Shown: one piece after another, positions 1-64,000 of the stretch
How the letters are laid out: each line of letters starts with the position of its first letter
Numbering within the stretch: the first letter of the stretch is position 1
Position numbers and translations under genes: made by a program
The notes under the pieces: model-generated
Seen by the model: only the letters and a program-made list of their open reading frames with translations
Databases searched by the model: none
What the model was told of the DNA's origin: nothing
Source of the DNA: Pantoea rwandensis
Lineage (GTDB): Bacteria; Pseudomonadota; Gammaproteobacteria; Enterobacterales; Enterobacteriaceae
Assembly: GCF_002095475.1 (NCBI RefSeq)
Contig: NZ_MLFR01000022.1
Coordinates: 1-64,000, forward strand
DNA: 64,000 bases
Direction: 5' to 3'

Positions 1-123
1 CCGCAGATGCAGGGTTTACCGCAGATGCAGGGGTTACCGCAGATGCAGGGGTTTACCGCAGATGTAGGGGTTTACCGCAGATGCAGGGGTTTACCGCAGA
101 TGCAGGGTTTACCGCAGTTGTAG
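1..123. repeat. Tandem repeat array, 18-19 bp unit
   Basis: Six consecutive copies of a unit close to CCGCAGATGCAGGGGTTTA start at 1, 19, 37, 56, 75 and 94, with a truncated seventh at 112-123. Differences are one G or T more or less, plus one C-to-T. There are no spacers between copies. The array starts at a unit boundary at base 1, so it probably continues to the left. It ends in a GTAG-headed hairpin about 100 bp before the abgT-type gene. Confidence 0.95.
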
Positions 124-142
124 TGGGCGCATTTATGCGCCC
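120..142 (+). repeat. GTAG-headed palindromic repeat
   Basis: GTAG (120-123) is followed by the perfect hairpin GGGCGCAT-TT-ATGCGCCC (125-142). It belongs to the palindrome family also seen near 5.2, 10.8, 18.4, 37.6-37.9 and 62.05 kb. The head plus hairpin layout resembles REP elements mobilised by RAYT-type transposases (inference). Confidence 0.75.
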
Positions 143-220
143 AGAAATTTCTAAAACACTATAAAAATTACAGCCCCAACGCGGGCATGCAAATACAACA
201 GACATGACGAGGATATACCG

Positions 221-1740
221 ATGGAAGTAACCACGGAGAACCGCAGCCCAGGGAAGCTGTTTAGCTGGATTGAGCGTGTCGGCAATAAAGTACCCAACCC
301 GTTCTTACTGTTTGTTTATTTGATCGTGGTGTTGATGGTGGCCACCGCCATTATCAGCGCCTTCGACCTGGCGGTAAAAAATCCCACCAACGGCGAGCTG
401 GTGCGGGTCAACAACCTGCTGAGCGTGGCGGGGATTCAATGGATTCTGCCGAACATCATCAAAAACTTCAGCGGCTTCACGCCACTGGGTTCGATTCTGG
501 CGCTGGTGATTGGTGCAGGCCTGGCGGAAAAAGTCGGTTTGCTGCAATCGCTGATGGTGAAGATGGCCTCTCGCGTCAGTCGTCGCTACGCCAGCTATAT
601 GGTGCTGTTTATCGCCTTCTTCAGCCATATCTCATCCGATGCCGCACTGGTGGTGATGCCGCCGCTGGGTGCGCTGATCTTCCTCGCCGTGGGTCGTCAT
701 CCGGTGGCGGGTTTGCTTGCTGCTATCGCTGGGGTGGCGTCGGGCTTTACCGCCAATCTACTGATCGTCACCACTGATGTGCTGCTTTCGGGCATCAGTA
801 CGGAAGCGGCGAAAGCAGTGAGCGATACCGTGCACGTCAGCGTGATCGATAACTGGTTCTTTATGGCCAGCTCGGTGATTGTGCTGACTATTGTCGGTGC
901 ACTGCTCACCGATAAGTTTGTCGAGCCGCGTCTTCCTGCGTGGAATGGGGGTAACAACGATCGCCTGCCGCCGCTGACTGCATTGGAAAACCGCGGCCTG
1001 AAAGCGGCCGGAATTGCCGCGCTGATCTTTATCGCGCTAATGGCGTTGTTAGTGGTGCCAGAACATGCGCCACTGCGTAACCCGAAAACCGGCGGCATCA
1101 TTCCCTCGCCGTTTATTCAAGGGATAGTGCCGATCATCATCCTGTTCTTCTTTGTGGTGGCGATTGCCTATGGTGCGGTGACCAAACAGATTCGCCGCCC
1201 GGATGACATCCCACAACTGCTGGTCGATCCGATGAAGAGCATGGCGGGCTTTATTGTGATGGTGTTCCCGCTGTCGCAGTTTGTCGCGTTCTTCAACTGG
1301 AGCAACATGGGCAAGTTCATGGCGATCGGTCTGACCGATATGCTGGAGAGTGCCGGCATCAGCGGTGCGCCCGCGTTCCTGGGATTGATGTTCCTGTCGG
1401 CATTTTTGTGCATGTTTATCGCCAGCGGCTCGGCCATCTGGTCGATTCTGGCACCGGTATTCGTGCCGATGTTTATGCTGCTAGGCTTCCACCCGGCGTT
1501 TGCCAGATGATTTTCCGCATCGCGGATTCCGCCGTATTGCCACTGGCGCCGATGTCACCGTTCCTGCCACTGTTCCTCGGCTTCTTACAGCGATACCAAA
1601 AAGATGCGCAACTTGGCACCTATTATGTGCTGATCTTCCCATATCCGGTGGTGTTCTTTATCAGTTGGATCATCCTGCTGCTCGCGTGGTACGCACTCGG
1701 CCTGCCGATTGGCCCAGGCGTTTATCCCAGCCTGCACTAA
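221..1740 (+). pseudogene. abgT: AbgT-family transporter, 1-base frameshift
   Basis: This encodes an inner-membrane transporter of the AbgT family (p-aminobenzoyl-glutamate uptake; some relatives export antimetabolites). The first frame (221-1510, 429 codons) has the family's hydrophobic helices and ends abruptly after FHPAFAR. The missing C-terminus, starting MIFRIADSAVLPLAP and ending GPGVYPSLH, continues in another frame to 1740. Adding one C to the CC at 1503-1504 restores HPAFAQ and a protein of about 506 residues, the normal family length. ATG 221 follows a GAGG site. No abgA/abgB hydrolase or abgR regulator is adjacent. The break could be a real mutation or a consensus error. Substrate is inferred from family only. 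Confidence 0.85.
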
Positions 1741-1928
1741 ACGCATCGCCATGGACGGCGATCACACTTCTGTGAACTGCAACGTAGATTGCGAAAATGT
1801 CACCGTTGCACCTCTCGGCAACCCACTGGGAATTGATTATTCTGCTATTCCTTCGCTTGCTAACGGTTAATTATTTTTAAAACCAATAAAACCGTGCGAG
1901 TTCTGCAAACACCGAGGTTTATCCAATA

Positions 1929-3338
1929 ATGACAACAATCTCTTCGACAGGGATGGCGAACACTGGCATCCCAGCCGATCGCCGCACCTTAGCCTGGCGC
2001 ATTGATGCACTCCCCTCTTCCACAGGCTTGTGGCGTTTTATTACGTTGCTGGCATTAGGTGGTTTCTTTGAGCTATACGATCTGTTTGAAACTGGTTATA
2101 TCAGCTCGGGCCTATTGGCTGCTGGCGTGTTTCATACTGGCTCTGCGGGCGTATTCGGTTTCGCCGACCAAGCCGCTTTTGCTTCTGCCACTTTCTTAGG
2201 TCTGTTCTTCGGTGCCAGCTTACTTGCACCTTACGCCGACCGCTTTGGCCGTCGCCTGACCTTTATGTGTGCGCTGGCATGGTATGGCGTGTTTTCACTG
2301 CTGATGGCCTTTCAGCAGAGTGCGGAGATGATTATTCTGTTCCGCTTACTGGTCGGCATTGGTCTCGGCGTTGAGCTGGTAACCATCGACACCTATTTGT
2401 CCGAGTGGGTGCCTGCCCACTTGCGCAGCCGCGCCTTTGCGTTTTCGTTCTTTATCCAGTTCCTGTCGGTTCCCGCCGTGGCTTTAATGTCATGGTGGTT
2501 GGTGCCACAAACCATCTTGAGCCTTGAAGGCTGGCGCTGGGTGGTGATCGCCGGTGCAGTCTGTTCGCTGGTGATCTGGCTGATTCGTAAAAACCTGCCG
2601 GAATCGGCACGCTGGCTGGCGCAGCAGGGCCGTCATCAGGAAGCGCACAAGGTACTGAGTGAGATGGAGAAACGCTGCGGTATTGCACCGGGCGAAGATT
2701 TCTCGGAGCGTGATGCCGCCGCACAGCTGCCGAAAAAAGGGCGTTTCAGTGAGATCTGGGCCCCGGCTTACCGCAAGCGCACCCTGATGCTGGTGGTGAT
2801 GAACTTCTTCCAGGCGATTGGCTTCTTTGGCTTCGGTAACTGGCTGCCTGCATTGTTATCGGGCAAAGGCGCCACCGTGACCCACAGTCTGTTGTATGCG
2901 TTCTTTATCACGCTGGCCTATCCGCTGGGCTCGCTGATTTGTAGCCGCTACGCCGACAAGATCGAAAACAAATGGCAGATCGTTCTGTCGTCACTGATGA
3001 CGGTGGTGTTCGGCACGCTGTTCGCGCTGGTGACCAATCCCGTGCTGATGATCATCTGCGGTTTCCTGATTACCTACAGCAATGCATGGCTGACCTTCAG
3101 CTATCACGCCTATCAGACCGAGATTTTCCCGACCCACATTCGCGCGCGCGCAGTCGGTTTCTGCTACTCCTTCAGCCGCCTGTCGACGGTGTTCAGCAGT
3201 ATTTTAATTGGCATTATTTTGCAGTACGCCGGCAGCGAAGGCGTGATCGCCTTTATCGTGCTGAGCATGCTGATGGTGATGCTGTCAGTGGGAATTTACG
3301 GTCCGAGGACGCGGGGACTGGATTTGGAAAATATTTGA
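1929..3338 (+). CDS. MFS transporter, metabolite:H+ symporter type
   Basis: A 469-residue major facilitator with two six-helix halves. Family signatures are visible: the loop 2-3 motif around APYADRFGRRLT, and a long central loop (near residues 225-265) after PESARWLAQQGRHQEA, typical of the sugar/metabolite symporter branch. It resembles E. coli YaaU-type inner-membrane metabolite transporters; the substrate cannot be read from sequence. It follows the abgT-type gene on the same strand after 188 bp, so it may have its own promoter. The start has only a weak upstream GAGG; an internal ATG eight codons later is the alternative. It ends near a hairpin shared with the converging toxin gene. Confidence 0.85.
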   Translation: MTTISSTGMANTGIPADRRTLAWRIDALPSSTGLWRFITLLALGGFFELYDLFETGYISSGLLAAGVFHTGSAGVFGFADQAAFASATFLGLFFGASLLAPYADRFGRRLTFMCALAWYGVFSLLMAFQQSAEMIILFRLLVGIGLGVELVTIDTYLSEWVPAHLRSRAFAFSFFIQFLSVPAVALMSWWLVPQTILSLEGWRWVVIAGAVCSLVIWLIRKNLPESARWLAQQGRHQEAHKVLSEMEKRCGIAPGEDFSERDAAAQLPKKGRFSEIWAPAYRKRTLMLVVMNFFQAIGFFGFGNWLPALLSGKGATVTHSLLYAFFITLAYPLGSLICSRYADKIENKWQIVLSSLMTVVFGTLFALVTNPVLMIICGFLITYSNAWLTFSYHAYQTEIFPTHIRARAVGFCYSFSRLSTVFSSILIGIILQYAGSEGVIAFIVLSMLMVMLSVGIYGPRTRGLDLENI

Positions 3339-3352
3339 TCAATCAATTGCCC

Positions 3353-3377
3353 GTGGGCGGAAAATGTAGCCGCCCAC
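3353..3377. terminator. Convergent hairpin, possible bidirectional terminator
   Basis: GTGGGCGG (3353-3360) pairs with CCGCCCAC (3370-3377) around a 9-base loop, between the MFS stop and the PIN stop codon on the opposite strand. The T-tract is short on both strands, so it is only a weak intrinsic terminator candidate. Confidence 0.4.
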
Positions 3378-3862
3378 TATTTCGCGAACTTGTCTAACTG
3401 CGTGAAGGCAATATCCCATGGCAAGCGCCTGCCACCGTCTCGCATCTGACAATAAGCTCGGCGCGCGCCATCCACCGTAATGATCTGGTGCCCAATCATT
3501 TCCTCGACCACCCAAAGCGTTCCACGAACATCTAAACCTTCTTCTTTCGCGACTCGATTAAGCGCTCTGTCACCGGTTAATAGCGGACAAGTCTCTTGCT
3601 TAGCCAGCGCTAACGCAAAACAATCATTTCGGCTTGGCCCACGCACGCGTTCAATGAGTTTTAGGGCGTACGTCATAGTGGTTGAGTTCAATTCTCCAAT
3701 AACCAATCCTTTATCAAGCAAATCGGCATGGTGCGTTTCAAGCTCATCAAAATAGAGTAAATCTGGCACGGTAAATTGGTAAGGTAGTTCGAAGAGCGCA
3801 TCTAACAAATCGCCCTCTTCCATATCAATTAAAATATTGGCATCACTGATGAGAATGATCAT
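3377..3862 (-). CDS. PIN-domain toxin, probable RNase
   Basis: A 161-residue PIN-domain protein, the VapC-like fold that cleaves RNA with a Mg2+ site. The N-terminus MIILISDANILIDME carries the first acidic residue (D7). RNDCFALALAK and LLTGDRALNRVA supply the later conserved acidic positions. I chose ATG at 3862 because GGGGTGG lies just upstream and the PIN beta-strand starts there; a GTG at 3886 would add eight residues. The start lies inside the 3' end of the upstream regulator (20 bp overlap), which implies co-translation as a toxin-antitoxin pair. The RNA target is unknown. Pairing of Xre/ImmA-IrrE proteins with PIN toxins is a known arrangement; toxicity here is inferred. Confidence 0.8.
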   Translation of the reverse strand: MIILISDANILIDMEEGDLLDALFELPYQFTVPDLLYFDELETHHADLLDKGLVIGELNSTTMTYALKLIERVRGPSRNDCFALALAKQETCPLLTGDRALNRVAKEEGLDVRGTLWVVEEMIGHQIITVDGARRAYCQMRDGGRRLPWDIAFTQLDKFAK

Positions 3863-4910
3863 CCGACCACCCCAACTGTCGCTCACGATGGAAACTCACC
3901 AGTGAAACGCCCATTAACTCAGCCGCTTTACTTTCACTGATTATCCCTTCGCCTAATGCGCGATAAATTAACTGAGGAAAAAGCGTGGTGCTTTCACGCG
4001 CAATCTGTTCGCCAGGTTCCTGTTTACGCCATTTACGTACAGAGAACAGCATGATGATGTCTTTGCGTTTGCCCTCGGTTATCACTGCCAGATCGGCAGC
4101 GCGATACACGCAGGCCAGCATGCTCAGGCCATAATCCATTTTTTGCAGGTAAAGCTCTTGCACCTCAAGACGAGCACGCCGGTGACCAAAGTGCTGAAAC
4201 ACGGCACTCGCAGGGAAAAGCAAAGCCCCCGCAAAGCGATTACAGGCTTTTTCCTCATCAAGATGAGATGCAAGACGACCCTGTAAAATCAAATGCCCCA
4301 GTTCATGCGCCAGGGTAAAACGTTGGCGATCGCCAGGCCATTTTTCGGAAATAACGATGACAGGTATCGCGTCAATCATCGCCTGGCAACCATCAAACTT
4401 ATCTGAGTGATCAACATCCGTGACGATCACCAGAATCCCATGGCTTTCCAGCACATCGATCAAGTGCGTGATGGGCTGCTGACCCAGTCCCCAATGTAGC
4501 CGAACGTGATCGGTAATCGTTTCAATCTGCTCATAGTTATCAACCTGCCCAGTGGGCAGATGAGGTTGAGCAAAAATGGGGACGGGAAAGTTAGGCCACA
4601 GATTGGCAAGTTCAAGCCACCGTTCAGCTTGATCGATCACATCAGCATGAATTCGAGCCAGCATTTTGGCGGGTAGCGTATGGCGTTTGCGGTACTCGAT
4701 ACTCTTGAGCTCTACCGTAGTAGGACGGAAAAAATATTCGTTACGCACGCCTAGCGCACGCGACATTTTCACCAGCACGGCAGACCCCGGCATACTTTCG
4801 TTATGCTCATATTTCTTGATCATGTTGGCGCTGACGCCCGCTTTCTCAGCCAACTGTTTCATGGAAAAGCCCGCAGCGGAGCGCGCGCGCAATAAGCGTT
4901 CTCCAAACAT
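3843..4910 (-). CDS. Xre HTH / ImmA-IrrE peptidase antitoxin-like regulator
   Basis: A 355-residue protein in three parts. Residues 1-60 form an Xre-type helix-turn-helix (LAEKAGVSANMIKKYEHNES). The centre and C-terminal half are a COG2856 ImmA/IrrE-type metallopeptidase with the zinc motif HELGH at 202-206. The tail (about 300-355) has a second HTH-like stretch, SESKAAELMGVSLVSFHRE. It probably represses its own promoter and neutralises the PIN toxin encoded immediately downstream and overlapping. ATG 4910 follows a strong AGGAGG. An 8-bp inverted repeat sits in the promoter region (4925-4962). ImmA-type peptidases can also cleave phage-type repressors, so a stress-triggered switch is another possible role. 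Confidence 0.85.
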   Translation of the reverse strand: MFGERLLRARSAAGFSMKQLAEKAGVSANMIKKYEHNESMPGSAVLVKMSRALGVRNEYFFRPTTVELKSIEYRKRHTLPAKMLARIHADVIDQAERWLELANLWPNFPVPIFAQPHLPTGQVDNYEQIETITDHVRLHWGLGQQPITHLIDVLESHGILVIVTDVDHSDKFDGCQAMIDAIPVIVISEKWPGDRQRFTLAHELGHLILQGRLASHLDEEKACNRFAGALLFPASAVFQHFGHRRARLEVQELYLQKMDYGLSMLACVYRAADLAVITEGKRKDIIMLFSVRKWRKQEPGEQIARESTTLFPQLIYRALGEGIISESKAAELMGVSLVSFHRERQLGWSDDHSHQ

Positions 4911-4924
4911 ACTGACCTCCTCTT

Positions 4925-4962
4925 GGTTTATATAATCAATAAATTTTTCAATTTTATAAACC
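4925..4962. promoter_or_regulatory. Inverted repeat, candidate operator of the Xre-PIN module
   Basis: GGTTTATA (4925-4932) and TATAAACC (4955-4962) form perfect 8-bp arms 22 bp apart in AT-rich DNA just upstream of the Xre gene's AGGAGG. The position suits autorepression by the Xre protein (inference). Confidence 0.5.
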
Positions 4963-5113
4963 GGGATTATGTGCGCTTAGCAACGGACTTGCAACGAGAG
5001 CGATGAAAAACGAGACAGAGCTTGTAAGGGTTTAATTTTGATAAGGTGCGGAACACTATTATTGCAACGGTTCGTATGAATGCTGCACTTTTTCAGTGAG
5101 GTCGGTGAAACGA

Positions 5114-5129
5114 TGCGCATGAATGCGCA
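5114..5129. repeat. Palindromic repeat, GCGCAT type
   Basis: TGCGCAT-GA-ATGCGCA is a perfect hairpin with a 2-base loop. It matches the family core, but no GTAG head is visible. Confidence 0.6.
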
Positions 5130-5240
5130 CTGCGGGAATTGGGTACAAGTTTGGATTTCGAGAATATTTGATGACTGCTCATTGTAGTTTCCCCTAATTG
5201 TTGGAATGGTATCCAACTTTCGGGGTTCACTTCATAAATT

Positions 5241-5288
5241 GCGCCGCTACTGGATCAGTGCGATCTGTAGCGGCGCGATTCATCGCGC
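5241..5288 (+). repeat. GTAG-headed palindromic repeat with inverted partner
   Basis: GCGCCGCTAC (5241-5250) is the exact reverse complement of GTAGCGGCGC (5267-5276). The second arm runs into a hairpin GCGCGAT-TC-ATCGCGC (5273-5288). It lies 19 bp past the cytochrome c stop codon, as REP-type 3' elements often do. Confidence 0.7.
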
Positions 5289-5306
5289 TTTAAATGAAGT
5301 GTTGGC

Positions 5307-6626
5307 TTACTGCCCTTCCAGCACCTTAATATCTGCGCTGCCCTGCTTCGACTCGACCGCTTCATCCTTACGCAATTTCGCCACATCCTTCGCCGAAACA
5401 GTCGACTTCACGCCATTACCCCAGCTGCCACGGATAAAGTTCACGACATCCGCCACCTGGTTGTCGTTCAGGCGCCAGCCGAAGGCCGGCATGGTGATGG
5501 CTGACGGTGCGCCCTGCACGCCTGGCAGGGTGCCGCCTACCAGCACGATGTGGATCAGCGAGGTTGGATCGTCCGCCATGACGACAGGATTACCGCGCAG
5601 TGCCGGGTAGAAACGCTGATAGCCGCTGCCGTCAGTTTTATGACAGGCCGCACAGCTGTCGACATACACCGAGGCACCGGTCTGGCTGTCATCGCCCTTC
5701 CACAATGCTTTGGCAACGGCATCATCCTGGGTAAAGACCGTCTGGCTGGCATCCTTCGCACCCAGCGACTTCAGATACTTCGCAATGGCGCTGATATCTT
5801 CGTCGTTCAGGTACTGCAGGCTGTGCTGGACCACGTCGGTCATGCCACCAAACACGGCGGTGTGATCGTTGCGGCCATAGCGCAGGAACTGTTTCAGGTC
5901 ATCTTCGCTCCAGCGGCCTAACCCATCGCGGTTATCGCCACGCAGATTGCTGGCAGTCCAGCCATCAATCGGTGCGCTGCTGCCCGAGAGATAGTCATTG
6001 CCTTCGCCGTTGGTCAGCGCTTTTTCCTGCATGGTGATACTACGTGGCGTATGGCAGGCACCACAGTGCCCCAGACCTTCCACCAGATAGCGACCGCGCG
6101 CCAGCGCCGGATCTTCCTTTGCTGCTGGCTGGAAGGCTTTCACGTCTGGTGCAAAGATGCCGCGCCAGATGGAGAGCGGCCAGCGCATCGACAGCGGCCA
6201 GGGAATATCGCTGTCTTTGTTAGCCTGCGAAACCGGCTGTACGCCATGCATAAAGTAGGCGTACAACGCCTGCATGTCCTCGTCGCTGACCACGGCATAA
6301 GACGGATAAGGCATCGCGGGATAGAGCGTATCGCCATTTTTCGCCACGCCATGACGCACCGCTTTCTGGAAATCGTCGTAGCTGTAATCACCTATACCGG
6401 TGGCTTTATCCGGGGTGATGTTAGTGGAGTAAATGGTGCCGATGGGTGTCGCCATCGGTAAACCACCGGCAAAGGGTTTGCCACCTGCGGTGCTGTGGCA
6501 GGCCACGCAGTCACCGGCGCGCGCCAGATACTCACCGCGCTTCACCAGTGCGTCAGAACCTGCTTCGTCCGCCACTGCGGCGAACGTCATCGTGCCCAGA
6601 AACAGGGCCAAAATGCTTTTGATCAT
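5307..6626 (-). CDS. Membrane gluconate/ketogluconate dehydrogenase, triheme cytochrome c subunit
   Basis: A 439-residue periplasm-facing cytochrome c with an N-terminal signal peptide (about 1-19) and three CXXCH heme sites starting at C40, C188 and C325. This is the classic electron-transfer subunit of FAD-dependent membrane dehydrogenases. It takes electrons from the flavoprotein encoded just upstream and passes them to ubiquinone. It is the last gene of a three-gene operon: its ATG lies 11 bp past the flavoprotein stop and follows AAGGAAC. Length fits the family. Homologues also serve alcohol and sorbitol dehydrogenases, but the gene order and the operator upstream point to gluconate or 2-ketogluconate. 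Confidence 0.88.
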   Translation of the reverse strand: MIKSILALFLGTMTFAAVADEAGSDALVKRGEYLARAGDCVACHSTAGGKPFAGGLPMATPIGTIYSTNITPDKATGIGDYSYDDFQKAVRHGVAKNGDTLYPAMPYPSYAVVSDEDMQALYAYFMHGVQPVSQANKDSDIPWPLSMRWPLSIWRGIFAPDVKAFQPAAKEDPALARGRYLVEGLGHCGACHTPRSITMQEKALTNGEGNDYLSGSSAPIDGWTASNLRGDNRDGLGRWSEDDLKQFLRYGRNDHTAVFGGMTDVVQHSLQYLNDEDISAIAKYLKSLGAKDASQTVFTQDDAVAKALWKGDDSQTGASVYVDSCAACHKTDGSGYQRFYPALRGNPVVMADDPTSLIHIVLVGGTLPGVQGAPSAITMPAFGWRLNDNQVADVVNFIRGSWGNGVKSTVSAKDVAKLRKDEAVESKQGSADIKVLEGQ

Positions 6627-6637
6627 CGCCGTGTTCC

Positions 6638-8422
6638 TTATGCCTGAACCAGAGGGCCGGGGCTCTTCAGATACTGTTCACGAATGGCTTTAGCTGACCA
6701 GTAGGTCAACGCTGCCACCATACCGGTTGGGTTATAGCCAAGGCCTTGCGGGAATGCCGATGCACCTGGCACAAACACATTGGACACATCCCAGCTCTGC
6801 AGGTAACGGTTCACTGCACTGGTTTTCGGGTCTTCACCCATGATCGCGCCACCGCTCATATGCGTGGTTTGATACACGGTAGTGTCAAAATGCGTGCCCT
6901 GTGCTTTCGCACCGCCGATGATCATTTTTGGGTTCATGGCTTCAGTAATCTTGCGCATCTTGCCGACCATAAACTGCGCCATCTTGATGTCGTTATCCTG
7001 CCAGTCAAAGGTCATACGCAGCAGCGGCTGGCCATAGACATCTTTGTAGTTCGGATCGAGATCGAGATAGTTGGCACGATAGGACTGGTGCGCGCCGTGT
7101 GCATCCATCGAAATATGATGGTTATAGGTATCCGCCACGGCCGATTTCCACTGACTGCCCCAGTTCGGCGTGCCCTTCGGCGTCGGCAGACCGGAGATCG
7201 GTTTGGTGCCCGCCTGGTTCACCCAGAACGGTGAGCCGCCGACGAAGCCATATGGCCCATGGTCGAAGTTATCGGCATTGAAGTCATCCACTGCCACGCC
7301 TGCACCGCCCGCCCCAATAAACGGATTGGTGGTGGTGTTCTTGTCGAACAGCGCTTTCAGGGTTGAGATGTTCTGATAGGCAAAGTTACGACCCACCACA
7401 CCTTCGTTGCTGATCGGGTTATACGGCTTACCGATGCCTGACAGCAGCATCAGATGCACGTTGTGGAACTGGAACGCCGCGAGGATCACCAGATCCGCCG
7501 GCTGTACCACTTCACGACCCTGGCCATCCTGATAGGTCACGCCGGTGGCGCGTTTCTTGTCATCGGTGAGGTTGACGCGCAGTACGTAGGAATTGTTACG
7601 CAGTTCGAACTTCGGCTCCTGACGCAGTGCAGGCAGGATATTCACGTTCGGCGACGCTTTGGAGTACATGTAGCAGGCATAACCGCTGCAGTATCCGCAG
7701 AAGTTACACGGCCCCATCTGCGCGCCGTACGTGTTGGTGTACGGACCCGATGTGTTGGCAGAGGGCATATCGTAGGGATGATAACCCACTGACTCAGCGG
7801 CCTGCGCGAACAGCTGTGCCGAGTAGGTACGCTTCTGCGCGGGCAGTGGGAAATCAGTCGAACGATCCGGCGCGTAAGGGTTACCGCCTTTCTCTTTGCC
7901 CTGTAGCTGACCTTTAACCGACCAGGCGCTACCGGAAGTACCAAACACTTTCTCGGCCTGATCAAAGAACGGCTCCAGCTCAGCATAGTTGACGCCGAAA
8001 TCCTGAATTGTCATGCCTTCCGGGATGAAGTTTTTACCGTAGCGCTGCTCGTAATGGCTGCGCAGGTTCAGCTCCACCGGATCGACGCGGAAATGCACGC
8101 CTGACCAGTGCAGGCCAGCACCGCCGGTGCCGGTGCCCGGCAGAAACGCGGCCAGCTGGCGATACGGCACCGCAGTTTGCGAGGCATCGTGACGAATGGT
8201 GACGGTGCTTTTCGACAGATCCTGGAACAGCTTTTTACGGATGTTATAGGTCAGTTCATCAATCGACTGCGGGTAAGATCCATCGGGATAGGTATCACGA
8301 TGCGGGCCGCGCTCCAACGCCACCACATTCAGACCGGCTTCGGTCAGCTCTTTCGCCATAATCGCCCCGGCCCAGCCGAAACCGACGATCACCGCGTCTA
8401 CTTTTTTCAATTCATTTGCCAC
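6638..8422 (-). CDS. Gluconate/ketogluconate dehydrogenase flavoprotein (GMC oxidoreductase)
   Basis: A 594-residue GMC-family FAD enzyme, the catalytic large subunit that oxidises a sugar acid in the periplasm. The FAD-binding Rossmann motif VIVGFGWAGAIMAKEL is at residues 11-26. GTGTGGAGLHWSG near 95-110 is typical of this branch. A cysteine cluster CNFCGYCSGYAC lies near 240. The C-terminal GMC_oxred_C region carries HMSGGAIMGEDP and ends near GYNPTGMVAALTYWSA. It has no signal peptide of its own and probably rides out with the Tat-dependent small subunit. Translation starts at GTG, 2 bp after the small-subunit TAA, so coupling is likely. Sequence alone does not separate gluconate from 2-ketogluconate dehydrogenase. 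Confidence 0.88.
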   Translation of the reverse strand: MANELKKVDAVIVGFGWAGAIMAKELTEAGLNVVALERGPHRDTYPDGSYPQSIDELTYNIRKKLFQDLSKSTVTIRHDASQTAVPYRQLAAFLPGTGTGGAGLHWSGVHFRVDPVELNLRSHYEQRYGKNFIPEGMTIQDFGVNYAELEPFFDQAEKVFGTSGSAWSVKGQLQGKEKGGNPYAPDRSTDFPLPAQKRTYSAQLFAQAAESVGYHPYDMPSANTSGPYTNTYGAQMGPCNFCGYCSGYACYMYSKASPNVNILPALRQEPKFELRNNSYVLRVNLTDDKKRATGVTYQDGQGREVVQPADLVILAAFQFHNVHLMLLSGIGKPYNPISNEGVVGRNFAYQNISTLKALFDKNTTTNPFIGAGGAGVAVDDFNADNFDHGPYGFVGGSPFWVNQAGTKPISGLPTPKGTPNWGSQWKSAVADTYNHHISMDAHGAHQSYRANYLDLDPNYKDVYGQPLLRMTFDWQDNDIKMAQFMVGKMRKITEAMNPKMIIGGAKAQGTHFDTTVYQTTHMSGGAIMGEDPKTSAVNRYLQSWDVSNVFVPGASAFPQGLGYNPTGMVAALTYWSAKAIREQYLKSPGPLVQA

Positions 8423-8424
8423 GG

Positions 8425-9159
8425 TTACGCCCTCTCCCCGCGAATATCCACTGACGGGAACGGATAACGTTCACCGCGCTCTACCCAATCCATAAAGTCG
8501 GCACGTGCGCCTGGGAAGCCAATCAGCTTCCAGCCCACCATGCCCTGGTTACCACCGTGGATCGGATCGCTGAAGTAACCCTCGCGGGTGTTCTGCAGCA
8601 GGAAGGAGAAGAAGGTTTTGGCCGCCAGCTGTGGGAATTGCGCCTGGCCGCTTTCAAAAGCGGTCAGTAACGCATCCTGCTGCTCGCCGGTTAATTCAGC
8701 GAACACTTTGCCGTGCTGTTTTTTGCTCCAGCCATCGGCATCGGCAAGGCCCAGACGATAGATCTGCTGCGGCACCAGCGGAGACTGATAACCCAGCTCT
8801 TTAGGCAGATCCGGGTTGAACGGCCCCTGCATGTACCAGTTGCTGCCGGTGGCGTACGGCGTGTTCATTTGACGATCGATAAACTCCGGCACACCGGCTT
8901 CCAGCGCGCCAGGACCGCGTTCATCATTGGGGATCAGGCGCGCCACTGCCGCAGTGATAAAGGCGAACTCTTCCGCCGTGAACCAGGTGGGCTGGTAATC
9001 ACGAGCCTGATGAGGTGCTACGGGTTGCTCTGCTGCTCCAGCGGCCATTGGCACCACCAGTGCGCCCATCGCCGAACCGCCAACGGCCATTGCTGGCGCC
9101 AGGGTGATGGTTCTCAGCAGAAAATCCCTGCGACTGTGACCATTTTTTTGTTCTGACAT
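8425..9159 (-). CDS. Gluconate 2-dehydrogenase subunit 3, Tat-exported
   Basis: A 244-residue small subunit of the FAD-dependent membrane gluconate dehydrogenase family. The N-terminus has a Tat signal, SRRDFLLR, followed by a hydrophobic stretch and an Ala-rich cleavage region. That allows the complex to be exported folded with its FAD. The mature part shows the subunit 3 signatures around [20 protein letters not shown] and the C-terminal [17 protein letters not shown]. It is first in the operon with the flavoprotein and cytochrome genes. The upstream gap holds a GntR-type operator and a hairpin next to the ribosome site. Confidence 0.9.
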
Positions 9160-9172
9160 GACATTGCCTCAG

Positions 9173-9191
9173 TACCGCATGTAATGCGGTA
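9173..9191 (-). promoter_or_regulatory. Leader hairpin before the dehydrogenase operon
   Basis: TACCGCAT-GTA-ATGCGGTA is a perfect 8-bp dyad a few bases upstream of the GAGG ribosome site of the first gene. It could be an mRNA hairpin affecting translation or a protein operator; no T-tract follows. Confidence 0.4.
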
Positions 9192-9251
9192 TGAAAGTTA
9201 ATGGGTTGCTTTGTATTGTTTTTTTATTCGTGGCTTAAGGGATACAGCGTC

Positions 9252-9281
9252 ACTGTTACCGGTAACAGTAGGCGTAGTGTA
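9252..9281 (-). promoter_or_regulatory. GntR-type operator with adjacent -10
   Basis: ACTGTTACCGGTAACAGT (9252-9269) is a perfect 18-bp palindrome matching the E. coli GntR operator core TGTTA-N4-TAACA. On the minus strand a TACACT -10-like box (9276-9281) lies just upstream, so a bound repressor would cover the transcription start. It predicts gluconate induction of the dehydrogenase operon. Confidence 0.75.
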
Positions 9282-9455
9282 ACACCTTCACTGTTAATAA
9301 TTTAGTTTCTGGATACAAATGCGCACAAAATACTTAACAACTGAATGTGTCGATTTACATAACTGCGCCGATGCTGTCATTGTCAGATACAACCTACAAA
9401 AGACAGAGTGATGCCTGACGCGGTATAAAAGAGTACACACAACAGTGGAGCACCT

Positions 9456-10691
9456 ATGTTTAAGTCCTATTTTCCGCGGCCAGCACTATTTTTCAGCTCG
9501 GCAGCGATTTGGAGTTTGATTGCGATTTTCGCCTGGTTCGGCTTTTTCAATGATTTTCCTGCCAGGTTCCTAGCATTACAGGCTGCGATGCAGCAACCGT
9601 TGCCTACCAATGCCATGCGCTTTATCCATGCGAGCCAACTGTGGTTCTACGCCTATTACTGGATCGTGGCGGGTCTGTTCGCGCTGGCATGGCGCGTGAT
9701 CGATAATCACCCTTGGCAACGTTGGTCAGTATGGGGAGCGGCACTGATCATCTTTATCACCTGGTTTGGTGTGCAGGTCAGCGTGGCGATCAATGCCTGG
9801 TATAACCCGTTTGGTGACATGATTCAGAAAGCGCTCAGCAAACCCAACGCTGTCACTATTGATGAGTTTTACCGTCAAATCACCGCGTTTTTAGGTATCG
9901 CATTGATTGCCGTCGTCGTGGGTGTGATGAGCGCATTTTTCATCAGTCATTGGGTATTCCGCTGGCGTACCGCAATGAATAACTACTACATGCACAACTG
10001 GCAGCGCCTGCGTCATGTTGAAGGTGCAGCACAGCGTGTGCAGGAAGACACCATGCGTTTTGCCAGTACGCTGGAAGACTGGGGCGTGAGTTTCATTCAG
10101 GCGATCATGACGTTGGTGGCGTTTCTGCCCGTGCTGGTGGCGCTTTCGCCGCATGTTAAAGAGGTGCCTATTTTAGGCAGTATTCCTTATGCACTGGTGA
10201 TTGCCGCGTTGGTCTGGTCGATTTTTGGTACCGGCCTGTTAGCGCTGGTGGGGATCAAACTGCCGGGATTGGAATTCCGTAATCAGAAGGTGGAAGCTGC
10301 CTACCGTAAAGAGTTGGTCTATGGTGAAGATCACAACGATCGCGCCACCCCTCCTACCGTTGCCGAACTGTTTAGCCGTGTGCGCTATAACTACTTCCGT
10401 CTCTATTTCCATTACCTGTATTTCAACATCACTCGTATTCTCTACCTGCAAGTAGACAATGTCGTTGGGCTGTTCTTACTGCTTCCTTCGATTGTCGCCG
10501 CGTCGATTACGCTGGGTTTAATGAACCAGATTACTAACGTGTTTGACCAGGTTCGTTCGTCATTCCAATACCTGATCACTTCATGGTCTACGCTGGTTGA
10601 ATTGATGTCGATTTACAAACGTCTACGCAGCTTTGAGCAGATTCTGGCGGATATTCCGCATGATGAGATGATGCGCGAGTCGGCTGAGTAA
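9456..10691 (+). CDS. sbmA: Peptide/antibiotic transporter SbmA
   Basis: A 411-residue inner-membrane protein of the SbmA/BacA family, a proton-driven importer of proline-rich antimicrobial peptides, microcins and bleomycin-type compounds. The N-terminus [20 protein letters not shown], several membrane helices, and the conserved central region ([29 protein letters not shown] near 175-205) are diagnostic. The family resembles the membrane domain of ABC exporters but has no nucleotide-binding domain, as here. Length is close to E. coli SbmA (406). ATG 9456 follows GGAG. The usual E. coli partner yaiW is not next to it. Confidence 0.95.
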
Positions 10692-10752
10692 GCCTGTGTT
10701 TTAGCGGCGAAATTTAATGCGCATCTGTCAGCGGTAACATCGCTTCAGGTGC

Positions 10753-10815
10753 GCGCGATAAATCGCGCCGCTATCATCATGCGTAGGGGGAGCCTTGGCG
10801 CGGCCTGTAGGCCGC
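10753..10815. repeat. Pair of palindromic repeats
   Basis: GCGCGAT-AA-ATCGCGC (10753-10768) followed by CGCTA is the inverted orientation of the GCGCGAT palindrome class. A GTAG at 10783-10786 precedes a second hairpin GCGGCCT-GT-AGGCCGC (10800-10815). Both lie between the converging sbmA and dihydroxyacetone kinase genes. Confidence 0.65.
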
Positions 10816-10859
10816 ACCTGACAACTGCATGAAGTTGCATGCTGTTAGAACAGCAACAA

Positions 10860-12500
10860 TCAACCTGCCAGCACCGCAAATACCTTCTCAATCGCATACG
10901 CGCCCGGATCTTTGACACCGTTCAGACTCTGCTGATTCAGATACGCTGAGCGACCCGCTTTGGCGCTCTGCATTTGCGCCGTGGCATCCGCACCCTGCTG
11001 CGCCGCTTTGGCTGCGGCGGCCAATGACTCACCTGCTACCAAGGCTTCCAGCGCCGGTTGCAGCGCATCGACTAATGTACGATGTCCCGGCTGTGCGCCG
11101 CCGTAATGCTTCATACGTTCCAGGCCGTGCATCAACGCCTGTGGCAGTTCACTGCCCTCTTCCAGCTGTTGACCCGCACTGGTGAACAGAATCGACATCA
11201 ATACGCCACTCGATCCGCCCATCACCGTGGCCAGCTGCTCACCAATCAGCGCCATTAACGTCGGCAACTCATCCAGCGGTAATTGCTTGTCGCGCAAGCC
11301 GCGCTGGATCTTCTTCGCGCCCGCCGCAAAGGTTGATCCGGTATCGCCATCACCCACCTTGGCATCCAGCGCATTCAGCTCGCTCTCCAGATCGATCAGC
11401 GTCTGCGTCACGCGCTCCACCGTCTCCGCCACTTCAGCGTTATCGGAAGGATCGAAATCCAGCACGCTGCCCACTTTCTCGGCGCTCTGCAAACTGATCG
11501 GCGCGAAGTCATACACCGGCACCCAGCCCAATACCTGCACCGGCGCATTGAGCGCTTCAAGAAATGGCGCTTCCAGTGCCAGCAGCGACAGCGAGAAGCC
11601 CTTCATATCCAGCGCACTGACCAGCGTGGCTGGGCCAATCAGATGGGTGATGCGCGCCGCCAGCGGTGATTGCAAGACTTCACGCGCCAATACCGCCAGC
11701 TCCAGCTGTGAAAATCCGCCGAGGTTGTTGATCAGAAGCAGGGCCTGCTTGCCGTCGGGCAGCGCCTGCGCCAGTTTATCCGTCATGATGCTGGTGATTT
11801 TACGGCTGTTTTGCGTATCCAGCGTGATGACACCCGGTTCACCGTGGATGCCCATGCCCAGTTCGCTATGGCCCGCTTCGACGCGTTCATCGCGCTTTTC
11901 GCCAGGAATATGGCAGGTCGCAAACGCCAGCCCAATCGACGAGGTGGCATCAATGGCGCGCTGCGCCAGTGCTTTAACCTCATCCAGTGTTTGCCCCTGC
12001 TCAGCAGCAAAACCGGCAATTTTGTGCACCAGCACGGTCCCAGCAATGCCGCGCGGCTGCGGATTTTCTGGCAGCGCGATGTCATCCTGCACCATCACCA
12101 ATTCGACGTTATAGCCGAGGTTTTTCGCCTTCTCGGCCGCCAACCCGAAATTAAGACGGTCGCCGGTGTAGTTCTTCACAATCAACAAACAGCCGGCATC
12201 ACCGGTGACATTGATGATGGCATTGAGTACCGCATCCACGCTCGGCGAGGCAAAGATATCGCCACATACCGCCGCCGTTAACATGCCTTTGCCAACAAAG
12301 CCCGCGTGGGCTGGCTCATGGCCCGACCCGCCGCCAGAAATCAGTGCGACTTTGCTTTTATCCCAATCTGAACGCACCACCACGCGGATCTCATCACCAA
12401 GATCGAGGCGGCGCAGATTGTGCCACGGCGTGCTCAGCAAAACCCCTTCGATGGCTTCGTTCACCAGATCGTTTTTCTCATGCATAAAAAACTGGCTCAT
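10860..12500 (-). CDS. ATP-dependent dihydroxyacetone kinase, DhaK-DhaL fusion
   Basis: A 546-residue single-chain kinase that phosphorylates dihydroxyacetone with ATP to give glycolytic DHAP. The N-terminal DhaK domain (about 1-330) has GGGSGHEP at 56-63 and the substrate-binding histidine H219 in MGIHGEPG, which forms a hemiaminal with the substrate in this family. The C-terminal DhaL domain (about 350-546) has the Mg-ATP motif VGDGDTGSTF. This layout is that of the Citrobacter freundii enzyme, not the PTS-dependent three-subunit form of E. coli. ATG 12500 follows GGAGAGGAAG. No dha regulator or glycerol dehydrogenase is adjacent. Confidence 0.93.
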   Translation of the reverse strand: MSQFFMHEKNDLVNEAIEGVLLSTPWHNLRRLDLGDEIRVVVRSDWDKSKVALISGGGSGHEPAHAGFVGKGMLTAAVCGDIFASPSVDAVLNAIINVTGDAGCLLIVKNYTGDRLNFGLAAEKAKNLGYNVELVMVQDDIALPENPQPRGIAGTVLVHKIAGFAAEQGQTLDEVKALAQRAIDATSSIGLAFATCHIPGEKRDERVEAGHSELGMGIHGEPGVITLDTQNSRKITSIMTDKLAQALPDGKQALLLINNLGGFSQLELAVLAREVLQSPLAARITHLIGPATLVSALDMKGFSLSLLALEAPFLEALNAPVQVLGWVPVYDFAPISLQSAEKVGSVLDFDPSDNAEVAETVERVTQTLIDLESELNALDAKVGDGDTGSTFAAGAKKIQRGLRDKQLPLDELPTLMALIGEQLATVMGGSSGVLMSILFTSAGQQLEEGSELPQALMHGLERMKHYGGAQPGHRTLVDALQPALEALVAGESLAAAAKAAQQGADATAQMQSAKAGRSAYLNQQSLNGVKDPGAYAIEKVFAVLAG

Positions 12501-12581
12501 TGCTTCCTCTCCATTGGTGTTGTCGAGGTAAAAGGTAGCGTATATCGCGGTGCAAGCGGGGAAGGAAAGTGCGGAAATGCA

Positions 12582-12603
12582 AAGGGCGACACATGTCGCC
12601 CTT
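12582..12603 (-). terminator. Probable terminator of the yncE-like gene
   Basis: Arms AAGGGCGAC (12582-12590) and GTCGCCCTT (12595-12603) form a 9-bp stem 21 bp past the minus-strand stop. The minus strand continues TTTGCATTT, an imperfect T-tract. Confidence 0.55.
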
Positions 12604-12623
12604 GAGTTTCAGATAACTGCTGC

Positions 12624-13673
12624 TTACAGCGCGATGCGCAGTACGCTATCTGGATTTTTTGGTGGTTCTTTACGTGAACCCGGCTGCTTCACACTAACAA
12701 ACAGCGTTTTACCGTCTGCTGACAGCGCCAGGCTGTTTGGCAGGCCAGGTGCTTTTACAGTGCGTTTCACTTTATAGGTGCTGGCGTCAATGATGCTGAT
12801 TTCGCCCGCTTTGCGATGGGTCACGTAAAGCTCGTTGCGATCCGCATTGAAAAGCACTGCCAGAGATTCTGGCACATCAATCTTGTGAATCACCTGCTGA
12901 GTGCGGGAATCCAGCACCAGTACCTGAGGCTGTTTAGAGTCGCTCAGGAAGATGCGATGGCCTTGGGTATCCAGCGCGATATTCAGGAAGAAGTGATCTT
13001 TGTCGCCATCAATTTTCTGACGTTTTTCAATCGCGTTGAGACGCGTATTGATGGTCACCAATTCGCCATCGGCGTTAGTCACATACAATTTCTGCGCCGC
13101 AGAATCGATAGCCAAACCGGTGCCCATTTTACCCGTGTTCGGTACGGTGCTGACCAGCTTCAGGGTTTTGCCATCCACCACCCACACCACGCTCTGCTCA
13201 CCGAGACCGGTGACATACACGCGGTCGGTTGCCGCATCGGCTGCCACTTCACGCGGCTGCAGTGGGCGGACAGTTTCGCTGCGTTGACGCGCATCCAGCA
13301 CCAGCGTGTTCAGTACTTTACCGCTGCTGGCATCGACCGAGGTCAGCGCCGCATCACGGGTATTACCAAAGAACAGCGTGTTGGTTTTCTGGTTAATCGC
13401 GGCGCCAAAGGTCGGCAGATCGGTATTGATGGTCTGCTTCACCGACAGATCCTGCGGATCGAGACGATAAACGGTGCCGCCTTTGCTGCTGGCGTTTTGC
13501 GCCGTGGCGAGGAACAGCGCGTTATCGCTGTTGCTAAACGCCAGTTCGTAAGCCCCTTTGGAAATCACCTGATTTAATGGCTGGGATTCAGCCGCCAGCA
13601 CCGCAGAGGAAGATAACAGCGCCGTTGCCAGCAGCAGTGGGCGCAGCGCCCATGTTGTTTTAATCGCTTTCAT
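12624..13673 (-). CDS. yncE: YncE-like periplasmic beta-propeller protein
   Basis: A 349-residue exported seven-bladed beta-propeller. The signal peptide is at 1-28 (MKAIKTTWALRPLLLATALL, cleavage near VLAAES). The rest is a series of YVTN-type blades, e.g. TDRVYVTGLGEQSVVWVVDGKTLK, QKLYVTNADGELVTI and NELYVTHRKAGEISIIDASTYK. E. coli YncE is the same size, binds single-stranded DNA in vitro and is iron/Fur-regulated; its role is unclear. ATG 13673 follows TGGAGAAG. An upstream ATG at 13736 would add an unlikely 21-residue extension. A Fur-box candidate lies about 110 bp upstream. Confidence 0.88.
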   Translation of the reverse strand: MKAIKTTWALRPLLLATALLSSSAVLAAESQPLNQVISKGAYELAFSNSDNALFLATAQNASSKGGTVYRLDPQDLSVKQTINTDLPTFGAAINQKTNTLFFGNTRDAALTSVDASSGKVLNTLVLDARQRSETVRPLQPREVAADAATDRVYVTGLGEQSVVWVVDGKTLKLVSTVPNTGKMGTGLAIDSAAQKLYVTNADGELVTINTRLNAIEKRQKIDGDKDHFFLNIALDTQGHRIFLSDSKQPQVLVLDSRTQQVIHKIDVPESLAVLFNADRNELYVTHRKAGEISIIDASTYKVKRTVKAPGLPNSLALSADGKTLFVSVKQPGSRKEPPKNPDSVLRIAL

Positions 13674-13783
13674 AACTTCTCCATAGCAAATCCACCGCCT
13701 CATGGCAGTGAAGTGAAAGCTCGACAGTGCAACCAATTTTATAAAGACAGCCCGAGGCGAGCTGACGAAGGATGATTTTTTTT

Positions 13784-13802
13784 GAGAATAGTAATCATTT
13801 AG
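13784..13802. promoter_or_regulatory. Candidate Fur box
   Basis: GAGAATAGTAATCATTTAG matches 13 of 19 positions of the Fur consensus GATAATGATAATCATTATC, including the whole TAATCATT half. It lies upstream of the yncE-like gene, whose E. coli counterpart is Fur-repressed. Confidence 0.6.
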
Positions 13803-13888
13803 AGGGGAAAGTGACAGGTTTTTATCAAGTTACCAACGCCGCCAGGGCGCCCTAAGGCACCCTGTCAGCACAGAACGTTAACGCAGAC

Positions 13889-14098
13889 TTATTTGGTCAA
13901 CTCGGCAGTCATGTGCACGCCGTTGTTGAAGTTGGCTTCAGTCACTTTATAGGAAGTACCAGCTTTGTGCGCCTGAGCAGCGATTTGCGCTTCTGCGCCA
14001 TCGATGGTGGTATCAGTAGCGGTGATGCTTTGCGCGAAGCTAGCGAATGGCAGAGCGGTAAGAGCAATTACAGCAGCAAAAGTTTTGATAGATTTCAT
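13889..14098 (-). CDS. DUF1471 (YdgH/BhsA/McbA-like) small exported protein
   Basis: A 69-residue protein with a clear signal peptide (MKSIKTFAAVIALTALPFASFAQS, cleavage near residue 22) and a short mature domain ending GVHMTAELTK. This is the pattern of the DUF1471 family of enterobacterial periplasmic stress and biofilm proteins (BhsA, McbA, YhcN). The mature domain is fairly short. ATG 14098 follows GAGGAATTG; a start six codons upstream lacks a good ribosome site. It stands alone between yncE and a terminator. The family is recognised but its molecular role is unknown. Confidence 0.8.
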   Translation of the reverse strand: MKSIKTFAAVIALTALPFASFAQSITATDTTIDGAEAQIAAQAHKAGTSYKVTEANFNNGVHMTAELTK

Positions 14099-14315
14099 GG
14101 TCAATTCCTCAGTCAATGTTTTATCAGGTAAGGCTTAATCGCCTTGTTGAGATAAATAATAGGCTGATAATCGATCAGTAAAAAGCGGAGAGATTTGCTT
14201 ATGTCATTCGATTAATTTGAACAATAAAAGCACATTTAGATTAACATCTGCGCAAAGGGTTAAAAAACCAAGTTTTGATTGAAAGGCAGGATTTATGGCT
14301 GTGATAGAGAGAATG

Positions 14316-14342
14316 AAAAAGGTCACCCTAAAAGGGTGACCT
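14316..14342 (-). terminator. Intrinsic terminator of the NepI-like gene
   Basis: Read on the minus strand, a 9-bp stem (AGGTCACCC/GGGTGACCT, 14320-14342) with loop TTTTA is followed by TTTTTC. It sits 50 bp past the minus-strand exporter gene. Confidence 0.85.
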
Positions 14343-14391
14343 CTGGTGCTCAGTGCATTCTTGTAAGGGCGGTATTCATGCCGCCCAAGCT

Positions 14392-15579
14392 TTAACCGTG
14401 ATGCCTGACGCGCGTGAAAATGGTGATAGCCGCTAACAACATCAGCACACCGCTGGCGAGGAACACGCCGCCCGCGCCTTGCAGGTCAAACATCCAGCCA
14501 CCTGCGGCTGCACCGGCAGTGATCGCCAACTGAATCGTCGCTACCAGCAAACCGCCCCCCGACTCTGCATCATCAGGCACCGCACGGGAAATCCACGTTG
14601 ACCAGCCGGTTGGCATCGAACCAAACGCCAAGCCCCACATCGCCACGCCCACGGCCACCAGCCATGACACATTTCCAAAACTCACCAGCAACACCGCCGT
14701 CACGCTCATCACCAACGCCATACCGGTTAACGTCAGCGATACGCTGCGCGTCACCAGATAGCCCGCCAGCGACGTGCCGAAGAAGTTCGCCACGCCAAAC
14801 GCCAGCAGCACCAGCGACAGTTGATTCACATTGAGCTGCGCGCTGCCCTCAAGGAACGGACGCAGATAGGTAAAGAAGGCGAAATGTCCGGTGAACATCA
14901 TGATCACCGCTAACATGCCCCAACGCATCAATCCGTTACGCAACAGATCCAACACGCCACCGCTGCGCGCTTTGTTTTCTGGCGGCATCGCTGGCAAGGT
15001 GAAGAACTGCCATAACAGCGCCAACACGCCCAGCGCTGAGGTCAGCATGAAAATGTTACGCCAGCCAATCATGCCGCCCAGATAGCTGCCTAACGGCGCG
15101 GCGATGATGGTTGCCAATGAAATACCGCTAAACACAATCGACAGCGCTTTTGGCACCTGATCGCTCGGTACCAAACGCATGGTAATCGCGGTTGAGAGCG
15201 TCCAGAAGCCGCCAATCGCTACGCCGAGCAGCACGCGCGCTAGCAAAATCATCGGCAGGTTTTCCGCAAACGCCACCAGCAGCGCCGAAGCGATCAGCAG
15301 TAGCGTAAAGCCCAGCATCACATTGCGACGATCCAGCTGACGCGTGACATTGCCGATCACCAGGCTGGTGAGCAACGCCACTAGCGCGGTCACCGTGACG
15401 GTTTGTCCGGCTTGCCCTTCACTGATGCGCAGTGAGTCGGCAATCGGCGTCAACAAACTCACCGGCAGGAATTCGGCGGTAATCAAGCCAAACACGCCAA
15501 ATGCCATGGCAAACACCGCACCCCATGCGGGTTTATCCACCGCTACACTTGTTTCGACCACTTCAGTATCCAGACTCAT
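14392..15579 (-). CDS. MFS drug/nucleoside exporter, NepI-like
   Basis: A 395-residue 12-helix MFS exporter of the DHA1 (AraJ/SotB/NepI) group. Near the N-terminus it has AEFLPVSLLTPIADSLRISEGQAGQTVTV, close to E. coli NepI, a purine ribonucleoside efflux pump. The loop motif RQLDRRNVM and the helix 4-5 stretch LGVAIGGFWTLSTAITMRLVP are also family features. Substrate is inferred from similarity only; related pumps export sugars or drugs. It is divergent from an AraC-type regulator across 103 bp, a classic regulator-target pair, and is closed by a strong terminator. Confidence 0.85.
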   Translation of the reverse strand: MSLDTEVVETSVAVDKPAWGAVFAMAFGVFGLITAEFLPVSLLTPIADSLRISEGQAGQTVTVTALVALLTSLVIGNVTRQLDRRNVMLGFTLLLIASALLVAFAENLPMILLARVLLGVAIGGFWTLSTAITMRLVPSDQVPKALSIVFSGISLATIIAAPLGSYLGGMIGWRNIFMLTSALGVLALLWQFFTLPAMPPENKARSGGVLDLLRNGLMRWGMLAVIMMFTGHFAFFTYLRPFLEGSAQLNVNQLSLVLLAFGVANFFGTSLAGYLVTRSVSLTLTGMALVMSVTAVLLVSFGNVSWLVAVGVAMWGLAFGSMPTGWSTWISRAVPDDAESGGGLLVATIQLAITAGAAAGGWMFDLQGAGGVFLASGVLMLLAAITIFTRVRHHG

Positions 15580-15682
15580 TTGCGATCCCCATCACAAAAA
15601 TTCAAGTTGTAAGCATAGAGAGACTTGCCAAGACGATCTATGATACAAAAACTTTGTTATTTGATTATTCGTCTGGATTCGT

Positions 15683-16633
15683 ATGAGCCGCTATGAAGAT
15701 CTGACCAGTGAGTTGCTGATGGGCATGCGCCTTTACGGCGTGAAATACCAGCGCATTGCGCTGCATGCGCCTTTTGGTTTGCAGTACGAACATGCGCCAG
15801 GCCGCGCGCAGCTGCATTTTGTTGGGCACGGATCGCTACTGGTACGCTCGGCATCTGGGACGATCTATAAGCTGCAAGCTGGCGATGCACTGCTGATTCC
15901 GCACGGCAAAACCCATGCGCTGATCTCTTCTGAAGACGCCATCTGCGAACCGATTACCACCTTCAACAGCAAACCGATCTGCGGCAGCGTGTGCGCCATC
16001 GATGACAGCAACGAAATCTGTACCGATAACGCAGATGTAATTTTATTCAGCGCCTGTATGGCATTTGAACTTGGCGGCATGCAGCCGCTGGTGCACACCA
16101 TGCCAGACGTGATGCTGGTCAGTACCTTGTTGGCGCAATACCCGGAAATTAAACCGATTCTCGATGCGATGGAACGCGAAACGCGTCAGCGTAAAGCCGG
16201 TTTCGCGGGGATTTTGTCGCGTTTAGCGGATGTGGTGGCCGCACAAATTGTGCGCGGCTGGGTGGAAAACGGCTGCGGTAAAGGCAGTGGATTGGTGCAG
16301 GCGCTGCGCGATCCCCGTCTTAGTCAGGCAATGGCAGCGATGCACCGCGCGCCCGGGGAGAACTGGACGGTAGAACGGTTGGCGCGCGAATCTGGCAGTT
16401 CGCGTTCAGTGTTTGCCGCCCGCTTCCAGAGCGCCACCGGTATGACGCCGCTGCGCTATCTCACGGAGTTACGGATGAGGCTGGCAGTGGAACGCATTGT
16501 TAATGAGGGCGAAGCGGTGGAAAGCGTCGCCTTCCACCTCGGTTACGGTTCGCTGGCGGCTTTTAGCCGTGCCTTTAAGCGGATTGTCGGGACACCACCC
16601 GGCGCGTTACGTGCCGCACGCGAAACGCTTTAA
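15683..16633 (+). CDS. AraC-family regulator with cupin domain
   Basis: A 316-residue transcription factor. The N-terminal half (about 15-190) is a Cupin_6 (AraC_binding_2) ligand domain with [17 protein letters not shown]. The C-terminal 100 residues hold the two AraC helix-turn-helices: [22 protein letters not shown] near 230-255, and a second in [22 protein letters not shown] near 275-300. It is transcribed away from the NepI-like exporter, which it probably regulates. Its stop codon overlaps by 4 bp the end of the converging chemoreceptor gene. Confidence 0.88.
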
Positions 16634-18174
16634 CGGAACACGCTGATCGCTTCGACCAAGCGGTTGGCCTGTCGCGCCATACGGCCCGAAGCCTCGGCGC
16701 TCTCCGCTACGCGAGCCGCATTTTGATGCGTGATGTCGTCGAGATCTTCTACCGCCGTGCTGACTTCGCTCAGTGCAATGGATTGCTCCGCGGTAGCAGA
16801 ACTGATTTGCGCAATCAGCGCCGTCACATTCTGCACCTGCCCGACAATTTCTTGCATGGTGCGTCCAGCCGCATCGGCATGATCGCTGCCTGACTGCACG
16901 CGGCTGGCGCTGGTTTCTACCAGCGTTTTGATTTCGCTGGCGGCTTTGGCACTGCGCTGTGCCAGGCTACGTACCTCACCCGCCACCACGGCAAAACCTT
17001 TGCCTTGCTCCCCCGCACGCGCGGCTTCTACCGCCGCATTCAGTGCCAGAATATTGGTCTGGAACGCAATACTGTCGATCACGCTGGTGATGTTGGCGAT
17101 ACGCTTCGAACTGTCGGCGATCTCCGCCATCATCCCGACCATCTCTTGCACCACCTCGCCCCCTTTAATCGCCGCGTGGCTGGTGTTTTCTGACAGGTCA
17201 TTCACTTCGCTGGCGGTATCGGTGTTGCTTTTCACCGTGGCGGTCATTTCATTCATGGTGGCAGCGGTTTGCTGCACGTTGGCGGCGGCCTGCTCGGTGC
17301 GACGGCTCAACTCATCGTTGCTGCGGGCAATTGCATCACTGGCGCTCAGTACGTTGATCGCCTGGCCGCTGACATCATCCACCAGCCAGCGGAACATCAG
17401 CCCCAACTGACCGATAGCACGCAGCGTGATCCCGATTTCATCGACGCGATCCAATTGATCCACTTTATGGCTGGCACCCGTCGCGACACTTAACGCCTGA
17501 CGGCAGATTCGCTCCATCGGGCGCGAAATTTGCTGCTCCAGCCACAAACTCGCTAACAGCAACAACACGGCCATGCCACCGGCAAAGCAACCGAGTTGCA
17601 TCGTGTTCAAGCCCAGTAGCCACACACCTGCGACCGACAAAGGCAGTAACGCTATTAAGGGTGAGCGAATACGCCAACGCAGCGGCATGGTTTTCAGCAG
17701 TGAACCCAAACGACGCCAGCCGGTGCCAATCAGCAGGCCTTTATGGAAACGACGCCCTTTAGCACGTCCTTCGCGGAAATCACGGTACAGCGCTTCGGTC
17801 TGACGAATCTCTTCGGCTGAGGGTTTGGTACGTACCGACATAAAGCCCTGAACGTTGCCATCACGTACCACCGGAATGGCATTGGCTCGGACCCAATAGT
17901 GATCGCCGTTCTTACGACGGTTTTTCACCAGGGCGGTCCAAGGTTCACCTTGTTTCAGCGTTGACCACATATCGGCGAAAGCTTCCGGCGGCATATCCGG
18001 GTGACGCACCATATTATGCGGTTGACCATTCACCTCCTCCGGGCTAAACCCACTGACCTCAATGAAAGCATCGTTGGCGTAGGTGATATAGCTGTTGAGA
18101 TCGGTGGTCGACATCAGCGTGGCATCATCTTCAAAAATGAATTCGCGCTGAGTGATAGGCTGGTTGTTCCGCAT
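16630..18174 (-). CDS. aer: Aer-like PAS-domain chemoreceptor
   Basis: A 514-residue aerotaxis/energy-taxis transducer. The N-terminal PAS domain (about 20-125) has the Aer-type motif [12 protein letters not shown] and [11 protein letters not shown], and probably binds FAD to sense redox state. One hydrophobic hairpin (about 165-205) anchors it in the membrane, followed by HAMP-like sequence ([13 protein letters not shown]). The C-terminal methyl-accepting domain holds the hairpin tip [20 protein letters not shown] that binds CheA/CheW. There is no periplasmic sensor domain and no C-terminal receptor-methylase pentapeptide. Length is near E. coli Aer (506). Several Aer-like receptors occur per genome in this group, so orthology is not certain. 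Confidence 0.88.
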
Positions 18175-18394
18175 GTGTGTGGTCCTTGCAAGATGCAGGC
18201 TAAAGGAAAAATCAATTACACTTTTTTACCTTTTCGGCAGCAGAGCTGGCTGGCTTTAGCTCGAAGAATTAATTTTTATCCTGAATTAAAGCCATGATGA
18301 ACAATACCCCTGTTATTTGTGGAGGAAATCGATCGATAAAATTTTATTTAGGGTATATGAAATCAAGGTTTTGCTGAACGTAGCGATGAGCAAA

Positions 18395-18417
18395 GTGCGC
18401 ATAAATGCGCACACTAC
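18395..18417 (-). repeat. GTAG-headed palindromic repeat
   Basis: GTGCGCAT-AA-ATGCGCAC (18395-18412) is followed by CTAC (18414-18417), the inverted GTAG head. Confidence 0.75.
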
Positions 18418-18438
18418 ATAGATCCCCGCCATTTCACC

Positions 18439-18459
18439 GTAGGGGCGCCATTGATGGCG
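18439..18459 (+). repeat. GTAG-headed palindromic repeat
   Basis: GTAG (18439-18442) is followed by CGCCAT-TG-ATGGCG (18446-18459). It is the same family as its neighbour but with changed, still paired, stem bases. Confidence 0.75.
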
Positions 18460-18521
18460 ACCAGGCCGAATGCCGTAGCCTTTGACGACGACATTTAAGA
18501 CGACTCTCGAAATGCCCTCAC

Positions 18522-21500
18522 TTAGAACTGCCACCTCACCCCCACGTTATAGCGCCAGCCTTTGGCACCGTTGCCGCTGATCTCTTTGCGATAATCGGCT
18601 TCTGCGTACAGCGAGAGATCTTTCTGCAGCGTCGCAGTCCCGCCCGCGCCCACTTCCCACATCTGCCCAAAGTGCCCGCTGGTGAAGGTGGCACTGAGCG
18701 CAGGATTTTCTACCGACGAGATAGTCGTGTCCGCCGTGCCGCCCCAGCCTTTGTAGTAGTTGGCGCGCAGATACGGGGTGTATTGGCGGCTACTGCTATC
18801 CGTCCAGGTGCGATTAAGCCGTGCGCCCAAACGACCAATGGTTTGGTTGTAATCGCCGTAATTCACCTTGTTGCCATCTTCATCGGTGAAATCATTCATG
18901 TTCAGCTTCATGTACATTAACTGCGCCTGCGGCTCCAGCTTGTAACCATCGCCGAGATCAAACGGATAGCCGCTCTCCAACGATGCCGTCCAACCGTGAC
19001 CTTTCAGCTTAGCCTCCTGCTTCTGACGCGCAATATCGGTTTCACCGCGATGCCAGTCAAACGACAGCACGCCATCCAGATAGAACCCATTTTGACGCTG
19101 CCAGGTGCCGTATAAGGCTAGGCTGTCGCTGTCGAAAGTGGTGCTGCTGTAGCCATCAGCGGCGTCCGGACGGATGCGCGTATTGCCTCGTGTATAGGCT
19201 AAGCCGCCGCGCAGGCTGTCTTTTTCACCGTCAAGACGCAGTACGTTGCCGCCCACCTGCACCGCGCTGTAATCCAGATCGAAGTCATAGCCGTAATCGC
19301 GGAAGCTCTGGTCGCTTTTGTATTTCTGGTTAGAGCCGATGTAGCGCAGGAACATCTCACCGCCATCGCCTTCTGGCCGCGTCTGTTCGTGGCGCAACTC
19401 GCCAAGGCGCTTATGCAAATCGTCGATAATGGCGGAGGTGTAATAAGCCAGGCCAACCGGCGCAGAGATATAAGACGGCACCTGCGGCACCACCGCTGCA
19501 CGCGCGTCGTAACTTTGCCCACTGCCGAACGCATCGGTGATAAAGGTCGATGGACAGCTGGCGCCCTCTTCACAGACATAATAATTTGCCAGGCGGTAAT
19601 CCCAATAATTGTTGCCACTGCCGCTGACTAAACGCTGACTGGGATCGGTGCTGCCTGGCGCAAAGGTGTAAAGCCGGTATTGCCACGGTCCTGCGCCGAG
19701 ATAGCCGTCTTTGAGGGCAAAGCTATCAGGGCCAGCGCTACCCGCCACTTGTGCCAGTGAAATCCCCTCATTGCCTTCAATGCCGCCGTTGCGATTCAGA
19801 TCCGTTAATGCGCCGGTGCTGCTGTCGGTGAGTTTGACGTTTACCTGCGTGGTGCCGGTGGCATTACCGGTGACGTTAAGGTGGTCGGTGAACTGATTAC
19901 TCAGCGCGCCGCCCTCGTTAAGGTCGGTAATCAGATTCAACTGGCCGCCGCTGGAGGCCAGCGACCCATTGATATTTAAGGTGTTGCCCGGCGAGCCCAC
20001 GCCGTTAGTCAGATCGAGAATACCGGCGTTGTTCACCGTCAGTGAATCCGCCGTACCGCCTGCTAATGTCGAATGCACGTTGTTGCCGGCATACAGCGTT
20101 GAATCCGCATCGATATTAATGGTGCTGTGCGCCAGCTTGAGGTTATCGGTCAGCGTCCACTGCGTGTTGGTAAAATTGATGGTGCTCCAGCCGCTGCCGA
20201 GGTTAACGCCTTTATTGAGGTCATCCGCGTTAAGGCTACCGCCGCGAGAATCAATCTGGTTGAACGTCAGCGTGTTACCCGTTCCGCTGCCGCTGGTGAG
20301 GTGATAGGTGGTGCCGAGATCCACATTGCTGACCTCCGCGCTGTTGTTAGCGTCATTGCCCATGGTCAGGCTGCCGTTAAGCGAGCCGCCCGTCCAGCGG
20401 AACACATCGGAGCCGCCGCCAGGATTGATATCGCCGCGCACCTCACCTTCCGTCAGCAAGATTTCATCATTGGCATTGCTGCCCGCCACCGCCACCGTTT
20501 GCGGATTGGCGGTGATGATGGTGCCAAAGTTTTCGAAGAGGGTTTTGCCTCCGCGCAAATCCACCACCGGTGCCGTCAGGCTGTTTGAAGTAAACGTCCC
20601 GGTATTGACGATGGTGCCCGCCGTGCTGGAGATCAGGGCCGATCCACCCGCCGGGTTATCGATCGTGACGTCAGCGGCGGTAGTGACGTTGCCGCTGGTG
20701 TTGGCGCGAATACCGCTGCCGCCCGCGCCGGTGACGTTAAATTGATAGCCGGATCCCAGCGTTAAATCGCCGCTGGTGGTCGATCCATCCGCATTAACGA
20801 TATTCAGGCCGGTGCCGCTGCCTGTGACATTCGTGGTGACCGTTGAGGCCGGATCAAACGGCACCGCCGTGCGAATGCCGTTGCCGTTGGCAACATTGAG
20901 CGTGAGATTGTTCAGGCTGACATTGCTGAGTTCAGCGCGGTTCTCAATACCGTTACCGCTGCCCAGCACGTTCACTGTCGCATCGCTGGCGCTAAGTGCC
21001 GTGGCGCCGTTATCGACTAAGATGCCGTGCGCAGTGCCCTGTGTGGTGATCACCGTGTCGCTACCGGTCAGTGCCAGCTGTGCGCCGTTGCTGATACGCA
21101 CGCCCGCCACGCCATTATCCACATTGATCACGCCACCTTTGGCCAGCGTGCTGCCGCTGCCAGACACATCCAGCCCGGTGCCGTTGGCCACATTCACCGT
21201 ACCGTTGTTGGTCAGCGTGCTGCCTGCGCGCGAGCGGATACCGATATTGTTACTGCCGGTAAGGTCCACCGCACCGTTGTTCACCAGAGTTGCGCCGTTA
21301 GTGACATCAAAGCCGATAGCGTTACTGCCTGCGCCACTGAGATTGCCATTGCTGGTGACGGTCGCCGCCGCTGAGGTGCCATCCAATGCGTTGCTGAGGT
21401 CGGTGCGCAGATTGTTCACCAGCACACCGACTGCGCTGTTGCCGCTAACATTAATGCTGCTGCCGCTATCAAGCGTGGTAGCCGCTCCACCTTCGGTACG

Positions 21501-24500
21501 GATCGCCGTGCTGCCCTGACCGCTGGCGGTAAAGCGGCTATTCGCTGTGTTCAACGTGCTGCCACTGCCCGAGACGATCACACCCGTGCTGTTTGCGCCG
21601 CTGGTGCTCAATGAGATGGGGTTACTGAAGCTCAGCGCGGCGCCATCATCGATGCGGTACCCGGTGGAATTGAGCGTATTCACATCCAGCGCGTTGGCGG
21701 CCGAAATGATCCGTGAGCCGTTACCCGCCGCGCGATAGGCAATCTGATCGCTGCCATTAAAGATTGGCGTGGAACCCGCGGCGATATTCACCCGCGCGCC
21801 GTTGGTTGCTTCAGCCCCTATCGCGCCGGTGCCGTTGAGGTTCAGGCTGCCGCCGTTGAGATTCGCCACCGCCCGGCTACCGCTGGCGCTCACCCCCCGG
21901 CTGCGGTGGGTGGTGCTGCCACCATTAACGTTGATGTTTCCGCTGTTGTTAGCCGTGGTATTGGCCGTGCTGCCGCTGCTGTTCACCGTAATGCCTGTGC
22001 CGCCAGCGTTGATGCTGATGTTGCCGCTGTTGGTGCCGGTCGCGCCGCTCTCCACGCGAATGCCGGTGGCGTTGGCACCGCTAAAGGCGATGTCGCCGGT
22101 GTTGTTAAGCTGCGCGCGGTTGCGCGCCAAATAACCGATCAATCCGCTTTGCGAGGAGTTGAGGGCTGCCGCCGAACTCAGGGTGGTGCTGGTCACCGGC
22201 GCGCCGCTGTTGCTGCCCGCCAGCGTATGTTTCTGTCCATCGACAATCGCGCCAATCGCATTGTTGCCGGTGAGATTGATGGCGGTGTCATTGTCGATGG
22301 TGCCTGTTGCCCCGCCTTCAATATTCACGCCCGTCGCGCCTGCGCCACTGACGTTGAGCGTGGCGTTGCGCGTGTTCACTTCGGTACCGCCGGTGCCGCT
22401 GCCGTTCACCGCCACAGAACCTGCGCCTGATGCGGTGAGTGACAGATCGGTGCCATCAAAATCCGCGCCCTGCTCAACCCGGAACAGCGTCGAGTTGGTG
22501 GTGGTGACATTGAAGGGATTGTTGCCCGCTACGTTGATTAAGGCGTTGGGTCCATAGGCGAAGAAAGCGATTTGATTGCTGCCATTGCTGAAGGTGGGTA
22601 TCGCATTGGCGGCAACCTCCACCGTGGCATTGCCGCGCGCGTGCACACCAATCGCGCCCGTGCCGCTCAGATTCACCGGACCGTTGACGTCCGCGCTGGC
22701 CTGACCGGTGCCCTGGCCCTCTACCCACACGCCAAAATTGCGCGTGCCGCTGGCGGGATCGGCCCCGCCCGCCACGTTGATGGTGCCAGTCGAGCTTGCG
22801 GAGGCGCTGTTACCGTTGGTGGCGACCACCTTCACGCCGGTGCCGTTGACGCCGTTAAGATTGATGGTGCCGCTGTTGTCGATGTTGCCACGGCTATTGG
22901 TGACCGACATACCCACGTTCTCTCGCGGCACGGTTGCTGCGGCACCATTCACATCAATGGTACCGTTATTGATCATCGTGACATTGTTAGCCCCGGAGGC
23001 CGACATGCCCGCCGCGTTCTGCACCTTTGTGCCAATCACGATATTGCCATTGTTAGTGGCAGAGCCGTTGGCCACCAGCGCAATCCCGCTGGTAAGGCCG
23101 CTCTGATTCATCGCCGTATCGGCCACCGCATCGGTCAGGCTGTTCTGTGGACCACGGCCGATATAGATCTGCCCATTGGCGTTGTTGGTGAAAGTGGCGG
23201 TGGGCGCAGTGAGCAGCACACCAGAGGCAGTACCGCGCGCGCTGGAACCGTTCACGCCCACATTGATATTGCCGCTGTTGCTGGACGTCGCGTCATCCTC
23301 CAGCCGAATACCCGCCACGCCGTACTGCGAATTACTGCCGATGGTGGCGAGGTTAACGATGCCGTTGTTGTTGAACTCGCTGCCGCTTTGCACCAGCACG
23401 CCGTTAGCACCATAGCCCGTGGAGCCGATGCCCGTCCCATCCTGGCGATTCAGGAACCCGCCGTTGATCACGCCGGTGATACTGGTGCTGCCGCTGCTGT
23501 TATCGGACAGCACCAGCGCGGTGCCGTTATTCGCGACAGAGCCTCGGCTGGCAAGCTTGCCATCAATCACCGCTTGTGCGCCGTTCGAGGCTTTAATCGC
23601 GCCCCCGGTTGAACCCACCACTTCCAGGGTTTTGCCCGCCGCCAGATTGACGCGAGCGTTAGGGCCATCGGCATTCACCACAATGCGGTTACCAATCGGC
23701 TGCGTGACTTCATCCGGTGGCGTGGCGCTAACGTCATACACAATATTGCCGTTAGTGACGGTGACCGCTTTATTGAACTCGGTCAGATAGTTGGCTTTAT
23801 CCAGATCGCCCGCTTGCAGTTGGCTGATTAGCCAGTTGTTGTAGGTCTGCAACTCGCTGGCGCTGGTCACGGAGAAGGTGTTGGTGGCGCCATCCAACGT
23901 CTGCACACTGAAAGTGCCGTTGTAGCTGGCGAGATTTTGCACCTGGAAAGTTTGCGTGGCGCCTGCACCATCCGGTGTGGCGGCAGTACCGAAGAAGCTG
24001 ATGCGATTGTTGGAATTCCAGTTCAGCGTGCTGTCGCTGCCCACCTGAAACAGCGTGGTCTGCTTAGCCGCCATGCTCCAGCTGTTGGTACTGGCGCTGC
24101 TGGCGGCGTTTGCCTGCCCAATATTGACGTCCAGCGTGCCGCCGTTAAAGACATCCGCAACACGTGTGTTGATGTACTGATCACCGTTGACGTTCACCAC
24201 GTCTGGCACTAGGGTGTCAGACGTCACCGGGGGTTGGGCCACCAGGCTAGCGGAGTTGTAGACCTGGAACGTCGTGTTACCACCAGTGGTAGGATCGGGC
24301 ACAGTGATGGCGAAGTTCTGCGGTCCGGGATCGAGACGCGTTTGATTCAAAAGCTCGGCACCTGAAGCGATATTGACTTGGCCAAGCGTCGAATTTACCG
24401 AACCCTCTGTGCCGGGGGCGAAATCAGGATTACCTGTCAATGTTTCGCTGCTGCCGTTAACACTCAAGCTGCCGATGAGATTGTCATTAACCTGCGGTGA

Positions 24501-24599
24501 GTAGCTCCCCAATGTTGCCGCCTGCGCATCTATCGTCGGATAAAACAGCGCCTGTGCCGCTAATATTCCGATAGCAATCGGATTTAATTTGAATCTCAT
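18522..24599 (-). CDS. Giant autotransporter adhesin-like protein (type Va)
   Basis: A 2025-residue autotransporter. The N-terminus MRFKLNPIAIGILAAQALFY is a Sec signal (cleavage near residue 28); there is no extended ESPR-type signal. Most of the passenger (about 300-1450) is built of degenerate beta-helix repeats of the NNSGTINLNG / GVNGTGVKV type, rich in Gly, Asn, Ser and Thr. An AIDA/pertactin-like stem follows (about 1480-1700). DLHKRLGELRHEQ near 1745 begins the linker and the 12-strand outer-membrane barrel, ending YNVGVRWQF with the terminal Phe read by the BAM machinery. Two cysteines (CEEGASC) lie just before the linker and are the only ones I see. It is monocistronic with AT-rich DNA upstream. 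Adhesion or biofilm function is inferred. Confidence 0.9.
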   Translation of the reverse strand: MRFKLNPIAIGILAAQALFYPTIDAQAATLGSYSPQVNDNLIGSLSVNGSSETLTGNPDFAPGTEGSVNSTLGQVNIASGAELLNQTRLDPGPQNFAITVPDPTTGGNTTFQVYNSASLVAQPPVTSDTLVPDVVNVNGDQYINTRVADVFNGGTLDVNIGQANAASSASTNSWSMAAKQTTLFQVGSDSTLNWNSNNRISFFGTAATPDGAGATQTFQVQNLASYNGTFSVQTLDGATNTFSVTSASELQTYNNWLISQLQAGDLDKANYLTEFNKAVTVTNGNIVYDVSATPPDEVTQPIGNRIVVNADGPNARVNLAAGKTLEVVGSTGGAIKASNGAQAVIDGKLASRGSVANNGTALVLSDNSSGSTSITGVINGGFLNRQDGTGIGSTGYGANGVLVQSGSEFNNNGIVNLATIGSNSQYGVAGIRLEDDATSSNSGNINVGVNGSSARGTASGVLLTAPTATFTNNANGQIYIGRGPQNSLTDAVADTAMNQSGLTSGIALVANGSATNNGNIVIGTKVQNAAGMSASGANNVTMINNGTIDVNGAAATVPRENVGMSVTNSRGNIDNSGTINLNGVNGTGVKVVATNGNSASASSTGTINVAGGADPASGTRNFGVWVEGQGTGQASADVNGPVNLSGTGAIGVHARGNATVEVAANAIPTFSNGSNQIAFFAYGPNALINVAGNNPFNVTTTNSTLFRVEQGADFDGTDLSLTASGAGSVAVNGSGTGGTEVNTRNATLNVSGAGATGVNIEGGATGTIDNDTAINLTGNNAIGAIVDGQKHTLAGSNSGAPVTSTTLSSAAALNSSQSGLIGYLARNRAQLNNTGDIAFSGANATGIRVESGATGTNSGNISINAGGTGITVNSSGSTANTTANNSGNINVNGGSTTHRSRGVSASGSRAVANLNGGSLNLNGTGAIGAEATNGARVNIAAGSTPIFNGSDQIAYRAAGNGSRIISAANALDVNTLNSTGYRIDDGAALSFSNPISLSTSGANSTGVIVSGSGSTLNTANSRFTASGQGSTAIRTEGGAATTLDSGSSINVSGNSAVGVLVNNLRTDLSNALDGTSAAATVTSNGNLSGAGSNAIGFDVTNGATLVNNGAVDLTGSNNIGIRSRAGSTLTNNGTVNVANGTGLDVSGSGSTLAKGGVINVDNGVAGVRISNGAQLALTGSDTVITTQGTAHGILVDNGATALSASDATVNVLGSGNGIENRAELSNVSLNNLTLNVANGNGIRTAVPFDPASTVTTNVTGSGTGLNIVNADGSTTSGDLTLGSGYQFNVTGAGGSGIRANTSGNVTTAADVTIDNPAGGSALISSTAGTIVNTGTFTSNSLTAPVVDLRGGKTLFENFGTIITANPQTVAVAGSNANDEILLTEGEVRGDINPGGGSDVFRWTGGSLNGSLTMGNDANNSAEVSNVDLGTTYHLTSGSGTGNTLTFNQIDSRGGSLNADDLNKGVNLGSGWSTINFTNTQWTLTDNLKLAHSTINIDADSTLYAGNNVHSTLAGGTADSLTVNNAGILDLTNGVGSPGNTLNINGSLASSGGQLNLITDLNEGGALSNQFTDHLNVTGNATGTTQVNVKLTDSSTGALTDLNRNGGIEGNEGISLAQVAGSAGPDSFALKDGYLGAGPWQYRLYTFAPGSTDPSQRLVSGSGNNYWDYRLANYYVCEEGASCPSTFITDAFGSGQSYDARAAVVPQVPSYISAPVGLAYYTSAIIDDLHKRLGELRHEQTRPEGDGGEMFLRYIGSNQKYKSDQSFRDYGYDFDLDYSAVQVGGNVLRLDGEKDSLRGGLAYTRGNTRIRPDAADGYSSTTFDSDSLALYGTWQRQNGFYLDGVLSFDWHRGETDIARQKQEAKLKGHGWTASLESGYPFDLGDGYKLEPQAQLMYMKLNMNDFTDEDGNKVNYGDYNQTIGRLGARLNRTWTDSSSRQYTPYLRANYYKGWGGTADTTISSVENPALSATFTSGHFGQMWEVGAGGTATLQKDLSLYAEADYRKEISGNGAKGWRYNVGVRWQF

Positions 24600-25164
24600 A
24601 CTTTCCCCCGAAGGCGTGCAGCGTCCACGCTGTTATTGCAACAGCGTTAAATTCATCGCGAGGGATAAAACGGCAGAGAAAACACCAACCCTGACGAGCA
24701 ATTAATGAATGAGAACCACTGTGTGAAGAAAGTAAGGTGCAGCTTAAAAAGATATACCGCTGTTGTTATAGATTAATTGGCTTTAGGTATAGACTTTTCT
24801 GTCGCGAGAAGCAAAAGGCAATCACAGGTAAGTCATTGTCATATTGGCGAAATAATTGTGAGGCGGGAGATATTATTGGTAATAATTGAGTCCAGAGGTT
24901 TCCAATAATTAGCTTGCTATCTTATTAATATTTTCTTTATTTTTTCTTAGCAGTTTACTTACGCATGGCACGACTTAATGGGGAGAATCAGCGCCGGACT
25001 AAGCGATACGGCGAAGTGCAAAAACGTGAAACGAATCACATTTATAGTCACTCAATAAGCAAGGTGACGCCAGTTAATCCACGCATCGGCGGACGATATC
25101 AAACTTCCTTCAAGCCCACCGTAGCAACACAATGACTGAGTCACTACGGTGAATAATGACGGTA
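24600..25164. other. AT-rich gap upstream of the autotransporter
   Basis: The 565 bp are clearly more AT-rich than neighbouring genes, as often seen at H-NS-silenced surface-protein promoters (inference). Near the murP end, CACCGTAG (25117-25124) pairs with CTACGGTG (25144-25151) around an inner TGACTGAGTCA dyad; there is no T-tract. I see no gene. Confidence 0.6.
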
Positions 25165-26604
25165 TTAGCTTAAGTCGACGCCTTTGGTTCCACCCCACCA
25201 GGTGAAGGCAAACCCACCGACCCACGCCACGATCAATCCGGCAAGATAGACTGCCATACCGGCAAAGATCCCCTGAGACGAGGTCATCAGCGGTAGCGTC
25301 ACTAAGCCAGACGGGCCAAACACGGTATTCATCCCGACAGGCAGACCCAGCCAGGCCACCAAACCAATGAAGAATCCACCCAGTGCACCGCCACAACAGG
25401 CAGTGATAAACGGTTTTAAGCGCGGCAGCGTCACGCCATAAATCAAGGGTTCGCCCACACCCAACAGCCCTGGCACAATCGCGCCTTTAATTTGTGTACG
25501 CAGCAGCGAGTGCTTATCGGCTTTACACCACAGCGCGAGGGAAGCGCCCACCTGGCCCGCACCCGCCATTGCCAGAATCGGGAATAACGAGTTAAAGCCC
25601 TGGGTTTCCATTAACGCGAAATAGACTGGAATAAAGCCCTGATGAATACCAAACATCACCGCAATTAAAAACAGGCCCGCAAGAACTGCGCAACCAAATG
25701 GATTGTTATTCAGATGGATAAACAGCCACGACATGCCCTTAAATAACTCACCACCGATCGGCATAATCACCATAAAGGTCACCGCCCCGGTGATTAATAA
25801 TGTAAGTAATGACGTCAGGATCATATCGAGATTATCGGGGATGATTTTGCGTAGTTGTTTTTCGAACCACGCACCGAATATGGCCGCCAATAATACGCCG
25901 ATAATATTGCCGCGCGGGTCAATCGCCATGCCAAAGAAATCGGACATGCCGCTGTAATAGCCCACCGTGGCTTTCGGCACATAACCGAGCACAAACAGTG
26001 AGGCGATAATCGCGCCATTCACGCCCGATCCACCAAAAGCTTTCTGCGCGTTATAGCCAATCAGGATACTGAGGAAGGTGAACAGCCCCTTGCCGAACAC
26101 TTTCATGTAGGCCACGGTGTCCAGCAGCCACTGCGCATGTTCACCAGGCTGGTTAAGATGGAAAATCTGCTCAATCAGCGTGGCAAATCCCAACAGCAAA
26201 CCCGCACCAATGAAACCGGGGATCAGCGGAGTAAAGATGGTGGCGAAGCAGGAAAGAAAGCGATGTAGCGCACTGGTTTGCTTGGCTTTCATCTGCTGCT
26301 TTTGCGCGGCGGCAATCGTACTGAGATCCTGCGGCTTTTCCGTTTCATCACTATCCAGTAATCCCTGCATTTTCTCTGCGGCGGTTTGCGCTTTGCCGGG
26401 GCCAAGAACAATTTGCAGTTGCGCATCGCTGTCGATCACGCCCAATACGCCGGGCAGCTTTTTGAGACGGGTATGATCGACTAATGTGGCATCCGCTAGC
26501 GTGAGGCGCAGGCGCGTCATGCAGTTGCCGCACTGCACGATGTTATGCGCGCCTCCCACTGCTTGCAGGATATCGCGCAGCAATTCTTCGGTGATGGCGG
26601 CCAT
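25165..26604 (-). CDS. murP: PTS N-acetylmuramic acid transporter EIIBC MurP
   Basis: A 479-residue PTS permease that imports and phosphorylates N-acetylmuramic acid. The N-terminal EIIB domain (1-85) carries the phosphorylated cysteine in [16 protein letters not shown]; a linker near 85-115 joins the EIIC membrane domain (about 115-470) with [14 protein letters not shown]. There is no EIIA domain, as in E. coli MurP (474 aa), so it relies on a separate glucose-type EIIA. Its ATG shares one base with the murQ stop (TAATG), indicating translational coupling. The pathway then runs through the MurQ etherase. Confidence 0.95.
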
Positions 26605-27515
26605 TATTGCGCTCCCGCATCACGTAGCGCGTTACGGATAAAGCCGCTGTTTTGCTTCAGCAGCGCTTTGGCCTCGCTGGCATCCAACCCTGCCAACACC
26701 ATCACAATGGCTGTTTTGCAGTGTCCCTGGCATGCGCTCAGTGCCTGCTGTGCGGTGGCCTCGTCACAGTCCGTGGCTTGTTTCACGATATTGATTTGGC
26801 GCTGCACCAGCTTTTGGTTAGTGGCTTCCACATCCACCATCAGGTTGCCGTACACTTTGCCGCTACGGATCATTGCGCCGGTGGTCAGCATATTGAGTAC
26901 TAACTTCTGTGCCGTGCCCGCTTTCATACGTGAGGAACCCGTGACGACTTCTGGCCCTACTACCGGGGTGAGCGCCACATCTGCCGCTTGCGACATGGGG
27001 CCGTTTGGGTTGCAGGTCAGCGCCGCGCTGAATGCGCCTTGCTGTTGAGCATACGCCAGTGCGCCCAACACATACGGCGTACGGCCGCTGGCAGCAATCC
27101 CCACCAGCACGTCATTGGCATTGAATTCAATGTCCTTTAAATCCTGTGCGCCCTGCTCGACGTTGTCTTCCGCATTCTCCACCGCCTGCAAAATGGCGGT
27201 GTGGCCACCGGCAATTAATCCTACGACCTGTGAGCGCGGTGTGCCGAAGGTCGGTGGGCACTCGCTGGCATCAAGAATACCGAGACGACCCGAGGTGCCC
27301 GCACCACAGTAGATAAGGCGCCCGCCTTTACTAAAGGCTGCAGTAATGGCATCCACCACCTGCGCGATCTGCGGCACAATCGCCTCTACCGCCAGCGCCA
27401 CTTTTTTATCTTCATCATTAATGACGCGCAGCATCGCTTCGGTGGAGAGTTCGTCAATGTTCTGGCTCGCTGGGTTACGCCCTTCGGTGATCATCTGGCT
27501 GAGGTCGATCTGCAT
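26604..27515 (-). CDS. murQ: N-acetylmuramic acid 6-phosphate etherase MurQ
   Basis: A 303-residue SIS-domain etherase that removes D-lactate from MurNAc-6-phosphate to give GlcNAc-6-phosphate, used in cell-wall recycling. The opening [15 protein letters not shown], the [27 protein letters not shown] stretch (about 65-92) and [20 protein letters not shown] are diagnostic. It is first in a murQ-murP operon. ATG 27515 follows AGGAG. The regulator murR, divergent from murQ in E. coli, is not here; a hicAB module occupies the upstream side instead. Confidence 0.96.
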
Positions 27516-27531
27516 TACGCACTCCTGATAA

Positions 27532-27544
27532 GAATAATTTATTC
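27532..27544. promoter_or_regulatory. Dyad in the murQ promoter region
   Basis: GAATAA-T-TTATTC is a perfect 6-bp dyad just upstream of the murQ ribosome site. RpiR-type regulators such as MurR often use AT-rich dyads, so this is a weak operator candidate. Confidence 0.3.
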
Positions 27545-27621
27545 AAAAAACTATATACCATTTTGAATTGTTAATTCCTGCTCGGCCATCATGTTTTTGT
27601 ACTTTTTTACTGCGGCAGACG

Positions 27622-27645
27622 AAAAAAAACCCGCCGGATGGCGGG
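27622..27645 (-). terminator. Intrinsic terminator of hicB
   Basis: Read on the minus strand, CCCGCC-ATCC-GGCGGG is followed by eight T residues. It lies 20 bp past the hicB stop. The same hairpin sequence recurs at 28498-28513. Confidence 0.9.
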
Positions 27646-27665
27646 TAGATATGTAGATGTGTTCG

Positions 27666-28070
27666 TTACGCGTTAGCTAATTCTCTGCGCGCTAACTCAG
27701 CCAGAAAACCGCTGCGCGAACCATATTCGCGGTGAGATTCAACATAGCTGTCAATTTTGCTGAGTAGATTTTGTGGCAAAGTGATATTGAGCTTTACCGC
27801 TTTACCTTCATAACGACTCAGATCTATCTCTACAAATGCCCAGTAACCTCCCTGACACGCTTCATCATAAATATGCGTCTCAATATCTGCCGCTTTAGGG
27901 ATGGTTTTACCTGCATCTGCTAAAGATTCAACATGTGAATCAATTGCGTTAAATGCATCGCGCAGCGCATCGTCCACGCTTTTGCCTGCAAAAAAACATC
28001 CCTCCACATCCGGCACAAAACCTGACCAGCTATTGTCCTCTGTCTTATGCAGATAAACGGGGAATCTCAT
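27666..28070 (-). CDS. hicB: HicB-family antitoxin
   Basis: A 134-residue antitoxin. The N-terminal HicB-fold (MRFPVYLHKTEDNSWSGFVPDVEGCFFAGKS) is a degraded RNase-H-like domain that masks the HicA toxin. The C-terminal part, KLNITLPQNLLSKIDSYVES and SRSGFLAELARRELA, is a ribbon-helix-helix DNA-binding domain that would repress the operon. ATG 28070 follows GAGG. hicA lies upstream on the same strand, separated by 107 bp with a GC-rich hairpin; such a gap is wide for this family and may allow independent expression of the antitoxin. Confidence 0.93.
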   Translation of the reverse strand: MRFPVYLHKTEDNSWSGFVPDVEGCFFAGKSVDDALRDAFNAIDSHVESLADAGKTIPKAADIETHIYDEACQGGYWAFVEIDLSRYEGKAVKLNITLPQNLLSKIDSYVESHREYGSRSGFLAELARRELANA

Positions 28071-28153
28071 GTTCAGTCCTCACTAAAAATGAATATTCAG
28101 TTAGGAATTCATTGCAATGCCTGCTGCAACTGACATTGCTAATTTTTCCAAAT

Positions 28154-28170
28154 CGGGGGCTAAGCCCCCG
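28154..28170 (-). other. GC-rich hairpin between hicA and hicB
   Basis: CGGGGGC-TAA-GCCCCCG is a perfect 7-bp stem, 7 bp past the hicA stop. On the minus strand it is followed by ATTTGGAAAAATT, not a proper T-tract, so it may attenuate or protect RNA rather than terminate. Confidence 0.6.
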
Positions 28171-28177
28171 TATACTT

Positions 28178-28354
28178 TCAGTCCATTAACTTCATTAATT
28201 TACGTAATGTTCCAGTTGCCAGGTCTTTTTCAGGATGAGGAAGTGAAATGTGATAAGCCTTATCTGCTCTCACAAACACATGGTGGCTGCCTTTAACGCG
28301 ATCTAATACCCAACCGCGGTCCAGCAACATCCTGATCAGCTCCCTGCTGCTCAA
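28178..28354 (-). CDS. hicA: HicA toxin (mRNA interferase), TTG start
   Basis: A 58-residue protein read as MSSRELIRMLLDRGWVLDRV followed by KGSHHVFVRA, a middle strand, and a C-terminal TGTLRKLMKLMD. This is the HicA double-stranded-RNA-binding fold; the first histidine of GSHH is the expected catalytic residue for ribosome-independent mRNA cleavage. The reading frame opens at TTG 28354, five bases after a perfect AGGAGG; the first in-frame ATG would remove the first helix. It is the first gene of hicA-hicB, with a promoter and inverted-repeat operator just upstream. The weak TTG codon could keep toxin output low. Confidence 0.9.
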   Translation of the reverse strand: MSSRELIRMLLDRGWVLDRVKGSHHVFVRADKAYHISLPHPEKDLATGTLRKLMKLMD

Positions 28355-28380
28355 TCAAACCTCCTGACATAATAGCGCTA

Positions 28381-28434
28381 ATTATATACCCACCATAACT
28401 ACAAAAACAAAATCATCAGTGGTTATGGTGGGTA
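28381..28434 (-). promoter_or_regulatory. hicAB promoter with 13-bp inverted-repeat operator
   Basis: On the minus strand, TTGTTT (28405-28410) and a perfect TATAAT (28381-28386) are 18 bp apart. TACCCACCATAAC (28387-28399) and GTTATGGTGGGTA (28422-28434) are perfect inverted 13-mers. One arm fills the -35/-10 spacer and the other lies upstream, as expected for autorepression by the HicB ribbon-helix-helix. Confidence 0.85.
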
Positions 28435-28490
28435 TTGAGTAGAGCACGGTTCTGGCAGAGAAACATCCGAGACACGTCTTGAATTGATAT

Positions 28491-28513
28491 AAAAAAACCC
28501 GCCGGATGGCGGG
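28491..28513 (-). terminator. Intrinsic terminator of gltP
   Basis: The hairpin CCCGCC-GGAT-GGCGGG (28498-28513) is followed on the minus strand by seven T residues. It is identical in its 17-bp core and A/T-tract to the hicB terminator 868 bp away. Confidence 0.9.
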
Positions 28514-28567
28514 TTTCGTTAAATACGTATTGATGTGCATGACACCATTAAGGGAAGGCCCATGGCA

Positions 28568-29869
28568 TTAACTGGCTTTCTGAGTGCGCAGTTGCAGCTC
28601 GTAGGCTTCGGCTTGTTTGACGTCGAACTGGTTTTCCCAGCGCGCAATCACCAACACCGCCAATGCATTACCGATCACGTTCAGTGCAGTTCGCGCCATA
28701 TCCATGATGCGGTCCACACCGGCGATAAACGCCAGGCCTTCTAGCGGAATACCGACACTGCCCAATGTCGCCAGCAGCACCACGAAGGAGACGCCCGGTA
28801 CGCCAGCGATCCCTTTCGAGGTCACCATCAGCGTCAGCACCAGAATGATTTCATCGGTCAGCGACAGGTCGATGCCGTACAGCTGCGCGATAAAGATCGC
28901 CGCGATGCTCTGATACAACGTCGAACCGTCAAGGTTAAACGAATACCCGGTTGGCACCACGAAGCTGGTGATGGCTTTCGGCGCACCGTAGGCTTCCATC
29001 TTCTGCATGATACGTGGCAATACCGTCTCTGAACTTGAAGTCGAATACGCCAGGATCAGCTCATCTTTCAGAATCAGCATCAGGGTGGTAATGCGCAATT
29101 TACAGAAGCGCGCCACGGCACCCAGCACCACAAAAGCAAAGAACAGAATCGCCACGTACACCAGCAATACCAATTTGGCGAGCGGATAAAGCGAGGCAAA
29201 ACCAAAGTTCGCAATGGTCACTGCAATCAGCGCGAATACACCAACCGGCGCATAACGCATGATCATGTGCGTCACTTTAAACATGGTTTCGGAAATCGAA
29301 CGGAACACGGTGACCAGCGGATCGCGATGCTCCGAAGGCAGTGCAGACAAGCCCATACCAAACAGTACCGAGAAGAAGATAATCGGCAACATGTCGCCCT
29401 TCACCAACGAGGCGAAGATGTTCTGAGGAATCAGCGACAGAATGGTGGTGACCAGGCCATGAGGCGCACCTTGCACCGCCTGGGTTGTGGCTTCGTATTT
29501 AGAGATGTCCACCGTTACCAGCGTAGACATATCAATGCCGCTACCTGGCTGGAATACGTTGGCCAGCGTAATGCCGACCACAATGGCAATGGTGGTGATC
29601 ACTTCAAAATAGACGATGGTTTTGACACCAATACGTCCGAGCTTTTTCGCATCGCCGACGCCAGCAATGCCGACAATCAGAGATGAAATCACAATCGGCA
29701 CCACAATCATCTTAATCAGATGAATAAAGATGTCGCCTGCGGGGGTGAGAAGGTTAGTGATTAACCATTCACGATCGTCTGGCTGATTATGCAGCACGGT
29801 TCCGACAACGATGCCGAGAATCAGGGCAATCAAAATTTGCCAGGCAAGGGTGAGTTTAAAACCTTTCAT
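28568..29869 (-). CDS. gltP: Proton/glutamate-aspartate symporter GltP
   Basis: A 433-residue DAACS-family symporter for L-glutamate and L-aspartate (E. coli GltP is 437). Visible signatures are the serine-rich re-entrant loop AYSTSSSETVLPRIM near 275-290, the TM7 motif GYSFNLDGSTLYQSIA near 310, and SKGIAGVPGVSFVVL near 350. Eight membrane helices are expected. It is divergent from acs across 581 bp, in the same neighbourhood as E. coli gltP. Its 3' end has a strong terminator. Confidence 0.95.
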   Translation of the reverse strand: MKGFKLTLAWQILIALILGIVVGTVLHNQPDDREWLITNLLTPAGDIFIHLIKMIVVPIVISSLIVGIAGVGDAKKLGRIGVKTIVYFEVITTIAIVVGITLANVFQPGSGIDMSTLVTVDISKYEATTQAVQGAPHGLVTTILSLIPQNIFASLVKGDMLPIIFFSVLFGMGLSALPSEHRDPLVTVFRSISETMFKVTHMIMRYAPVGVFALIAVTIANFGFASLYPLAKLVLLVYVAILFFAFVVLGAVARFCKLRITTLMLILKDELILAYSTSSSETVLPRIMQKMEAYGAPKAITSFVVPTGYSFNLDGSTLYQSIAAIFIAQLYGIDLSLTDEIILVLTLMVTSKGIAGVPGVSFVVLLATLGSVGIPLEGLAFIAGVDRIMDMARTALNVIGNALAVLVIARWENQFDVKQAEAYELQLRTQKAS

Positions 29870-30450
29870 AACGCGTTACTTTCCTCAGTAAAAACCCCTT
29901 TGCTCCTCTGCGAAGATGCAGAAGACATGACGCACAGGGAAGTGAGCAAAAGCCCGATAAAATAGAGGGTTATAGTGGACCGCATCCTTTACTACTGCAC
30001 AGGCATTTTGCGCCTGCGCGATGATGCAGCCTGAGTAGATACCTGCTGAACAGGGCCGAGATAAGTACCATTTTCACTACGGTAAATGCAACCCCTGGGG
30101 GCTTAGCTTAATTCCTGTGCAGCTTAGTAGCATAAAATGCTGAGATTTAAATTCAGTCATAACTCGCTGTTATGAAAAGTGTTAATACGATAATTTTTAG
30201 CATAGGTATTCAATATCCGACAAAAATCCCCCTGGCTCGTTTGCTGGTTATTTGACCAACAACTTCACCCATTCTCGGTCAATGCAAGAGATTGGCTCCT
30301 ATTTCTTTCGGAGATAAACAGTAGGAATTCAGGCGCATTTCAGGCATACAAAAGGTCGTGATCCAGACTACAAAACAGAAACAAAGCCCTGTCGCGCTCT
30401 TCAATTAACCATTGATTGACATATGATTAACATCTTCAAGGAGGTCAGCC
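29870..30450. other. gltP-acs divergent promoter region
   Basis: 581 bp with promoters for both genes. In E. coli this region carries CRP and other sites controlling acs. I see only a poor CRP match near 30357-30372 (CGTGA-N6-CTACA) and a mismatched dyad at 30241-30262. No gene is visible. Confidence 0.6.
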
Positions 30451-32407
30451 ATGAGCCAAATACACAAGCATCCTGTACCCGCTGCCGTCGCAGCGAATGC
30501 CCTAATTAATGCCGACCAGTATGCGGCGCTGTATCAACAATCGGTTGACGATCCCGATACCTTTTGGGGTGAACAAGGCAAAATCCTCGACTGGATCAAG
30601 CCCTATAGCAAAGTGAAAAACACCTCCTTTGCCCCCGGCAATATTTCGATTCGCTGGTATGAAGACGGTACACTGAATCTCGCCGCCAACTGCCTCGACC
30701 GCCATTTACAGACGCGTGGTGATCACCCAGCAATTATCTGGGAAGGCGATGACGCCAGCGAAAGCAAAACCATTACTTTCCGTGAACTGCACGGCGACGT
30801 GTGTCGCTTTGCCAACGTGCTGCTGAGCCTCGGCGTTAAGAAAGGCGATGTGGTCGCTATCTATATGCCCATGGTGCCCGAAGCGGCCGTGGCGATGCTG
30901 GCCTGCGCGCGTATCGGCGCAGTGCACTCTGTTATTTTCGGCGGCTTCTCACCGGAAGCAGTGGCCGGTCGCGTGGTGGATTCCAATGCCAAACTGGTTA
31001 TTACTGCTGATGAAGGGGTGCGCGCCGGACGCAGCATCCCGCTGAAGAAAAAACGTCGATGATGCACTGAATAACCCGAGCGTCACCAGCGTGAAAAACG
31101 TGGTGGTGTTTAAACGCACCGGTAAAGACACCGGCTGGCGCGAAGGCCGCGATCTCTGGTGGCATGAGCTGGTGGCGAAAGCCAGCGATCAGCACGAACC
31201 GGTCGCCGTTGATGCCGAGCATCCGCTGTTTATCCTTTATACCTCCGGTTCCACCGGCAAACCGAAAGGCGTGCTGCATACCACCGGCGGCTATCTGGTG
31301 TACGCCGCCAGCACCTTCAAATATGTGTTTGATTACCATCCAGATGATGTCTACTGGTGCACCGCCGATGTCGGCTGGATCACCGGTCACAGCTACCTGA
31401 TTTACGGCCCACTCGCCTGTGGTGCAACCACCCTGATGTTTGAAGGCGTGCCAAACTGGCCGAAACCGAGCCGCATGGCTGAAGTGGTCGATAAGCATAA
31501 GGTCACCCTGCTGTACACCGCGCCGACCGCGATTCGTGCCTTAATGGCCGAAGGCGATAAGGCGATTGAAGGTACGCATCGCAGCAGCCTGCGCATCATG
31601 GGATCTGTCGGTGAGCCGATTAACCCAGAAGCGTGGGAGTGGTATTACAAAAAGATTGGCGACAGCCGTTGCCCGATTGTTGATACCTGGTGGCAGACCG
31701 AAACCGGTGGCTTCATGATTACTCCTCTACCGGGCGCGATTGAGCTGAAAGCCGGATCGGCCACTAAGCCATTCTTTGGCGTGCAGCCGGCACTGGTCGA
31801 TAACGAAGGCAATGCGCTGGAAGGCGCGACCGAAGGCAATCTGGTGATCAACGATTCATGGCCAGGCCAGGCGCGTACGCTATTCGGCGATCATGACCGC
31901 TTTGAACAAACCTACTTCTCCACCTTCAAAAACCGCTACTTCAGCGGCGACGGCGCGCGCCGTGACGAAGATGGTTATTACTGGATTACCGGCCGCGTCG
32001 ATGACGTGCTCAACGTCTCTGGCCACCGTCTCGGCACTGCAGAGATCGAATCGGCGCTGGTGTCACATCCGAAGATTGCCGAAGCCGCGGTTGTGGGCAT
32101 TCCTCACAGCATTAAAGGCCAGGCGATCTATGCTTATATCACGCTGAACCACGGCGAAGAGCCATCGCCAGAGTTGTATACCGAAGTGCGTAACTGGGTA
32201 CGTAAAGAGATCGGCCCGATTGCCACGCCGGATGTACTGCACTGGACCGACTCACTGCCGAAAACCCGTTCCGGCAAGATAATGCGCCGTATCCTGCGCA
32301 AAATCGCGGCGGGCGATACCAGTAATCTCGGCGATACCTCAACCCTGGCCGATCCGGGCGTGGTTGAGAAATTGCTGGAGGAGAAGCAGTCCATCACCAT
32401 GCCGTAA
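30451..32407 (+). pseudogene. acs: Acetyl-CoA synthetase, 1-base frameshift
   Basis: AMP-forming acetyl-CoA synthetase, which activates acetate to acetyl-CoA. The first frame (30451-31062) covers the N-terminus to SIPLKKK, then stops. The rest, starting around [17 protein letters not shown], continues in another frame to 32407 with the AMP-binding P-loop [11 protein letters not shown], the [10 protein letters not shown] motif and the acetylatable lysine of [11 protein letters not shown]. Removing one A from the A6 run at 31048-31053 restores [13 protein letters not shown] and a full protein of about 652 residues. ATG 30451 follows AAGGAGG. yjcH and actP follow, forming the acetate-use operon. 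The indel in a homopolymer may be a consensus error. Confidence 0.92.
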
Positions 32408-32420
32408 CCGGCATCGACGC

Positions 32421-32462
32421 GACGGAGAGTGTCAGCCTGTCCTCGGCAGGCTACTCTCCGTC
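32421..32462 (+). other. Long stable hairpin after acs
   Basis: A perfect 10-bp outer stem (GACGGAGAGT/ACTCTCCGTC) encloses a 3-base bulge and an inner 6-bp stem (AGCCTG/CAGGCT). No T-tract follows, so it may act as a 3'-end stabiliser within the acs-yjcH-actP transcript. Confidence 0.6.
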
Positions 32463-32503
32463 ATCCCTACCTTACGCCGTACGCTTTTCACCATCGCATA
32501 ACC

Positions 32504-32631
32504 TATACCCAAAATAATTCGAGCTGCAGGAAGGCGGCAAGAATGAGAATTCCAGGAGCTTACTGAAGTCAATGACTGGGATGAACATACGCAGCCAACG
32601 CACCTGCTGCTCGAAAGATGAAGGGTATATA
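32504..32631. repeat. ERIC (intergenic repeat unit) element
   Basis: This 128-bp element runs from TATACCC to GGGTATATA, with imperfect inverted ends (left AATTCGAGCTGCAGG against right CCTGCTGCTCGAA). The core CCAGGAGCTTACTGAAGTCA and ATGACTGGGATGA are degenerate matches to the standard ERIC core, and GCAGCCAACGCAC follows as in ERIC. Length matches the 127-bp ERIC consensus. It sits between acs and yjcH. Confidence 0.9.
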
Positions 32632-32704
32632 TAACTAGAATATTCAGCAGCTTAAATCATTTAATCGTGAGATATCTGCCTGCCTTTCCTCTGGAGAAAC
32701 TGTG

Positions 32705-33034
32705 ATGAACGAAGCCCTAAATCAACAGGAAGCAGTCTGGCAACAAATCGAGAGTAACCCGCGTTTTCAGGAACTGGTGCACAAGCGCCAGGCCTTTGCG
32801 CTGTTGCTCAGTATCATCATGCTGGTGTTGTACGTCGGCTTTATTTTGCTGATTGCCTTCGCTCCTGCCTGGCTCGGCACGCCGCTGCATGAAGGCACTA
32901 ATGTCACGCGCGGGATTCCCATCGGCGTTGGCTTAATTGTGGTGTCATTCCTGCTCACTGGCATTTATGTCTGGCGCGCTAACGGAGAATTTGATCGCCT
33001 GACCAAACAGATCCTGAGCGAGGTGAAATCATGA
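32705..33034 (+). CDS. yjcH: DUF485 membrane protein YjcH
   Basis: A 109-residue inner-membrane protein with two helices (about 30-52 and 72-94), ending [12 protein letters not shown]. The central [21 protein letters not shown] is diagnostic of the YjcH/DUF485 family, co-transcribed with actP. It may assist assembly or function of the acetate permease. I chose ATG 32705, nine bases after GGAG; a GTG one codon earlier is possible. Its stop overlaps the actP start (ATGA). Confidence 0.93.
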
Positions 33035-34683
33035 AGCGCCTATTCTCAGCCTTGTTGGCGATTGTACCCGCCAGCGTGTTTGCCGCCGATGCCATTACCG
33101 GCGCGGTACAAAAGCAGGCCACCAATTACGAAGCCATCATCATGTTCGTGGTGTTTGTGGCGGCCACGCTCGGCATCACCTATTGGGCCTCCAAACGCAC
33201 CCGTTCACGTAGTGATTACTACACGGCGGGCGGCAACATTACTGGCTTCCAGAACGGTCTGGCGATGGCCGGTGACTTTATGTCTGCTGCTTCCTTCCTC
33301 GGTATTTCCGCGCTGGTTTACACCTCGGGCTACGACGGGCTGATCTACTCGCTCGGCTTCCTTGTTGGCTGGCCGATGATTCTGTTCTTGATTGCCGAAC
33401 GCTTACGTAATCTCGGGCGTTACACCTTCGCCGATGTTGCATCGTACCGCCTGCAGCAGAAACCGATTCGAACCCTGTCGGCCTGCGGCTCACTGGTGGT
33501 GGTGGCGCTGTATCTGATTGCGCAGATGGTGGGTGCAGGCAAGTTAATTCAACTGCTGTTTGGCCTGGACTACCATATTGCGGTCGTGCTGGTAGGCATT
33601 TTGATGGTGATGTATGTGCTGTTCGGCGGCATGTTGGCCACCACTTGGGTGCAGATCATCAAAGCGGTGCTGCTGCTGTTCGGTGCCAGCTTTATGGCGA
33701 TTATGGTGATGAAAACCACCGGCTTCAGCTTCAATACCCTGTTTACCGAAGCGATGGCGGTCCACCCGAAAGGCGCGGCAATTATGCAACCGGGCGGGCT
33801 GGTAAAAGATCCGATATCGGCGCTGTCGCTCGGCTTAGGACTGATGTTCGGTACTGCGGGCTTACCGCATATTCTGATGCGTTTCTTTACCGTAGCGGAT
33901 GCACGTGAAGCACGTAAGAGCGTGTTCTGGGCCACTGGTTTTATGGGCTACTTCTACTTCCTGACCTTTATCATCGGCTTTGGCGCTATTTTGCTGGTCG
34001 GCGCAAATCCGGCCTTCAAAGATGCCTCAGGCGTGCTGATTGGCGGCACCAACATGGCAGCGGTGCATCTGGCGAATGCGGTCGGTGGTAGCCTGTTCCT
34101 CGGCTTTATCTCAGCGGTCGCTTTCGCCACCATTCTCGCGGTGGTTGCCGGATTGACGCTGGCCGGGGCTTCTGCGGTTTCTCATGACTTGTATGCCAGC
34201 GTGATCCGCAAAGGTCAGGCAACCGAACGTGATGAGCTGCGCGTCTCGAAGATTACCGTGCTGATTCTTGGCGTGGTGGCGATTGTGTTGGGCATCGCGT
34301 TTGAGAAACAGAACATCGCCTTTATGGTCGGTCTGGCGTTCTCGATTGCCGCCAGCTGCAACTTCCCGATTATTTTGCTCTCAATGTATTGGTCAAAACT
34401 GACTACGCGCGGCGCGATGATTGGTGGCTGGCTGGGGCTGATTACCGCGGTGGTGCTGATGATCCTCGGGCCGACGATTTGGGTGCAGGTTTTGGGGCAC
34501 GCCAAACCGGTCTATCCGTATGAGTATCCGGCGCTGTTCTCAATGGCGGCGGCGTTTATCGGGACATGGCTGTTCTCAATCACCGATCATTCACGCCAGG
34601 GTGCTGAGGAGCGGGCTAAATTCCGTGGTCAGTTTATTCGCTCACAAACGGGCGTAGGGATTTCGCAGGGCAAATCGCACTAA
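33031..34683 (+). CDS. actP: Acetate/glycolate permease ActP
   Basis: A 550-residue sodium:solute symporter that takes up acetate and other short carboxylates (E. coli ActP is 549). It starts with a signal-like helix ([20 protein letters not shown]) as in E. coli. The SSF signature is visible in [35 protein letters not shown] near 60-95, and about 13 helices follow. Its start overlaps the yjcH stop by 4 bp, so translation is coupled. Together with Acs it forms the low-acetate scavenging route. Unlike acs in this sequence, it is intact. Confidence 0.96.
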
Positions 34684-34688
34684 ACAAA

Positions 34689-34712
34689 AATGCCGCCATT
34701 AATGGCGGCATT
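34689..34712. terminator. Palindromic terminator between actP and yfaZ
   Basis: AATGCCGCCATT and its exact reverse complement adjoin with no loop, giving a 24-bp perfect palindrome. The minus strand continues TTTTTG, so it fits a terminator for yfaZ and may work for actP as well. Confidence 0.75.
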
Positions 34713-34765
34713 CAGATCGTACGCAGATTAAGCGGGTGCACCTTGAAGTGCGCCTGCTTCAATCA

Positions 34766-35311
34766 TTAGAAACGCAGTGACGCGCCCACGTACGGGCCAT
34801 CGACCAGTACGTTGTCTTTGCGGTCGCCTTTGTTGTTCAGCTCGATGTACTGATAACCCACACGCAGGTTCAGCAGCGAAATCGGCGTGAAGCTTAAGCC
34901 ACCTGACGCTTCTTTGTAGCTGTCCAGGCGATCGGAGAAGGCTTCTGGCGCATAGTAGTATTCGCCGTACAGGCCCCACATGCTGTTGAAGTTGTACTGT
35001 GCACCCGCACCGACGGCCACGGTGAAGCCATCACGACCATCTTCTGGATGGGTGAACAGGGCTTTCGCGGTTGGCGCCAGACGGAAATCGCCCAGGTCGA
35101 TGTTGTAACCCGCGCCCAGACCGTAGGTGCTGCCATCGTGATCGCTGCGCAGCCAGTTACCTTTCAGGAACAGGCCAGGAGAAGTCGTGCCGAGGCCAAG
35201 GTTCAGGTTGGTGCTATGCTCACCCACGTCAACACTGCCCTCAATCGCCTGCGCGCCGCTGCTCAGCAGTGCCAGACCCAATACGCTTCCAGTAACAAGT
35301 TGCTTAAACAT
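34766..35311 (-). CDS. yfaZ: YfaZ-family outer-membrane protein
   Basis: A 181-residue small beta-barrel protein. The signal peptide MFKQLVTGSVLGLALLSSGAQA is followed by alternating strands ending DGPYVGASLRF, with the C-terminal Phe typical of outer-membrane barrels. The pattern (IEGSVDVGEHSTNLNLGLGTTSPGLFLKGNW) matches the YfaZ family. Length is close to E. coli YfaZ (180). ATG 35311 follows GGAGTGG; an upstream start would put 22 unlikely residues before the signal. Function is not established; a porin-like or biogenesis role is assumed for the family. Confidence 0.87.
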   Translation of the reverse strand: MFKQLVTGSVLGLALLSSGAQAIEGSVDVGEHSTNLNLGLGTTSPGLFLKGNWLRSDHDGSTYGLGAGYNIDLGDFRLAPTAKALFTHPEDGRDGFTVAVGAGAQYNFNSMWGLYGEYYYAPEAFSDRLDSYKEASGGLSFTPISLLNLRVGYQYIELNNKGDRKDNVLVDGPYVGASLRF

Positions 35312-35432
35312 ATGATTCCACTCCATGAAGGACAAATAAGTCGGCGCAAAGGGTAACAGCCTGGCAGCAGGAGACAACTTTATTTGGAAAGCTTTACGTA
35401 AAAATCGATGACAGCGCGCAAAAAGTGGCCAA

Positions 35433-36128
35433 TCAGGCTGCCCAGAGTAGATGGCTCAGCAACGGTGCCAGAATGACCGTGACCACGCCCGACAGCATCA
35501 TCACCAAGCTCGATACCACACCCTCTTGCTGTCCCAGTTGATAAGCACGTGCGGTGCCAGCCCCGTGCGATGCAGCGCCAAAACCGGCCCCTTTCGCCAC
35601 GCCCTGCTTGATGGCAATGCGCAGAAACAGCACATCGCCCACCGCCATACCAAACACCCCGGTGATCACCACAAACAGCGCCACCAGATCGGGTTGTCCG
35701 CCAATCGGCAGCGCGGCTGCGAGGGCAAACGGCGTGGTAATCGAACGCACCGCGAGGCTGCGCTGGATGGTTTCCGGCAGCATCAGCAGTCGTGCCAACC
35801 ATACCGAACTGCACACCGCCACCAGCGTGGCGGTTAACACACCGACACTCAACGATAGCCAGTGACGCTTAATAATCTCCAGGTTCTCATACACGGGTAC
35901 GGCAAACGCTAACGTTGCCGGGCCCAGCAGCCAGATCAACCAGTGGCTCTCAGCGATGTAATCCTTCCAACTGACGTGCGTCAGCAATAGCAGCACGACC
36001 AGCACCACCGGCGTCATCACCAGCGGCATCAGCAACAGTGTTTGTTTGCGGCGATAGAGACGTTTATTGACGTAATAGACCAGCAGTGTCAGTGCCAGAC
36101 AAAGCAGGCTAATGATGAAATCAGCCAT
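35433..36128 (-). CDS. LrgB/YohK-type murein-hydrolase regulator
   Basis: A 231-residue membrane protein of the LrgB/CidB/YohK family, identical in length to E. coli YohK. Conserved stretches are LLGPATLAFAVPVYENLEIIKRHW near 65-90 and RSITTPFALAAALPIGG near 128-145, plus GAASHGAGTARA. In other bacteria these proteins affect autolysis, programmed lysis or pyruvate/glycolate movement. Its ATG lies inside the end of the LrgA-type gene (8-bp overlap), so the two are translated together. A longer start at 36152 is unlikely. Confidence 0.88.
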   Translation of the reverse strand: MADFIISLLCLALTLLVYYVNKRLYRRKQTLLLMPLVMTPVVLVVLLLLTHVSWKDYIAESHWLIWLLGPATLAFAVPVYENLEIIKRHWLSLSVGVLTATLVAVCSSVWLARLLMLPETIQRSLAVRSITTPFALAAALPIGGQPDLVALFVVITGVFGMAVGDVLFLRIAIKQGVAKGAGFGAASHGAGTARAYQLGQQEGVVSSLVMMLSGVVTVILAPLLSHLLWAA

Positions 36129-36546
36129 GATGTGCCTGCTTACGCGCCGCACGCGCCAGCTCGAAGCGGTACAGGCGATCGACCACCAGCGAGGTAGCGG
36201 CCAACACTAAAAGCGTACTCACCGCAATCACCACGCAGATGCGCCAGCCTTCGCTGCGCAGCAAATCACTATAATTAACCACCGCCACGACGGCAGGGAT
36301 AAAGAACAGCAGCATTTCGGCCAGCAGCCAGTTAGCACCGGCTTTCACCCAGCGCAGTGGCACCACGCGCGTCATGATCAACAGTAGCAACAGCACCATC
36401 CCAACCACGTTGGCGGGCAGCGGCAGATGCAGCCAGCTCACCAGTTTGTCACTGACCATAAACAGACCGATATACAGCACCAGCTGCAAAGGCACGAATA
36501 CACGTTGCAGGATGTCCGTTCTGCGCGGACTCAATGCAAGCGCCAT
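36121..36546 (-). CDS. LrgA/CidA-type holin-like protein
   Basis: A 141-residue protein with four predicted membrane helices and a charged C-terminus (RFELARAARKQAHHG). The family motif PLPANVVGMVLLLLLI near 42-57 and the LAEMLLFFIPAVVAVVNY stretch identify LrgA/CidA/YohJ proteins, which resemble phage holins. It forms an operon with the LrgB-type gene. A LysR-type regulator is divergent across 105 bp, as in CidR-controlled cid operons. Confidence 0.88.
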   Translation of the reverse strand: MALALSPRRTDILQRVFVPLQLVLYIGLFMVSDKLVSWLHLPLPANVVGMVLLLLLIMTRVVPLRWVKAGANWLLAEMLLFFIPAVVAVVNYSDLLRSEGWRICVVIAVSTLLVLAATSLVVDRLYRFELARAARKQAHHG

Positions 36547-36651
36547 GATTCTCTCTCCCCGCGATTAAATGTTAGGCCTAGTATAAATCCGCACCAAACT
36601 GTGAAAGAAATGAATTAAAATTATTCAAACTATGCCAAAAAGGAATGCTTG

Positions 36652-37554
36652 ATGGACGTCCGCGCTTTACGCTATTTCACCGAGGTGGTGCGTCAGCAGA
36701 GCTTCACCCGCGCCGCTGAGAAGCTGTATGTCACGCAACCGACCATCAGCAAGATGCTGCGCCAGCTGGAGGAAGAACTCGGTTGTACGCTGCTGCTGCG
36801 TGAAGGACGCAAGCTGCATCTGACCGATAGCGGCCAGGCGGTGTATCAGCGCGGGTTGGCGATTTTGCAGGAGTTTCACCAGCTTGAAGCGCAGATCGGT
36901 GATATCAATGAGTTGAAAACCGGTGAACTGCGGCTGGGCATCCCGCCGATGGTTGGGATGCAGATCGCCGGTTCCATCTCCGCGTTTCGCCGTCGCTATC
37001 CGGGCGTGCAGTTGAAGATTGTCGAGTCGGGTGGTTTAACCGTGCAGCAAGCGGTGTTGAGTGGCGGGCTGGATATCGCCCTCACTGCCCTGCCCGTCGA
37101 TGCCGATCTGCCGCTTAATACGCTGGAACTGATGCGCCATCCTTTGTGCGTGTTGCTGCCACGCAACGCGCAGTGGCTCAATCGCAGCAGCCTGGGGTTA
37201 AAGGAGCTGGCAGCCCATCCGTTATTGATTCTGAATGAAGAGTTCTCGCTGAATCGCCAGCTGATGAAGGCGTTTCAACGCCTGGGATTAACGCCGGAGA
37301 TTGCCGTACGCAGTGCTCAGTGGGATTTTCTGGCGGCAATGGTGCAGGCCGAAATGGGGCTGGCGATTTTGCCAGAGCCGATTTGCCAGCGGCTGGATAA
37401 GCAGTCGCTGCTTTGGTTGCCGCTGGAATCGGAGTTGCAGTGGAGCCTGGGATTGATTTGGCGCGAAGGTAGTTATTTGTCACGCAGTGCGCAGGCATGG
37501 ATAGATTGCTGCCGCGAGCACTGGCCGGATGCGCCGCCCAAGTTGTCGGTGTAG
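36652..37554 (+). CDS. LysR-family regulator (CidR-like)
   Basis: A 300-residue LysR-type transcription factor. The N-terminal winged HTH (about 1-60) has ALRYFTEVVRQQSFTRAAEKLYVTQPTISKML; the effector domain (about 90-300) has the two-lobed substrate-binding fold. ATG 36652 follows AGGA by seven bases; TTG one codon earlier is the alternative. Divergence from the LrgA/LrgB pair suggests that it regulates them, as CidR does in Gram-positive bacteria and its homologues do in some enterobacteria. The inducer is not known. Confidence 0.88.
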   Translation: MDVRALRYFTEVVRQQSFTRAAEKLYVTQPTISKMLRQLEEELGCTLLLREGRKLHLTDSGQAVYQRGLAILQEFHQLEAQIGDINELKTGELRLGIPPMVGMQIAGSISAFRRRYPGVQLKIVESGGLTVQQAVLSGGLDIALTALPVDADLPLNTLELMRHPLCVLLPRNAQWLNRSSLGLKELAAHPLLILNEEFSLNRQLMKAFQRLGLTPEIAVRSAQWDFLAAMVQAEMGLAILPEPICQRLDKQSLLWLPLESELQWSLGLIWREGSYLSRSAQAWIDCCREHWPDAPPKLSV

Positions 37555-37572
37555 CAATGTGTCCATTTGCCA

Positions 37573-37596
37573 GGAGCGCATAAATGCGCCCCCTAC
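37573..37596 (-). repeat. GTAG-headed palindromic repeat
   Basis: GCGCAT-AA-ATGCGC (37576-37589) is followed by CTAC (37593-37596), the inverted head. Confidence 0.75.
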
Positions 37597-37630
37597 AAAT
37601 TTCCGGTAAAGCCTGAGTTTATGGCAGCAC

Positions 37631-37728
37631 AACGTTCATACAGAGCCGCCATTTAAAACAAAACAACGTTCCCATAGAGCCGCCATTTAAAACAAAACAA
37701 CATTCCCATAGAGCCGCCATTTATGGCG
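37631..37728 (+). repeat. 34-bp direct repeat, three copies
   Basis: Copies start at 37631, 37665 and 37699, each with AACRTTC, CATAGAGCCGCCATTT or a one-base variant, and (copies 1-2) AAAACAAAAC. The last copy completes the hairpin CGCCAT-TT-ATGGCG (37715-37728). The first two hold only its left arm, so the array looks like slippage of a half element. Confidence 0.85.
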
Positions 37729-37792
37729 ATACACAATTTCCCGTAGGGTCTTCGTTTATAGAGTCATGCTTGTCACTTAAGTGCGCTTCGGT

Positions 37793-37813
37793 CGCCATTA
37801 ATGGCGCCCCTAC
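37793..37813 (-). repeat. GTAG-headed palindromic repeat
   Basis: CGCCAT-TA-ATGGCG (37793-37806) is followed by CTAC (37810-37813). Confidence 0.75.
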
Positions 37814-37832
37814 AAAGTTTGGTGCGATTTTC

Positions 37833-37856
37833 GTAGGGTGCGCATTTATGCGTACC
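37833..37856 (+). repeat. GTAG-headed palindromic repeat
   Basis: GTAG (37833-37836) is followed by the stem GGTGCGCAT-TT-ATGCGTACC, with one G-T pair as the only departure from perfect complementarity. Confidence 0.75.
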
Positions 37857-37870
37857 GGGCTAAATACGCA

Positions 37871-37910
37871 CTCACTGGCTTCAGTGAGCGGCATTACTCC
37901 ATTTATGGAG
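37871..37910. repeat. Two small hairpins
   Basis: CTCACTG-GCTT-CAGTGAG (37871-37888) and CTCCAT-TT-ATGGAG (37897-37910) complete the cluster. The second keeps the CAT-TT-ATG core of the family. Confidence 0.65.
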
Positions 37911-37951
37911 ACCTGGCGAAAGACAGCCCGTTGTCCAGCAGACCGCCGGAT

Positions 37952-39601
37952 TTACTCCTCTTTCTCGATCAGCAACGCTTCCAGCAAATCGAGATCGCGC
38001 AGTAGTTTCTGCATCGTCTCGTTGGAGATCTCCTGCGTCGCGCGCAGGTGGTAAACCTCGGCACGCTCAGCACGCAGCGCGGTGAGGCGGAAGCGACGCT
38101 CGAGGTTTTCAGCAAACAATGCCTGATCAACCTCGTCTTTACCCACCACGCGACGGCGCAGATTGCCGATCACGCGTAGGCTCACCTCTTTTAGCAGCTC
38201 AGGATCGATATTCTCTTCGGTATCGTTTTCCAGCCGCTGCTCCATTTTATGCAGGCTTTCGATGGCAACGTTAGCCATCGCCGCGCGCGCATGCTGGGTT
38301 TCACGACGGTGGCCAGACTTATCTGTGCTTTCCATACCACGTAACAGAATCGGCAACAGGATAACGCCAACAAACAGTGAGAACAGAATCACCCCTGTCG
38401 CGATGAATACCAGTTCATAGCGTGCCGGGAACGGATCACCATTGCTCAGGAATAGCGGAATGGAAAGCACACCCGCCAGAGTAATCGCCCCACGTACCCC
38501 GGCAAACGAGGCAATCAACAACTCACGAAACGAGTAGTTGGAGAACTCCAGCGGCTTCTTCTTCAGGAAACGCAGACTGGCGCGTTGCATGATCCACAAC
38601 CAGCCGAAACGCACGATCATCAATGCGCCATACACCAGCGCAACATCGGTGAACAGCACCCACAGCTCTACGTTAGGATCGGCATTTGCCTGTGCAACGG
38701 AGGTTTCGAGAATGTCAGGCAGTTGCAGGCCCAGCATCAGGAACACCATGCCGTTAAACACGAACTCCAGCATCTGCCACACGCTGTTGGCACGTAAACG
38801 CATCGCCAGCGGTGCCTGGCGGATAATGCCGGAACGGGTAATGGTCATCCCTGCCGCCACCGCCGCGAGGATGCCCGATACACCGAGGTGTTCGGCAATC
38901 AGATAAGAGGCGAACGGCAGCAATAACAGCAGCACGGTTTGCGTTGCCGGATCGTCACCGCTCCAGCGGCTTAACAGGCGCAGCGAGCGGCCATACAGCC
39001 AGCACACCGCCACACCGGCGACCAGACCGCCGACCGCCACTTTGAGAAACTCCACACTGGCGCCGCCCCAGGTAAACACCATGGTGCCCATCGCCACCGC
39101 GACGGCAAATTTCAGCGATACCAAGCCGGATGCGTCGTTCATCAAGGCTTCGCCCTGCACAATCGACATGATTTTTTTCGGGATGCGACCTTCGCCGACA
39201 ATGCCGGAGAGCGCCACGGCATCGGTAGGAGACAGTACCGCGGCCAGCGCGAATGCAGGGATCAGCGGAATACCCGGCACCAGCCAGTAAATCAGATAAC
39301 CGATCCCGACCACCGTAATCAGCACCAGCACCAGCGCCAGACCCATGATCTCGCGTCCGTGGTGCAGGAATTCGTTAATCGGTGTTTTCCAGCCATCGGC
39401 AAACAGCAGTGGCGGAATGAACAGCACGAGGAACAGTTCGGGATCAAAATCCACATGCAGGCCAAAGCTCGGCAGGGCCAACAATGCACCGGCAGCGATT
39501 TGTACCAGCGGCAGCGGGATCTGGAACGGCAGTATGCGGGCTGCCACACCAGAGAGTGACACCACTAGCGTCATAATGAGAATGGTAAAGAAGATTTCCA
39601 T
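37952..39601 (-). CDS. yjcE: CPA1 Na+/H+ antiporter YjcE
   Basis: A 549-residue cation:proton antiporter, exactly the length of E. coli YjcE. About 12 helices occupy residues 1-410, with the CPA1 motifs LSPTDAVALSGI near 115 and GEALMNDASGLVSL near 140. A long hydrophilic C-terminal tail (about 425-549) is rich in charged helices. It should exchange Na+ or K+ for protons in pH and salt homeostasis. ATG 39601 follows AAGGAAAG; the frame stays open for another 62 codons upstream without a supporting start. It lies beside yjcD as in E. coli, 139 bp downstream of it. Confidence 0.93.
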   Translation of the reverse strand: MEIFFTILIMTLVVSLSGVAARILPFQIPLPLVQIAAGALLALPSFGLHVDFDPELFLVLFIPPLLFADGWKTPINEFLHHGREIMGLALVLVLITVVGIGYLIYWLVPGIPLIPAFALAAVLSPTDAVALSGIVGEGRIPKKIMSIVQGEALMNDASGLVSLKFAVAVAMGTMVFTWGGASVEFLKVAVGGLVAGVAVCWLYGRSLRLLSRWSGDDPATQTVLLLLLPFASYLIAEHLGVSGILAAVAAGMTITRSGIIRQAPLAMRLRANSVWQMLEFVFNGMVFLMLGLQLPDILETSVAQANADPNVELWVLFTDVALVYGALMIVRFGWLWIMQRASLRFLKKKPLEFSNYSFRELLIASFAGVRGAITLAGVLSIPLFLSNGDPFPARYELVFIATGVILFSLFVGVILLPILLRGMESTDKSGHRRETQHARAAMANVAIESLHKMEQRLENDTEENIDPELLKEVSLRVIGNLRRRVVGKDEVDQALFAENLERRFRLTALRAERAEVYHLRATQEISNETMQKLLRDLDLLEALLIEKEE

Positions 39602-39656
39602 GCTTTCCTTAGGCGAATCGTATTTGTTCAAGCGATGTATTGCAGGGGGAAAGTGT

Positions 39657-39698
39657 AAAACAAAACGCCGCCCGTAGGGGCAACCCTGCGTGCGGCGT
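39657..39698 (-). terminator. Intrinsic terminator of yjcD
   Basis: ACGCCGC (39665-39671) pairs with GCGGCGT (39692-39698), with an inner AGGG/CCCT stem. On the minus strand it is followed by TTTTGTTTT. Confidence 0.85.
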
Positions 39699-39740
39699 GG
39701 ACCAGAAAGAGACTTATCTGGAAATAAGACTGTTACAGAG

Positions 39741-41090
39741 TCAGATGGCCCAGCCACCGGCGTAGAATGCCACCAGCGCAATCGCAATCACTACGGTGCC
39801 GACATTCAACTTACGCCATTCACCGGCAAACACGCGACCAATCACCAGTGAGCCAAAGCCCAGCATAATGCCGGTTACGATATTGCACGTCAGCACGATG
39901 AACACCGCAGTGACCAAACCTGACATGGCATCGACGAAGTCATTGAAGTCGATTTTTGCCACATTGCTCAACATCAGCAGGCCTACATACATCAATGCCG
40001 GTGCGGTAGCGTAAGCAGGTACTAAGTAGGCTAACGGTGACATGAACAGAATCAGCAGGAACAGTAAGCCCACCACAATCGCTGTCAGGCCGGTTTTACC
40101 GCCCGCTGCCGTGCCAGCGGCAGATTCGATATACACGGCAGCAGGCGACGCGCCGACTAAACCAGCAAACAGACTGCTGACAGAATCGGTGGTGAGCGCA
40201 CGGCCGCCATTGATGATCTGCCCGTCTTTATCCAGCAAATTGGCTTGCCCTGCCACGGCGCGGATCGTGCCGGTGGCATCAAATACCGCGGTCATCACCA
40301 ACGCTAACACGCTCGGTAGTACCACTGGCTGCAGCGCGCCCATGATATCAAGGCTAAACATCACCGACTGACCGTTAGCATCTTTCAGGCTCGGCATGGC
40401 AAACAGCCCTTGATAGGTCACGGCGGGATCGAAAATCAGGCCCACCACCGAAATCGCGACGATGGTCAGCAAAATGCCGCCAGGCACACGACGTTTTTCC
40501 AGCCCGAAAATCGCTGCCAGACCAATCAATGCCATGATCACCGGGAACGAGGTGAAGTGCCCGAGTGCCACCGGCAAACCCGGCGCCGGGTTTTTCACCA
40601 CCAGGCCAATGCCGTCCGCCGCAATGAGCAGCAGGAACAGGCCAATACCCACGCCGGTGCCATGCGCTACGCCCATCGGCAAGTTACGCAGAATCCATGC
40701 ACGAATGCCGGTGACCGAAATCAACGTGAACAACAGGCCCATCAGGAATACCGCGCCAAGGGCAACCGGCACGCTGATGTGCTGGCCGAGCACCAAGCTA
40801 AACGCGGTGAAGGCAGTGAGCGAAATCGCACAACCAATCGCCATGGGCAGGTTGGCCCACAATCCCATAATGATCGAGCCAAAGCTGGCGACGAGGCAGG
40901 TGGCAACAAACACGGCAGTCGGTGAGAAGCCGGCTTTACCGAGCATGCCTGGAACCACAATCACGGAGTAAACCATGGCTAAAAAGGTGGTCAGCCCCGC
41001 TAAAATTTCCTGACGCACGCTGCTGCCGCGTGCCGAGATGTTAAACCAAGCGTCCAGTTTTCCACTGGCCGGGCGTGATTCGCCAGACAT
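39741..41090 (-). CDS. adeP: Adenine permease YjcD/AdeP
   Basis: A 449-residue nucleobase:cation symporter of the AzgA-like NCS2 family, the same length as E. coli AdeP (YjcD), a high-affinity adenine transporter. The N-terminus holds [19 protein letters not shown]; later come [19 protein letters not shown] near 270-290 and [19 protein letters not shown] near 320. ATG 41090 follows GAGG by seven bases. A near-consensus PurR box lies 89 bp upstream, so guanine/hypoxanthine-dependent repression is expected. It neighbours yjcE as in E. coli. PurP/AdeQ is the close alternative name. Confidence 0.9.
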
Positions 41091-41178
41091 AGTCAATCCT
41101 CTGCGTTTTTTAAGATGTCATGAGCCGCACGGCCCGCGTTTGCGCATCATCCTGGTGAGGGTTTCTCAATGAGAAAAG

Positions 41179-41194
41179 AGGCAAACGTTTACGT
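41179..41194. promoter_or_regulatory. PurR box
   Basis: AGGCAAACGTTTACGT matches 14 of 16 positions of the PurR consensus ACGCAAACGTTTGCGT. It lies upstream of the adenine permease gene, a predicted PurR target in enterobacteria. Confidence 0.85.
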
Positions 41195-41369
41195 GGCCGC
41201 GTATTCCAAGTCGTAAAAGGGGGACACGGAAAAAGGCAAACGATTATCTGGCGTTTGCTATGGGGTTTTCAACTACTAATCGATCATCAGGCAGGATAAA
41301 GCGCAGACTGGCGCGGGTTAACAATGTGGTTACACTGCTTTTGGCGAAATTTAAGAGAGCGGAAATGGC

Positions 41370-41391
41370 TGGAAAATATCGATATTTTCCA
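41370..41391. promoter_or_regulatory. Perfect 22-bp AT-rich palindrome
   Basis: TGGAAAATATC is followed directly by its reverse complement GATATTTTCCA. No loop is present, which favours a protein-binding dyad over an RNA hairpin. The regulator is not known to me. Confidence 0.6.
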
Positions 41392-41483
41392 TTTATCGCA
41401 TAATTTTCTTTATCCAGCTGCACATGAGGTAAGAAGTGGCCGCTCTTTGCAGCGATGACCAACTTGAGGTCCAGCAGAGGCCC

Positions 41484-41585
41484 GCTCGAAGAGCAAAGCG
41501 TCCGCGTCATGGACAAAAACGCCGGGAGCGTTTTTGAACAATGCGAAGCATTGGCCCGTTTACGGGTGAGCCCCACGGATGGGGC
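41484..41585. ncRNA. Run of six adjacent hairpins, candidate structured RNA or repeat
   Basis: Six self-complementary stems follow one another: GCTC-GAA-GAGC (41484-41494), GTCC/GGAC (41500-41514), CAAAAACGC/GCGTTTTTG with loop CGGGA (41514-41536), CAATGC-GAA-GCATTG (41539-41553), CCCGT-TT-ACGGG (41555-41566) and GCCCC/GGGGC (41570-41585). The density is far above chance. It could be an ncRNA, a 5' leader or a dispersed structured repeat; the strand is unknown. I see no clear promoter. Confidence 0.4.
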
Positions 41586-41680
41586 GAATATCCGCGCGGC
41601 CGATCTGCATGGATGCGTGATTCCTTTGCGATCGGGCGGGCCTTTGTTGGGCATGGCACCTACCCGCAGCGAATAACCAA

Positions 41681-42343
41681 TTAACTAAACGTGATAGCCC
41701 CGCCCTGCTCAATTGCACGTTGCCAGGCGGCGCGTTGCTGCATCGTTTCGAGCCAGCGCGCGGTGGCCGGCATCTCTTGCAACGATCCCCGCATCTGCAA
41801 CGCCAGCAACGGGAAACTCATCTGCACATCGGCGATGCTAAACCGCGACCCGGCGAAATAACGATGCTGGCTAAGATGCTGCTCAATCACACTGCCGTGC
41901 AGCTTGAGCTGTTTGTTCAGCCACGCCCGCTGAATCCCTTTACTCAATGCCGCGCCTGCTGGACGCAATAACCACGGCACCGGCTTCTTACCTAACTGGC
42001 CAAAGACCAGCTTCATCACCAGCAATGGCATCAATGAACCTTCGGCATAATGCAGCCAGTATCGTGCCTGAATCTGCTCATCCTCGTCGGTAATGGCGAA
42101 CAGATGTTCACTGTCATATTTTTGCTGCAGATACTCGAGAATCGCGCCTGATTCGGCGATCACGCGATTGCCATCGGTAATCACCGGCGACTTACCCAGC
42201 GGATGGATCTTCTTTAATGAATCCGGCGCCAGCAGCGTATCTTCGCGCTGATAACGTTTGATTTGATACGGCACCGACAGCTCTTCTAGCAGCCATAACA
42301 CACGGTGCGAACGGGAGTTTTCCAGATGGTGGACAGTAATCAT
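41681..42343 (-). CDS. Glutathione S-transferase family protein
   Basis: A 220-residue cytosolic GST. The N-terminal thioredoxin-like domain (1-80) has SRSHRVLWLLEELSVPY and the cis-proline region GKSPVITDGNRVIAESGAIL, which binds the glutathione gamma-glutamyl group. The helical C-terminal domain (about 90-220) includes RFSIADVQMSFPLLAL. It conjugates or reduces electrophiles with glutathione; the substrate is not predictable. It lies next to soxR on the same strand, 44 bp away, and oxidative-stress function would fit. It has no equivalent at this point in E. coli. Confidence 0.85.
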   Translation of the reverse strand: MITVHHLENSRSHRVLWLLEELSVPYQIKRYQREDTLLAPDSLKKIHPLGKSPVITDGNRVIAESGAILEYLQQKYDSEHLFAITDEDEQIQARYWLHYAEGSLMPLLVMKLVFGQLGKKPVPWLLRPAGAALSKGIQRAWLNKQLKLHGSVIEQHLSQHRYFAGSRFSIADVQMSFPLLALQMRGSLQEMPATARWLETMQQRAAWQRAIEQGGAITFS

Positions 42344-42387
42344 GCGCTTTTCCTTGCCGAAGAGAGTCTTCGGGCAAGTATAGCGGA

Positions 42388-42864
42388 TTAGCTTTTATGC
42401 TCATCTTGCTCGGGATCGAGTAACACTGCACCGGAGCCTTGTTGAGCCAGGCGGTCGCCGGGGTTGCGCAGCGGGCAATCACGCATCGACAAACATCCAC
42501 ACCCAATACAGCCATCAAGATCGTTGCGCAGGCGCGTCAGGGTTTCGATGCGCTTATCCAACTCTTCGCGCCAATGCTGCGTCAACGCATCCCACTCTTG
42601 GGTGGACATACGCTTGTTCGCGGGTACATGCATCAAACTGTCGCTCACTGTCGCCAGCGGAATGCCAATGCGCTGAGCAATCTTAATGATCGCCACACGA
42701 CGCAGTACATCACGGCTATAACGACGCTGATTACCACCATTGCGTGAGCTGAAAATTAACCCTTTAGTTTCATAGAAATGCAGCGCTGAAACCGCCACGC
42801 CGCTACGTTTGGCCACTTCACCGGGGGTCAGCACCGGTTTTGGATAATTGCGTTCTTTTTTCAT
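42388..42864 (-). CDS. soxR: Redox-sensing activator SoxR
   Basis: A 158-residue MerR-family regulator. The N-terminal winged HTH (about 12-80) has [26 protein letters not shown] coiled-coil dimerisation helix follows. The [2Fe-2S] cluster ligands are C119, C122, C124 and C130 in [12 protein letters not shown]. Oxidation of the cluster by redox-cycling compounds activates soxS, which is divergently transcribed. The 19-bp-spaced promoter and perfect soxbox between the genes are intact, so the switch should work as in E. coli. Confidence 0.97.
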
Positions 42865-42872
42865 TTAGGGCC

Positions 42873-42903
42873 TTTACCTCAAGTTAACTTGAGGAATTAT
42901 ACT
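42873..42903 (+). promoter_or_regulatory. soxS promoter with SoxR operator (soxbox)
   Basis: The perfect 18-bp dyad CCTCAAGTTAACTTGAGG (42877-42894) lies between TTTACC (-35, 42873-42878) and TATACT (-10, 42898-42903). The 19-bp spacer is the over-long spacing that MerR-type activators correct by twisting DNA. Confidence 0.95.
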
Positions 42904-42963
42904 CGCACCCCAACAAAACTTCGAATTTCAAAACCAGGTAAAAACCTTCAGAAGGATGAGGCT

Positions 42964-43392
42964 ATGATGCAACAGGAAATCATTCATTCACTGACTCACT
43001 GGATCGATGAGAATCTGGATAAGGCGCTGTCGATCGATGAAGTGGCGGCAAAATCAGGCTACTCAAAATGGCATCTGCAACGTATGTTCCGTACCGTGAC
43101 GAAACAAACGTTGGGTGGTTATATCCGTGAACGTCGCCTGACGCTGGCTGCTGAAGCCCTGCGCCAGACGCAACGCCCCGTGTTCGACATTGCCATGCAA
43201 TACGGGTACGACTCGCAGCAAACGTTCTCACGCGTATTCCGTCGTCAGTTTTCGCAAACGCCAACGGCATATCGTCATAACATGCGTCGTCAGGCCATGA
43301 TTCAGCGCCCGCGCCTGCTGAGTTTTGGCTGTACTGAAAATATGAACAGCTTTGCCCAGCGTACCACCGGCGAGTGTTGCCCGGTTCGCTAA
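42964..43392 (+). CDS. soxS: Superoxide-response activator SoxS, C-terminally extended
   Basis: An AraC/XylS-family activator of the superoxide regulon. Residues 1-107 align with E. coli SoxS: two HTHs, with SIDEVAAKSGYSKWHLQRMF near 23-42 and PVFDIAMQYGYDSQQTFSRVF near 72-92, then TPTAYRH. Unlike the 107-residue E. coli protein it continues for about 35 residues (RRQAMIQRPRLLSFGC to GECCPVR), with three cysteines at 123, 138 and 139. ATG 42964 follows GAGG; a second ATG is adjacent. The frame opens upstream, but those codons lie in the promoter leader. SoxR controls it from the shared promoter region. Confidence 0.93.
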   Translation: MMQQEIIHSLTHWIDENLDKALSIDEVAAKSGYSKWHLQRMFRTVTKQTLGGYIRERRLTLAAEALRQTQRPVFDIAMQYGYDSQQTFSRVFRRQFSQTPTAYRHNMRRQAMIQRPRLLSFGCTENMNSFAQRTTGECCPVR

Positions 43393-43518
43393 TCTCTCTA
43401 CGCGCCCTTCGCGGGCGCACCTTCACCCATGTCCTTGTTTTTTCTATTTCCCCCGCTTCGATAAAAATTTTTCTACCATACCAGGTATAAATTTTATTCA
43501 AACTTTCAAATCGAGTGA

Positions 43519-43524
43519 TATAAT
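43519..43524 (+). promoter_or_regulatory. Candidate yjcB promoter -10
   Basis: A perfect TATAAT with a weak TTCAAA 16 bp upstream. It would give a leader of about 120 bases before yjcB. Confidence 0.45.
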
Positions 43525-43651
43525 GTGAGCCAAGTCACAGTTTTCATGCGTAGTTAGACGGCCAGAAGGGCCTCCCTGACCTTCCTTCTTTGCCGCCAGT
43601 GATGTCCAAACAATGTCAGGGATATCACTGATTTCAAGAGGTTTGTTGCAG

Positions 43652-43933
43652 ATGGCTACTTTAACCACCAGCTTGATCGTCATGCGCTGGGAACTCCTTA
43701 GCGCCGTAATGATGTTCTTCGCCAGCACGATGAAAATTAAATTGCGTCAGAACAGTCATCACGTGATGGCATTAATGTTTGGTGGCATTGGCGTGGGGAT
43801 GTCATGCTGGTTTGTGACCGGCCTGCTCGGGATTACCTTGAGCATGGAAAACCTGCACAATTTCATGGAAATTTCCAAGAATGCTTTTGTTGAGGTCATG
43901 AGTCAGACGCCAGCTGATTGGCCAATGCCTTAA
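43652..43933 (+). CDS. yjcB: YjcB-family membrane protein
   Basis: A 93-residue inner-membrane protein like E. coli YjcB (93 aa), with conserved MATLTTSLIVMRWELLSAVM, FASTMKI, SCWFVTGLLGITL and the end QTPADWPMP. Two to three hydrophobic helices are visible. Function is unknown. ATG 43652 lies about ten bases after AAGAGG; the open frame extends 13 codons upstream without support. In E. coli yjcB sits between ssb and the soxS region; here it marks the left border of an insertion before ssb. Confidence 0.9.
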   Translation: MATLTTSLIVMRWELLSAVMMFFASTMKIKLRQNSHHVMALMFGGIGVGMSCWFVTGLLGITLSMENLHNFMEISKNAFVEVMSQTPADWPMP

Positions 43934-43944
43934 TCGCGACCCAT

Positions 43945-43971
43945 AAAAAACCCCGCTGCGCGGGGTTTTTT
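43945..43971. terminator. Bidirectional intrinsic terminator
   Basis: CCCCGC-TGC-GCGGGG (43951-43965) is flanked by six A residues and six T residues. It serves converging yjcB and the ATP-grasp gene. Confidence 0.93.
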
Positions 43972-43988
43972 ATGTTGCCGTGTGATTA

Positions 43989-44939
43989 TCAAATTTTCTT
44001 CAAAACGGCAGGAAGCGAAACTTCCGTTACCGTAACACCCGGTATCTGCGTACCGCGGCGATCCTGAATCCACATATCACCCATCATTTTATTCAATCCA
44101 CGATCAAGCCCAGTGACCAATCCCGCCCCCGGCGTGAACGTCAACTCACCGAAGTAAATCTGCTCACCGTCGATGTACCAATCCACTCGGACATAATCAA
44201 AATCACTCGCCAGCGTTTTACTCAGTGCCAGTGCGTGTTGCAACTGTGCCATCATCGGCGATACATCCAAACCGGTATCGCGAATCTTGTGATACGCCTC
44301 GTTGAGATTGTTGACATAAAAGTTCATCGACAATAACGGGTTACATCGGTTGTAGATCACCTGCAGCACATACTCAAAGTTGCCGTCGCGCTTATTGAAC
44401 ATGTGAAACTTGTAATCAATCGGTGCCGTTTTGCCATCACCAATGTATTTTTCAACCAGGATACGCGGCTTGATATAACGGTAATGGATTTCACGTGCCT
44501 CATTAGCGAAATCGGTTTTCAGCCAGCGGTGGCAGTCACTGATGATTTGCTGCTTCTTCAACGCGTCCGGTTCTTGCAGCAGAATCTCCACCATATTTGA
44601 ACCGTGATTCGGCTTGATGACCGTATTTTTCCAGCTCGGCAGGGTGTGCAGCGAGTGGGGATCACTGGTCTCGTACACCAGCGGGATCAGATATTCACTG
44701 CCTACTTTCTCGGCGATGTACTCGCGTACCGAATATTTATCCGACAGGCGACCATAGATTTGATAGTCGCCAAAAACGAATTTACGGTACAACACTTTCT
44801 CATTGAACACTTTCGGCTGACGCAGGTTGGGCAGCTTACGGAATTTGTGAAAATAGTAGATGCGGTCCTGGTAGGCCCAAGGCATCTTCTTAATGAAATA
44901 CTGCACACTTCTTCTGAGTTCATCTTTCAACTTGAGCAT
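43989..44939 (-). CDS. TupA-like ATP-grasp protein
   Basis: A 316-residue enzyme with the TupA-like ATP-grasp fold found in capsule, exopolysaccharide and teichuronopeptide loci, where it ligates amino acids or peptides to sugars. The N-terminal NLRQPKVFNEKVLYRKF and DKYSVREYIAEKVGSEYLIP, WKNTVIKPNHGSN near 110 and RILVEKYIGD near 165 carry the nucleotide-binding pattern. DYVRVDWYIDGEQIYFGELTFTPGAG near 250-275 holds the metal-binding acids. I chose ATG 44939, six bases after GAGG; an ATG four codons upstream would overlap the flippase stop (ATGA). It is downstream of a flippase and probably modifies the same glycan. Its acceptor is unknown. Confidence 0.8.
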   Translation of the reverse strand: MLKLKDELRRSVQYFIKKMPWAYQDRIYYFHKFRKLPNLRQPKVFNEKVLYRKFVFGDYQIYGRLSDKYSVREYIAEKVGSEYLIPLVYETSDPHSLHTLPSWKNTVIKPNHGSNMVEILLQEPDALKKQQIISDCHRWLKTDFANEAREIHYRYIKPRILVEKYIGDGKTAPIDYKFHMFNKRDGNFEYVLQVIYNRCNPLLSMNFYVNNLNEAYHKIRDTGLDVSPMMAQLQHALALSKTLASDFDYVRVDWYIDGEQIYFGELTFTPGAGLVTGLDRGLNKMMGDMWIQDRRGTQIPGVTVTEVSLPAVLKKI

Positions 44940-44947
44940 ATCGGACC

Positions 44948-46204
44948 TCATTTGTAGGTTTTGTAGTTGAGTGAGGAAACTTGAATCTTCTGAATGACGC
45001 CGTTATTGAAGAAGTAATTCATTACGGTGAGGGACAGTAGTTCAGAGATAAAGACGCTCCAGGCGGCACCCATGATGCCGTAGCCTTGGATCAGCCACCA
45101 TGACAGCGGCAGACTGATCACCATCAGGCAAATAATCTTCTTCAGCAGATAGTTAAATCCGCCCTCTTTAACCATGTAGCGATACGCTACGGTCCCCATT
45201 GCCGAAAAGCAGGTTGCTAACGACAGTAACGTAATGAGACTCCCTGACTGTGTGTACTCGTGACCATACAAAGCGATGACGATTTTTTCGCCATACAGCG
45301 CAATCACCGCTAATAACAACAATGAAACACCCATAACATAGCCGTTCAGCCGCGCAGTGAGCTTGATGGCGGCTGCTCCACGCTCCCGAAAGATCTCCGA
45401 GAAGCAGGAAGTGATGATGGCTACCGGGATGAAAATCCACGAAGCCGAGATAGTATTGGCAGCGGCAAACAGGCCAAGATCGCGAGCTGATGCAATATTG
45501 GCGAGAAACATCTGCGCCGCCTTCACTTGTACGGAGATGAAAATACTAGAGATGGCCAGGGGCAATCCGGCGTAGAGCAGATAACGCAGATAGCTATTGC
45601 GCTTCTCCTGTGGCGGAGCAATGTCCTGGTTTTCGCGATAGAAATTGAATCGCTTTATAACATAGGGCACCAGCGTCACGGCTACGATAGACAAGGTCAA
45701 CCACAGCGGATTGAGATGGAGCCAGGCAATCGTGAAACTCATGCCAAAGCCCAACAGCAGACCGACCGAGTTAGCCACAGTATTCAGGCGGGATGCCAGA
45801 CGAGCGTTGTTGTATACGCTGAATGTATCCTGAGTGACAAATACCGAAGAAATAAACGAGGCCAAGGCAAACGCGAGGAAGTTTTCCTGCATGTTGTACC
45901 AAACCCAAATCAAGACAGGGATTGAGGTAAGCAACAGCAGAACCATGCGCATATTGCGCGCTACGGTCATCAACCGCAGGCCTTTCGGTGCACTTTTACT
46001 GATACGTTTAAAAAGGATGGTTTCCGTGCCAAAAATCGCCACGGTCTGCACCATCGAAAACAACGAGGTAGAAAACGCCATTTGGCCGAAGATGGTTGGG
46101 CCAAAGGATTTTGCCACGTAGGAGGTCACAAATATGACGCCGAAAACCGAGACGATCTTCTCAGACATCATCCAGGCGGCATTAGACATTACGCTCAATT
46201 TCAT
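44948..46204 (-). CDS. Wzx-like polysaccharide flippase
   Basis: A 418-residue membrane protein of the MATE/MVF-type polysaccharide transporter superfamily with about 12 helices. The N-terminal NAAWMMSEKIVSVFGVIFVTSYVAKSFGP is typical of O-antigen and exopolysaccharide flippases that move lipid-linked repeat units across the inner membrane. It forms a two-gene unit with the TupA-like enzyme 8 bp downstream, without glycosyltransferases or a polymerase nearby. ATG 46204 was chosen because MKLSVMSNAAW matches family starts, though its ribosome site (GGATCAG) is weak; a TTG at 46249 would add 15 residues. It is probably an acquired accessory locus. Confidence 0.85.
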   Translation of the reverse strand: MKLSVMSNAAWMMSEKIVSVFGVIFVTSYVAKSFGPTIFGQMAFSTSLFSMVQTVAIFGTETILFKRISKSAPKGLRLMTVARNMRMVLLLLTSIPVLIWVWYNMQENFLAFALASFISSVFVTQDTFSVYNNARLASRLNTVANSVGLLLGFGMSFTIAWLHLNPLWLTLSIVAVTLVPYVIKRFNFYRENQDIAPPQEKRNSYLRYLLYAGLPLAISSIFISVQVKAAQMFLANIASARDLGLFAAANTISASWIFIPVAIITSCFSEIFRERGAAAIKLTARLNGYVMGVSLLLLAVIALYGEKIVIALYGHEYTQSGSLITLLSLATCFSAMGTVAYRYMVKEGGFNYLLKKIICLMVISLPLSWWLIQGYGIMGAAWSVFISELLSLTVMNYFFNNGVIQKIQVSSLNYKTYK

Positions 46205-46731
46205 TGACTGATCCTTAGTATTACTTACAGCAACTGCCTTTCGGTACAACGTCCTTGAAATGAATTAACAAGCGCTCAGTGGGCCTAGCGTGAATTAATA
46301 ACTTCAAACCAAACTGGTCCGAAAAATGAGACTCGTGTCAGGATTCTTTTAATGAATTCAGGAAAATTCCGATTAAACCTGGCGCGAAACTCTGCGGATG
46401 TAAACGATTTCAACGTTAATCTGAAGAAAAAGTTTGCTGGCACAGCCTGTGGTTTTTACAAACAGGTTATGCCGGATTTCCAATGATTGTAGTATTTTTC
46501 TGCATTTGGGATGGAATGAATCTATATCAAAAACCTAAAGCCAGGAAGGCGTTCGGCGGCATTCATAATAAAATAAGATTTATCCCATGATGATATTTAT
46601 TCTAAATAACTTAATTTAACCCTCGCAATTCTAATCGCGCACTTTAATACTGCATTAATACTCTTTTTGCAGTACCAGATATTAATACAGTAATTCTCAT
46701 CCACTAATTGATAAGAAAGGTAAGAGCATTT
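46205..46731. other. AT-rich gap upstream of the transposase-derived gene
   Basis: 527 bp of low-GC DNA between divergent genes, clearly poorer in G+C than the flanking core genes. It contains three TTAATAC motifs near its right end. No gene is visible. Confidence 0.65.
46644..46690 (+). repeat. Three direct TTAATAC motifs
   Basis: TTAATACTG (46644-46652), TTAATACTC (46655-46663) and TTAATACAG (46682-46690) lie 11 and 27 bp apart, 42-88 bp before the transposase-derived gene. A fourth copy, ATTAATACTC, lies past the gene at 47379-47388. Confidence 0.6.
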
Positions 46732-47127
46732 ATGAGAAAGTCACGATATAGCGAAGAGCAAATCACAAATGCCATTAAAGCTTCTGAAACAGGAGTGAAA
46801 GTCAGGGAGATTTGTGAGGAGCTGGGCATCTCCGAGGCCACCTTCTATAGCTGGAAGAAAAAGTTTTCTGGGCTTTCTTCCGAAGAAGGTAGAAAAATCA
46901 AAGAACTGGAGGATCAGTTGCAAAATCTTTCCCGCGAACTGCAGTCACTGAGTTCCGATAAGGAGATGCTGCAAAGCGTGCTGAAAAACTTCTTCACCAC
47001 AAATGAAAAGCGTCAGGCCGTTAACTTCCTGCAAACCACCTTCGACATCGGAACACGTCGTAGCTGCCGCTTGCTGGATATTAGTCGCAGCGTTTACCAC
47101 TATCCTTCAGGTTCCGATAATCGCTAA
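46732..47127 (+). CDS. IS3-type OrfA plus OrfB N-terminus, transposase-derived protein
   Basis: A 131-residue protein. Residues 1-60 are an IS3-family OrfA helix-turn-helix (SRYSEEQITNAIKASETG, then ICEELGISEATFYSWKKKFSG); 60-95 is a leucine-rich coiled coil (IKELEDQLQNLSRELQSLSS) ending DKEMLQSVLK. Residues about 95-131 match the start of OrfB (NEKRQAVNFLQTTFDIGTRRSCRLLDISRSVYHY), then a stop. In active IS3 elements OrfA and OrfB are joined by -1 frameshifting; here they are already in frame and the DDE catalytic domain is absent. I see no terminal inverted repeats. It is either an IS remnant or a domesticated DNA-binding protein. Confidence 0.75.
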   Translation: MRKSRYSEEQITNAIKASETGVKVREICEELGISEATFYSWKKKFSGLSSEEGRKIKELEDQLQNLSRELQSLSSDKEMLQSVLKNFFTTNEKRQAVNFLQTTFDIGTRRSCRLLDISRSVYHYPSGSDNR

Positions 47128-48026
47128 CTCCATTAAGACCGTTGTTATTTGACTTAATGCTGAGATTTGTTCTTACCAGAAGAGATGAAGATCATTTAAT
47201 TCGGCGTTCGCAACATAACAATTCGCACCATTTTTTCCTGATGATTATCATCGCGGAATTGCTTCCTTTTTTGCGGTAAAATTGATTCACATCAGCAAAA
47301 GTCTCTCTATTCAAGCCATTTAGACGCAGCCCAATCTCATTACGGTGAGATTGGTGCTGCGTTTATTACTTTACCAATATTAATACTCAGACCTAAATGC
47401 AGATAATTCTGTTAAGCATTCATGAACAACGGCATGTAACCGCTCACACAATGACTCTTTTTTTCATTGGACCTGTCACTTTCCGAAACTATCAGACTGT
47501 ACATTTTGCGTAGACGCCCTCCTACATAACATCACCAGGATTGATCCGGAACGAAAAGATTATTACGTCTAAACAATAACGACAAAAAACGTAACGAAAA
47601 ACGAATACACCCACTCAATTCATCGCTGTCTTTAATCATTTTTTTCTACGAGATGTGCGAATGTTTCTTAATGCGAGAGTAAGATCTTGAGCAAAACATG
47701 GCTTTTAGCAGCAAAATTCAGTGCCAAATCGCAGTAAAAGTGCAGATAAAACACCTATTCAGGCCGCTTTTCGCTCATTCTTTCACCCGCTATAAACCGT
47801 TTCACGGGCATGTTGTCAGTCCCTTGGCGCCTCAACAGGAGCGAGCTGAAGCATCCGTTATGCCAAAGTGAGGCAAAATTGCAGGAGGAAAACAGGGGAA
47901 TCGTTATATTGGGGGAGCTAGACCGGCAAGAAATGACGCGACAGGCGGTAAAAAGGATTGGTCAAATTCTTAAAAACCATGAAGAAAGCGCTGCTGGCCA
48001 CCTCGCCAGCAGCAATGAAAGAAGCG
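47128..48026. other. 899-bp AT-rich gap with one strong hairpin
   Basis: It contains a long hairpin at 47324-47362, a TTAATACTC motif at 47380 and a GCTGCTGGC/GCCAGCAGC hairpin (47990-48013) near the DMT gene stop. A 74-codon plus-strand frame near 47810 has no ribosome site and runs into that hairpin. I see no remains of an OrfB catalytic domain. Confidence 0.55.
47324..47365 (+). terminator. Strong hairpin with T-rich tail, possible sRNA terminator
   Basis: ACGCAGC+CCAATCTCA pairs with TGAGATTGG+(T)+GCTGCGT, a 16-bp stem with one bulged T, followed by TTTATTACTTT. It lies about 200 bp past the transposase-derived gene, so it may end that transcript or an unannotated small RNA. Confidence 0.6.
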
Positions 48027-48980
48027 CTAAATAGCGCTGACCTGCGGCTGGGGTTTGATGCGCATAGCATAAATAACCCCAACGATCAGGCAGCCAATGC
48101 CGATGCCGGTCAACAGCGGCGGCCAGCTTTGTCGCCATAGAAAGGTCCACAGCAATCCAGCCAATGTTTCGAACACTATTAAAGGTCCCATGATCACCGT
48201 TGGCACACGTTGGCTGGCCGCATTCCAACACAGCGTACCGAGCCAGGAGCAAATCAGCCCAATCCCCATCATTAAAAGCAGATAACGGGTTGGCTGCGGC
48301 CCGAACGGCAACGCAAAGTCAGGCTGTTGCCAATGAAGCTGACCACAAACCAACAAATAGAACACCAGCGCCAAAGGTAACGTCACCAATCCTTGCGCGG
48401 TCGCCCAGCTGGCAGGTTTGTGCTGGGCATGAGATCGAAGCCAAATACCGTTGCGCAGTGGGTACCATGTCCAGCAAGCCACCGCCAGTACGGCTAGCAC
48501 TAAACCCGAAAGATAACGCGCCCAGTCTACATTCGGCCCCTGCATGTGTAATTCAGCGATATTCACACATGCCAGACCGGCGACGATAATAAGCAATGCA
48601 GGGAACAGCTTGCGCCAGGAAAGACGCCCTTCAAGATGGCCATAGCAGAGATTCGCCGTCACCGTGATCACCACCGGTAGCGTGCCAATGATCATGGTCG
48701 AAATGGGCGCGCCGGTACGCTGAATCGCGCTGGCAAGAAAAGCGTAATAAAGAAGATTTCCTACAAGGGACAGTTTCAGTGCTTCCAGCCAATCATTGCG
48801 CGCCAGCTGACGTAAACGACGACGATCAAACCACGCCAATGGCAGGACGACCAGACCAAAAGCCACATAGCGACCAGCCGATTGCAACGTGCCCGGATAG
48901 TCCGGTATCAACAACGGCCCAATGAAAATCAGTCCCCACATCAGCCCTGCGGCAAGGGCAAACAAGATTCCAGCAAACAT
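48027..48980 (-). CDS. DMT-family (EamA) transporter
   Basis: A 317-residue drug/metabolite transporter with ten predicted helices in two EamA repeats (about 1-140 and 160-305). The start MFAGILFALAAGLMWGLIFIGPLLIP is typical of the family. Members export amino acids, nucleosides or other metabolites; substrate is not predictable. It is on the same strand as the AraC regulator upstream (72 bp gap) and may be its target. It lies inside the region absent between yjcB and ssb in E. coli. Confidence 0.82.
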   Translation of the reverse strand: MFAGILFALAAGLMWGLIFIGPLLIPDYPGTLQSAGRYVAFGLVVLPLAWFDRRRLRQLARNDWLEALKLSLVGNLLYYAFLASAIQRTGAPISTMIIGTLPVVITVTANLCYGHLEGRLSWRKLFPALLIIVAGLACVNIAELHMQGPNVDWARYLSGLVLAVLAVACWTWYPLRNGIWLRSHAQHKPASWATAQGLVTLPLALVFYLLVCGQLHWQQPDFALPFGPQPTRYLLLMMGIGLICSWLGTLCWNAASQRVPTVIMGPLIVFETLAGLLWTFLWRQSWPPLLTGIGIGCLIVGVIYAMRIKPQPQVSAI

Positions 48981-49052
48981 TCTCTTTTCCTTTATAACCT
49001 TTCCGGCGCAGTGTGGCGTAACCAGATAATAAAGGCTTGTAGCAGATTGCGG

Positions 49053-49883
49053 TTAACGTGAGGGAAATACTTGTTTTTGATAACGTCCTGGCGTGATGCC
49101 ATAGCGATGGGCAAAAGCGCGCGTGAGATGTGCCTGGTCAGTCAATCCAACGGCTGCTGCAACCGAAGCTGCGCTTTCTCCCATCCCTAGACGTTGCTTA
49201 GCGTCGAACAGGCGAAAAGCCATCAACATTTGATGCGGCGTGACATGGAAGTGCTGTTTGAAACTGCGGAGAAAATGCCACGGCGACAGCGACGCCAGTG
49301 CGGCCAGCTCCTCAAGCCGAACCGGCTCCGCCAGGTTTTCGCGCAGATAGGCTTTAACACCATCAAAGCGGTGGGCGCCCTCTTCGGGTCGGGATTTTCC
49401 CTGATGTGCCAGCGGACGCAATAGCTCAAGCAGTTCCAGCAACAGACTCTCGCGTTCCAGTGCACTGGTGGCATAGCACATCTGCGCCAGTCGTTGGGAG
49501 AACGGCTGTGCCAGGCGGACATACGTGCGTAGCGCTTCACTAAACCACCAGTGACGATCGCCCGTAAGTCGCTCCATCTCCTGTGGATCAATATAGATCA
49601 TGCGATAACGCCAGCCCTCATCACAGGCCGATTCCCCGGTATGCAGCTCATCAGGGTTCATCATTACCAGCGAATGCCGGGGTGCCGTGTAATGTGTGCC
49701 GCGGTAGCGAAAGCGCTGTGCACCCGATTCAATGGTGCCGATACCAAAGGCTTCGTGCGTATGCGGCTCAAAGGCGTAACGCGAGATGTGCGCCTGATAC
49801 AGCTCGATGCCGGGCAATTCAGCAAAATGCTGGAATTGCGCTTGATCGCACTTATCAGGAAAGATTTCCGGAACCACCTTCAT
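49053..49883 (-). CDS. AraC-family transcriptional regulator
   Basis: A 276-residue regulator with an N-terminal AraC-type cupin (FEPHTHEAFGIGTIESGAQRFRYRG near 40-65, then MMNPDELHTG) and a C-terminal double HTH (VRLEELAALASLSPWHFLRSFKQHF near 190-215, and ASVAAAVGLTDQAHLTRAFAHRYGITPGRY at the end). ATG 49883 follows AGAGGTG; the longer frame to 49970 overlaps the divergent promoter and is unlikely. The start lies 124 bp from the divergent cysteine hydrolase and upstream of a DMT exporter. Regulators of this cupin type often control an adjacent exporter. Confidence 0.85.
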   Translation of the reverse strand: MKVVPEIFPDKCDQAQFQHFAELPGIELYQAHISRYAFEPHTHEAFGIGTIESGAQRFRYRGTHYTAPRHSLVMMNPDELHTGESACDEGWRYRMIYIDPQEMERLTGDRHWWFSEALRTYVRLAQPFSQRLAQMCYATSALERESLLLELLELLRPLAHQGKSRPEEGAHRFDGVKAYLRENLAEPVRLEELAALASLSPWHFLRSFKQHFHVTPHQMLMAFRLFDAKQRLGMGESAASVAAAVGLTDQAHLTRAFAHRYGITPGRYQKQVFPSR

Positions 49884-50007
49884 GTCACACCTCTTAACAA
49901 CAGGTAAATTAGCATGCGCGGCAGCGAGCTGAAATGCAAAGCGGATTTGCTTTACCTGCGGGCGCAACAATCGCGATACTGTGTTCTTGTATATAAAGGA
50001 GGCGGTG

Positions 50008-50535
50008 ATGGCTAATCGGGTTTTAGTGGTAGTGGATATGCAAAACGGCGTGCTGGCTTCGCCACGTTTCGATCGTGACGGACGGTGTCAGCGTATCAAT
50101 CAGCTCACAGCGGCTGCAGATCAGGTCATTTTTATCCAGCACGTTGGGCCAGACCTCGAAGTGAACAGCGAAGGCTGGCAGATCGTGCCGGAATTGGATC
50201 AGCCAGCCAACGCGCTCTACGTTAATAAGACCGCCTGTGACAGCTTCTGGCAGACCGACCTGGCGGCTCAGCTTGATCAACATGGCATTGAAAGCTTTGT
50301 GGTTTGCGGTTGCGCGACCGATTACTGTGTGGATACGACGATCAAGGTTGGTGCGAGCTTGGGTTATCACATCACCGTTGCCGCCGATGCGCACACCACA
50401 GCCGATCGTACTTATGTCTCCGCACAGCAGCAGATCAATCAGCACAACGAAATCTGGGCGGATTTAATTTTGCCGGGCAACCCGGTGTTAGTACGTGATA
50501 CTGAGGAAGTCCTGCGCCAGTGGCGACCGCATTAA
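50008..50535 (+). CDS. Isochorismatase-family cysteine hydrolase
   Basis: A 175-residue hydrolase with the family's catalytic triad visible: D10 (VVVDMQNG), K74 (YVNKTACDSF) and C107 (CATDYCVDTT). Members hydrolyse nicotinamide, isochorismate, or small amide and carbamoyl compounds; the compact size suggests a YcaC- or pyrazinamidase-like enzyme. The cis-peptide region VVCGCATDYC is intact, so it should be active. ATG 50008 follows AAGGAGG by seven bases. It is divergent from the AraC regulator. Confidence 0.85.
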   Translation: MANRVLVVVDMQNGVLASPRFDRDGRCQRINQLTAAADQVIFIQHVGPDLEVNSEGWQIVPELDQPANALYVNKTACDSFWQTDLAAQLDQHGIESFVVCGCATDYCVDTTIKVGASLGYHITVAADAHTTADRTYVSAQQQINQHNEIWADLILPGNPVLVRDTEEVLRQWRPH

Positions 50536-50670
50536 AGGCCGAGGTTACGCCGCCCTTGATGTCTCGACGAAAAACGTACCAACTCACTGGCGACTCGATC
50601 CTGCGGATGAATTTTTCAAGGTTATCTAACAAGCGTGATAACGCTGCCGACTGAATGAATCTTGCAAGAC

Positions 50671-50695
50671 AAAAAAGCCCCGGAAACCGGGGCTT
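50671..50695 (-). terminator. Intrinsic terminator of ssb
   Basis: AAGCCCCGG-AAA-CCGGGGCTT (50675-50695) is followed on the minus strand by a run of six T residues, 24 bp past the ssb stop. Confidence 0.93.
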
Positions 50696-50718
50696 AAATT
50701 TGATAAGGGGACGCAAGC

Positions 50719-51270
50719 TTAGAATGGGATATCGTCGTCAAAGTCCATTGGCGGTTCATTGTTCGCCGGTGCGCTCTGCTGCTGCGGACGCTGCTGTGCG
50801 CCGCCGCTGAACTGGTTGCCGCCTTGCGGCGGCTGCTGAGGTTGCTGTGGCTGGCCCCAACCGTTGTTGTTACCGCCACCCTGGCCGCCCGCTGGTGCGC
50901 CACCTGCATTTGCGCCTTGCTGACGTCCGCCCAGCATTTGCATGGTGCCGCCAACGTTCACCACAACTTCAGTGGTGTATTTTTCCTGGCCGCCCTGATC
51001 TTGCCATTTACGGGTGCGCAGTTGGCCTTCAATGTAGACCTGAGAACCTTTACGCAGATACTCACCAGCGACTTCTGCCAGCTTGCCGAACAGCACCACA
51101 CGATGCCATTCAGTGATCTCTTTGTTTTCACCGGTTTGCTTGTCGCGCCAGCTTTCCGACGTGGCCAGCGTAATGTTGGCTACCGCGCCACCATTAGGCA
51201 TGTAGCGCACTTCCGGATCCTGACCCAGATTCCCGACTAGAATCACTTTGTTTACGCCACGACTGGCCAT
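50719..51270 (-). CDS. ssb: Single-stranded DNA-binding protein
   Basis: A 183-residue SSB (E. coli 178). The OB-fold occupies about 1-115, starting [23 protein letters not shown] and including [22 protein letters not shown] Gly/Gln/Pro-rich disordered linker follows. The acidic tip MDFDDDIPF binds partner repair and replication proteins. It is essential for replication, recombination and repair. It is divergent from uvrA across 222 bp with a LexA box, so part of its expression should be SOS-controlled. Confidence 0.98.
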
Positions 51271-51391
51271 GTTGCTGTCTCCCGATGAGTTGATGCTAAA
51301 AGTCTAAGCCAAAAATTGTATCACGTCACAATGACGGTGCCCACTTCAGAGCAGGCTCGCAATTTTTATTCGGCACACAGAATAGCAAAAA

Positions 51392-51411
51392 CACTGGATA
51401 TTTATTCAGTT
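51392..51411. promoter_or_regulatory. LexA (SOS) box
   Basis: CTGGATATTTATTCAG (51394-51409) fits CTG-N10-CAG with an AT-rich centre, within the ssb-uvrA gap where E. coli has a LexA site serving both genes. Confidence 0.85.
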
Positions 51412-51492
51412 TATTTTTTGTGCCATACTAACGCGTTTCTGCTGGTCGTGCTGGCAAGGCATGGCGAGTGTTGTTCAATCCGGGAAAGGTGA

Positions 51493-54324
51493 ATGGATAA
51501 GATCGAAGTCCGCGGTGCTCGCACCCATAATTTGAAGAATATCAACCTGATCATCCCTCGCGATAAGCTGATTGTGGTCACCGGTCTGTCGGGTTCCGGT
51601 AAGTCTTCTCTGGCGTTTGATACGTTGTATGCAGAAGGTCAGCGCCGCTATGTTGAATCGCTCTCGGCCTATGCGCGTCAGTTTCTTTCATTAATGGAGA
51701 AACCGGACGTCGACCATATTGAAGGTCTGTCGCCCGCCATCTCTATTGAGCAGAAATCAACTTCTCATAACCCGCGTTCTACGGTCGGGACCATAACCGA
51801 AATCCATGACTACCTGCGTTTGCTGTTTGCCCGTGTGGGTGAACCGCGCTGCCCGGATCACGATGTTCCGCTGGCAGCACAGACCGTGAGCCAGATGGTG
51901 GATCAGGTCATGGCGCAGGAAGAAGGCCGCCGTCTGATGTTACTGGCGCCAGTGGTGAAAGATCGTAAAGGCGAACACACCAAAACGCTGGAAAACCTCG
52001 CAGCTCAAGGCTACATCCGTGCTCGTATTGATGGCGAGGTTTGTGATCTGTCCGATCCGCCAAAGCTGGAACTGCAGAAGAAGCACACCATTGAAGTCGT
52101 CGTGGACCGCTTCCGTGTGCGTGATGACCTGGCAACGCGTTTGGCCGAATCCTTTGAAACCACGTTGGCACTGAGTGGTGGTACCGCCATCGTGGCGGAT
52201 ATGGACGACAATAAAGCCGAAGAGTTACTGTTCTCAGCTAACTTTGCCTGCCCAATCTGTGGCTACAGTATGAGTGAACTGGAACCGCGACTGTTTTCCT
52301 TCAACAACCCGGCCGGTGCCTGCCCAACCTGCGATGGTTTAGGCGTACAACAATATTTTGATCCCGATCGCGTGGTGCAAAATCCCGAGCTTTCGCTGGC
52401 TGGCGGTGCGATTCGTGGTTGGGATCGCCGCAATTTCTATTACTTCCAGATGCTGCGCTCGCTGGCAGAGCATCTGGATTTCGATGTCGAAGCGCCGTTT
52501 AACAGCCTGAGCGACAAAGCGCGCGAAGTGATTCTGTACGGTTCTGGCAAAGAGAATATCGAATTTAAATACATCAACGATCGCGGTGACACTTCGGTAC
52601 GCCGCCATCCGTTTGAAGGCGTGCTGCACAACATGGAGCGCCGCTATAAAGAAACCGAATCCAATGCGGTTCGCGAAGAACTGGCGAAATTCATCAGCAA
52701 TCGCTCTTGTACCAGTTGCGAAGGTACACGCCTACGACGTGAAGCGCGTCATGTGTTCGTTGAGAACACCAACCTGCCGACCATTTCTGAGATGAGCATC
52801 GGCCATGCCACCGACTTCTTCCGCAACCTGAAACTGAGCGGACAGCGTGCGCAAATTGCCGAAAAAATCCTGAAAGAGATCGGTGACCGCCTGAGCTTCC
52901 TGGTTAACGTTGGGCTTAATTACCTCTCAATGTCACGCTCGGCAGAGACCCTCTCCGGCGGTGAAGCACAGCGTATTCGTCTGGCAAGCCAGATTGGTGC
53001 GGGGCTGGTGGGCGTCATGTACGTGCTGGATGAACCCTCCATCGGCCTGCATCAGCGCGACAATGAACGTTTGCTCGGCACACTGATTCACTTACGCGAT
53101 CTCGGTAATACGGTGATTGTGGTCGAGCACGATGAAGATGCCATTCGCGCAGCAGACCACGTCATTGATATCGGACCCGGCGCTGGCGTGCATGGCGGGC
53201 AAGTGGTTGCGGAAGGTGACGTGAATGCCATCATGGCGAACGAAGCTTCTCTGACTGGCCAATATTTGAGTGGCAAGCGCGAAATTGCTATCCCGCAGCA
53301 ACGTGTGAAAGGCGATCCCGCAAAAGTGCTGAAACTCACCGGTGCGCGTGGTAACAACCTGAAGGATGTCACACTGACGATCCCGGTTGGCCTGTTTACC
53401 TGTATCACCGGCGTCTCCGGTTCCGGCAAATCCACGTTAATTAACGATACGCTGTTCCCGATCGCTCAGCGTCAGCTCAACGGCGCGACCACTACGGAAG
53501 TGGCACCTTATCGTGAAATCGCCGGTCTGGAACATTTCGATAAAGTGATCGATATCGACCAGAGCCCCATCGGTCGTACGCCGCGCTCGAACCCGGCCAC
53601 TTACACCGGCATCTTCACTCCGGTACGTGAGCTGTTTGCCGGTGTACCTGAAGCACGTTCACGTGGTTACAATCCAGGACGCTTCAGCTTCAACGTGCGT
53701 GGTGGCCGCTGCGAAGCCTGTCAGGGCGATGGCGTGATCAAGGTTGAGATGCACTTTCTTCCTGATGTTTATGTCCCTTGCGATCAGTGCAAAGGTAAAC
53801 GCTATAACCGTGAAACGCTGGAGATTAAATACAAAGGCAAAGGCATTCACGAAGTGCTGGATATGACCATCGAAGAGGCGCGTGAATTCTTTGATGCCGT
53901 GCCTGCGCTGGCGCGTAAACTGCAAACGCTGATCGATGTCGGCCTGTCCTATATTCGCCTCGGTCAGTCTGCAACCACATTGTCGGGCGGTGAAGCGCAG
54001 CGCGTTAAGCTGGCGCGTGAGCTGTCGAAACGCGGCACCGGGCAGACGCTCTATATCCTTGATGAGCCAACCACCGGCCTGCACTTTGCTGATATTCAGC
54101 AGTTGCTGGAAGTGCTGCATCAGTTGCGCGATCAGGGTAATACTATCGTGGTGATTGAGCACAACCTCGACGTCATTAAAACAGCTGACTGGATTGTCGA
54201 TTTGGGTCCTGAGGGTGGCAGCGGCGGCGGTGAAATCCTGGTTGCGGGCACGCCAGAAACCGTGGCGGAGTGTGAGAAATCCCACACTGCCCGCTTCCTC
54301 AAGCCGATGTTGAAGAAGAAGTAA
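51493..54324 (+). CDS. uvrA: Excinuclease ABC subunit A
   Basis: A 943-residue UvrA (E. coli 940), the damage-recognition ATPase of nucleotide excision repair. Two ABC modules are visible. The first Walker A is [16 protein letters not shown] at 31-46; the second [16 protein letters not shown] near 640. ABC signatures [13 protein letters not shown] near 490 and [13 protein letters not shown] near 832 follow. Zinc modules are [10 protein letters not shown] (with CPTCDGLG) and CEACQGDG (with CPCDQCKG-type spacing). It works as a dimer with UvrB. ATG 51493 follows GGAAAGG. SOS control is expected from the LexA box upstream. Confidence 0.98.
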
Positions 54325-54328
54325 AATT

Positions 54329-54351
54329 GAAGGCCCGCAGTGCGGGCCTTC
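54329..54351 (+). terminator. Intrinsic terminator of uvrA
   Basis: GAAGGCCCGCA-G-TGCGGGCCTTC lies four bases past the uvrA stop, followed by TCATTTCTTT. Confidence 0.8.
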
Positions 54352-54615
54352 TCATTTCTTTCGATACACAGGCGCCGCTTCTGCCAGTTTAACAGCCTAA
54401 TATTGCAGCTCTTCAAGCCTGATATCTGGCTGTCAGATTCCGCAGCAAAATGCAGAAACAGGCAAGAATAAGACAACTTCAGGCATATACGCCTTCTCCC
54501 TCGCTGACTATCCTTACACAGTTCCTTTTTGGCGTAGCTCAAAGCGCCTTTGTCCCTTCAGCTCACTGAACGGGATCCCGCAAAAAAACTCACGACACAC
54601 CCGACTGGAGACACC

Positions 54616-55680
54616 ATGAATATTACGCATGCCTATGCCGCACAGGACGCGAAATCAAAACTCGCCCCGTTCGACTATAAGCCGCGCGAGCTGCGCGCTC
54701 ATGATGTGCAGATTGAAGTGTTGTACTGTGGCGTTTGCCACTCTGACCTGCACCAAGCGCGCAACGAATGGAAAAACACCATTTTCCCGGTAGTGCCTGG
54801 CCATGAGATCGTGGGCCGCGTAACAGCGGTTGGCGCTCACACCCACAAATACAAAGTGGGTGACCTGGTAGGTGTTGGTTGTTTAGTTGACTCCTGCCGC
54901 AGCTGCCCAAGCTGTCAGGAAGGATTAGAGCAATATTGCGAAAACGGCTTTGTGGGCACCTATAACGGTGAAGACCGTGAAACCGGCGCCATCACTTACG
55001 GCGGCTATTCCACTGCGATGGTAGTGGATGAGAACTATGTACTGCGAGTGCCGGAAAATCTCGATCTGGCAGGTGTGGCACCGCTGCTGTGTGCGGGAAT
55101 CACCACCTATTCCCCGCTGCGCCACTGGAATGTCGGTCCGGGTAAAAAAGTGGGCATCGTAGGGCTTGGCGGCCTCGGTCACATGGGTGTGAAAATCGCG
55201 CATGCCATGGGCGCACATGTCGTGCTGTTCACCACTTCGCCGTCAAAAATTGAAGATGGCAAACGCTTAGGCGCTGATGAAGTTGTCATTTCGAAAGATG
55301 CTGATCAAATGGCGCAGCATGCCAACAGCTTTGATTTCATCTTGAATACCGTTGCGGCTCAACACGATCTCAATCCGTTCATCACCCTGTTGAAGCTGGA
55401 TGGCAATATGACACTGGTGGGTGCACCGGAGCACGATCACCCAGCACCGCAAGTGTTCAACCTGATCTTTAAGCGTCGCAGCATCGCAGGTTCATTGATT
55501 GGTGGCATTGCGGAAACTCAGGAGATGCTGGATTTCTGCGGTGAGCACGGTATCACTTCCGATATCGAACTGATCGCCATGAACCAGATTAACGAAGCCT
55601 ACGAACGTATGCTGAAAAGCGACGTGAAATACCGCTTCGTTATTGATATCAACTCGTTGCGTGAAGAGTCTGCGGCTTAA
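54616..55680 (+). CDS. Zinc-dependent NAD(P) alcohol dehydrogenase
   Basis: A 354-residue medium-chain dehydrogenase of the cinnamyl-alcohol/YahK type. The catalytic zinc ligands are in CGVCHSDLHQ and GHEIVG; structural-zinc cysteines in CRSCPSCQEGLEQYC near 95-110. The Rossmann motif GLGGLGHMGVKIAHAMGA near 180-198 binds the cofactor; absence of an acidic residue after LFTTSPSK suggests NADPH. It should reduce aldehydes to alcohols. ATG 54616 follows GGAG. In E. coli the uvrA-yjbR interval holds aphA and yjbQ, not this gene. Confidence 0.9.
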   Translation: MNITHAYAAQDAKSKLAPFDYKPRELRAHDVQIEVLYCGVCHSDLHQARNEWKNTIFPVVPGHEIVGRVTAVGAHTHKYKVGDLVGVGCLVDSCRSCPSCQEGLEQYCENGFVGTYNGEDRETGAITYGGYSTAMVVDENYVLRVPENLDLAGVAPLLCAGITTYSPLRHWNVGPGKKVGIVGLGGLGHMGVKIAHAMGAHVVLFTTSPSKIEDGKRLGADEVVISKDADQMAQHANSFDFILNTVAAQHDLNPFITLLKLDGNMTLVGAPEHDHPAPQVFNLIFKRRSIAGSLIGGIAETQEMLDFCGEHGITSDIELIAMNQINEAYERMLKSDVKYRFVIDINSLREESAA

Positions 55681-56037
55681 TTAGCGCGAACCTTCATCAT
55701 GGCTGATGCCCGCCGCGCGCGTGGCGTCAGCCTGTTGCAAAGACGCTTCCACCAGATAATAGATCTGCGAATCTTTCAACGATCCGTCTAACCATAGCGT
55801 GCTCCAGTGCGACTTATTGAGATGCTCGCTGGGAAACACATCGCTGTGCTCTTCACGCAATAAATCGGCCAGCGCAGGCGAGGTTTTTAACGACAGCGCC
55901 GGCCGCCCTTTCGCATCATGCACCATGGCAAATAGCACGCCATCGCTTTTAATCTGCGTAGCATCCCATTCATTCTTATAGCTTTGCTCCGCGCCTGGCT
56001 TGCTCATGCAAAAAGTCAGTAAATCCGAAGTGTTCAT
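55681..56037 (-). CDS. yjbR: YjbR-family (MmcQ-like) protein
   Basis: A 118-residue single-domain protein, as E. coli YjbR. Family positions are visible in LLTFCMSKPGAEQSY at the start and KSHWSTLWLDGSL near the end. The fold is a double-wing MmcQ/YjbR domain that resembles DNA-binding proteins; its role is not known. It converges with the alcohol dehydrogenase: the two stop codons are adjacent at 55680/55681. Downstream of the uvrA region and next to tyrB, as in E. coli. Confidence 0.92.
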   Translation of the reverse strand: MNTSDLLTFCMSKPGAEQSYKNEWDATQIKSDGVLFAMVHDAKGRPALSLKTSPALADLLREEHSDVFPSEHLNKSHWSTLWLDGSLKDSQIYYLVEASLQQADATRAAGISHDEGSR

Positions 56038-56166
56038 ACTGTTATCCCCTTACTCATTGGGCAGATAGCTGCACGGCATTGCGCCAGCCAGAATCGTCAA
56101 GTCACTCCGTTTAAGTGTGCAGCATGTCGCCAAAAGGTAAAGGAAACCGCGTCAGATTACTGGCAT

Positions 56167-56202
56167 AAAAAAACCGTCAGCCCTTACAGAATGACGGTTT
56201 TT
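56167..56202 (-). terminator. Intrinsic terminator of tyrB
   Basis: AAACCGTCA (56171-56179) pairs with TGACGGTTT (56192-56200). The minus strand continues as a run of T residues; it can work in both directions. Confidence 0.88.
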
Positions 56203-56219
56203 ATCTACTGCGCGGAGAA

Positions 56220-57413
56220 TTACATTACGGCAGCAAAAGCTTCAGCAACCTGATTAACGTTACGGCTGTTCAGGCCCGCCACGCACATACGGCCGCTGGC
56301 GATCAGGTAGACACCAAACTCATCACGCAGGCGATCAACCTGCTGAGCGCTCAAACCGGTGTAACTGAACATGCCGCGCTGCTTCAGCAGATAATCGAAG
56401 TTTTTGCCCGGCAGCTTGGTGCTCAATACGTTGACCAGCGATTGACGCATTTCGATGATGCGCAGACGCATCGCTTCCACTTCGGCCAGCCAGTTGTTCA
56501 ACAGCGCTTCATCGTTGAGTACGCATGAAACCACCTGCGCACCAAAGTTTGGTGGGCTGGAGTAATTGCGACGTACGGTCGCTTTCAACTGACCCAACAC
56601 GCGTGATGACTCTTCTGCACTCTCACACACGATTGACAGGCCGCCAACGCGCTCGCCATACAGCGAGAAGATTTTAGAGAACGAGTTGCTGACCAGCGCC
56701 GGCAAGCCCGCAGCAGCAATCGCGCGAATCGCGTAAGCATCCTGTTCCATACCCGCGCCAAAGCCCTGATAAGCGATATCCAGGAACGGAATCAGTTCCT
56801 GCGCTTTCAGTACTTCGGTGGTTTCATCCCACTGTGCGTTTGTGAGATCCGCACCCGTCGGGTTGTGGCAGCATGGGTGCAGCAGCACGATGGATTGCTT
56901 CGGCAGCGTTTTCAGCTTGGCAATAAACGCATCAAACTTCACGCCGTTGGTCTCTTCGTCGTACCACGGATAAGTCTGCGCGTCGAAGCCTGCACCGTTG
57001 AAAATCGCGATGTGGTTTTCCCAGGTCGGATCGCTCACCCACACGTTGGAATGCGGGAAGTAACGCTTGAGGAAATCCGCACCCACTTTCAGTGCACCAG
57101 ATCCACCCAGCGTCTGGATGGAAGCAATGCGACCGGCTTGCAGCATCGGATGTTCTTTGCCAAACAGCAGCGGTGCGATCGCGTTACGGTATGGGCCCAA
57201 GCCTTCCATCGGCAGATAAAGCGATGCCTGATGCGGCTGTGCCTGTAGGCGCTCTTCTGCTGCGGCAACCGCTTGCAACTGAGGAATGATGCCCGCCTCG
57301 TTGTAATAGAGGCCGATGCTCAGATTCACTTTGTTGTCACGTGGGTCCTGTTTGAAGGTTTCCATCAGCGACAGAATTGGATCGCCAGCATAAGCATCAA
57401 CGTTTTGAAACAC
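56220..57413 (-). CDS. tyrB: Aromatic amino acid aminotransferase TyrB, GTG start
   Basis: A 397-residue PLP aminotransferase, the same length as E. coli TyrB, making the last step of tyrosine and phenylalanine synthesis and handling leucine. The active-site lysine is in [36 protein letters not shown] near 107-125 and [10 protein letters not shown] near 190 bind PLP and substrate. I chose GTG at 57413 (reading [12 protein letters not shown]) because it matches the family start exactly and lies nine bases after GGAG. An ATG five codons upstream uses that GGAG as codon sequence and is unlikely. The YitT gene ends 48 bp upstream on the same strand. Confidence 0.95.
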
Positions 57414-57461
57414 GGTGCAGATCTCCATGATTGGTCATTAATAGTCGGTAAAGAGGCGTCA

Positions 57462-58076
57462 TTAAACCATGTAGCGGCCGGGACGATGATTCATTGCGAT
57501 GATGAGATTGAGGATCACCGCGCCCGCAATAGAGGCCAAAAGTATCGGCAGCGACACCACGAACAGCGATGCGAGTACCACGCAGGTATCCACCGCCATT
57601 TGCAGTTTGCCGGCGCGCAGACCGATGCGGTCCTGCAGCCATAGCGCCAAAATGTTGATACCGCCGAGACTGGCTTTGTGACGAAACAACACTATAAACC
57701 CAATCCCCATCACCACGTTACCGAACAATGTCGCATAAAACGGATTTAGCGCAGAAAAATGGATGAACATCGGATGCAAGTGCGTGAACAGTGAAACCAG
57801 CCCCACCGCGCAGAACGTTTTGATGGTGAATTCCCAGCCCATGCGGCGCACTGCCAGCCAGTAAAACGGCAGGTTAATCAGGAAGAATGCACTGCCAAAA
57901 GAGAGGTGTGTCAGATAGCTAATCAAGAATGCGATACCTGCGGTGCTGCCGGTGAGCGCGCCCGCTTGTTTCAGCATCATCACGCCAAAGGAGACCATTA
58001 AAGTGCCGAGCACTATCGCCAGTGCGTCTTCAATCAGTGAATGAGGGACTTTGGTGGGTTGAACAACGTTATCCAT
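57462..58076 (-). CDS. YitT/DUF161-family membrane protein
   Basis: A 204-residue inner-membrane protein with about six helices, matching the YitT (DUF161) family through ALTGSTAGIAFLISYLTHLSFGSAFFLINLPFY near 40-72 and ASLGGINILALWLQDRIG near 140. Function is unknown; some relatives behave as transporters. It lies between an Lrp-type regulator and tyrB, all on the minus strand. Upstream repeats of TGCAC suggest control by the adjacent regulator, and the arrangement resembles Lrp-type regulator plus exporter pairs. Confidence 0.82.
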   Translation of the reverse strand: MDNVVQPTKVPHSLIEDALAIVLGTLMVSFGVMMLKQAGALTGSTAGIAFLISYLTHLSFGSAFFLINLPFYWLAVRRMGWEFTIKTFCAVGLVSLFTHLHPMFIHFSALNPFYATLFGNVVMGIGFIVLFRHKASLGGINILALWLQDRIGLRAGKLQMAVDTCVVLASLFVVSLPILLASIAGAVILNLIIAMNHRPGRYMV

Positions 58077-58237
58077 GGATTAATCTCAGTGCAAATGATG
58101 CGGTTCAAATGCAAAAAACGCACCACATAGGTGACATTAAGTCGCCACCTATGGGGTGCCAGCGATTATCCAATTGATATCTAAGGCGCTTTTATTGCAG
58201 GTTTTTGTGCACCAACCTAAACATCATTCGTTGATTC

Positions 58238-58250
58238 ATGCACAAATCTG
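58238..58250. promoter_or_regulatory. Half-site of Lrp-type operator before yitT-like gene
   Basis: ATGCACAAATCTG repeats the left half of the dyad at 58888-58912. Further TGCAC and GTGCA half-sites lie nearby (58207, 58304, 58310 regions), upstream of the YitT gene. Confidence 0.4.
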
Positions 58251-58306
58251 TATTCCGGTGCGCGTTTTTTGCATATATCGTGCGTTAATTGCACCAGATT
58301 AGCACA

Positions 58307-58798
58307 TCATGCACTTTTTTGGCGCGTTTTGTGCTCGGGGATAATCATCAACCCATTTTCTTTTAAACGGCTCAACACCACGGAGGTTTTCACATGGGCC
58401 ACGCTTTGATGGCCCGCAACGAGTTGACTGATTAGCGCACTGAGCGAGGCTAAATCGGCAACCGCCACTTTCAGTAGATAATCCGCATCGCCGGTGGTTT
58501 TGAAGGCATCTACAATGGCATCCTCCTCTTCCACCATGCGATGAAAACTCTCTTCGTAATCCGGGGTGTGATTTTTTAGACGTACCTCAATCAACCCGAC
58601 CATACCCAAGCCGACGGCATCGGGCGAGAGCCGTGCGTGATAGCCGAGAATGAGGTTTGCTTGTTCGAGATTGATGCGGCGGCGTGAACATTGAGACGCC
58701 GAAAGACCGACTAAATCACTGAGTTCCTGATTGGTAAGGCGGCCGTTAGATTGTAATAATGTCAATATCTTAAGGTCGTAATCGTCTACCTGAGTCAT
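58307..58798 (-). CDS. Lrp/AsnC-family regulator
   Basis: A 163-residue regulator. The N-terminal HTH (about 1-55) has DYDLKILTLLQSNGRLTNQELSDLVGLSASQCSRRRINLE; the C-terminal RAM domain (about 65-150) has VEEEDAIVDAFKTTGDADYLLKVAV, which binds amino-acid effectors. The gene is upstream of yitT on the same strand and between dnaB and tyrB, where E. coli has alr. A perfect 25-bp dyad lies about 90 bp upstream and a half copy lies before yitT, so it probably regulates itself and that transporter. Confidence 0.88.
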   Translation of the reverse strand: MTQVDDYDLKILTLLQSNGRLTNQELSDLVGLSASQCSRRRINLEQANLILGYHARLSPDAVGLGMVGLIEVRLKNHTPDYEESFHRMVEEEDAIVDAFKTTGDADYLLKVAVADLASLSALISQLVAGHQSVAHVKTSVVLSRLKENGLMIIPEHKTRQKSA

Positions 58799-58887
58799 TC
58801 TGTTTCCACAGCGTTATAGGGTGCGCTTTGGTACAGATAACCTGATTAAAGCCAAGGTTGTCCAACACTATTTTCTGATGACGTGAA

Positions 58888-58912
58888 ATGCATGCACAAA
58901 TCGTGCATGCAT
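58888..58912. promoter_or_regulatory. Candidate Lrp-type operator, 25-bp dyad
   Basis: ATGCATGCAC and GTGCATGCAT are perfect 10-bp arms around AAATC, between the dnaB stop and the Lrp-type gene. No T-tract is present, so a protein site is more likely than a terminator. Confidence 0.6.
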
Positions 58913-58926
58913 ACGCTAGGAGAGGA

Positions 58927-60333
58927 TTATTCGTCGTCGTAAGACGGGCCTGCGTAGTTATCAAAACGCGACCACTGCCCATTAAAGGTCAATCGTACTG
59001 TGCCGATCGGGCCGTTACGTTGCTTACCCAGAATGATCTCGGCGATGCCTTTGAGATCGCTGTTTTCGTGATAGACCTCATCTCGATAGATGAACATGAT
59101 CAAGTCAGCATCCTGCTCGATCGAACCGGACTCACGAAGATCCGAGTTGACTGGACGTTTGTCGGCGCGTTGCTCCAATGAGCGGTTCAGCTGCGACAGC
59201 GCCACCACCGGCACATTGAGCTCTTTCGCCAACGCTTTAAGCGAGCGCGAGATCTCTGCGATTTCCAGCGTACGGTTATCCGACAGCGCCGGTACGCGCA
59301 TCAACTGCAGATAGTCGATCATGATCAGACTTAAGCCGCCATTCTCACGAAACACGCGACGCGCGCGCGAACGCACTTCTGTCGGCGTCAGGCCGGAAGA
59401 ATCATCGATAAACATGTTCTTCTTCTCAAGCAAGATCCCCATGGTGGCAGAGATGCGCGCCCAGTCTTCATCTTCCAGCTGGCCGGTACGAATCCGCGTT
59501 TGATCCACGCGAGACAATGAGGCCAACATACGCATCATCAGCTGTTCGCTGGGCATCTCCAGGCTGAATATCAGCACCGGTTTTTCTTGCAGCATCGCGG
59601 CGTTTTCGCACAGGTTCATGGCGAAGGTGGTTTTACCCATCGACGGTCGCGCCGCCACAATGATCAAATCTGAACCCTGCAAACCGGCGGTCTTTTTGTT
59701 TAGATCCTGATAGCCAGTATCCACTCCGGTTACACCATCGTGCGGGGTCGATACCAGCGCTTCAATACGCGAGACCGTGGCTTCCAGAATTTGCTCGATG
59801 TTCTGCGGACCTTCCGCTTTATTGGCCCGCTGTTCTGCAATCTTGAAGACGTTGGATTCTGCGAAATCGAGCAAATCTTCACTGCTGCGCCCTTGCGGAT
59901 CGTAACCGGCATCAGCAATTTGATTCGCTACCGAGATCATTTGTCGCACAACGGCACGTTCACGAACGATATCAGCATAAGCGCCGATATTCGCCGCACT
60001 TGGCGTGTTTTTCGCCAATTCTGCCAGATAAGCAAAGCCACCGGCCATCTCCAGCTCGCCCAATGTTTCCAGCGATTCAGACAGGGTGATTAAGTCAATC
60101 GGCTGGCCCATTTCCAGCAAACGCTGCATCTCAGAGAAGATCATACGGTGCGAACGGTTGAAGAAATCATCCGCCACTACGCGCTCGGAGACGTTATCCC
60201 AGCGTTCGTTATCCAGCATCAACCCACCGAGCACCGACTGCTCCGCTTCAATAGAGTGCGGCGGCATTTTCACGCCTTCCAGCTGACGATCGCGGGGTTC
60301 GTTGGATTTGTTGGTGGGTTTATTTCCTGCCAT
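58927..60333 (-). CDS. dnaB: Replicative DNA helicase DnaB
   Basis: A 468-residue hexameric helicase that unwinds the fork (E. coli 471). The N-terminal domain (about 25-130, PHSIEAEQSVLGGLMLDNERW) binds primase; the RecA-like C-terminal domain has Walker A ARPSMGKTTFAMNL near 230 and Walker B LIMIDYLQLM near 340, and ends FDNYAGPSYDDE. ATG 60333 reads MAGNKPTNKS, like E. coli MAGNKP; 21 further codons upstream are open but overlap the qorA promoter. Divergent from qorA, as in E. coli. Confidence 0.98.
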   Translation of the reverse strand: MAGNKPTNKSNEPRDRQLEGVKMPPHSIEAEQSVLGGLMLDNERWDNVSERVVADDFFNRSHRMIFSEMQRLLEMGQPIDLITLSESLETLGELEMAGGFAYLAELAKNTPSAANIGAYADIVRERAVVRQMISVANQIADAGYDPQGRSSEDLLDFAESNVFKIAEQRANKAEGPQNIEQILEATVSRIEALVSTPHDGVTGVDTGYQDLNKKTAGLQGSDLIIVAARPSMGKTTFAMNLCENAAMLQEKPVLIFSLEMPSEQLMMRMLASLSRVDQTRIRTGQLEDEDWARISATMGILLEKKNMFIDDSSGLTPTEVRSRARRVFRENGGLSLIMIDYLQLMRVPALSDNRTLEIAEISRSLKALAKELNVPVVALSQLNRSLEQRADKRPVNSDLRESGSIEQDADLIMFIYRDEVYHENSDLKGIAEIILGKQRNGPIGTVRLTFNGQWSRFDNYAGPSYDDE

Positions 60334-60406
60334 AGTGAATGCATTACCGATCGTGAAAGGGACGCGCAAGTATACCGTCCCAGGATGAACAATCACAGGA
60401 GTCAGA

Positions 60407-61390
60407 ATGGCAAAGCGTATTCAGTTCAACCAACACGGTGGCCCGGAGGTACTGCAATGGGTCGATTTTGAGCTGGCCGATCCCGCCGAGCATGAAGTTC
60501 AGGTCGAAAACAAGGCGATTGGCATCAATTATATCGACACCTATGTGCGCAGCGGGCTCTATCCGGTTGCAGCTTTCCCGTCCGGGCTCGGCACAGAAGC
60601 CGCAGGCGTGGTGAAACGTATTGGCTCAGGCGTGACACGCTTCAAGCCAGGCGACCGTGTGGTGTATTGCCAGGCTGCGCAGGGTGCCTACAGCGAAGTG
60701 CATAACGTGGCGGAAGCTCGCCTGGTGATCCTGCCGGAAAGCATCAGCTTTGAACAAGGCGCAGCCTCCTTTTTGAAAGGCTTAACCGTGCAGTATTTGC
60801 TGCGTCAGACCTACAAAGTGAAAGCCGATGAGATCTTCCTGTTCCATGCCGCCGCGGGCGGTGTTGGCCTAATCGCCTGTCAGTGGGCTAAAGCGCTGGG
60901 CGCACATCTGATTGGTACGGTGGGTTCCGCCGAAAAAGCGCAGATTGCAAAAAATGCTGGCGCCTGGGCAACCATTAACTATCGCGAAGAGAATATTGCA
61001 CAGCGCGTCAGTGAACTGACCAACGGCGAAAAAGTCGCGGTAGTGTATGACTCGGTGGGTAAAGATACCTGGGAACCCTCACTCGATAGCCTGCGTCGTC
61101 ATGGCTTAATGGTGAGTTTTGGTAATGCCTCGGGGCCCGTCACCGGCGTTGACCTTGGTATTTTGAACAAGAAAGGGTCGCTGTTTGTCACGCGCCCTTC
61201 GCTGTTTGGCTACATCACCAATCGCCAGGAACTGGATAGCGCCAGCAATGAGTTGTTCTCATTAATTGCCAGCCGAGCAATTCAGTTAAAAGTGCCTGAA
61301 GAACAGAAGTTTGCCTTGAGTGATGCGGTGCGCGCCCATCAGGTTCTGGAGAGCCGCGCGACGCAAGGTTCCAGCTTGCTGATTCCGTAA
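60407..61390 (+). CDS. qorA: NADPH quinone oxidoreductase QorA
   Basis: A 327-residue medium-chain reductase without zinc, the same length as E. coli QorA. The N-terminus MAKRIQFNQHGGPEVLQW and the nucleotide motif AAAGGVGLIACQWAKALGAHLIG near 145-167 are diagnostic. It carries out NADPH-dependent quinone reduction. ATG 60407 follows AGGAG. Divergent from dnaB across 73 bp, then a strong terminator. Confidence 0.95.
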   Translation: MAKRIQFNQHGGPEVLQWVDFELADPAEHEVQVENKAIGINYIDTYVRSGLYPVAAFPSGLGTEAAGVVKRIGSGVTRFKPGDRVVYCQAAQGAYSEVHNVAEARLVILPESISFEQGAASFLKGLTVQYLLRQTYKVKADEIFLFHAAAGGVGLIACQWAKALGAHLIGTVGSAEKAQIAKNAGAWATINYREENIAQRVSELTNGEKVAVVYDSVGKDTWEPSLDSLRRHGLMVSFGNASGPVTGVDLGILNKKGSLFVTRPSLFGYITNRQELDSASNELFSLIASRAIQLKVPEEQKFALSDAVRAHQVLESRATQGSSLLIP

Positions 61391-61395
61391 AAGTT

Positions 61396-61425
61396 AAGGG
61401 CTTCCCGAAGGAAGCCCTTTTTTTC
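61396..61425 (+). terminator. Intrinsic terminator of qorA
   Basis: GGGCTTCC-CGAA-GGAAGCCC (61398-61417) is followed by a T-rich run. Confidence 0.95.
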
Positions 61426-61575
61426 TTTCTTTTTATAGTTCGCGCTGGTGTAGGGTCAGCGGCGATGAATTCGTTTTGAATTACTTTACGCATCCTGACA
61501 GAAAACATAAGTAAAAAATATGTTTAAATGCAGATTCGTACTAAGCAATTATTGAGTCTGTGATCGCTCCCGCAT

Positions 61576-61842
61576 TTAACGCCAGCCATCTCTTTCTAAC
61601 TTACTGATTTTTCTTTTCAGCTTATTCAATTTAACCTCACCAGATGGCGTCATGAATGCGCGATAGAGCCAAACCACTACCACCGCCAACACTAACCATG
61701 GCAACAATTTAATAACAATCGCCAATAATCCACCCAAGAACATCAATACGGTGGCGACAATCAATGCGGCGATAACCCCCAGCAGCGAGACACCGGTCAA
61801 CAACAGCATCAGAAAAAAGCCGATAACAAATAAAATTTCCAC
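61576..61842 (-). CDS. pspG: Phage shock protein G
   Basis: An 88-residue inner-membrane protein. MEILFVIGFFLMLLLTGVSLLG begins the first of two to three helices; the cytoplasmic tail LNKLKRKISKLERDGWR is basic. It belongs to the Psp envelope-stress response and lies between qorA and dusA as in E. coli. A sigma-54 promoter is visible upstream, implying PspF control from elsewhere in the genome. Confidence 0.93.
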   Translation of the reverse strand: MEILFVIGFFLMLLLTGVSLLGVIAALIVATVLMFLGGLLAIVIKLLPWLVLAVVVVWLYRAFMTPSGEVKLNKLKRKISKLERDGWR

Positions 61843-61876
61843 GAAGGCTCTCCTATGTAAGTCACGTAGAGTGCAT

Positions 61877-61893
61877 TACAAGATACGTGCCAA
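61877..61893 (-). promoter_or_regulatory. Sigma-54 promoter of pspG
   Basis: On the minus strand TTGGCACG-TATC-TTGTA fits the -24/-12 consensus (TGGCAC-N5-TTGCW) with one change in the -12 box. It lies 35 bp upstream of pspG; AT-rich DNA suitable for IHF lies further upstream. Confidence 0.85.
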
Positions 61894-62042
61894 GGTAGAT
61901 ATCGCATTAATTCATTGAATTTTATGGAAGATTTAAAAAACAGAATAGAGGCGCGTGATGAAATTCACTAATAGATGGTGTAATAAAAACCTCTGTCACT
62001 GAACGGCACAATGCATTGCGTGCATCTGAGCGTATTGCCGCT

Positions 62043-62072
62043 GTAGGCAAGCGCGATGTATCGCGCTGCTAC
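62043..62072. repeat. Palindromic repeat with GTAG and CTAC ends
   Basis: AGCGCGAT-GT-ATCGCGCT (62050-62067) is bracketed by GTAG (62043-62046) and CTAC (62069-62072), so both strands carry the head. It lies just past the dusA stop. Confidence 0.75.
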
Positions 62073-62095
62073 ATGAATTAATCAATCTTTGGGAA

Positions 62096-63091
62096 TTATG
62101 CTTCCTGTGGAATTTTATCTGCGACCAGTGCCAACGCCGCTTCAAGCACGCGCACGTCAGCGCCCGGCTTATGAGCATTTTCGCTTAAATGACGGCGCCA
62201 CTGACGGGCACCCGGAATACCCTGGAATAGACCCAGCATATGACGCGTTACGTGGCCCAGATAGGTCCCTTTGCTCAGTTCAGCTTCAATGTAAGGATAC
62301 ATTGAGCGCACCACCGCGACCGGATCGACTAACGGGGTATCACGGCCAAACAACTCACGATCCACTTGCGCCAGAATGCCAGGGTTTTGATAAGCTTCGC
62401 GGCCCATCATCACGCCATCCATATGCTGTAAATGCACTTTCGCTTCTTCCAGCGTCTTAATGCCGCCATTGATGGCCATGGTGAGTGCAGGAAAATCACG
62501 CTTTAGCTGATAAACACGCGGGTAGTCCAGCGGTGGAATTTCGCGATTCTCTTTCGGACTTAGTCCAGAAAGCCATGCCTTGCGGGCATGAATAATAAAA
62601 GTGTCACAGTTGCCTTTTTCAGCGACTGTGCCAATGAAATCACACAGGAATTCATAGCTATCCTGCTCATCAATACCAATGCGGGTTTTCACTGTCACCG
62701 GAATGCTCACCACATCGCGCATTGCTTTGATGCAGTCAGCAACCAAGGCTGCATCCCCCATCAGGCAGGCGCCAAAACGACCATTCTGGACGCGATCGGA
62801 TGGACAGCCCACATTGAGGTTGACCTCATCATAGCCCCGCTCTTCAGCCAGCTTCGCGCACTGCGCTAACGCCGCAGGATCGCTGCCGCCGAGCTGTAAT
62901 GCGAGTGGGTGCTCCGCTTCGCTGTATGCGAGATAATCGCCTTTACCGTGAATGATGGCTCCCGTGGTCACCATTTCGGTATACAGCAGCGTATCGCCGC
63001 TCAGTTGACGGTGAAAATAACGACAGTGGCGATCGGTCCAGTCCAGCATCGGGGCGATTGAAAAACGTTGCGAAGAGAAAGTATCGGTCAT
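62096..63091 (-). CDS. dusA: tRNA-dihydrouridine(20/20a) synthase DusA
   Basis: A 331-residue flavoenzyme that reduces U20 and U20a in the tRNA D-loop. The TIM barrel starts with [19 protein letters not shown]; the catalytic cysteine is in [22 protein letters not shown] near 95-117, and the FMN phosphate site in [13 protein letters not shown] and [14 protein letters not shown] near 225-255. ATG 63091 gives [11 protein letters not shown]; its ribosome site is weak, and a TTG four codons earlier is the alternative. Between pspG and the TraF-like gene. Confidence 0.95.
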
Positions 63092-63155
63092 GAAACGCAG
63101 CAAATCCGGTGTTAGTTAATGATGAGAAACTGCGCAATCATATCACAGCAAGAAC

Positions 63156-63176
63156 GGGCGACACAGCCGCCCGTTT
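63156..63176 (-). terminator. Probable terminator hairpin of the TraF-like gene
   Basis: ACGGGCG (63156-63162) pairs with CGCCCGT (63170-63176), 9 bp past the minus-strand stop. The T-tract is poor on the minus strand (TCTTG). Confidence 0.5.
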
Positions 63177-63184
63177 TGAAGGGT

Positions 63185-64000
63185 TTAGAAGTTAAAGCCG
63201 AGCTGCAACATGCCGCCCCAGGTATTGTCGTCACCCACGGAACCGGCAAGATCCAGATGCACCGTATTGTTGAAAGGTGAGACACCTAAACCAGCGGTAA
63301 AGACATTGGTATCATTTGATTTCATATCTGCGCGATAACCGGCACGCAGCGCCAACCAATCTAAGACCCGATATTCAGCACCTACGCCCGCATACTGGCT
63401 GCTCTCTTCAGACTTAAACCTTTTGGTTTCAGTGAGATCCACATCACCAGCTAGCGTGAACGCACCATAATTCCATGCTACGCCGGAAGTCACCAGCGGA
63501 CGGATCTGGTAAGTATCGCGATAGCCTTCAACGGTTTTGGTTTCAAGATCGCGCGAAATCAAGTTCTGGCCAGTCACACCGACAGTCCAGTGTTCACCAA
63601 AATCAGTCGCAACACCCGCATCGATGTTGAACCCGGTATCTGAACTGCGGAATTCGCTGTTGTTGATGTTACTTTTATCGAAGTTATAAATACTGGCGGT
63701 GTAGTTGTAGAGCCAGGTTTTTTGCAGCTTAGGTGTCACGCCAACGGAAACCGGATGGCCGGCGATATCAAACTCATGCGCCAGTGCAACACCATAGTCG
63801 GTGACTAATGCCGCCAGACCATGACCGCTTGAGCTCAGTTTATCCTGATCGCCCGGCAAGGGAATCACGGTGCCGTTAGCAACACCGCGCAGATAGGTAA
63901 TATCGCTATCCACCACGTTAGCCTGCACACTGGCTGTACCGTAGGCTTTGGTAATGAAGGCAAAAGGCAGCGTTTCATTTGGTACCGTAACGGCAAAAGC
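63185..64000 (-). CDS. TraF-like outer-membrane beta-barrel protein, partial
   Basis: The 3' 272 codons of a gene whose start lies beyond the right edge of the window. The frame is open through base 64000 (PFAFITKAYGTASVQANVV precedes the visible part), so the GTG at 63928 is not the start. The sequence is a long series of beta strands (FDIAGHPVSVGVTPKLQKTWLYNYTASI, HWTVGVTGQNLISRDLETK, LALRAGYRAD) ending MLQLGFNF, the outer-membrane C-terminal Phe signature. It resembles the PF13729 TraF_2 family ('conjugal transfer TraF', a name from weak similarity; no conjugation genes are nearby). Function is unknown. Confidence 0.75.
   Translation of the reverse strand, partial: AFAVTVPNETLPFAFITKAYGTASVQANVVDSDITYLRGVANGTVIPLPGDQDKLSSSGHGLAALVTDYGVALAHEFDIAGHPVSVGVTPKLQKTWLYNYTASIYNFDKSNINNSEFRSSDTGFNIDAGVATDFGEHWTVGVTGQNLISRDLETKTVEGYRDTYQIRPLVTSGVAWNYGAFTLAGDVDLTETKRFKSEESSQYAGVGAEYRVLDWLALRAGYRADMKSNDTNVFTAGLGVSPFNNTVHLDLAGSVGDDNTWGGMLQLGFNF

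Follow-up and report, generated by a model that had tools for sequence, protein, structure and literature searches.

Which kind of sequence lies between a glutathione S-transferase (GST) gene and an ORF of the xanthine/uracil permease family (yjcD in an earlier note) in the 64-kb stretch of DNA analyzed here (the window)? The earlier note described six adjacent hairpins, two of them with GAA loops, and offered three readings: a structured RNA, the leader of an unrecognised transcript, or a dispersed structured repeat, possibly undescribed. Our analysis shows a non-coding palindrome dispersed in Pantoea, here in its long form, which carries at its apex a 78-nt core of the tRNA-linked repeat (TLR) type homologous to RrB of E. 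coli; as a whole, including the role inferred for it, we consider this explanation probable.

Extent, fold and copies of the element

The stretch 41484-41585 that had been singled out is too short, since the element spans 41470-41651 (Table 1). From the outside inwards this imperfect palindrome consists of the stem P1, a small internal loop, the stems P2 and P3, and the hairpins H1-H4 in the P3 loop. The fold of 41484-41585 has an energy of -42.3 kcal/mol (z -3.2; equalled by 0 of 200 shuffles), and the 78-nt module stretch by itself has a z of -4.3. For 41473-41649 (177 nt) z is -7.2 on the plus strand and -3.8 on the minus strand, and none of 200 shuffles equals either.

Table 1. Positions of the element, its parts and the neighboring genes in the window.
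Feature	Position	Strand	Basis
GST gene, ends ~30 bp from the element	41681-42343	-	
ORF of the xanthine/uracil permease family (yjcD)	39741-41096	-	
Whole element, long form of the dispersed Pantoea palindromic repeat	41470-41651	+	genome matches, fold, covariation
P1 outer stem, left arm (partner 41633-41649)	41472-41488	+	covariation
P1 outer stem, right arm	41633-41649	+	covariation
P2 left arm, GCAAAG (partner 41624-41629)	41493-41498	+	covariation
P2 right arm, CTTTGC	41624-41629	+	covariation
P3 left arm (partner 41595-41602); module M in the P3 loop	41499-41506	+	
P3 right arm	41595-41602	+	short-form genomes, covariation
Junction GGA	41511-41513	+	conserved in 73/76 copies
Module M, RrB/RtT-type TLR core, four hairpins, 78 nt	41513-41590	+	R1 covariance model
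H1, 9-bp stem CAAAAACGC/GCGTTTTTG, loop CGGGA	41514-41536	+	fold, covariation
H2, GAA loop	41539-41553	+	fold, covariation; loop varies
H3, TTTA loop	41555-41566	+	fold, covariation; loop varies
H4, loop ACGGAT	41570-41585	+	fold, covariation
H5, loop ATGGAT, outside module M, between P3 and P2	41607-41616	+	

The repeat is represented by 14 pieces in the window's own genome, where the middle part occurs in the window copy only and the other pieces among the matches listed are short forms. Matches were found in 27 of 60 genomes including this one (25 of the 36 of the genus and two of the 24 others), and all 34 plasmid records with a match are from Pantoea. A phage origin was considered and rejected, the phage collection giving no match. 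Eight tandem rows (L076 and L087) and two foreign ones (L031 and L032) were removed from 86 distinct module copies, leaving 76 long copies, a set that was collected by likeness to the window and may favor conserved parts. L076 and L087 contain the 78-bp core in tandem, in three and five copies, within one palindrome.

The sequence of P1 varies between loci and its pairing is retained: the outer arms have on average 12.3 of 14 positions paired, compared to 8.3 when arms are re-dealt among the copies (best of 200: 8.7; 74 of the 76 copies had distinct arms). In the 76-row alignment 93.6% of 4220 cells are paired, versus 83.2% in shuffles and 35-47% with the partners slid. Changes on both sides were seen in 30 of 56 pairs, among them 16 of the 17 pairs of P1, and the second pair of P2 occurs as CG, GC and UA. 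The covariation value is 0.296 versus 0.109 in shuffles (0 of 500 as good); kinship among the rows inflates these figures, and the slid control, which retains the kinship, yields 0.045-0.073. Thus the Pantoea palindrome covaries strongly across its 76 long copies, and the search for further copies and for covariation that had been recommended confirms the third reading, a dispersed structured repeat.

The hairpins of the earlier note fare unequally. All are self-complementary stems, and four of them (H1-H4) are conserved. Of the two with GAA loops, H2 is conserved, whereas GCTC-GAA-GAGC (41484-41494) is found in one of the 76 long copies, the window's own, and in three of the seven genomes with the element in the GST-yjcD gap. 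It is a local, non-conserved fold, the bases of which fall in P1 and P2 of the conserved structure.

Two open frames, of 73 codons on the plus strand and 136 on the minus strand, run over the element, and the 78 nt of the core preserve the frame at this locus; the element could hence be read as part of a coding sequence. Neither the 73-aa nor the 136-aa ORF has a Pfam match, though, the core lengths are spread evenly across the three remainders modulo 3 (26, 23 and 27 of 76), and frames are not kept among copies: 25 of 76 copies have the frame of the plus-strand ORF open, compared to 37 and 23 for the two other frames. We regard a coding origin as hardly credible and agree that no ordinary gene explains the feature.

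Kinship of the four-hairpin core

The exact H1 pattern occurs in 23 of 369 genomes of the class (Gammaproteobacteria), where the reversed pattern has no matches, and in 15 of 295 genomes of the order; both searches undercount, since exact H1 was demanded. In named genomes it was found in at least 119 stretches, and the matches listed include contigs of P. agglomerans, P. septica, P. latae, P. anthophila and P. brenneri. Two others among the matches listed are in contigs titled Desulfobulbus and Deltaproteobacteria (L160, L229), by transfer or mislabelling. Many of the modules with this pattern are preceded by T-loop-like GGTTCG, followed by AATCC and located near tRNA genes, and these flanks and neighbors suggested a link with the E. 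coli tRNA-linked repeats. Four loci (L102, L108, L116 and L122) hold tRNA-like copies with the module in a T-loop-like stretch beside an intact tRNA-Ser, -Arg or -Gln gene, and in L262 (G572), L108 (G078), L260 (G670) and L200 tandem units of 170-217 bp, with a module in each, resemble the tyrT repeats.

The Rfam family RtT (RF00391) has matches in 12 of 20 genomes including the window's own, 11 of them above the cut-off, and among the matches listed the RtT loci L287, L288 and L289 have a GGA-loop H1 of the window type. A covariance model (R1) was built from 14 modules, none of them from the window's genus; 13 of the 14 source loci have a tRNA gene according to ARAGORN, the other, L262, being without one within its 3 kb. 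R1 finds the window copy with 64.7 bits (E 6e-14), the next-best place in the 64 kb having 9.8 bits, and E. coli RrB, between the rrnB terminators T1 and T2, with 59.5 bits. The tyrT repeats are matched weakly, with 16-18 bits. The RtT loci L287, L288 and L289 score 47, 47 and 69 bits (L289 is part of the model); in the window's own genome R1 gives 42 bits to C54, an RtT locus by Rfam beside two tRNA genes, and 35 bits to C19, whose 3 kb contain no tRNA. Since most RtT loci match weakly or not at all (of the 19 searched, seven go unmatched at E 10 and another eight reach just 12-24 bits), R1 describes one branch of the RtT/TLR group.

R1 finds both the window copy and E. coli RrB, and we take the module to be an RrB-type TLR core on that ground; its homology to the four-hairpin core of the E. 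coli TLR is very likely. Judged by the same scores, the core is more distantly homologous to part of the RtT family. The suggestion of a structured RNA thus holds as a matter of kinship, the core being homologous to the E. coli sRNA RrB and the helices covarying. The recommended Rfam search misses it: no family reaches the cut-off in the 64-kb window, and RtT does not match the window copy even at E 5 (gathering cut-off, 45 bits).

Other features of a TLR are missing from this locus. The 64-kb window contains no tRNA or rRNA gene and therefore no operon of such genes, ARAGORN found no tRNA in the 3.7-kb locus L302, and no RNA gene lies upstream, the 3' end of which could be repeated over 18-19 bp. 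With the RtT model blind to the window copy and RNA genes of both kinds absent, two defining traits of TLRs are missing, and the module is best termed TLR-derived rather than a strict TLR; a plain tRNA-linked repeat is excluded, there being no RNA gene near.

Three genomes of the genus have 28, 29 and 33 R1 matches, tRNA-linked ones included, two genomes of other families have 52 and 22, and the window's own genome has three; 17 of 40 genomes have none. In the two genomes of other families (G049 and G050; L335-L358) TLR-type cores are scattered away from tRNA genes, several of them, by eye, at the tip of other palindromes.

Gene context and strand signals

The element lies downstream of the GST gene and upstream of yjcD, its plus strand being antisense to both. 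Using a codon-trained gene caller, both neighbors were called for 67 of the 76 long copies: 58 copies are in convergent gaps, four are sense, five, including the window copy, are antisense, and none is divergent. Of the other gaps, 11 of 31 in the same loci (Fisher p 6e-7) and five of 26 in the window are convergent. With a cruder caller the 76 copies comprise 51 convergent, seven sense, seven antisense and three divergent ones, and eight with one side missing. Three annotated plasmid copies are convergent, two of them being one locus in two plasmids.

This excess would suit a two-way insulator or terminator, that is, a palindrome that stops or stabilizes both transcripts of convergent genes at their 3' ends. 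However, no terminator-like site was found on the plus strand, and the one on the minus strand (41515-41499) is within chance (two in 2 kb versus 2.4 expected). Moreover, the window copy itself is not convergent, and the cores of other families are so in just seven of 29 loci, a non-random sample of the best-scoring listed places, which otherwise comprises nine sense, ten antisense and two divergent loci and one with a neighbor missing (24 of the 29 have no tRNA within their 3 kb). We consider this explanation unlikely.

The strong fold could also be that of an sRNA gene or a leader transcribed independently, from a promoter of its own. Against it, the gap has no promoter-like site on the plus strand (two such sites in 2 kb, versus 1.3 expected), and the 76 parsed copies are found at many places; this alternative is very improbable. 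The leader proposed in the earlier note lacks support, given the same absence of a promoter-like site in the gap, the location between two minus-strand genes and the lack of divergent copies (0 of 67).

The GST gene is present in 56 of 60 genus genomes, and the best 30 of the 56 loci were compared. Seven genomes have the element in the gap. The window's own genome, G694 and G705 have the core; G712, G700, G021 and G017 have the same palindrome with a closed P3 hairpin and without the core, the difference amounting to 78 columns. Among these seven, R1 finds the core in exactly the former three. At the GST-yjcD locus the entire core is therefore present in some genomes and absent from others, even where the GST DNA is 97% identical, as in G694 (core present) and G021 (core absent). 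The other 23 of the 30 loci have no element match by BLAST and no R1 match at E 0.1, and the GST tree has no supported fork. In relatives without the repeat (L309-L327) other palindromes, for example GGTCGCCATNNATGGCGACC and GCGCAATAAATTGCGC, are found in the gap downstream of GST.

Possible roles and comparison with known systems

RNA on the plus strand is favored by the fold and by an excess of G.U over A.C on that strand, 39:23 in P1 and 16:5 in M, and 124:65 over all cells, a total that is not independent of the other two counts. The excess is modest (p 0.056 for P1 alone and 0.027 for M alone), is counted over rows that share kinship, and would equally result from a strand-biased C-to-T process. 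In co-directional gaps there is no strand preference, four sense copies against five antisense ones in Pantoea and nine against ten in other families.

The latter result is expected of an element acting at the DNA level, whose hairpins in single-stranded or cruciform DNA serve spreading, as a recombinase or transposase substrate comparable to REP/BIME or IS200-like ends, the RNA fold being incidental. The same reading is favored by the tandem units of 78 bp and 170-217 bp and by the G^A step that the module occupies in several hosts (GGTTCG/AATCC, which is T-loop-like, and the P3 loop). GNA triloops are stable in DNA, and they occur in at least 55 of 206 H2 loops and at least 70 of 206 H3 loops (206 of 234 module-like sequences were parsed for loops and for G.U and A.C). 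The DNA-level reading is at odds with the far better fold of the plus strand compared to the minus strand, with the excess of G.U over A.C, and with the detection of the homolog RrB as an RNA (PMC8144298). We consider a purely DNA-level element rather doubtful; the evidence leans towards RNA ancestry, with the present role unsettled.

The preferred explanation assigns the RNA a role through CsrA. GGA is kept in 73 of 76 copies at the junction, in 75 in the H1 loop and in 73 in each of the H4 and H5 loops, compared to a mean column conservation of 0.63 in the H2 and H3 loops. The set of 206 sequences was left out of these counts because GGA had served there as the anchor for H1 and H4. In H4 and H5 the nucleotide preceding GG is variable, the H4 loops being AGGGAT, ATGGAT, AAGGAT and ACGGAT. 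The CsrA motif is ANGGA in a hexaloop, and the conservation of GGA, including that in hairpin loops, fits this pattern; csrA is present in the window's own genome. The element would be a non-autonomous repeat that spreads to the ends of genes, where read-through from a neighboring gene into its plus strand would provide a transcript with a tail folding into the hairpins; the four GGA sites of this tail could bind CsrA like RrB and shield the 3' end. Binding of CsrA by a plus-strand transcript is a tentative prediction, to which we give somewhat less than even weight, and the probability of a regulatory role at the GST-yjcD locus itself is low. As the plus strand is antisense to both neighbors, the window copy probably does no more than give the minus-strand GST transcript a structured tail, or has no function.

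A bolder version treats the RrB-type 78-nt core as a mobile unit by itself, which enters hairpin loops (T-loops of tRNAs and ANGGA loops) at the G^A step and has thereby strewn dozens of CsrA sites through gene 3' ends in Pantoea and other families. If so, these sites would together act as a distributed sponge for CsrA, scaling with transcription; we regard this as improbable. The spread itself is that of an ordinary dispersed repeat. What is unusual is the cargo, a known module of rRNA and tRNA tails away from RNA genes, so the earlier suggestion of something undescribed holds in part, for the setting and not for the core. TLR cores free of RNA genes, present in tens of copies in some genomes and with GGA fixed while other loops drift, allow a natural test of which features of TLRs selection maintains, and a comparison is already at hand in the GST-yjcD locus, since some close relatives have the core there and others lack it. 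No report of dispersed TLR cores of such kind was found in the literature searched, which mostly excludes subscription papers, and the exact H1 strings are absent from it.

REP/BIME elements are characterized by a GTAG foot and a RAYT partner, and ERIC by a consensus of ~127 bp. Compared by description only, the element resembles these and other stem-loop repeats (PMC2267715) in being short, multicopy, intergenic and foldable; the main text of that paper mentions neither Pantoea nor Erwinia. It shares the C-ANGGAT-G hexaloops with CsrA sponges of the CsrB/RsmZ type, but is dispersed, has few sites per copy and has no Rfam match to them. The Alcanivorax CsrR1/2 RNAs, a lead from the available part of PMC9788540, did not apply.

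The term tRNA-linked repeat is used in PMC8144298 and also occurs in PMC9245011. In the available part of PMC8144298, TLRs are described as tied to tRNA or rRNA genes and without settled function, and a claim that they act in the stringent response is said to be withdrawn; it is repeated in the available part of PMC4986893, where RtT-family RNAs adjoin tRNA genes in Actinobacillus. RtT (the tyrT and other repeats) has the core order of the window copy, and L287, L288 and C54, all from the window's genus, match R1 well, but the window copy has neither an RtT match nor a tRNA 3' end.

The closest likeness is to RrA, RrB and RrF, the TLRs behind E. coli rRNA operons (PMC8144298). According to the same portion of that paper, RrB, between rrnB T1 and T2, binds CsrA and Hfq and has no clear phenotype; a first K_D for CsrA in vitro was estimated at ~100 nM, the shift is lost over the tested range once three GGA are altered, and the authors predict that the 19 TLRs of tRNA operons are unlikely CsrA binders. 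The window copy shares with these three the order of hairpins, the H1 core GCCGGGAGC, the GAA-loop H2 and the GGA loops. It differs from them in being located outside an RNA operon and inside a larger dispersed palindrome, which adds GGA sites outside the module, at the junction and in H5.
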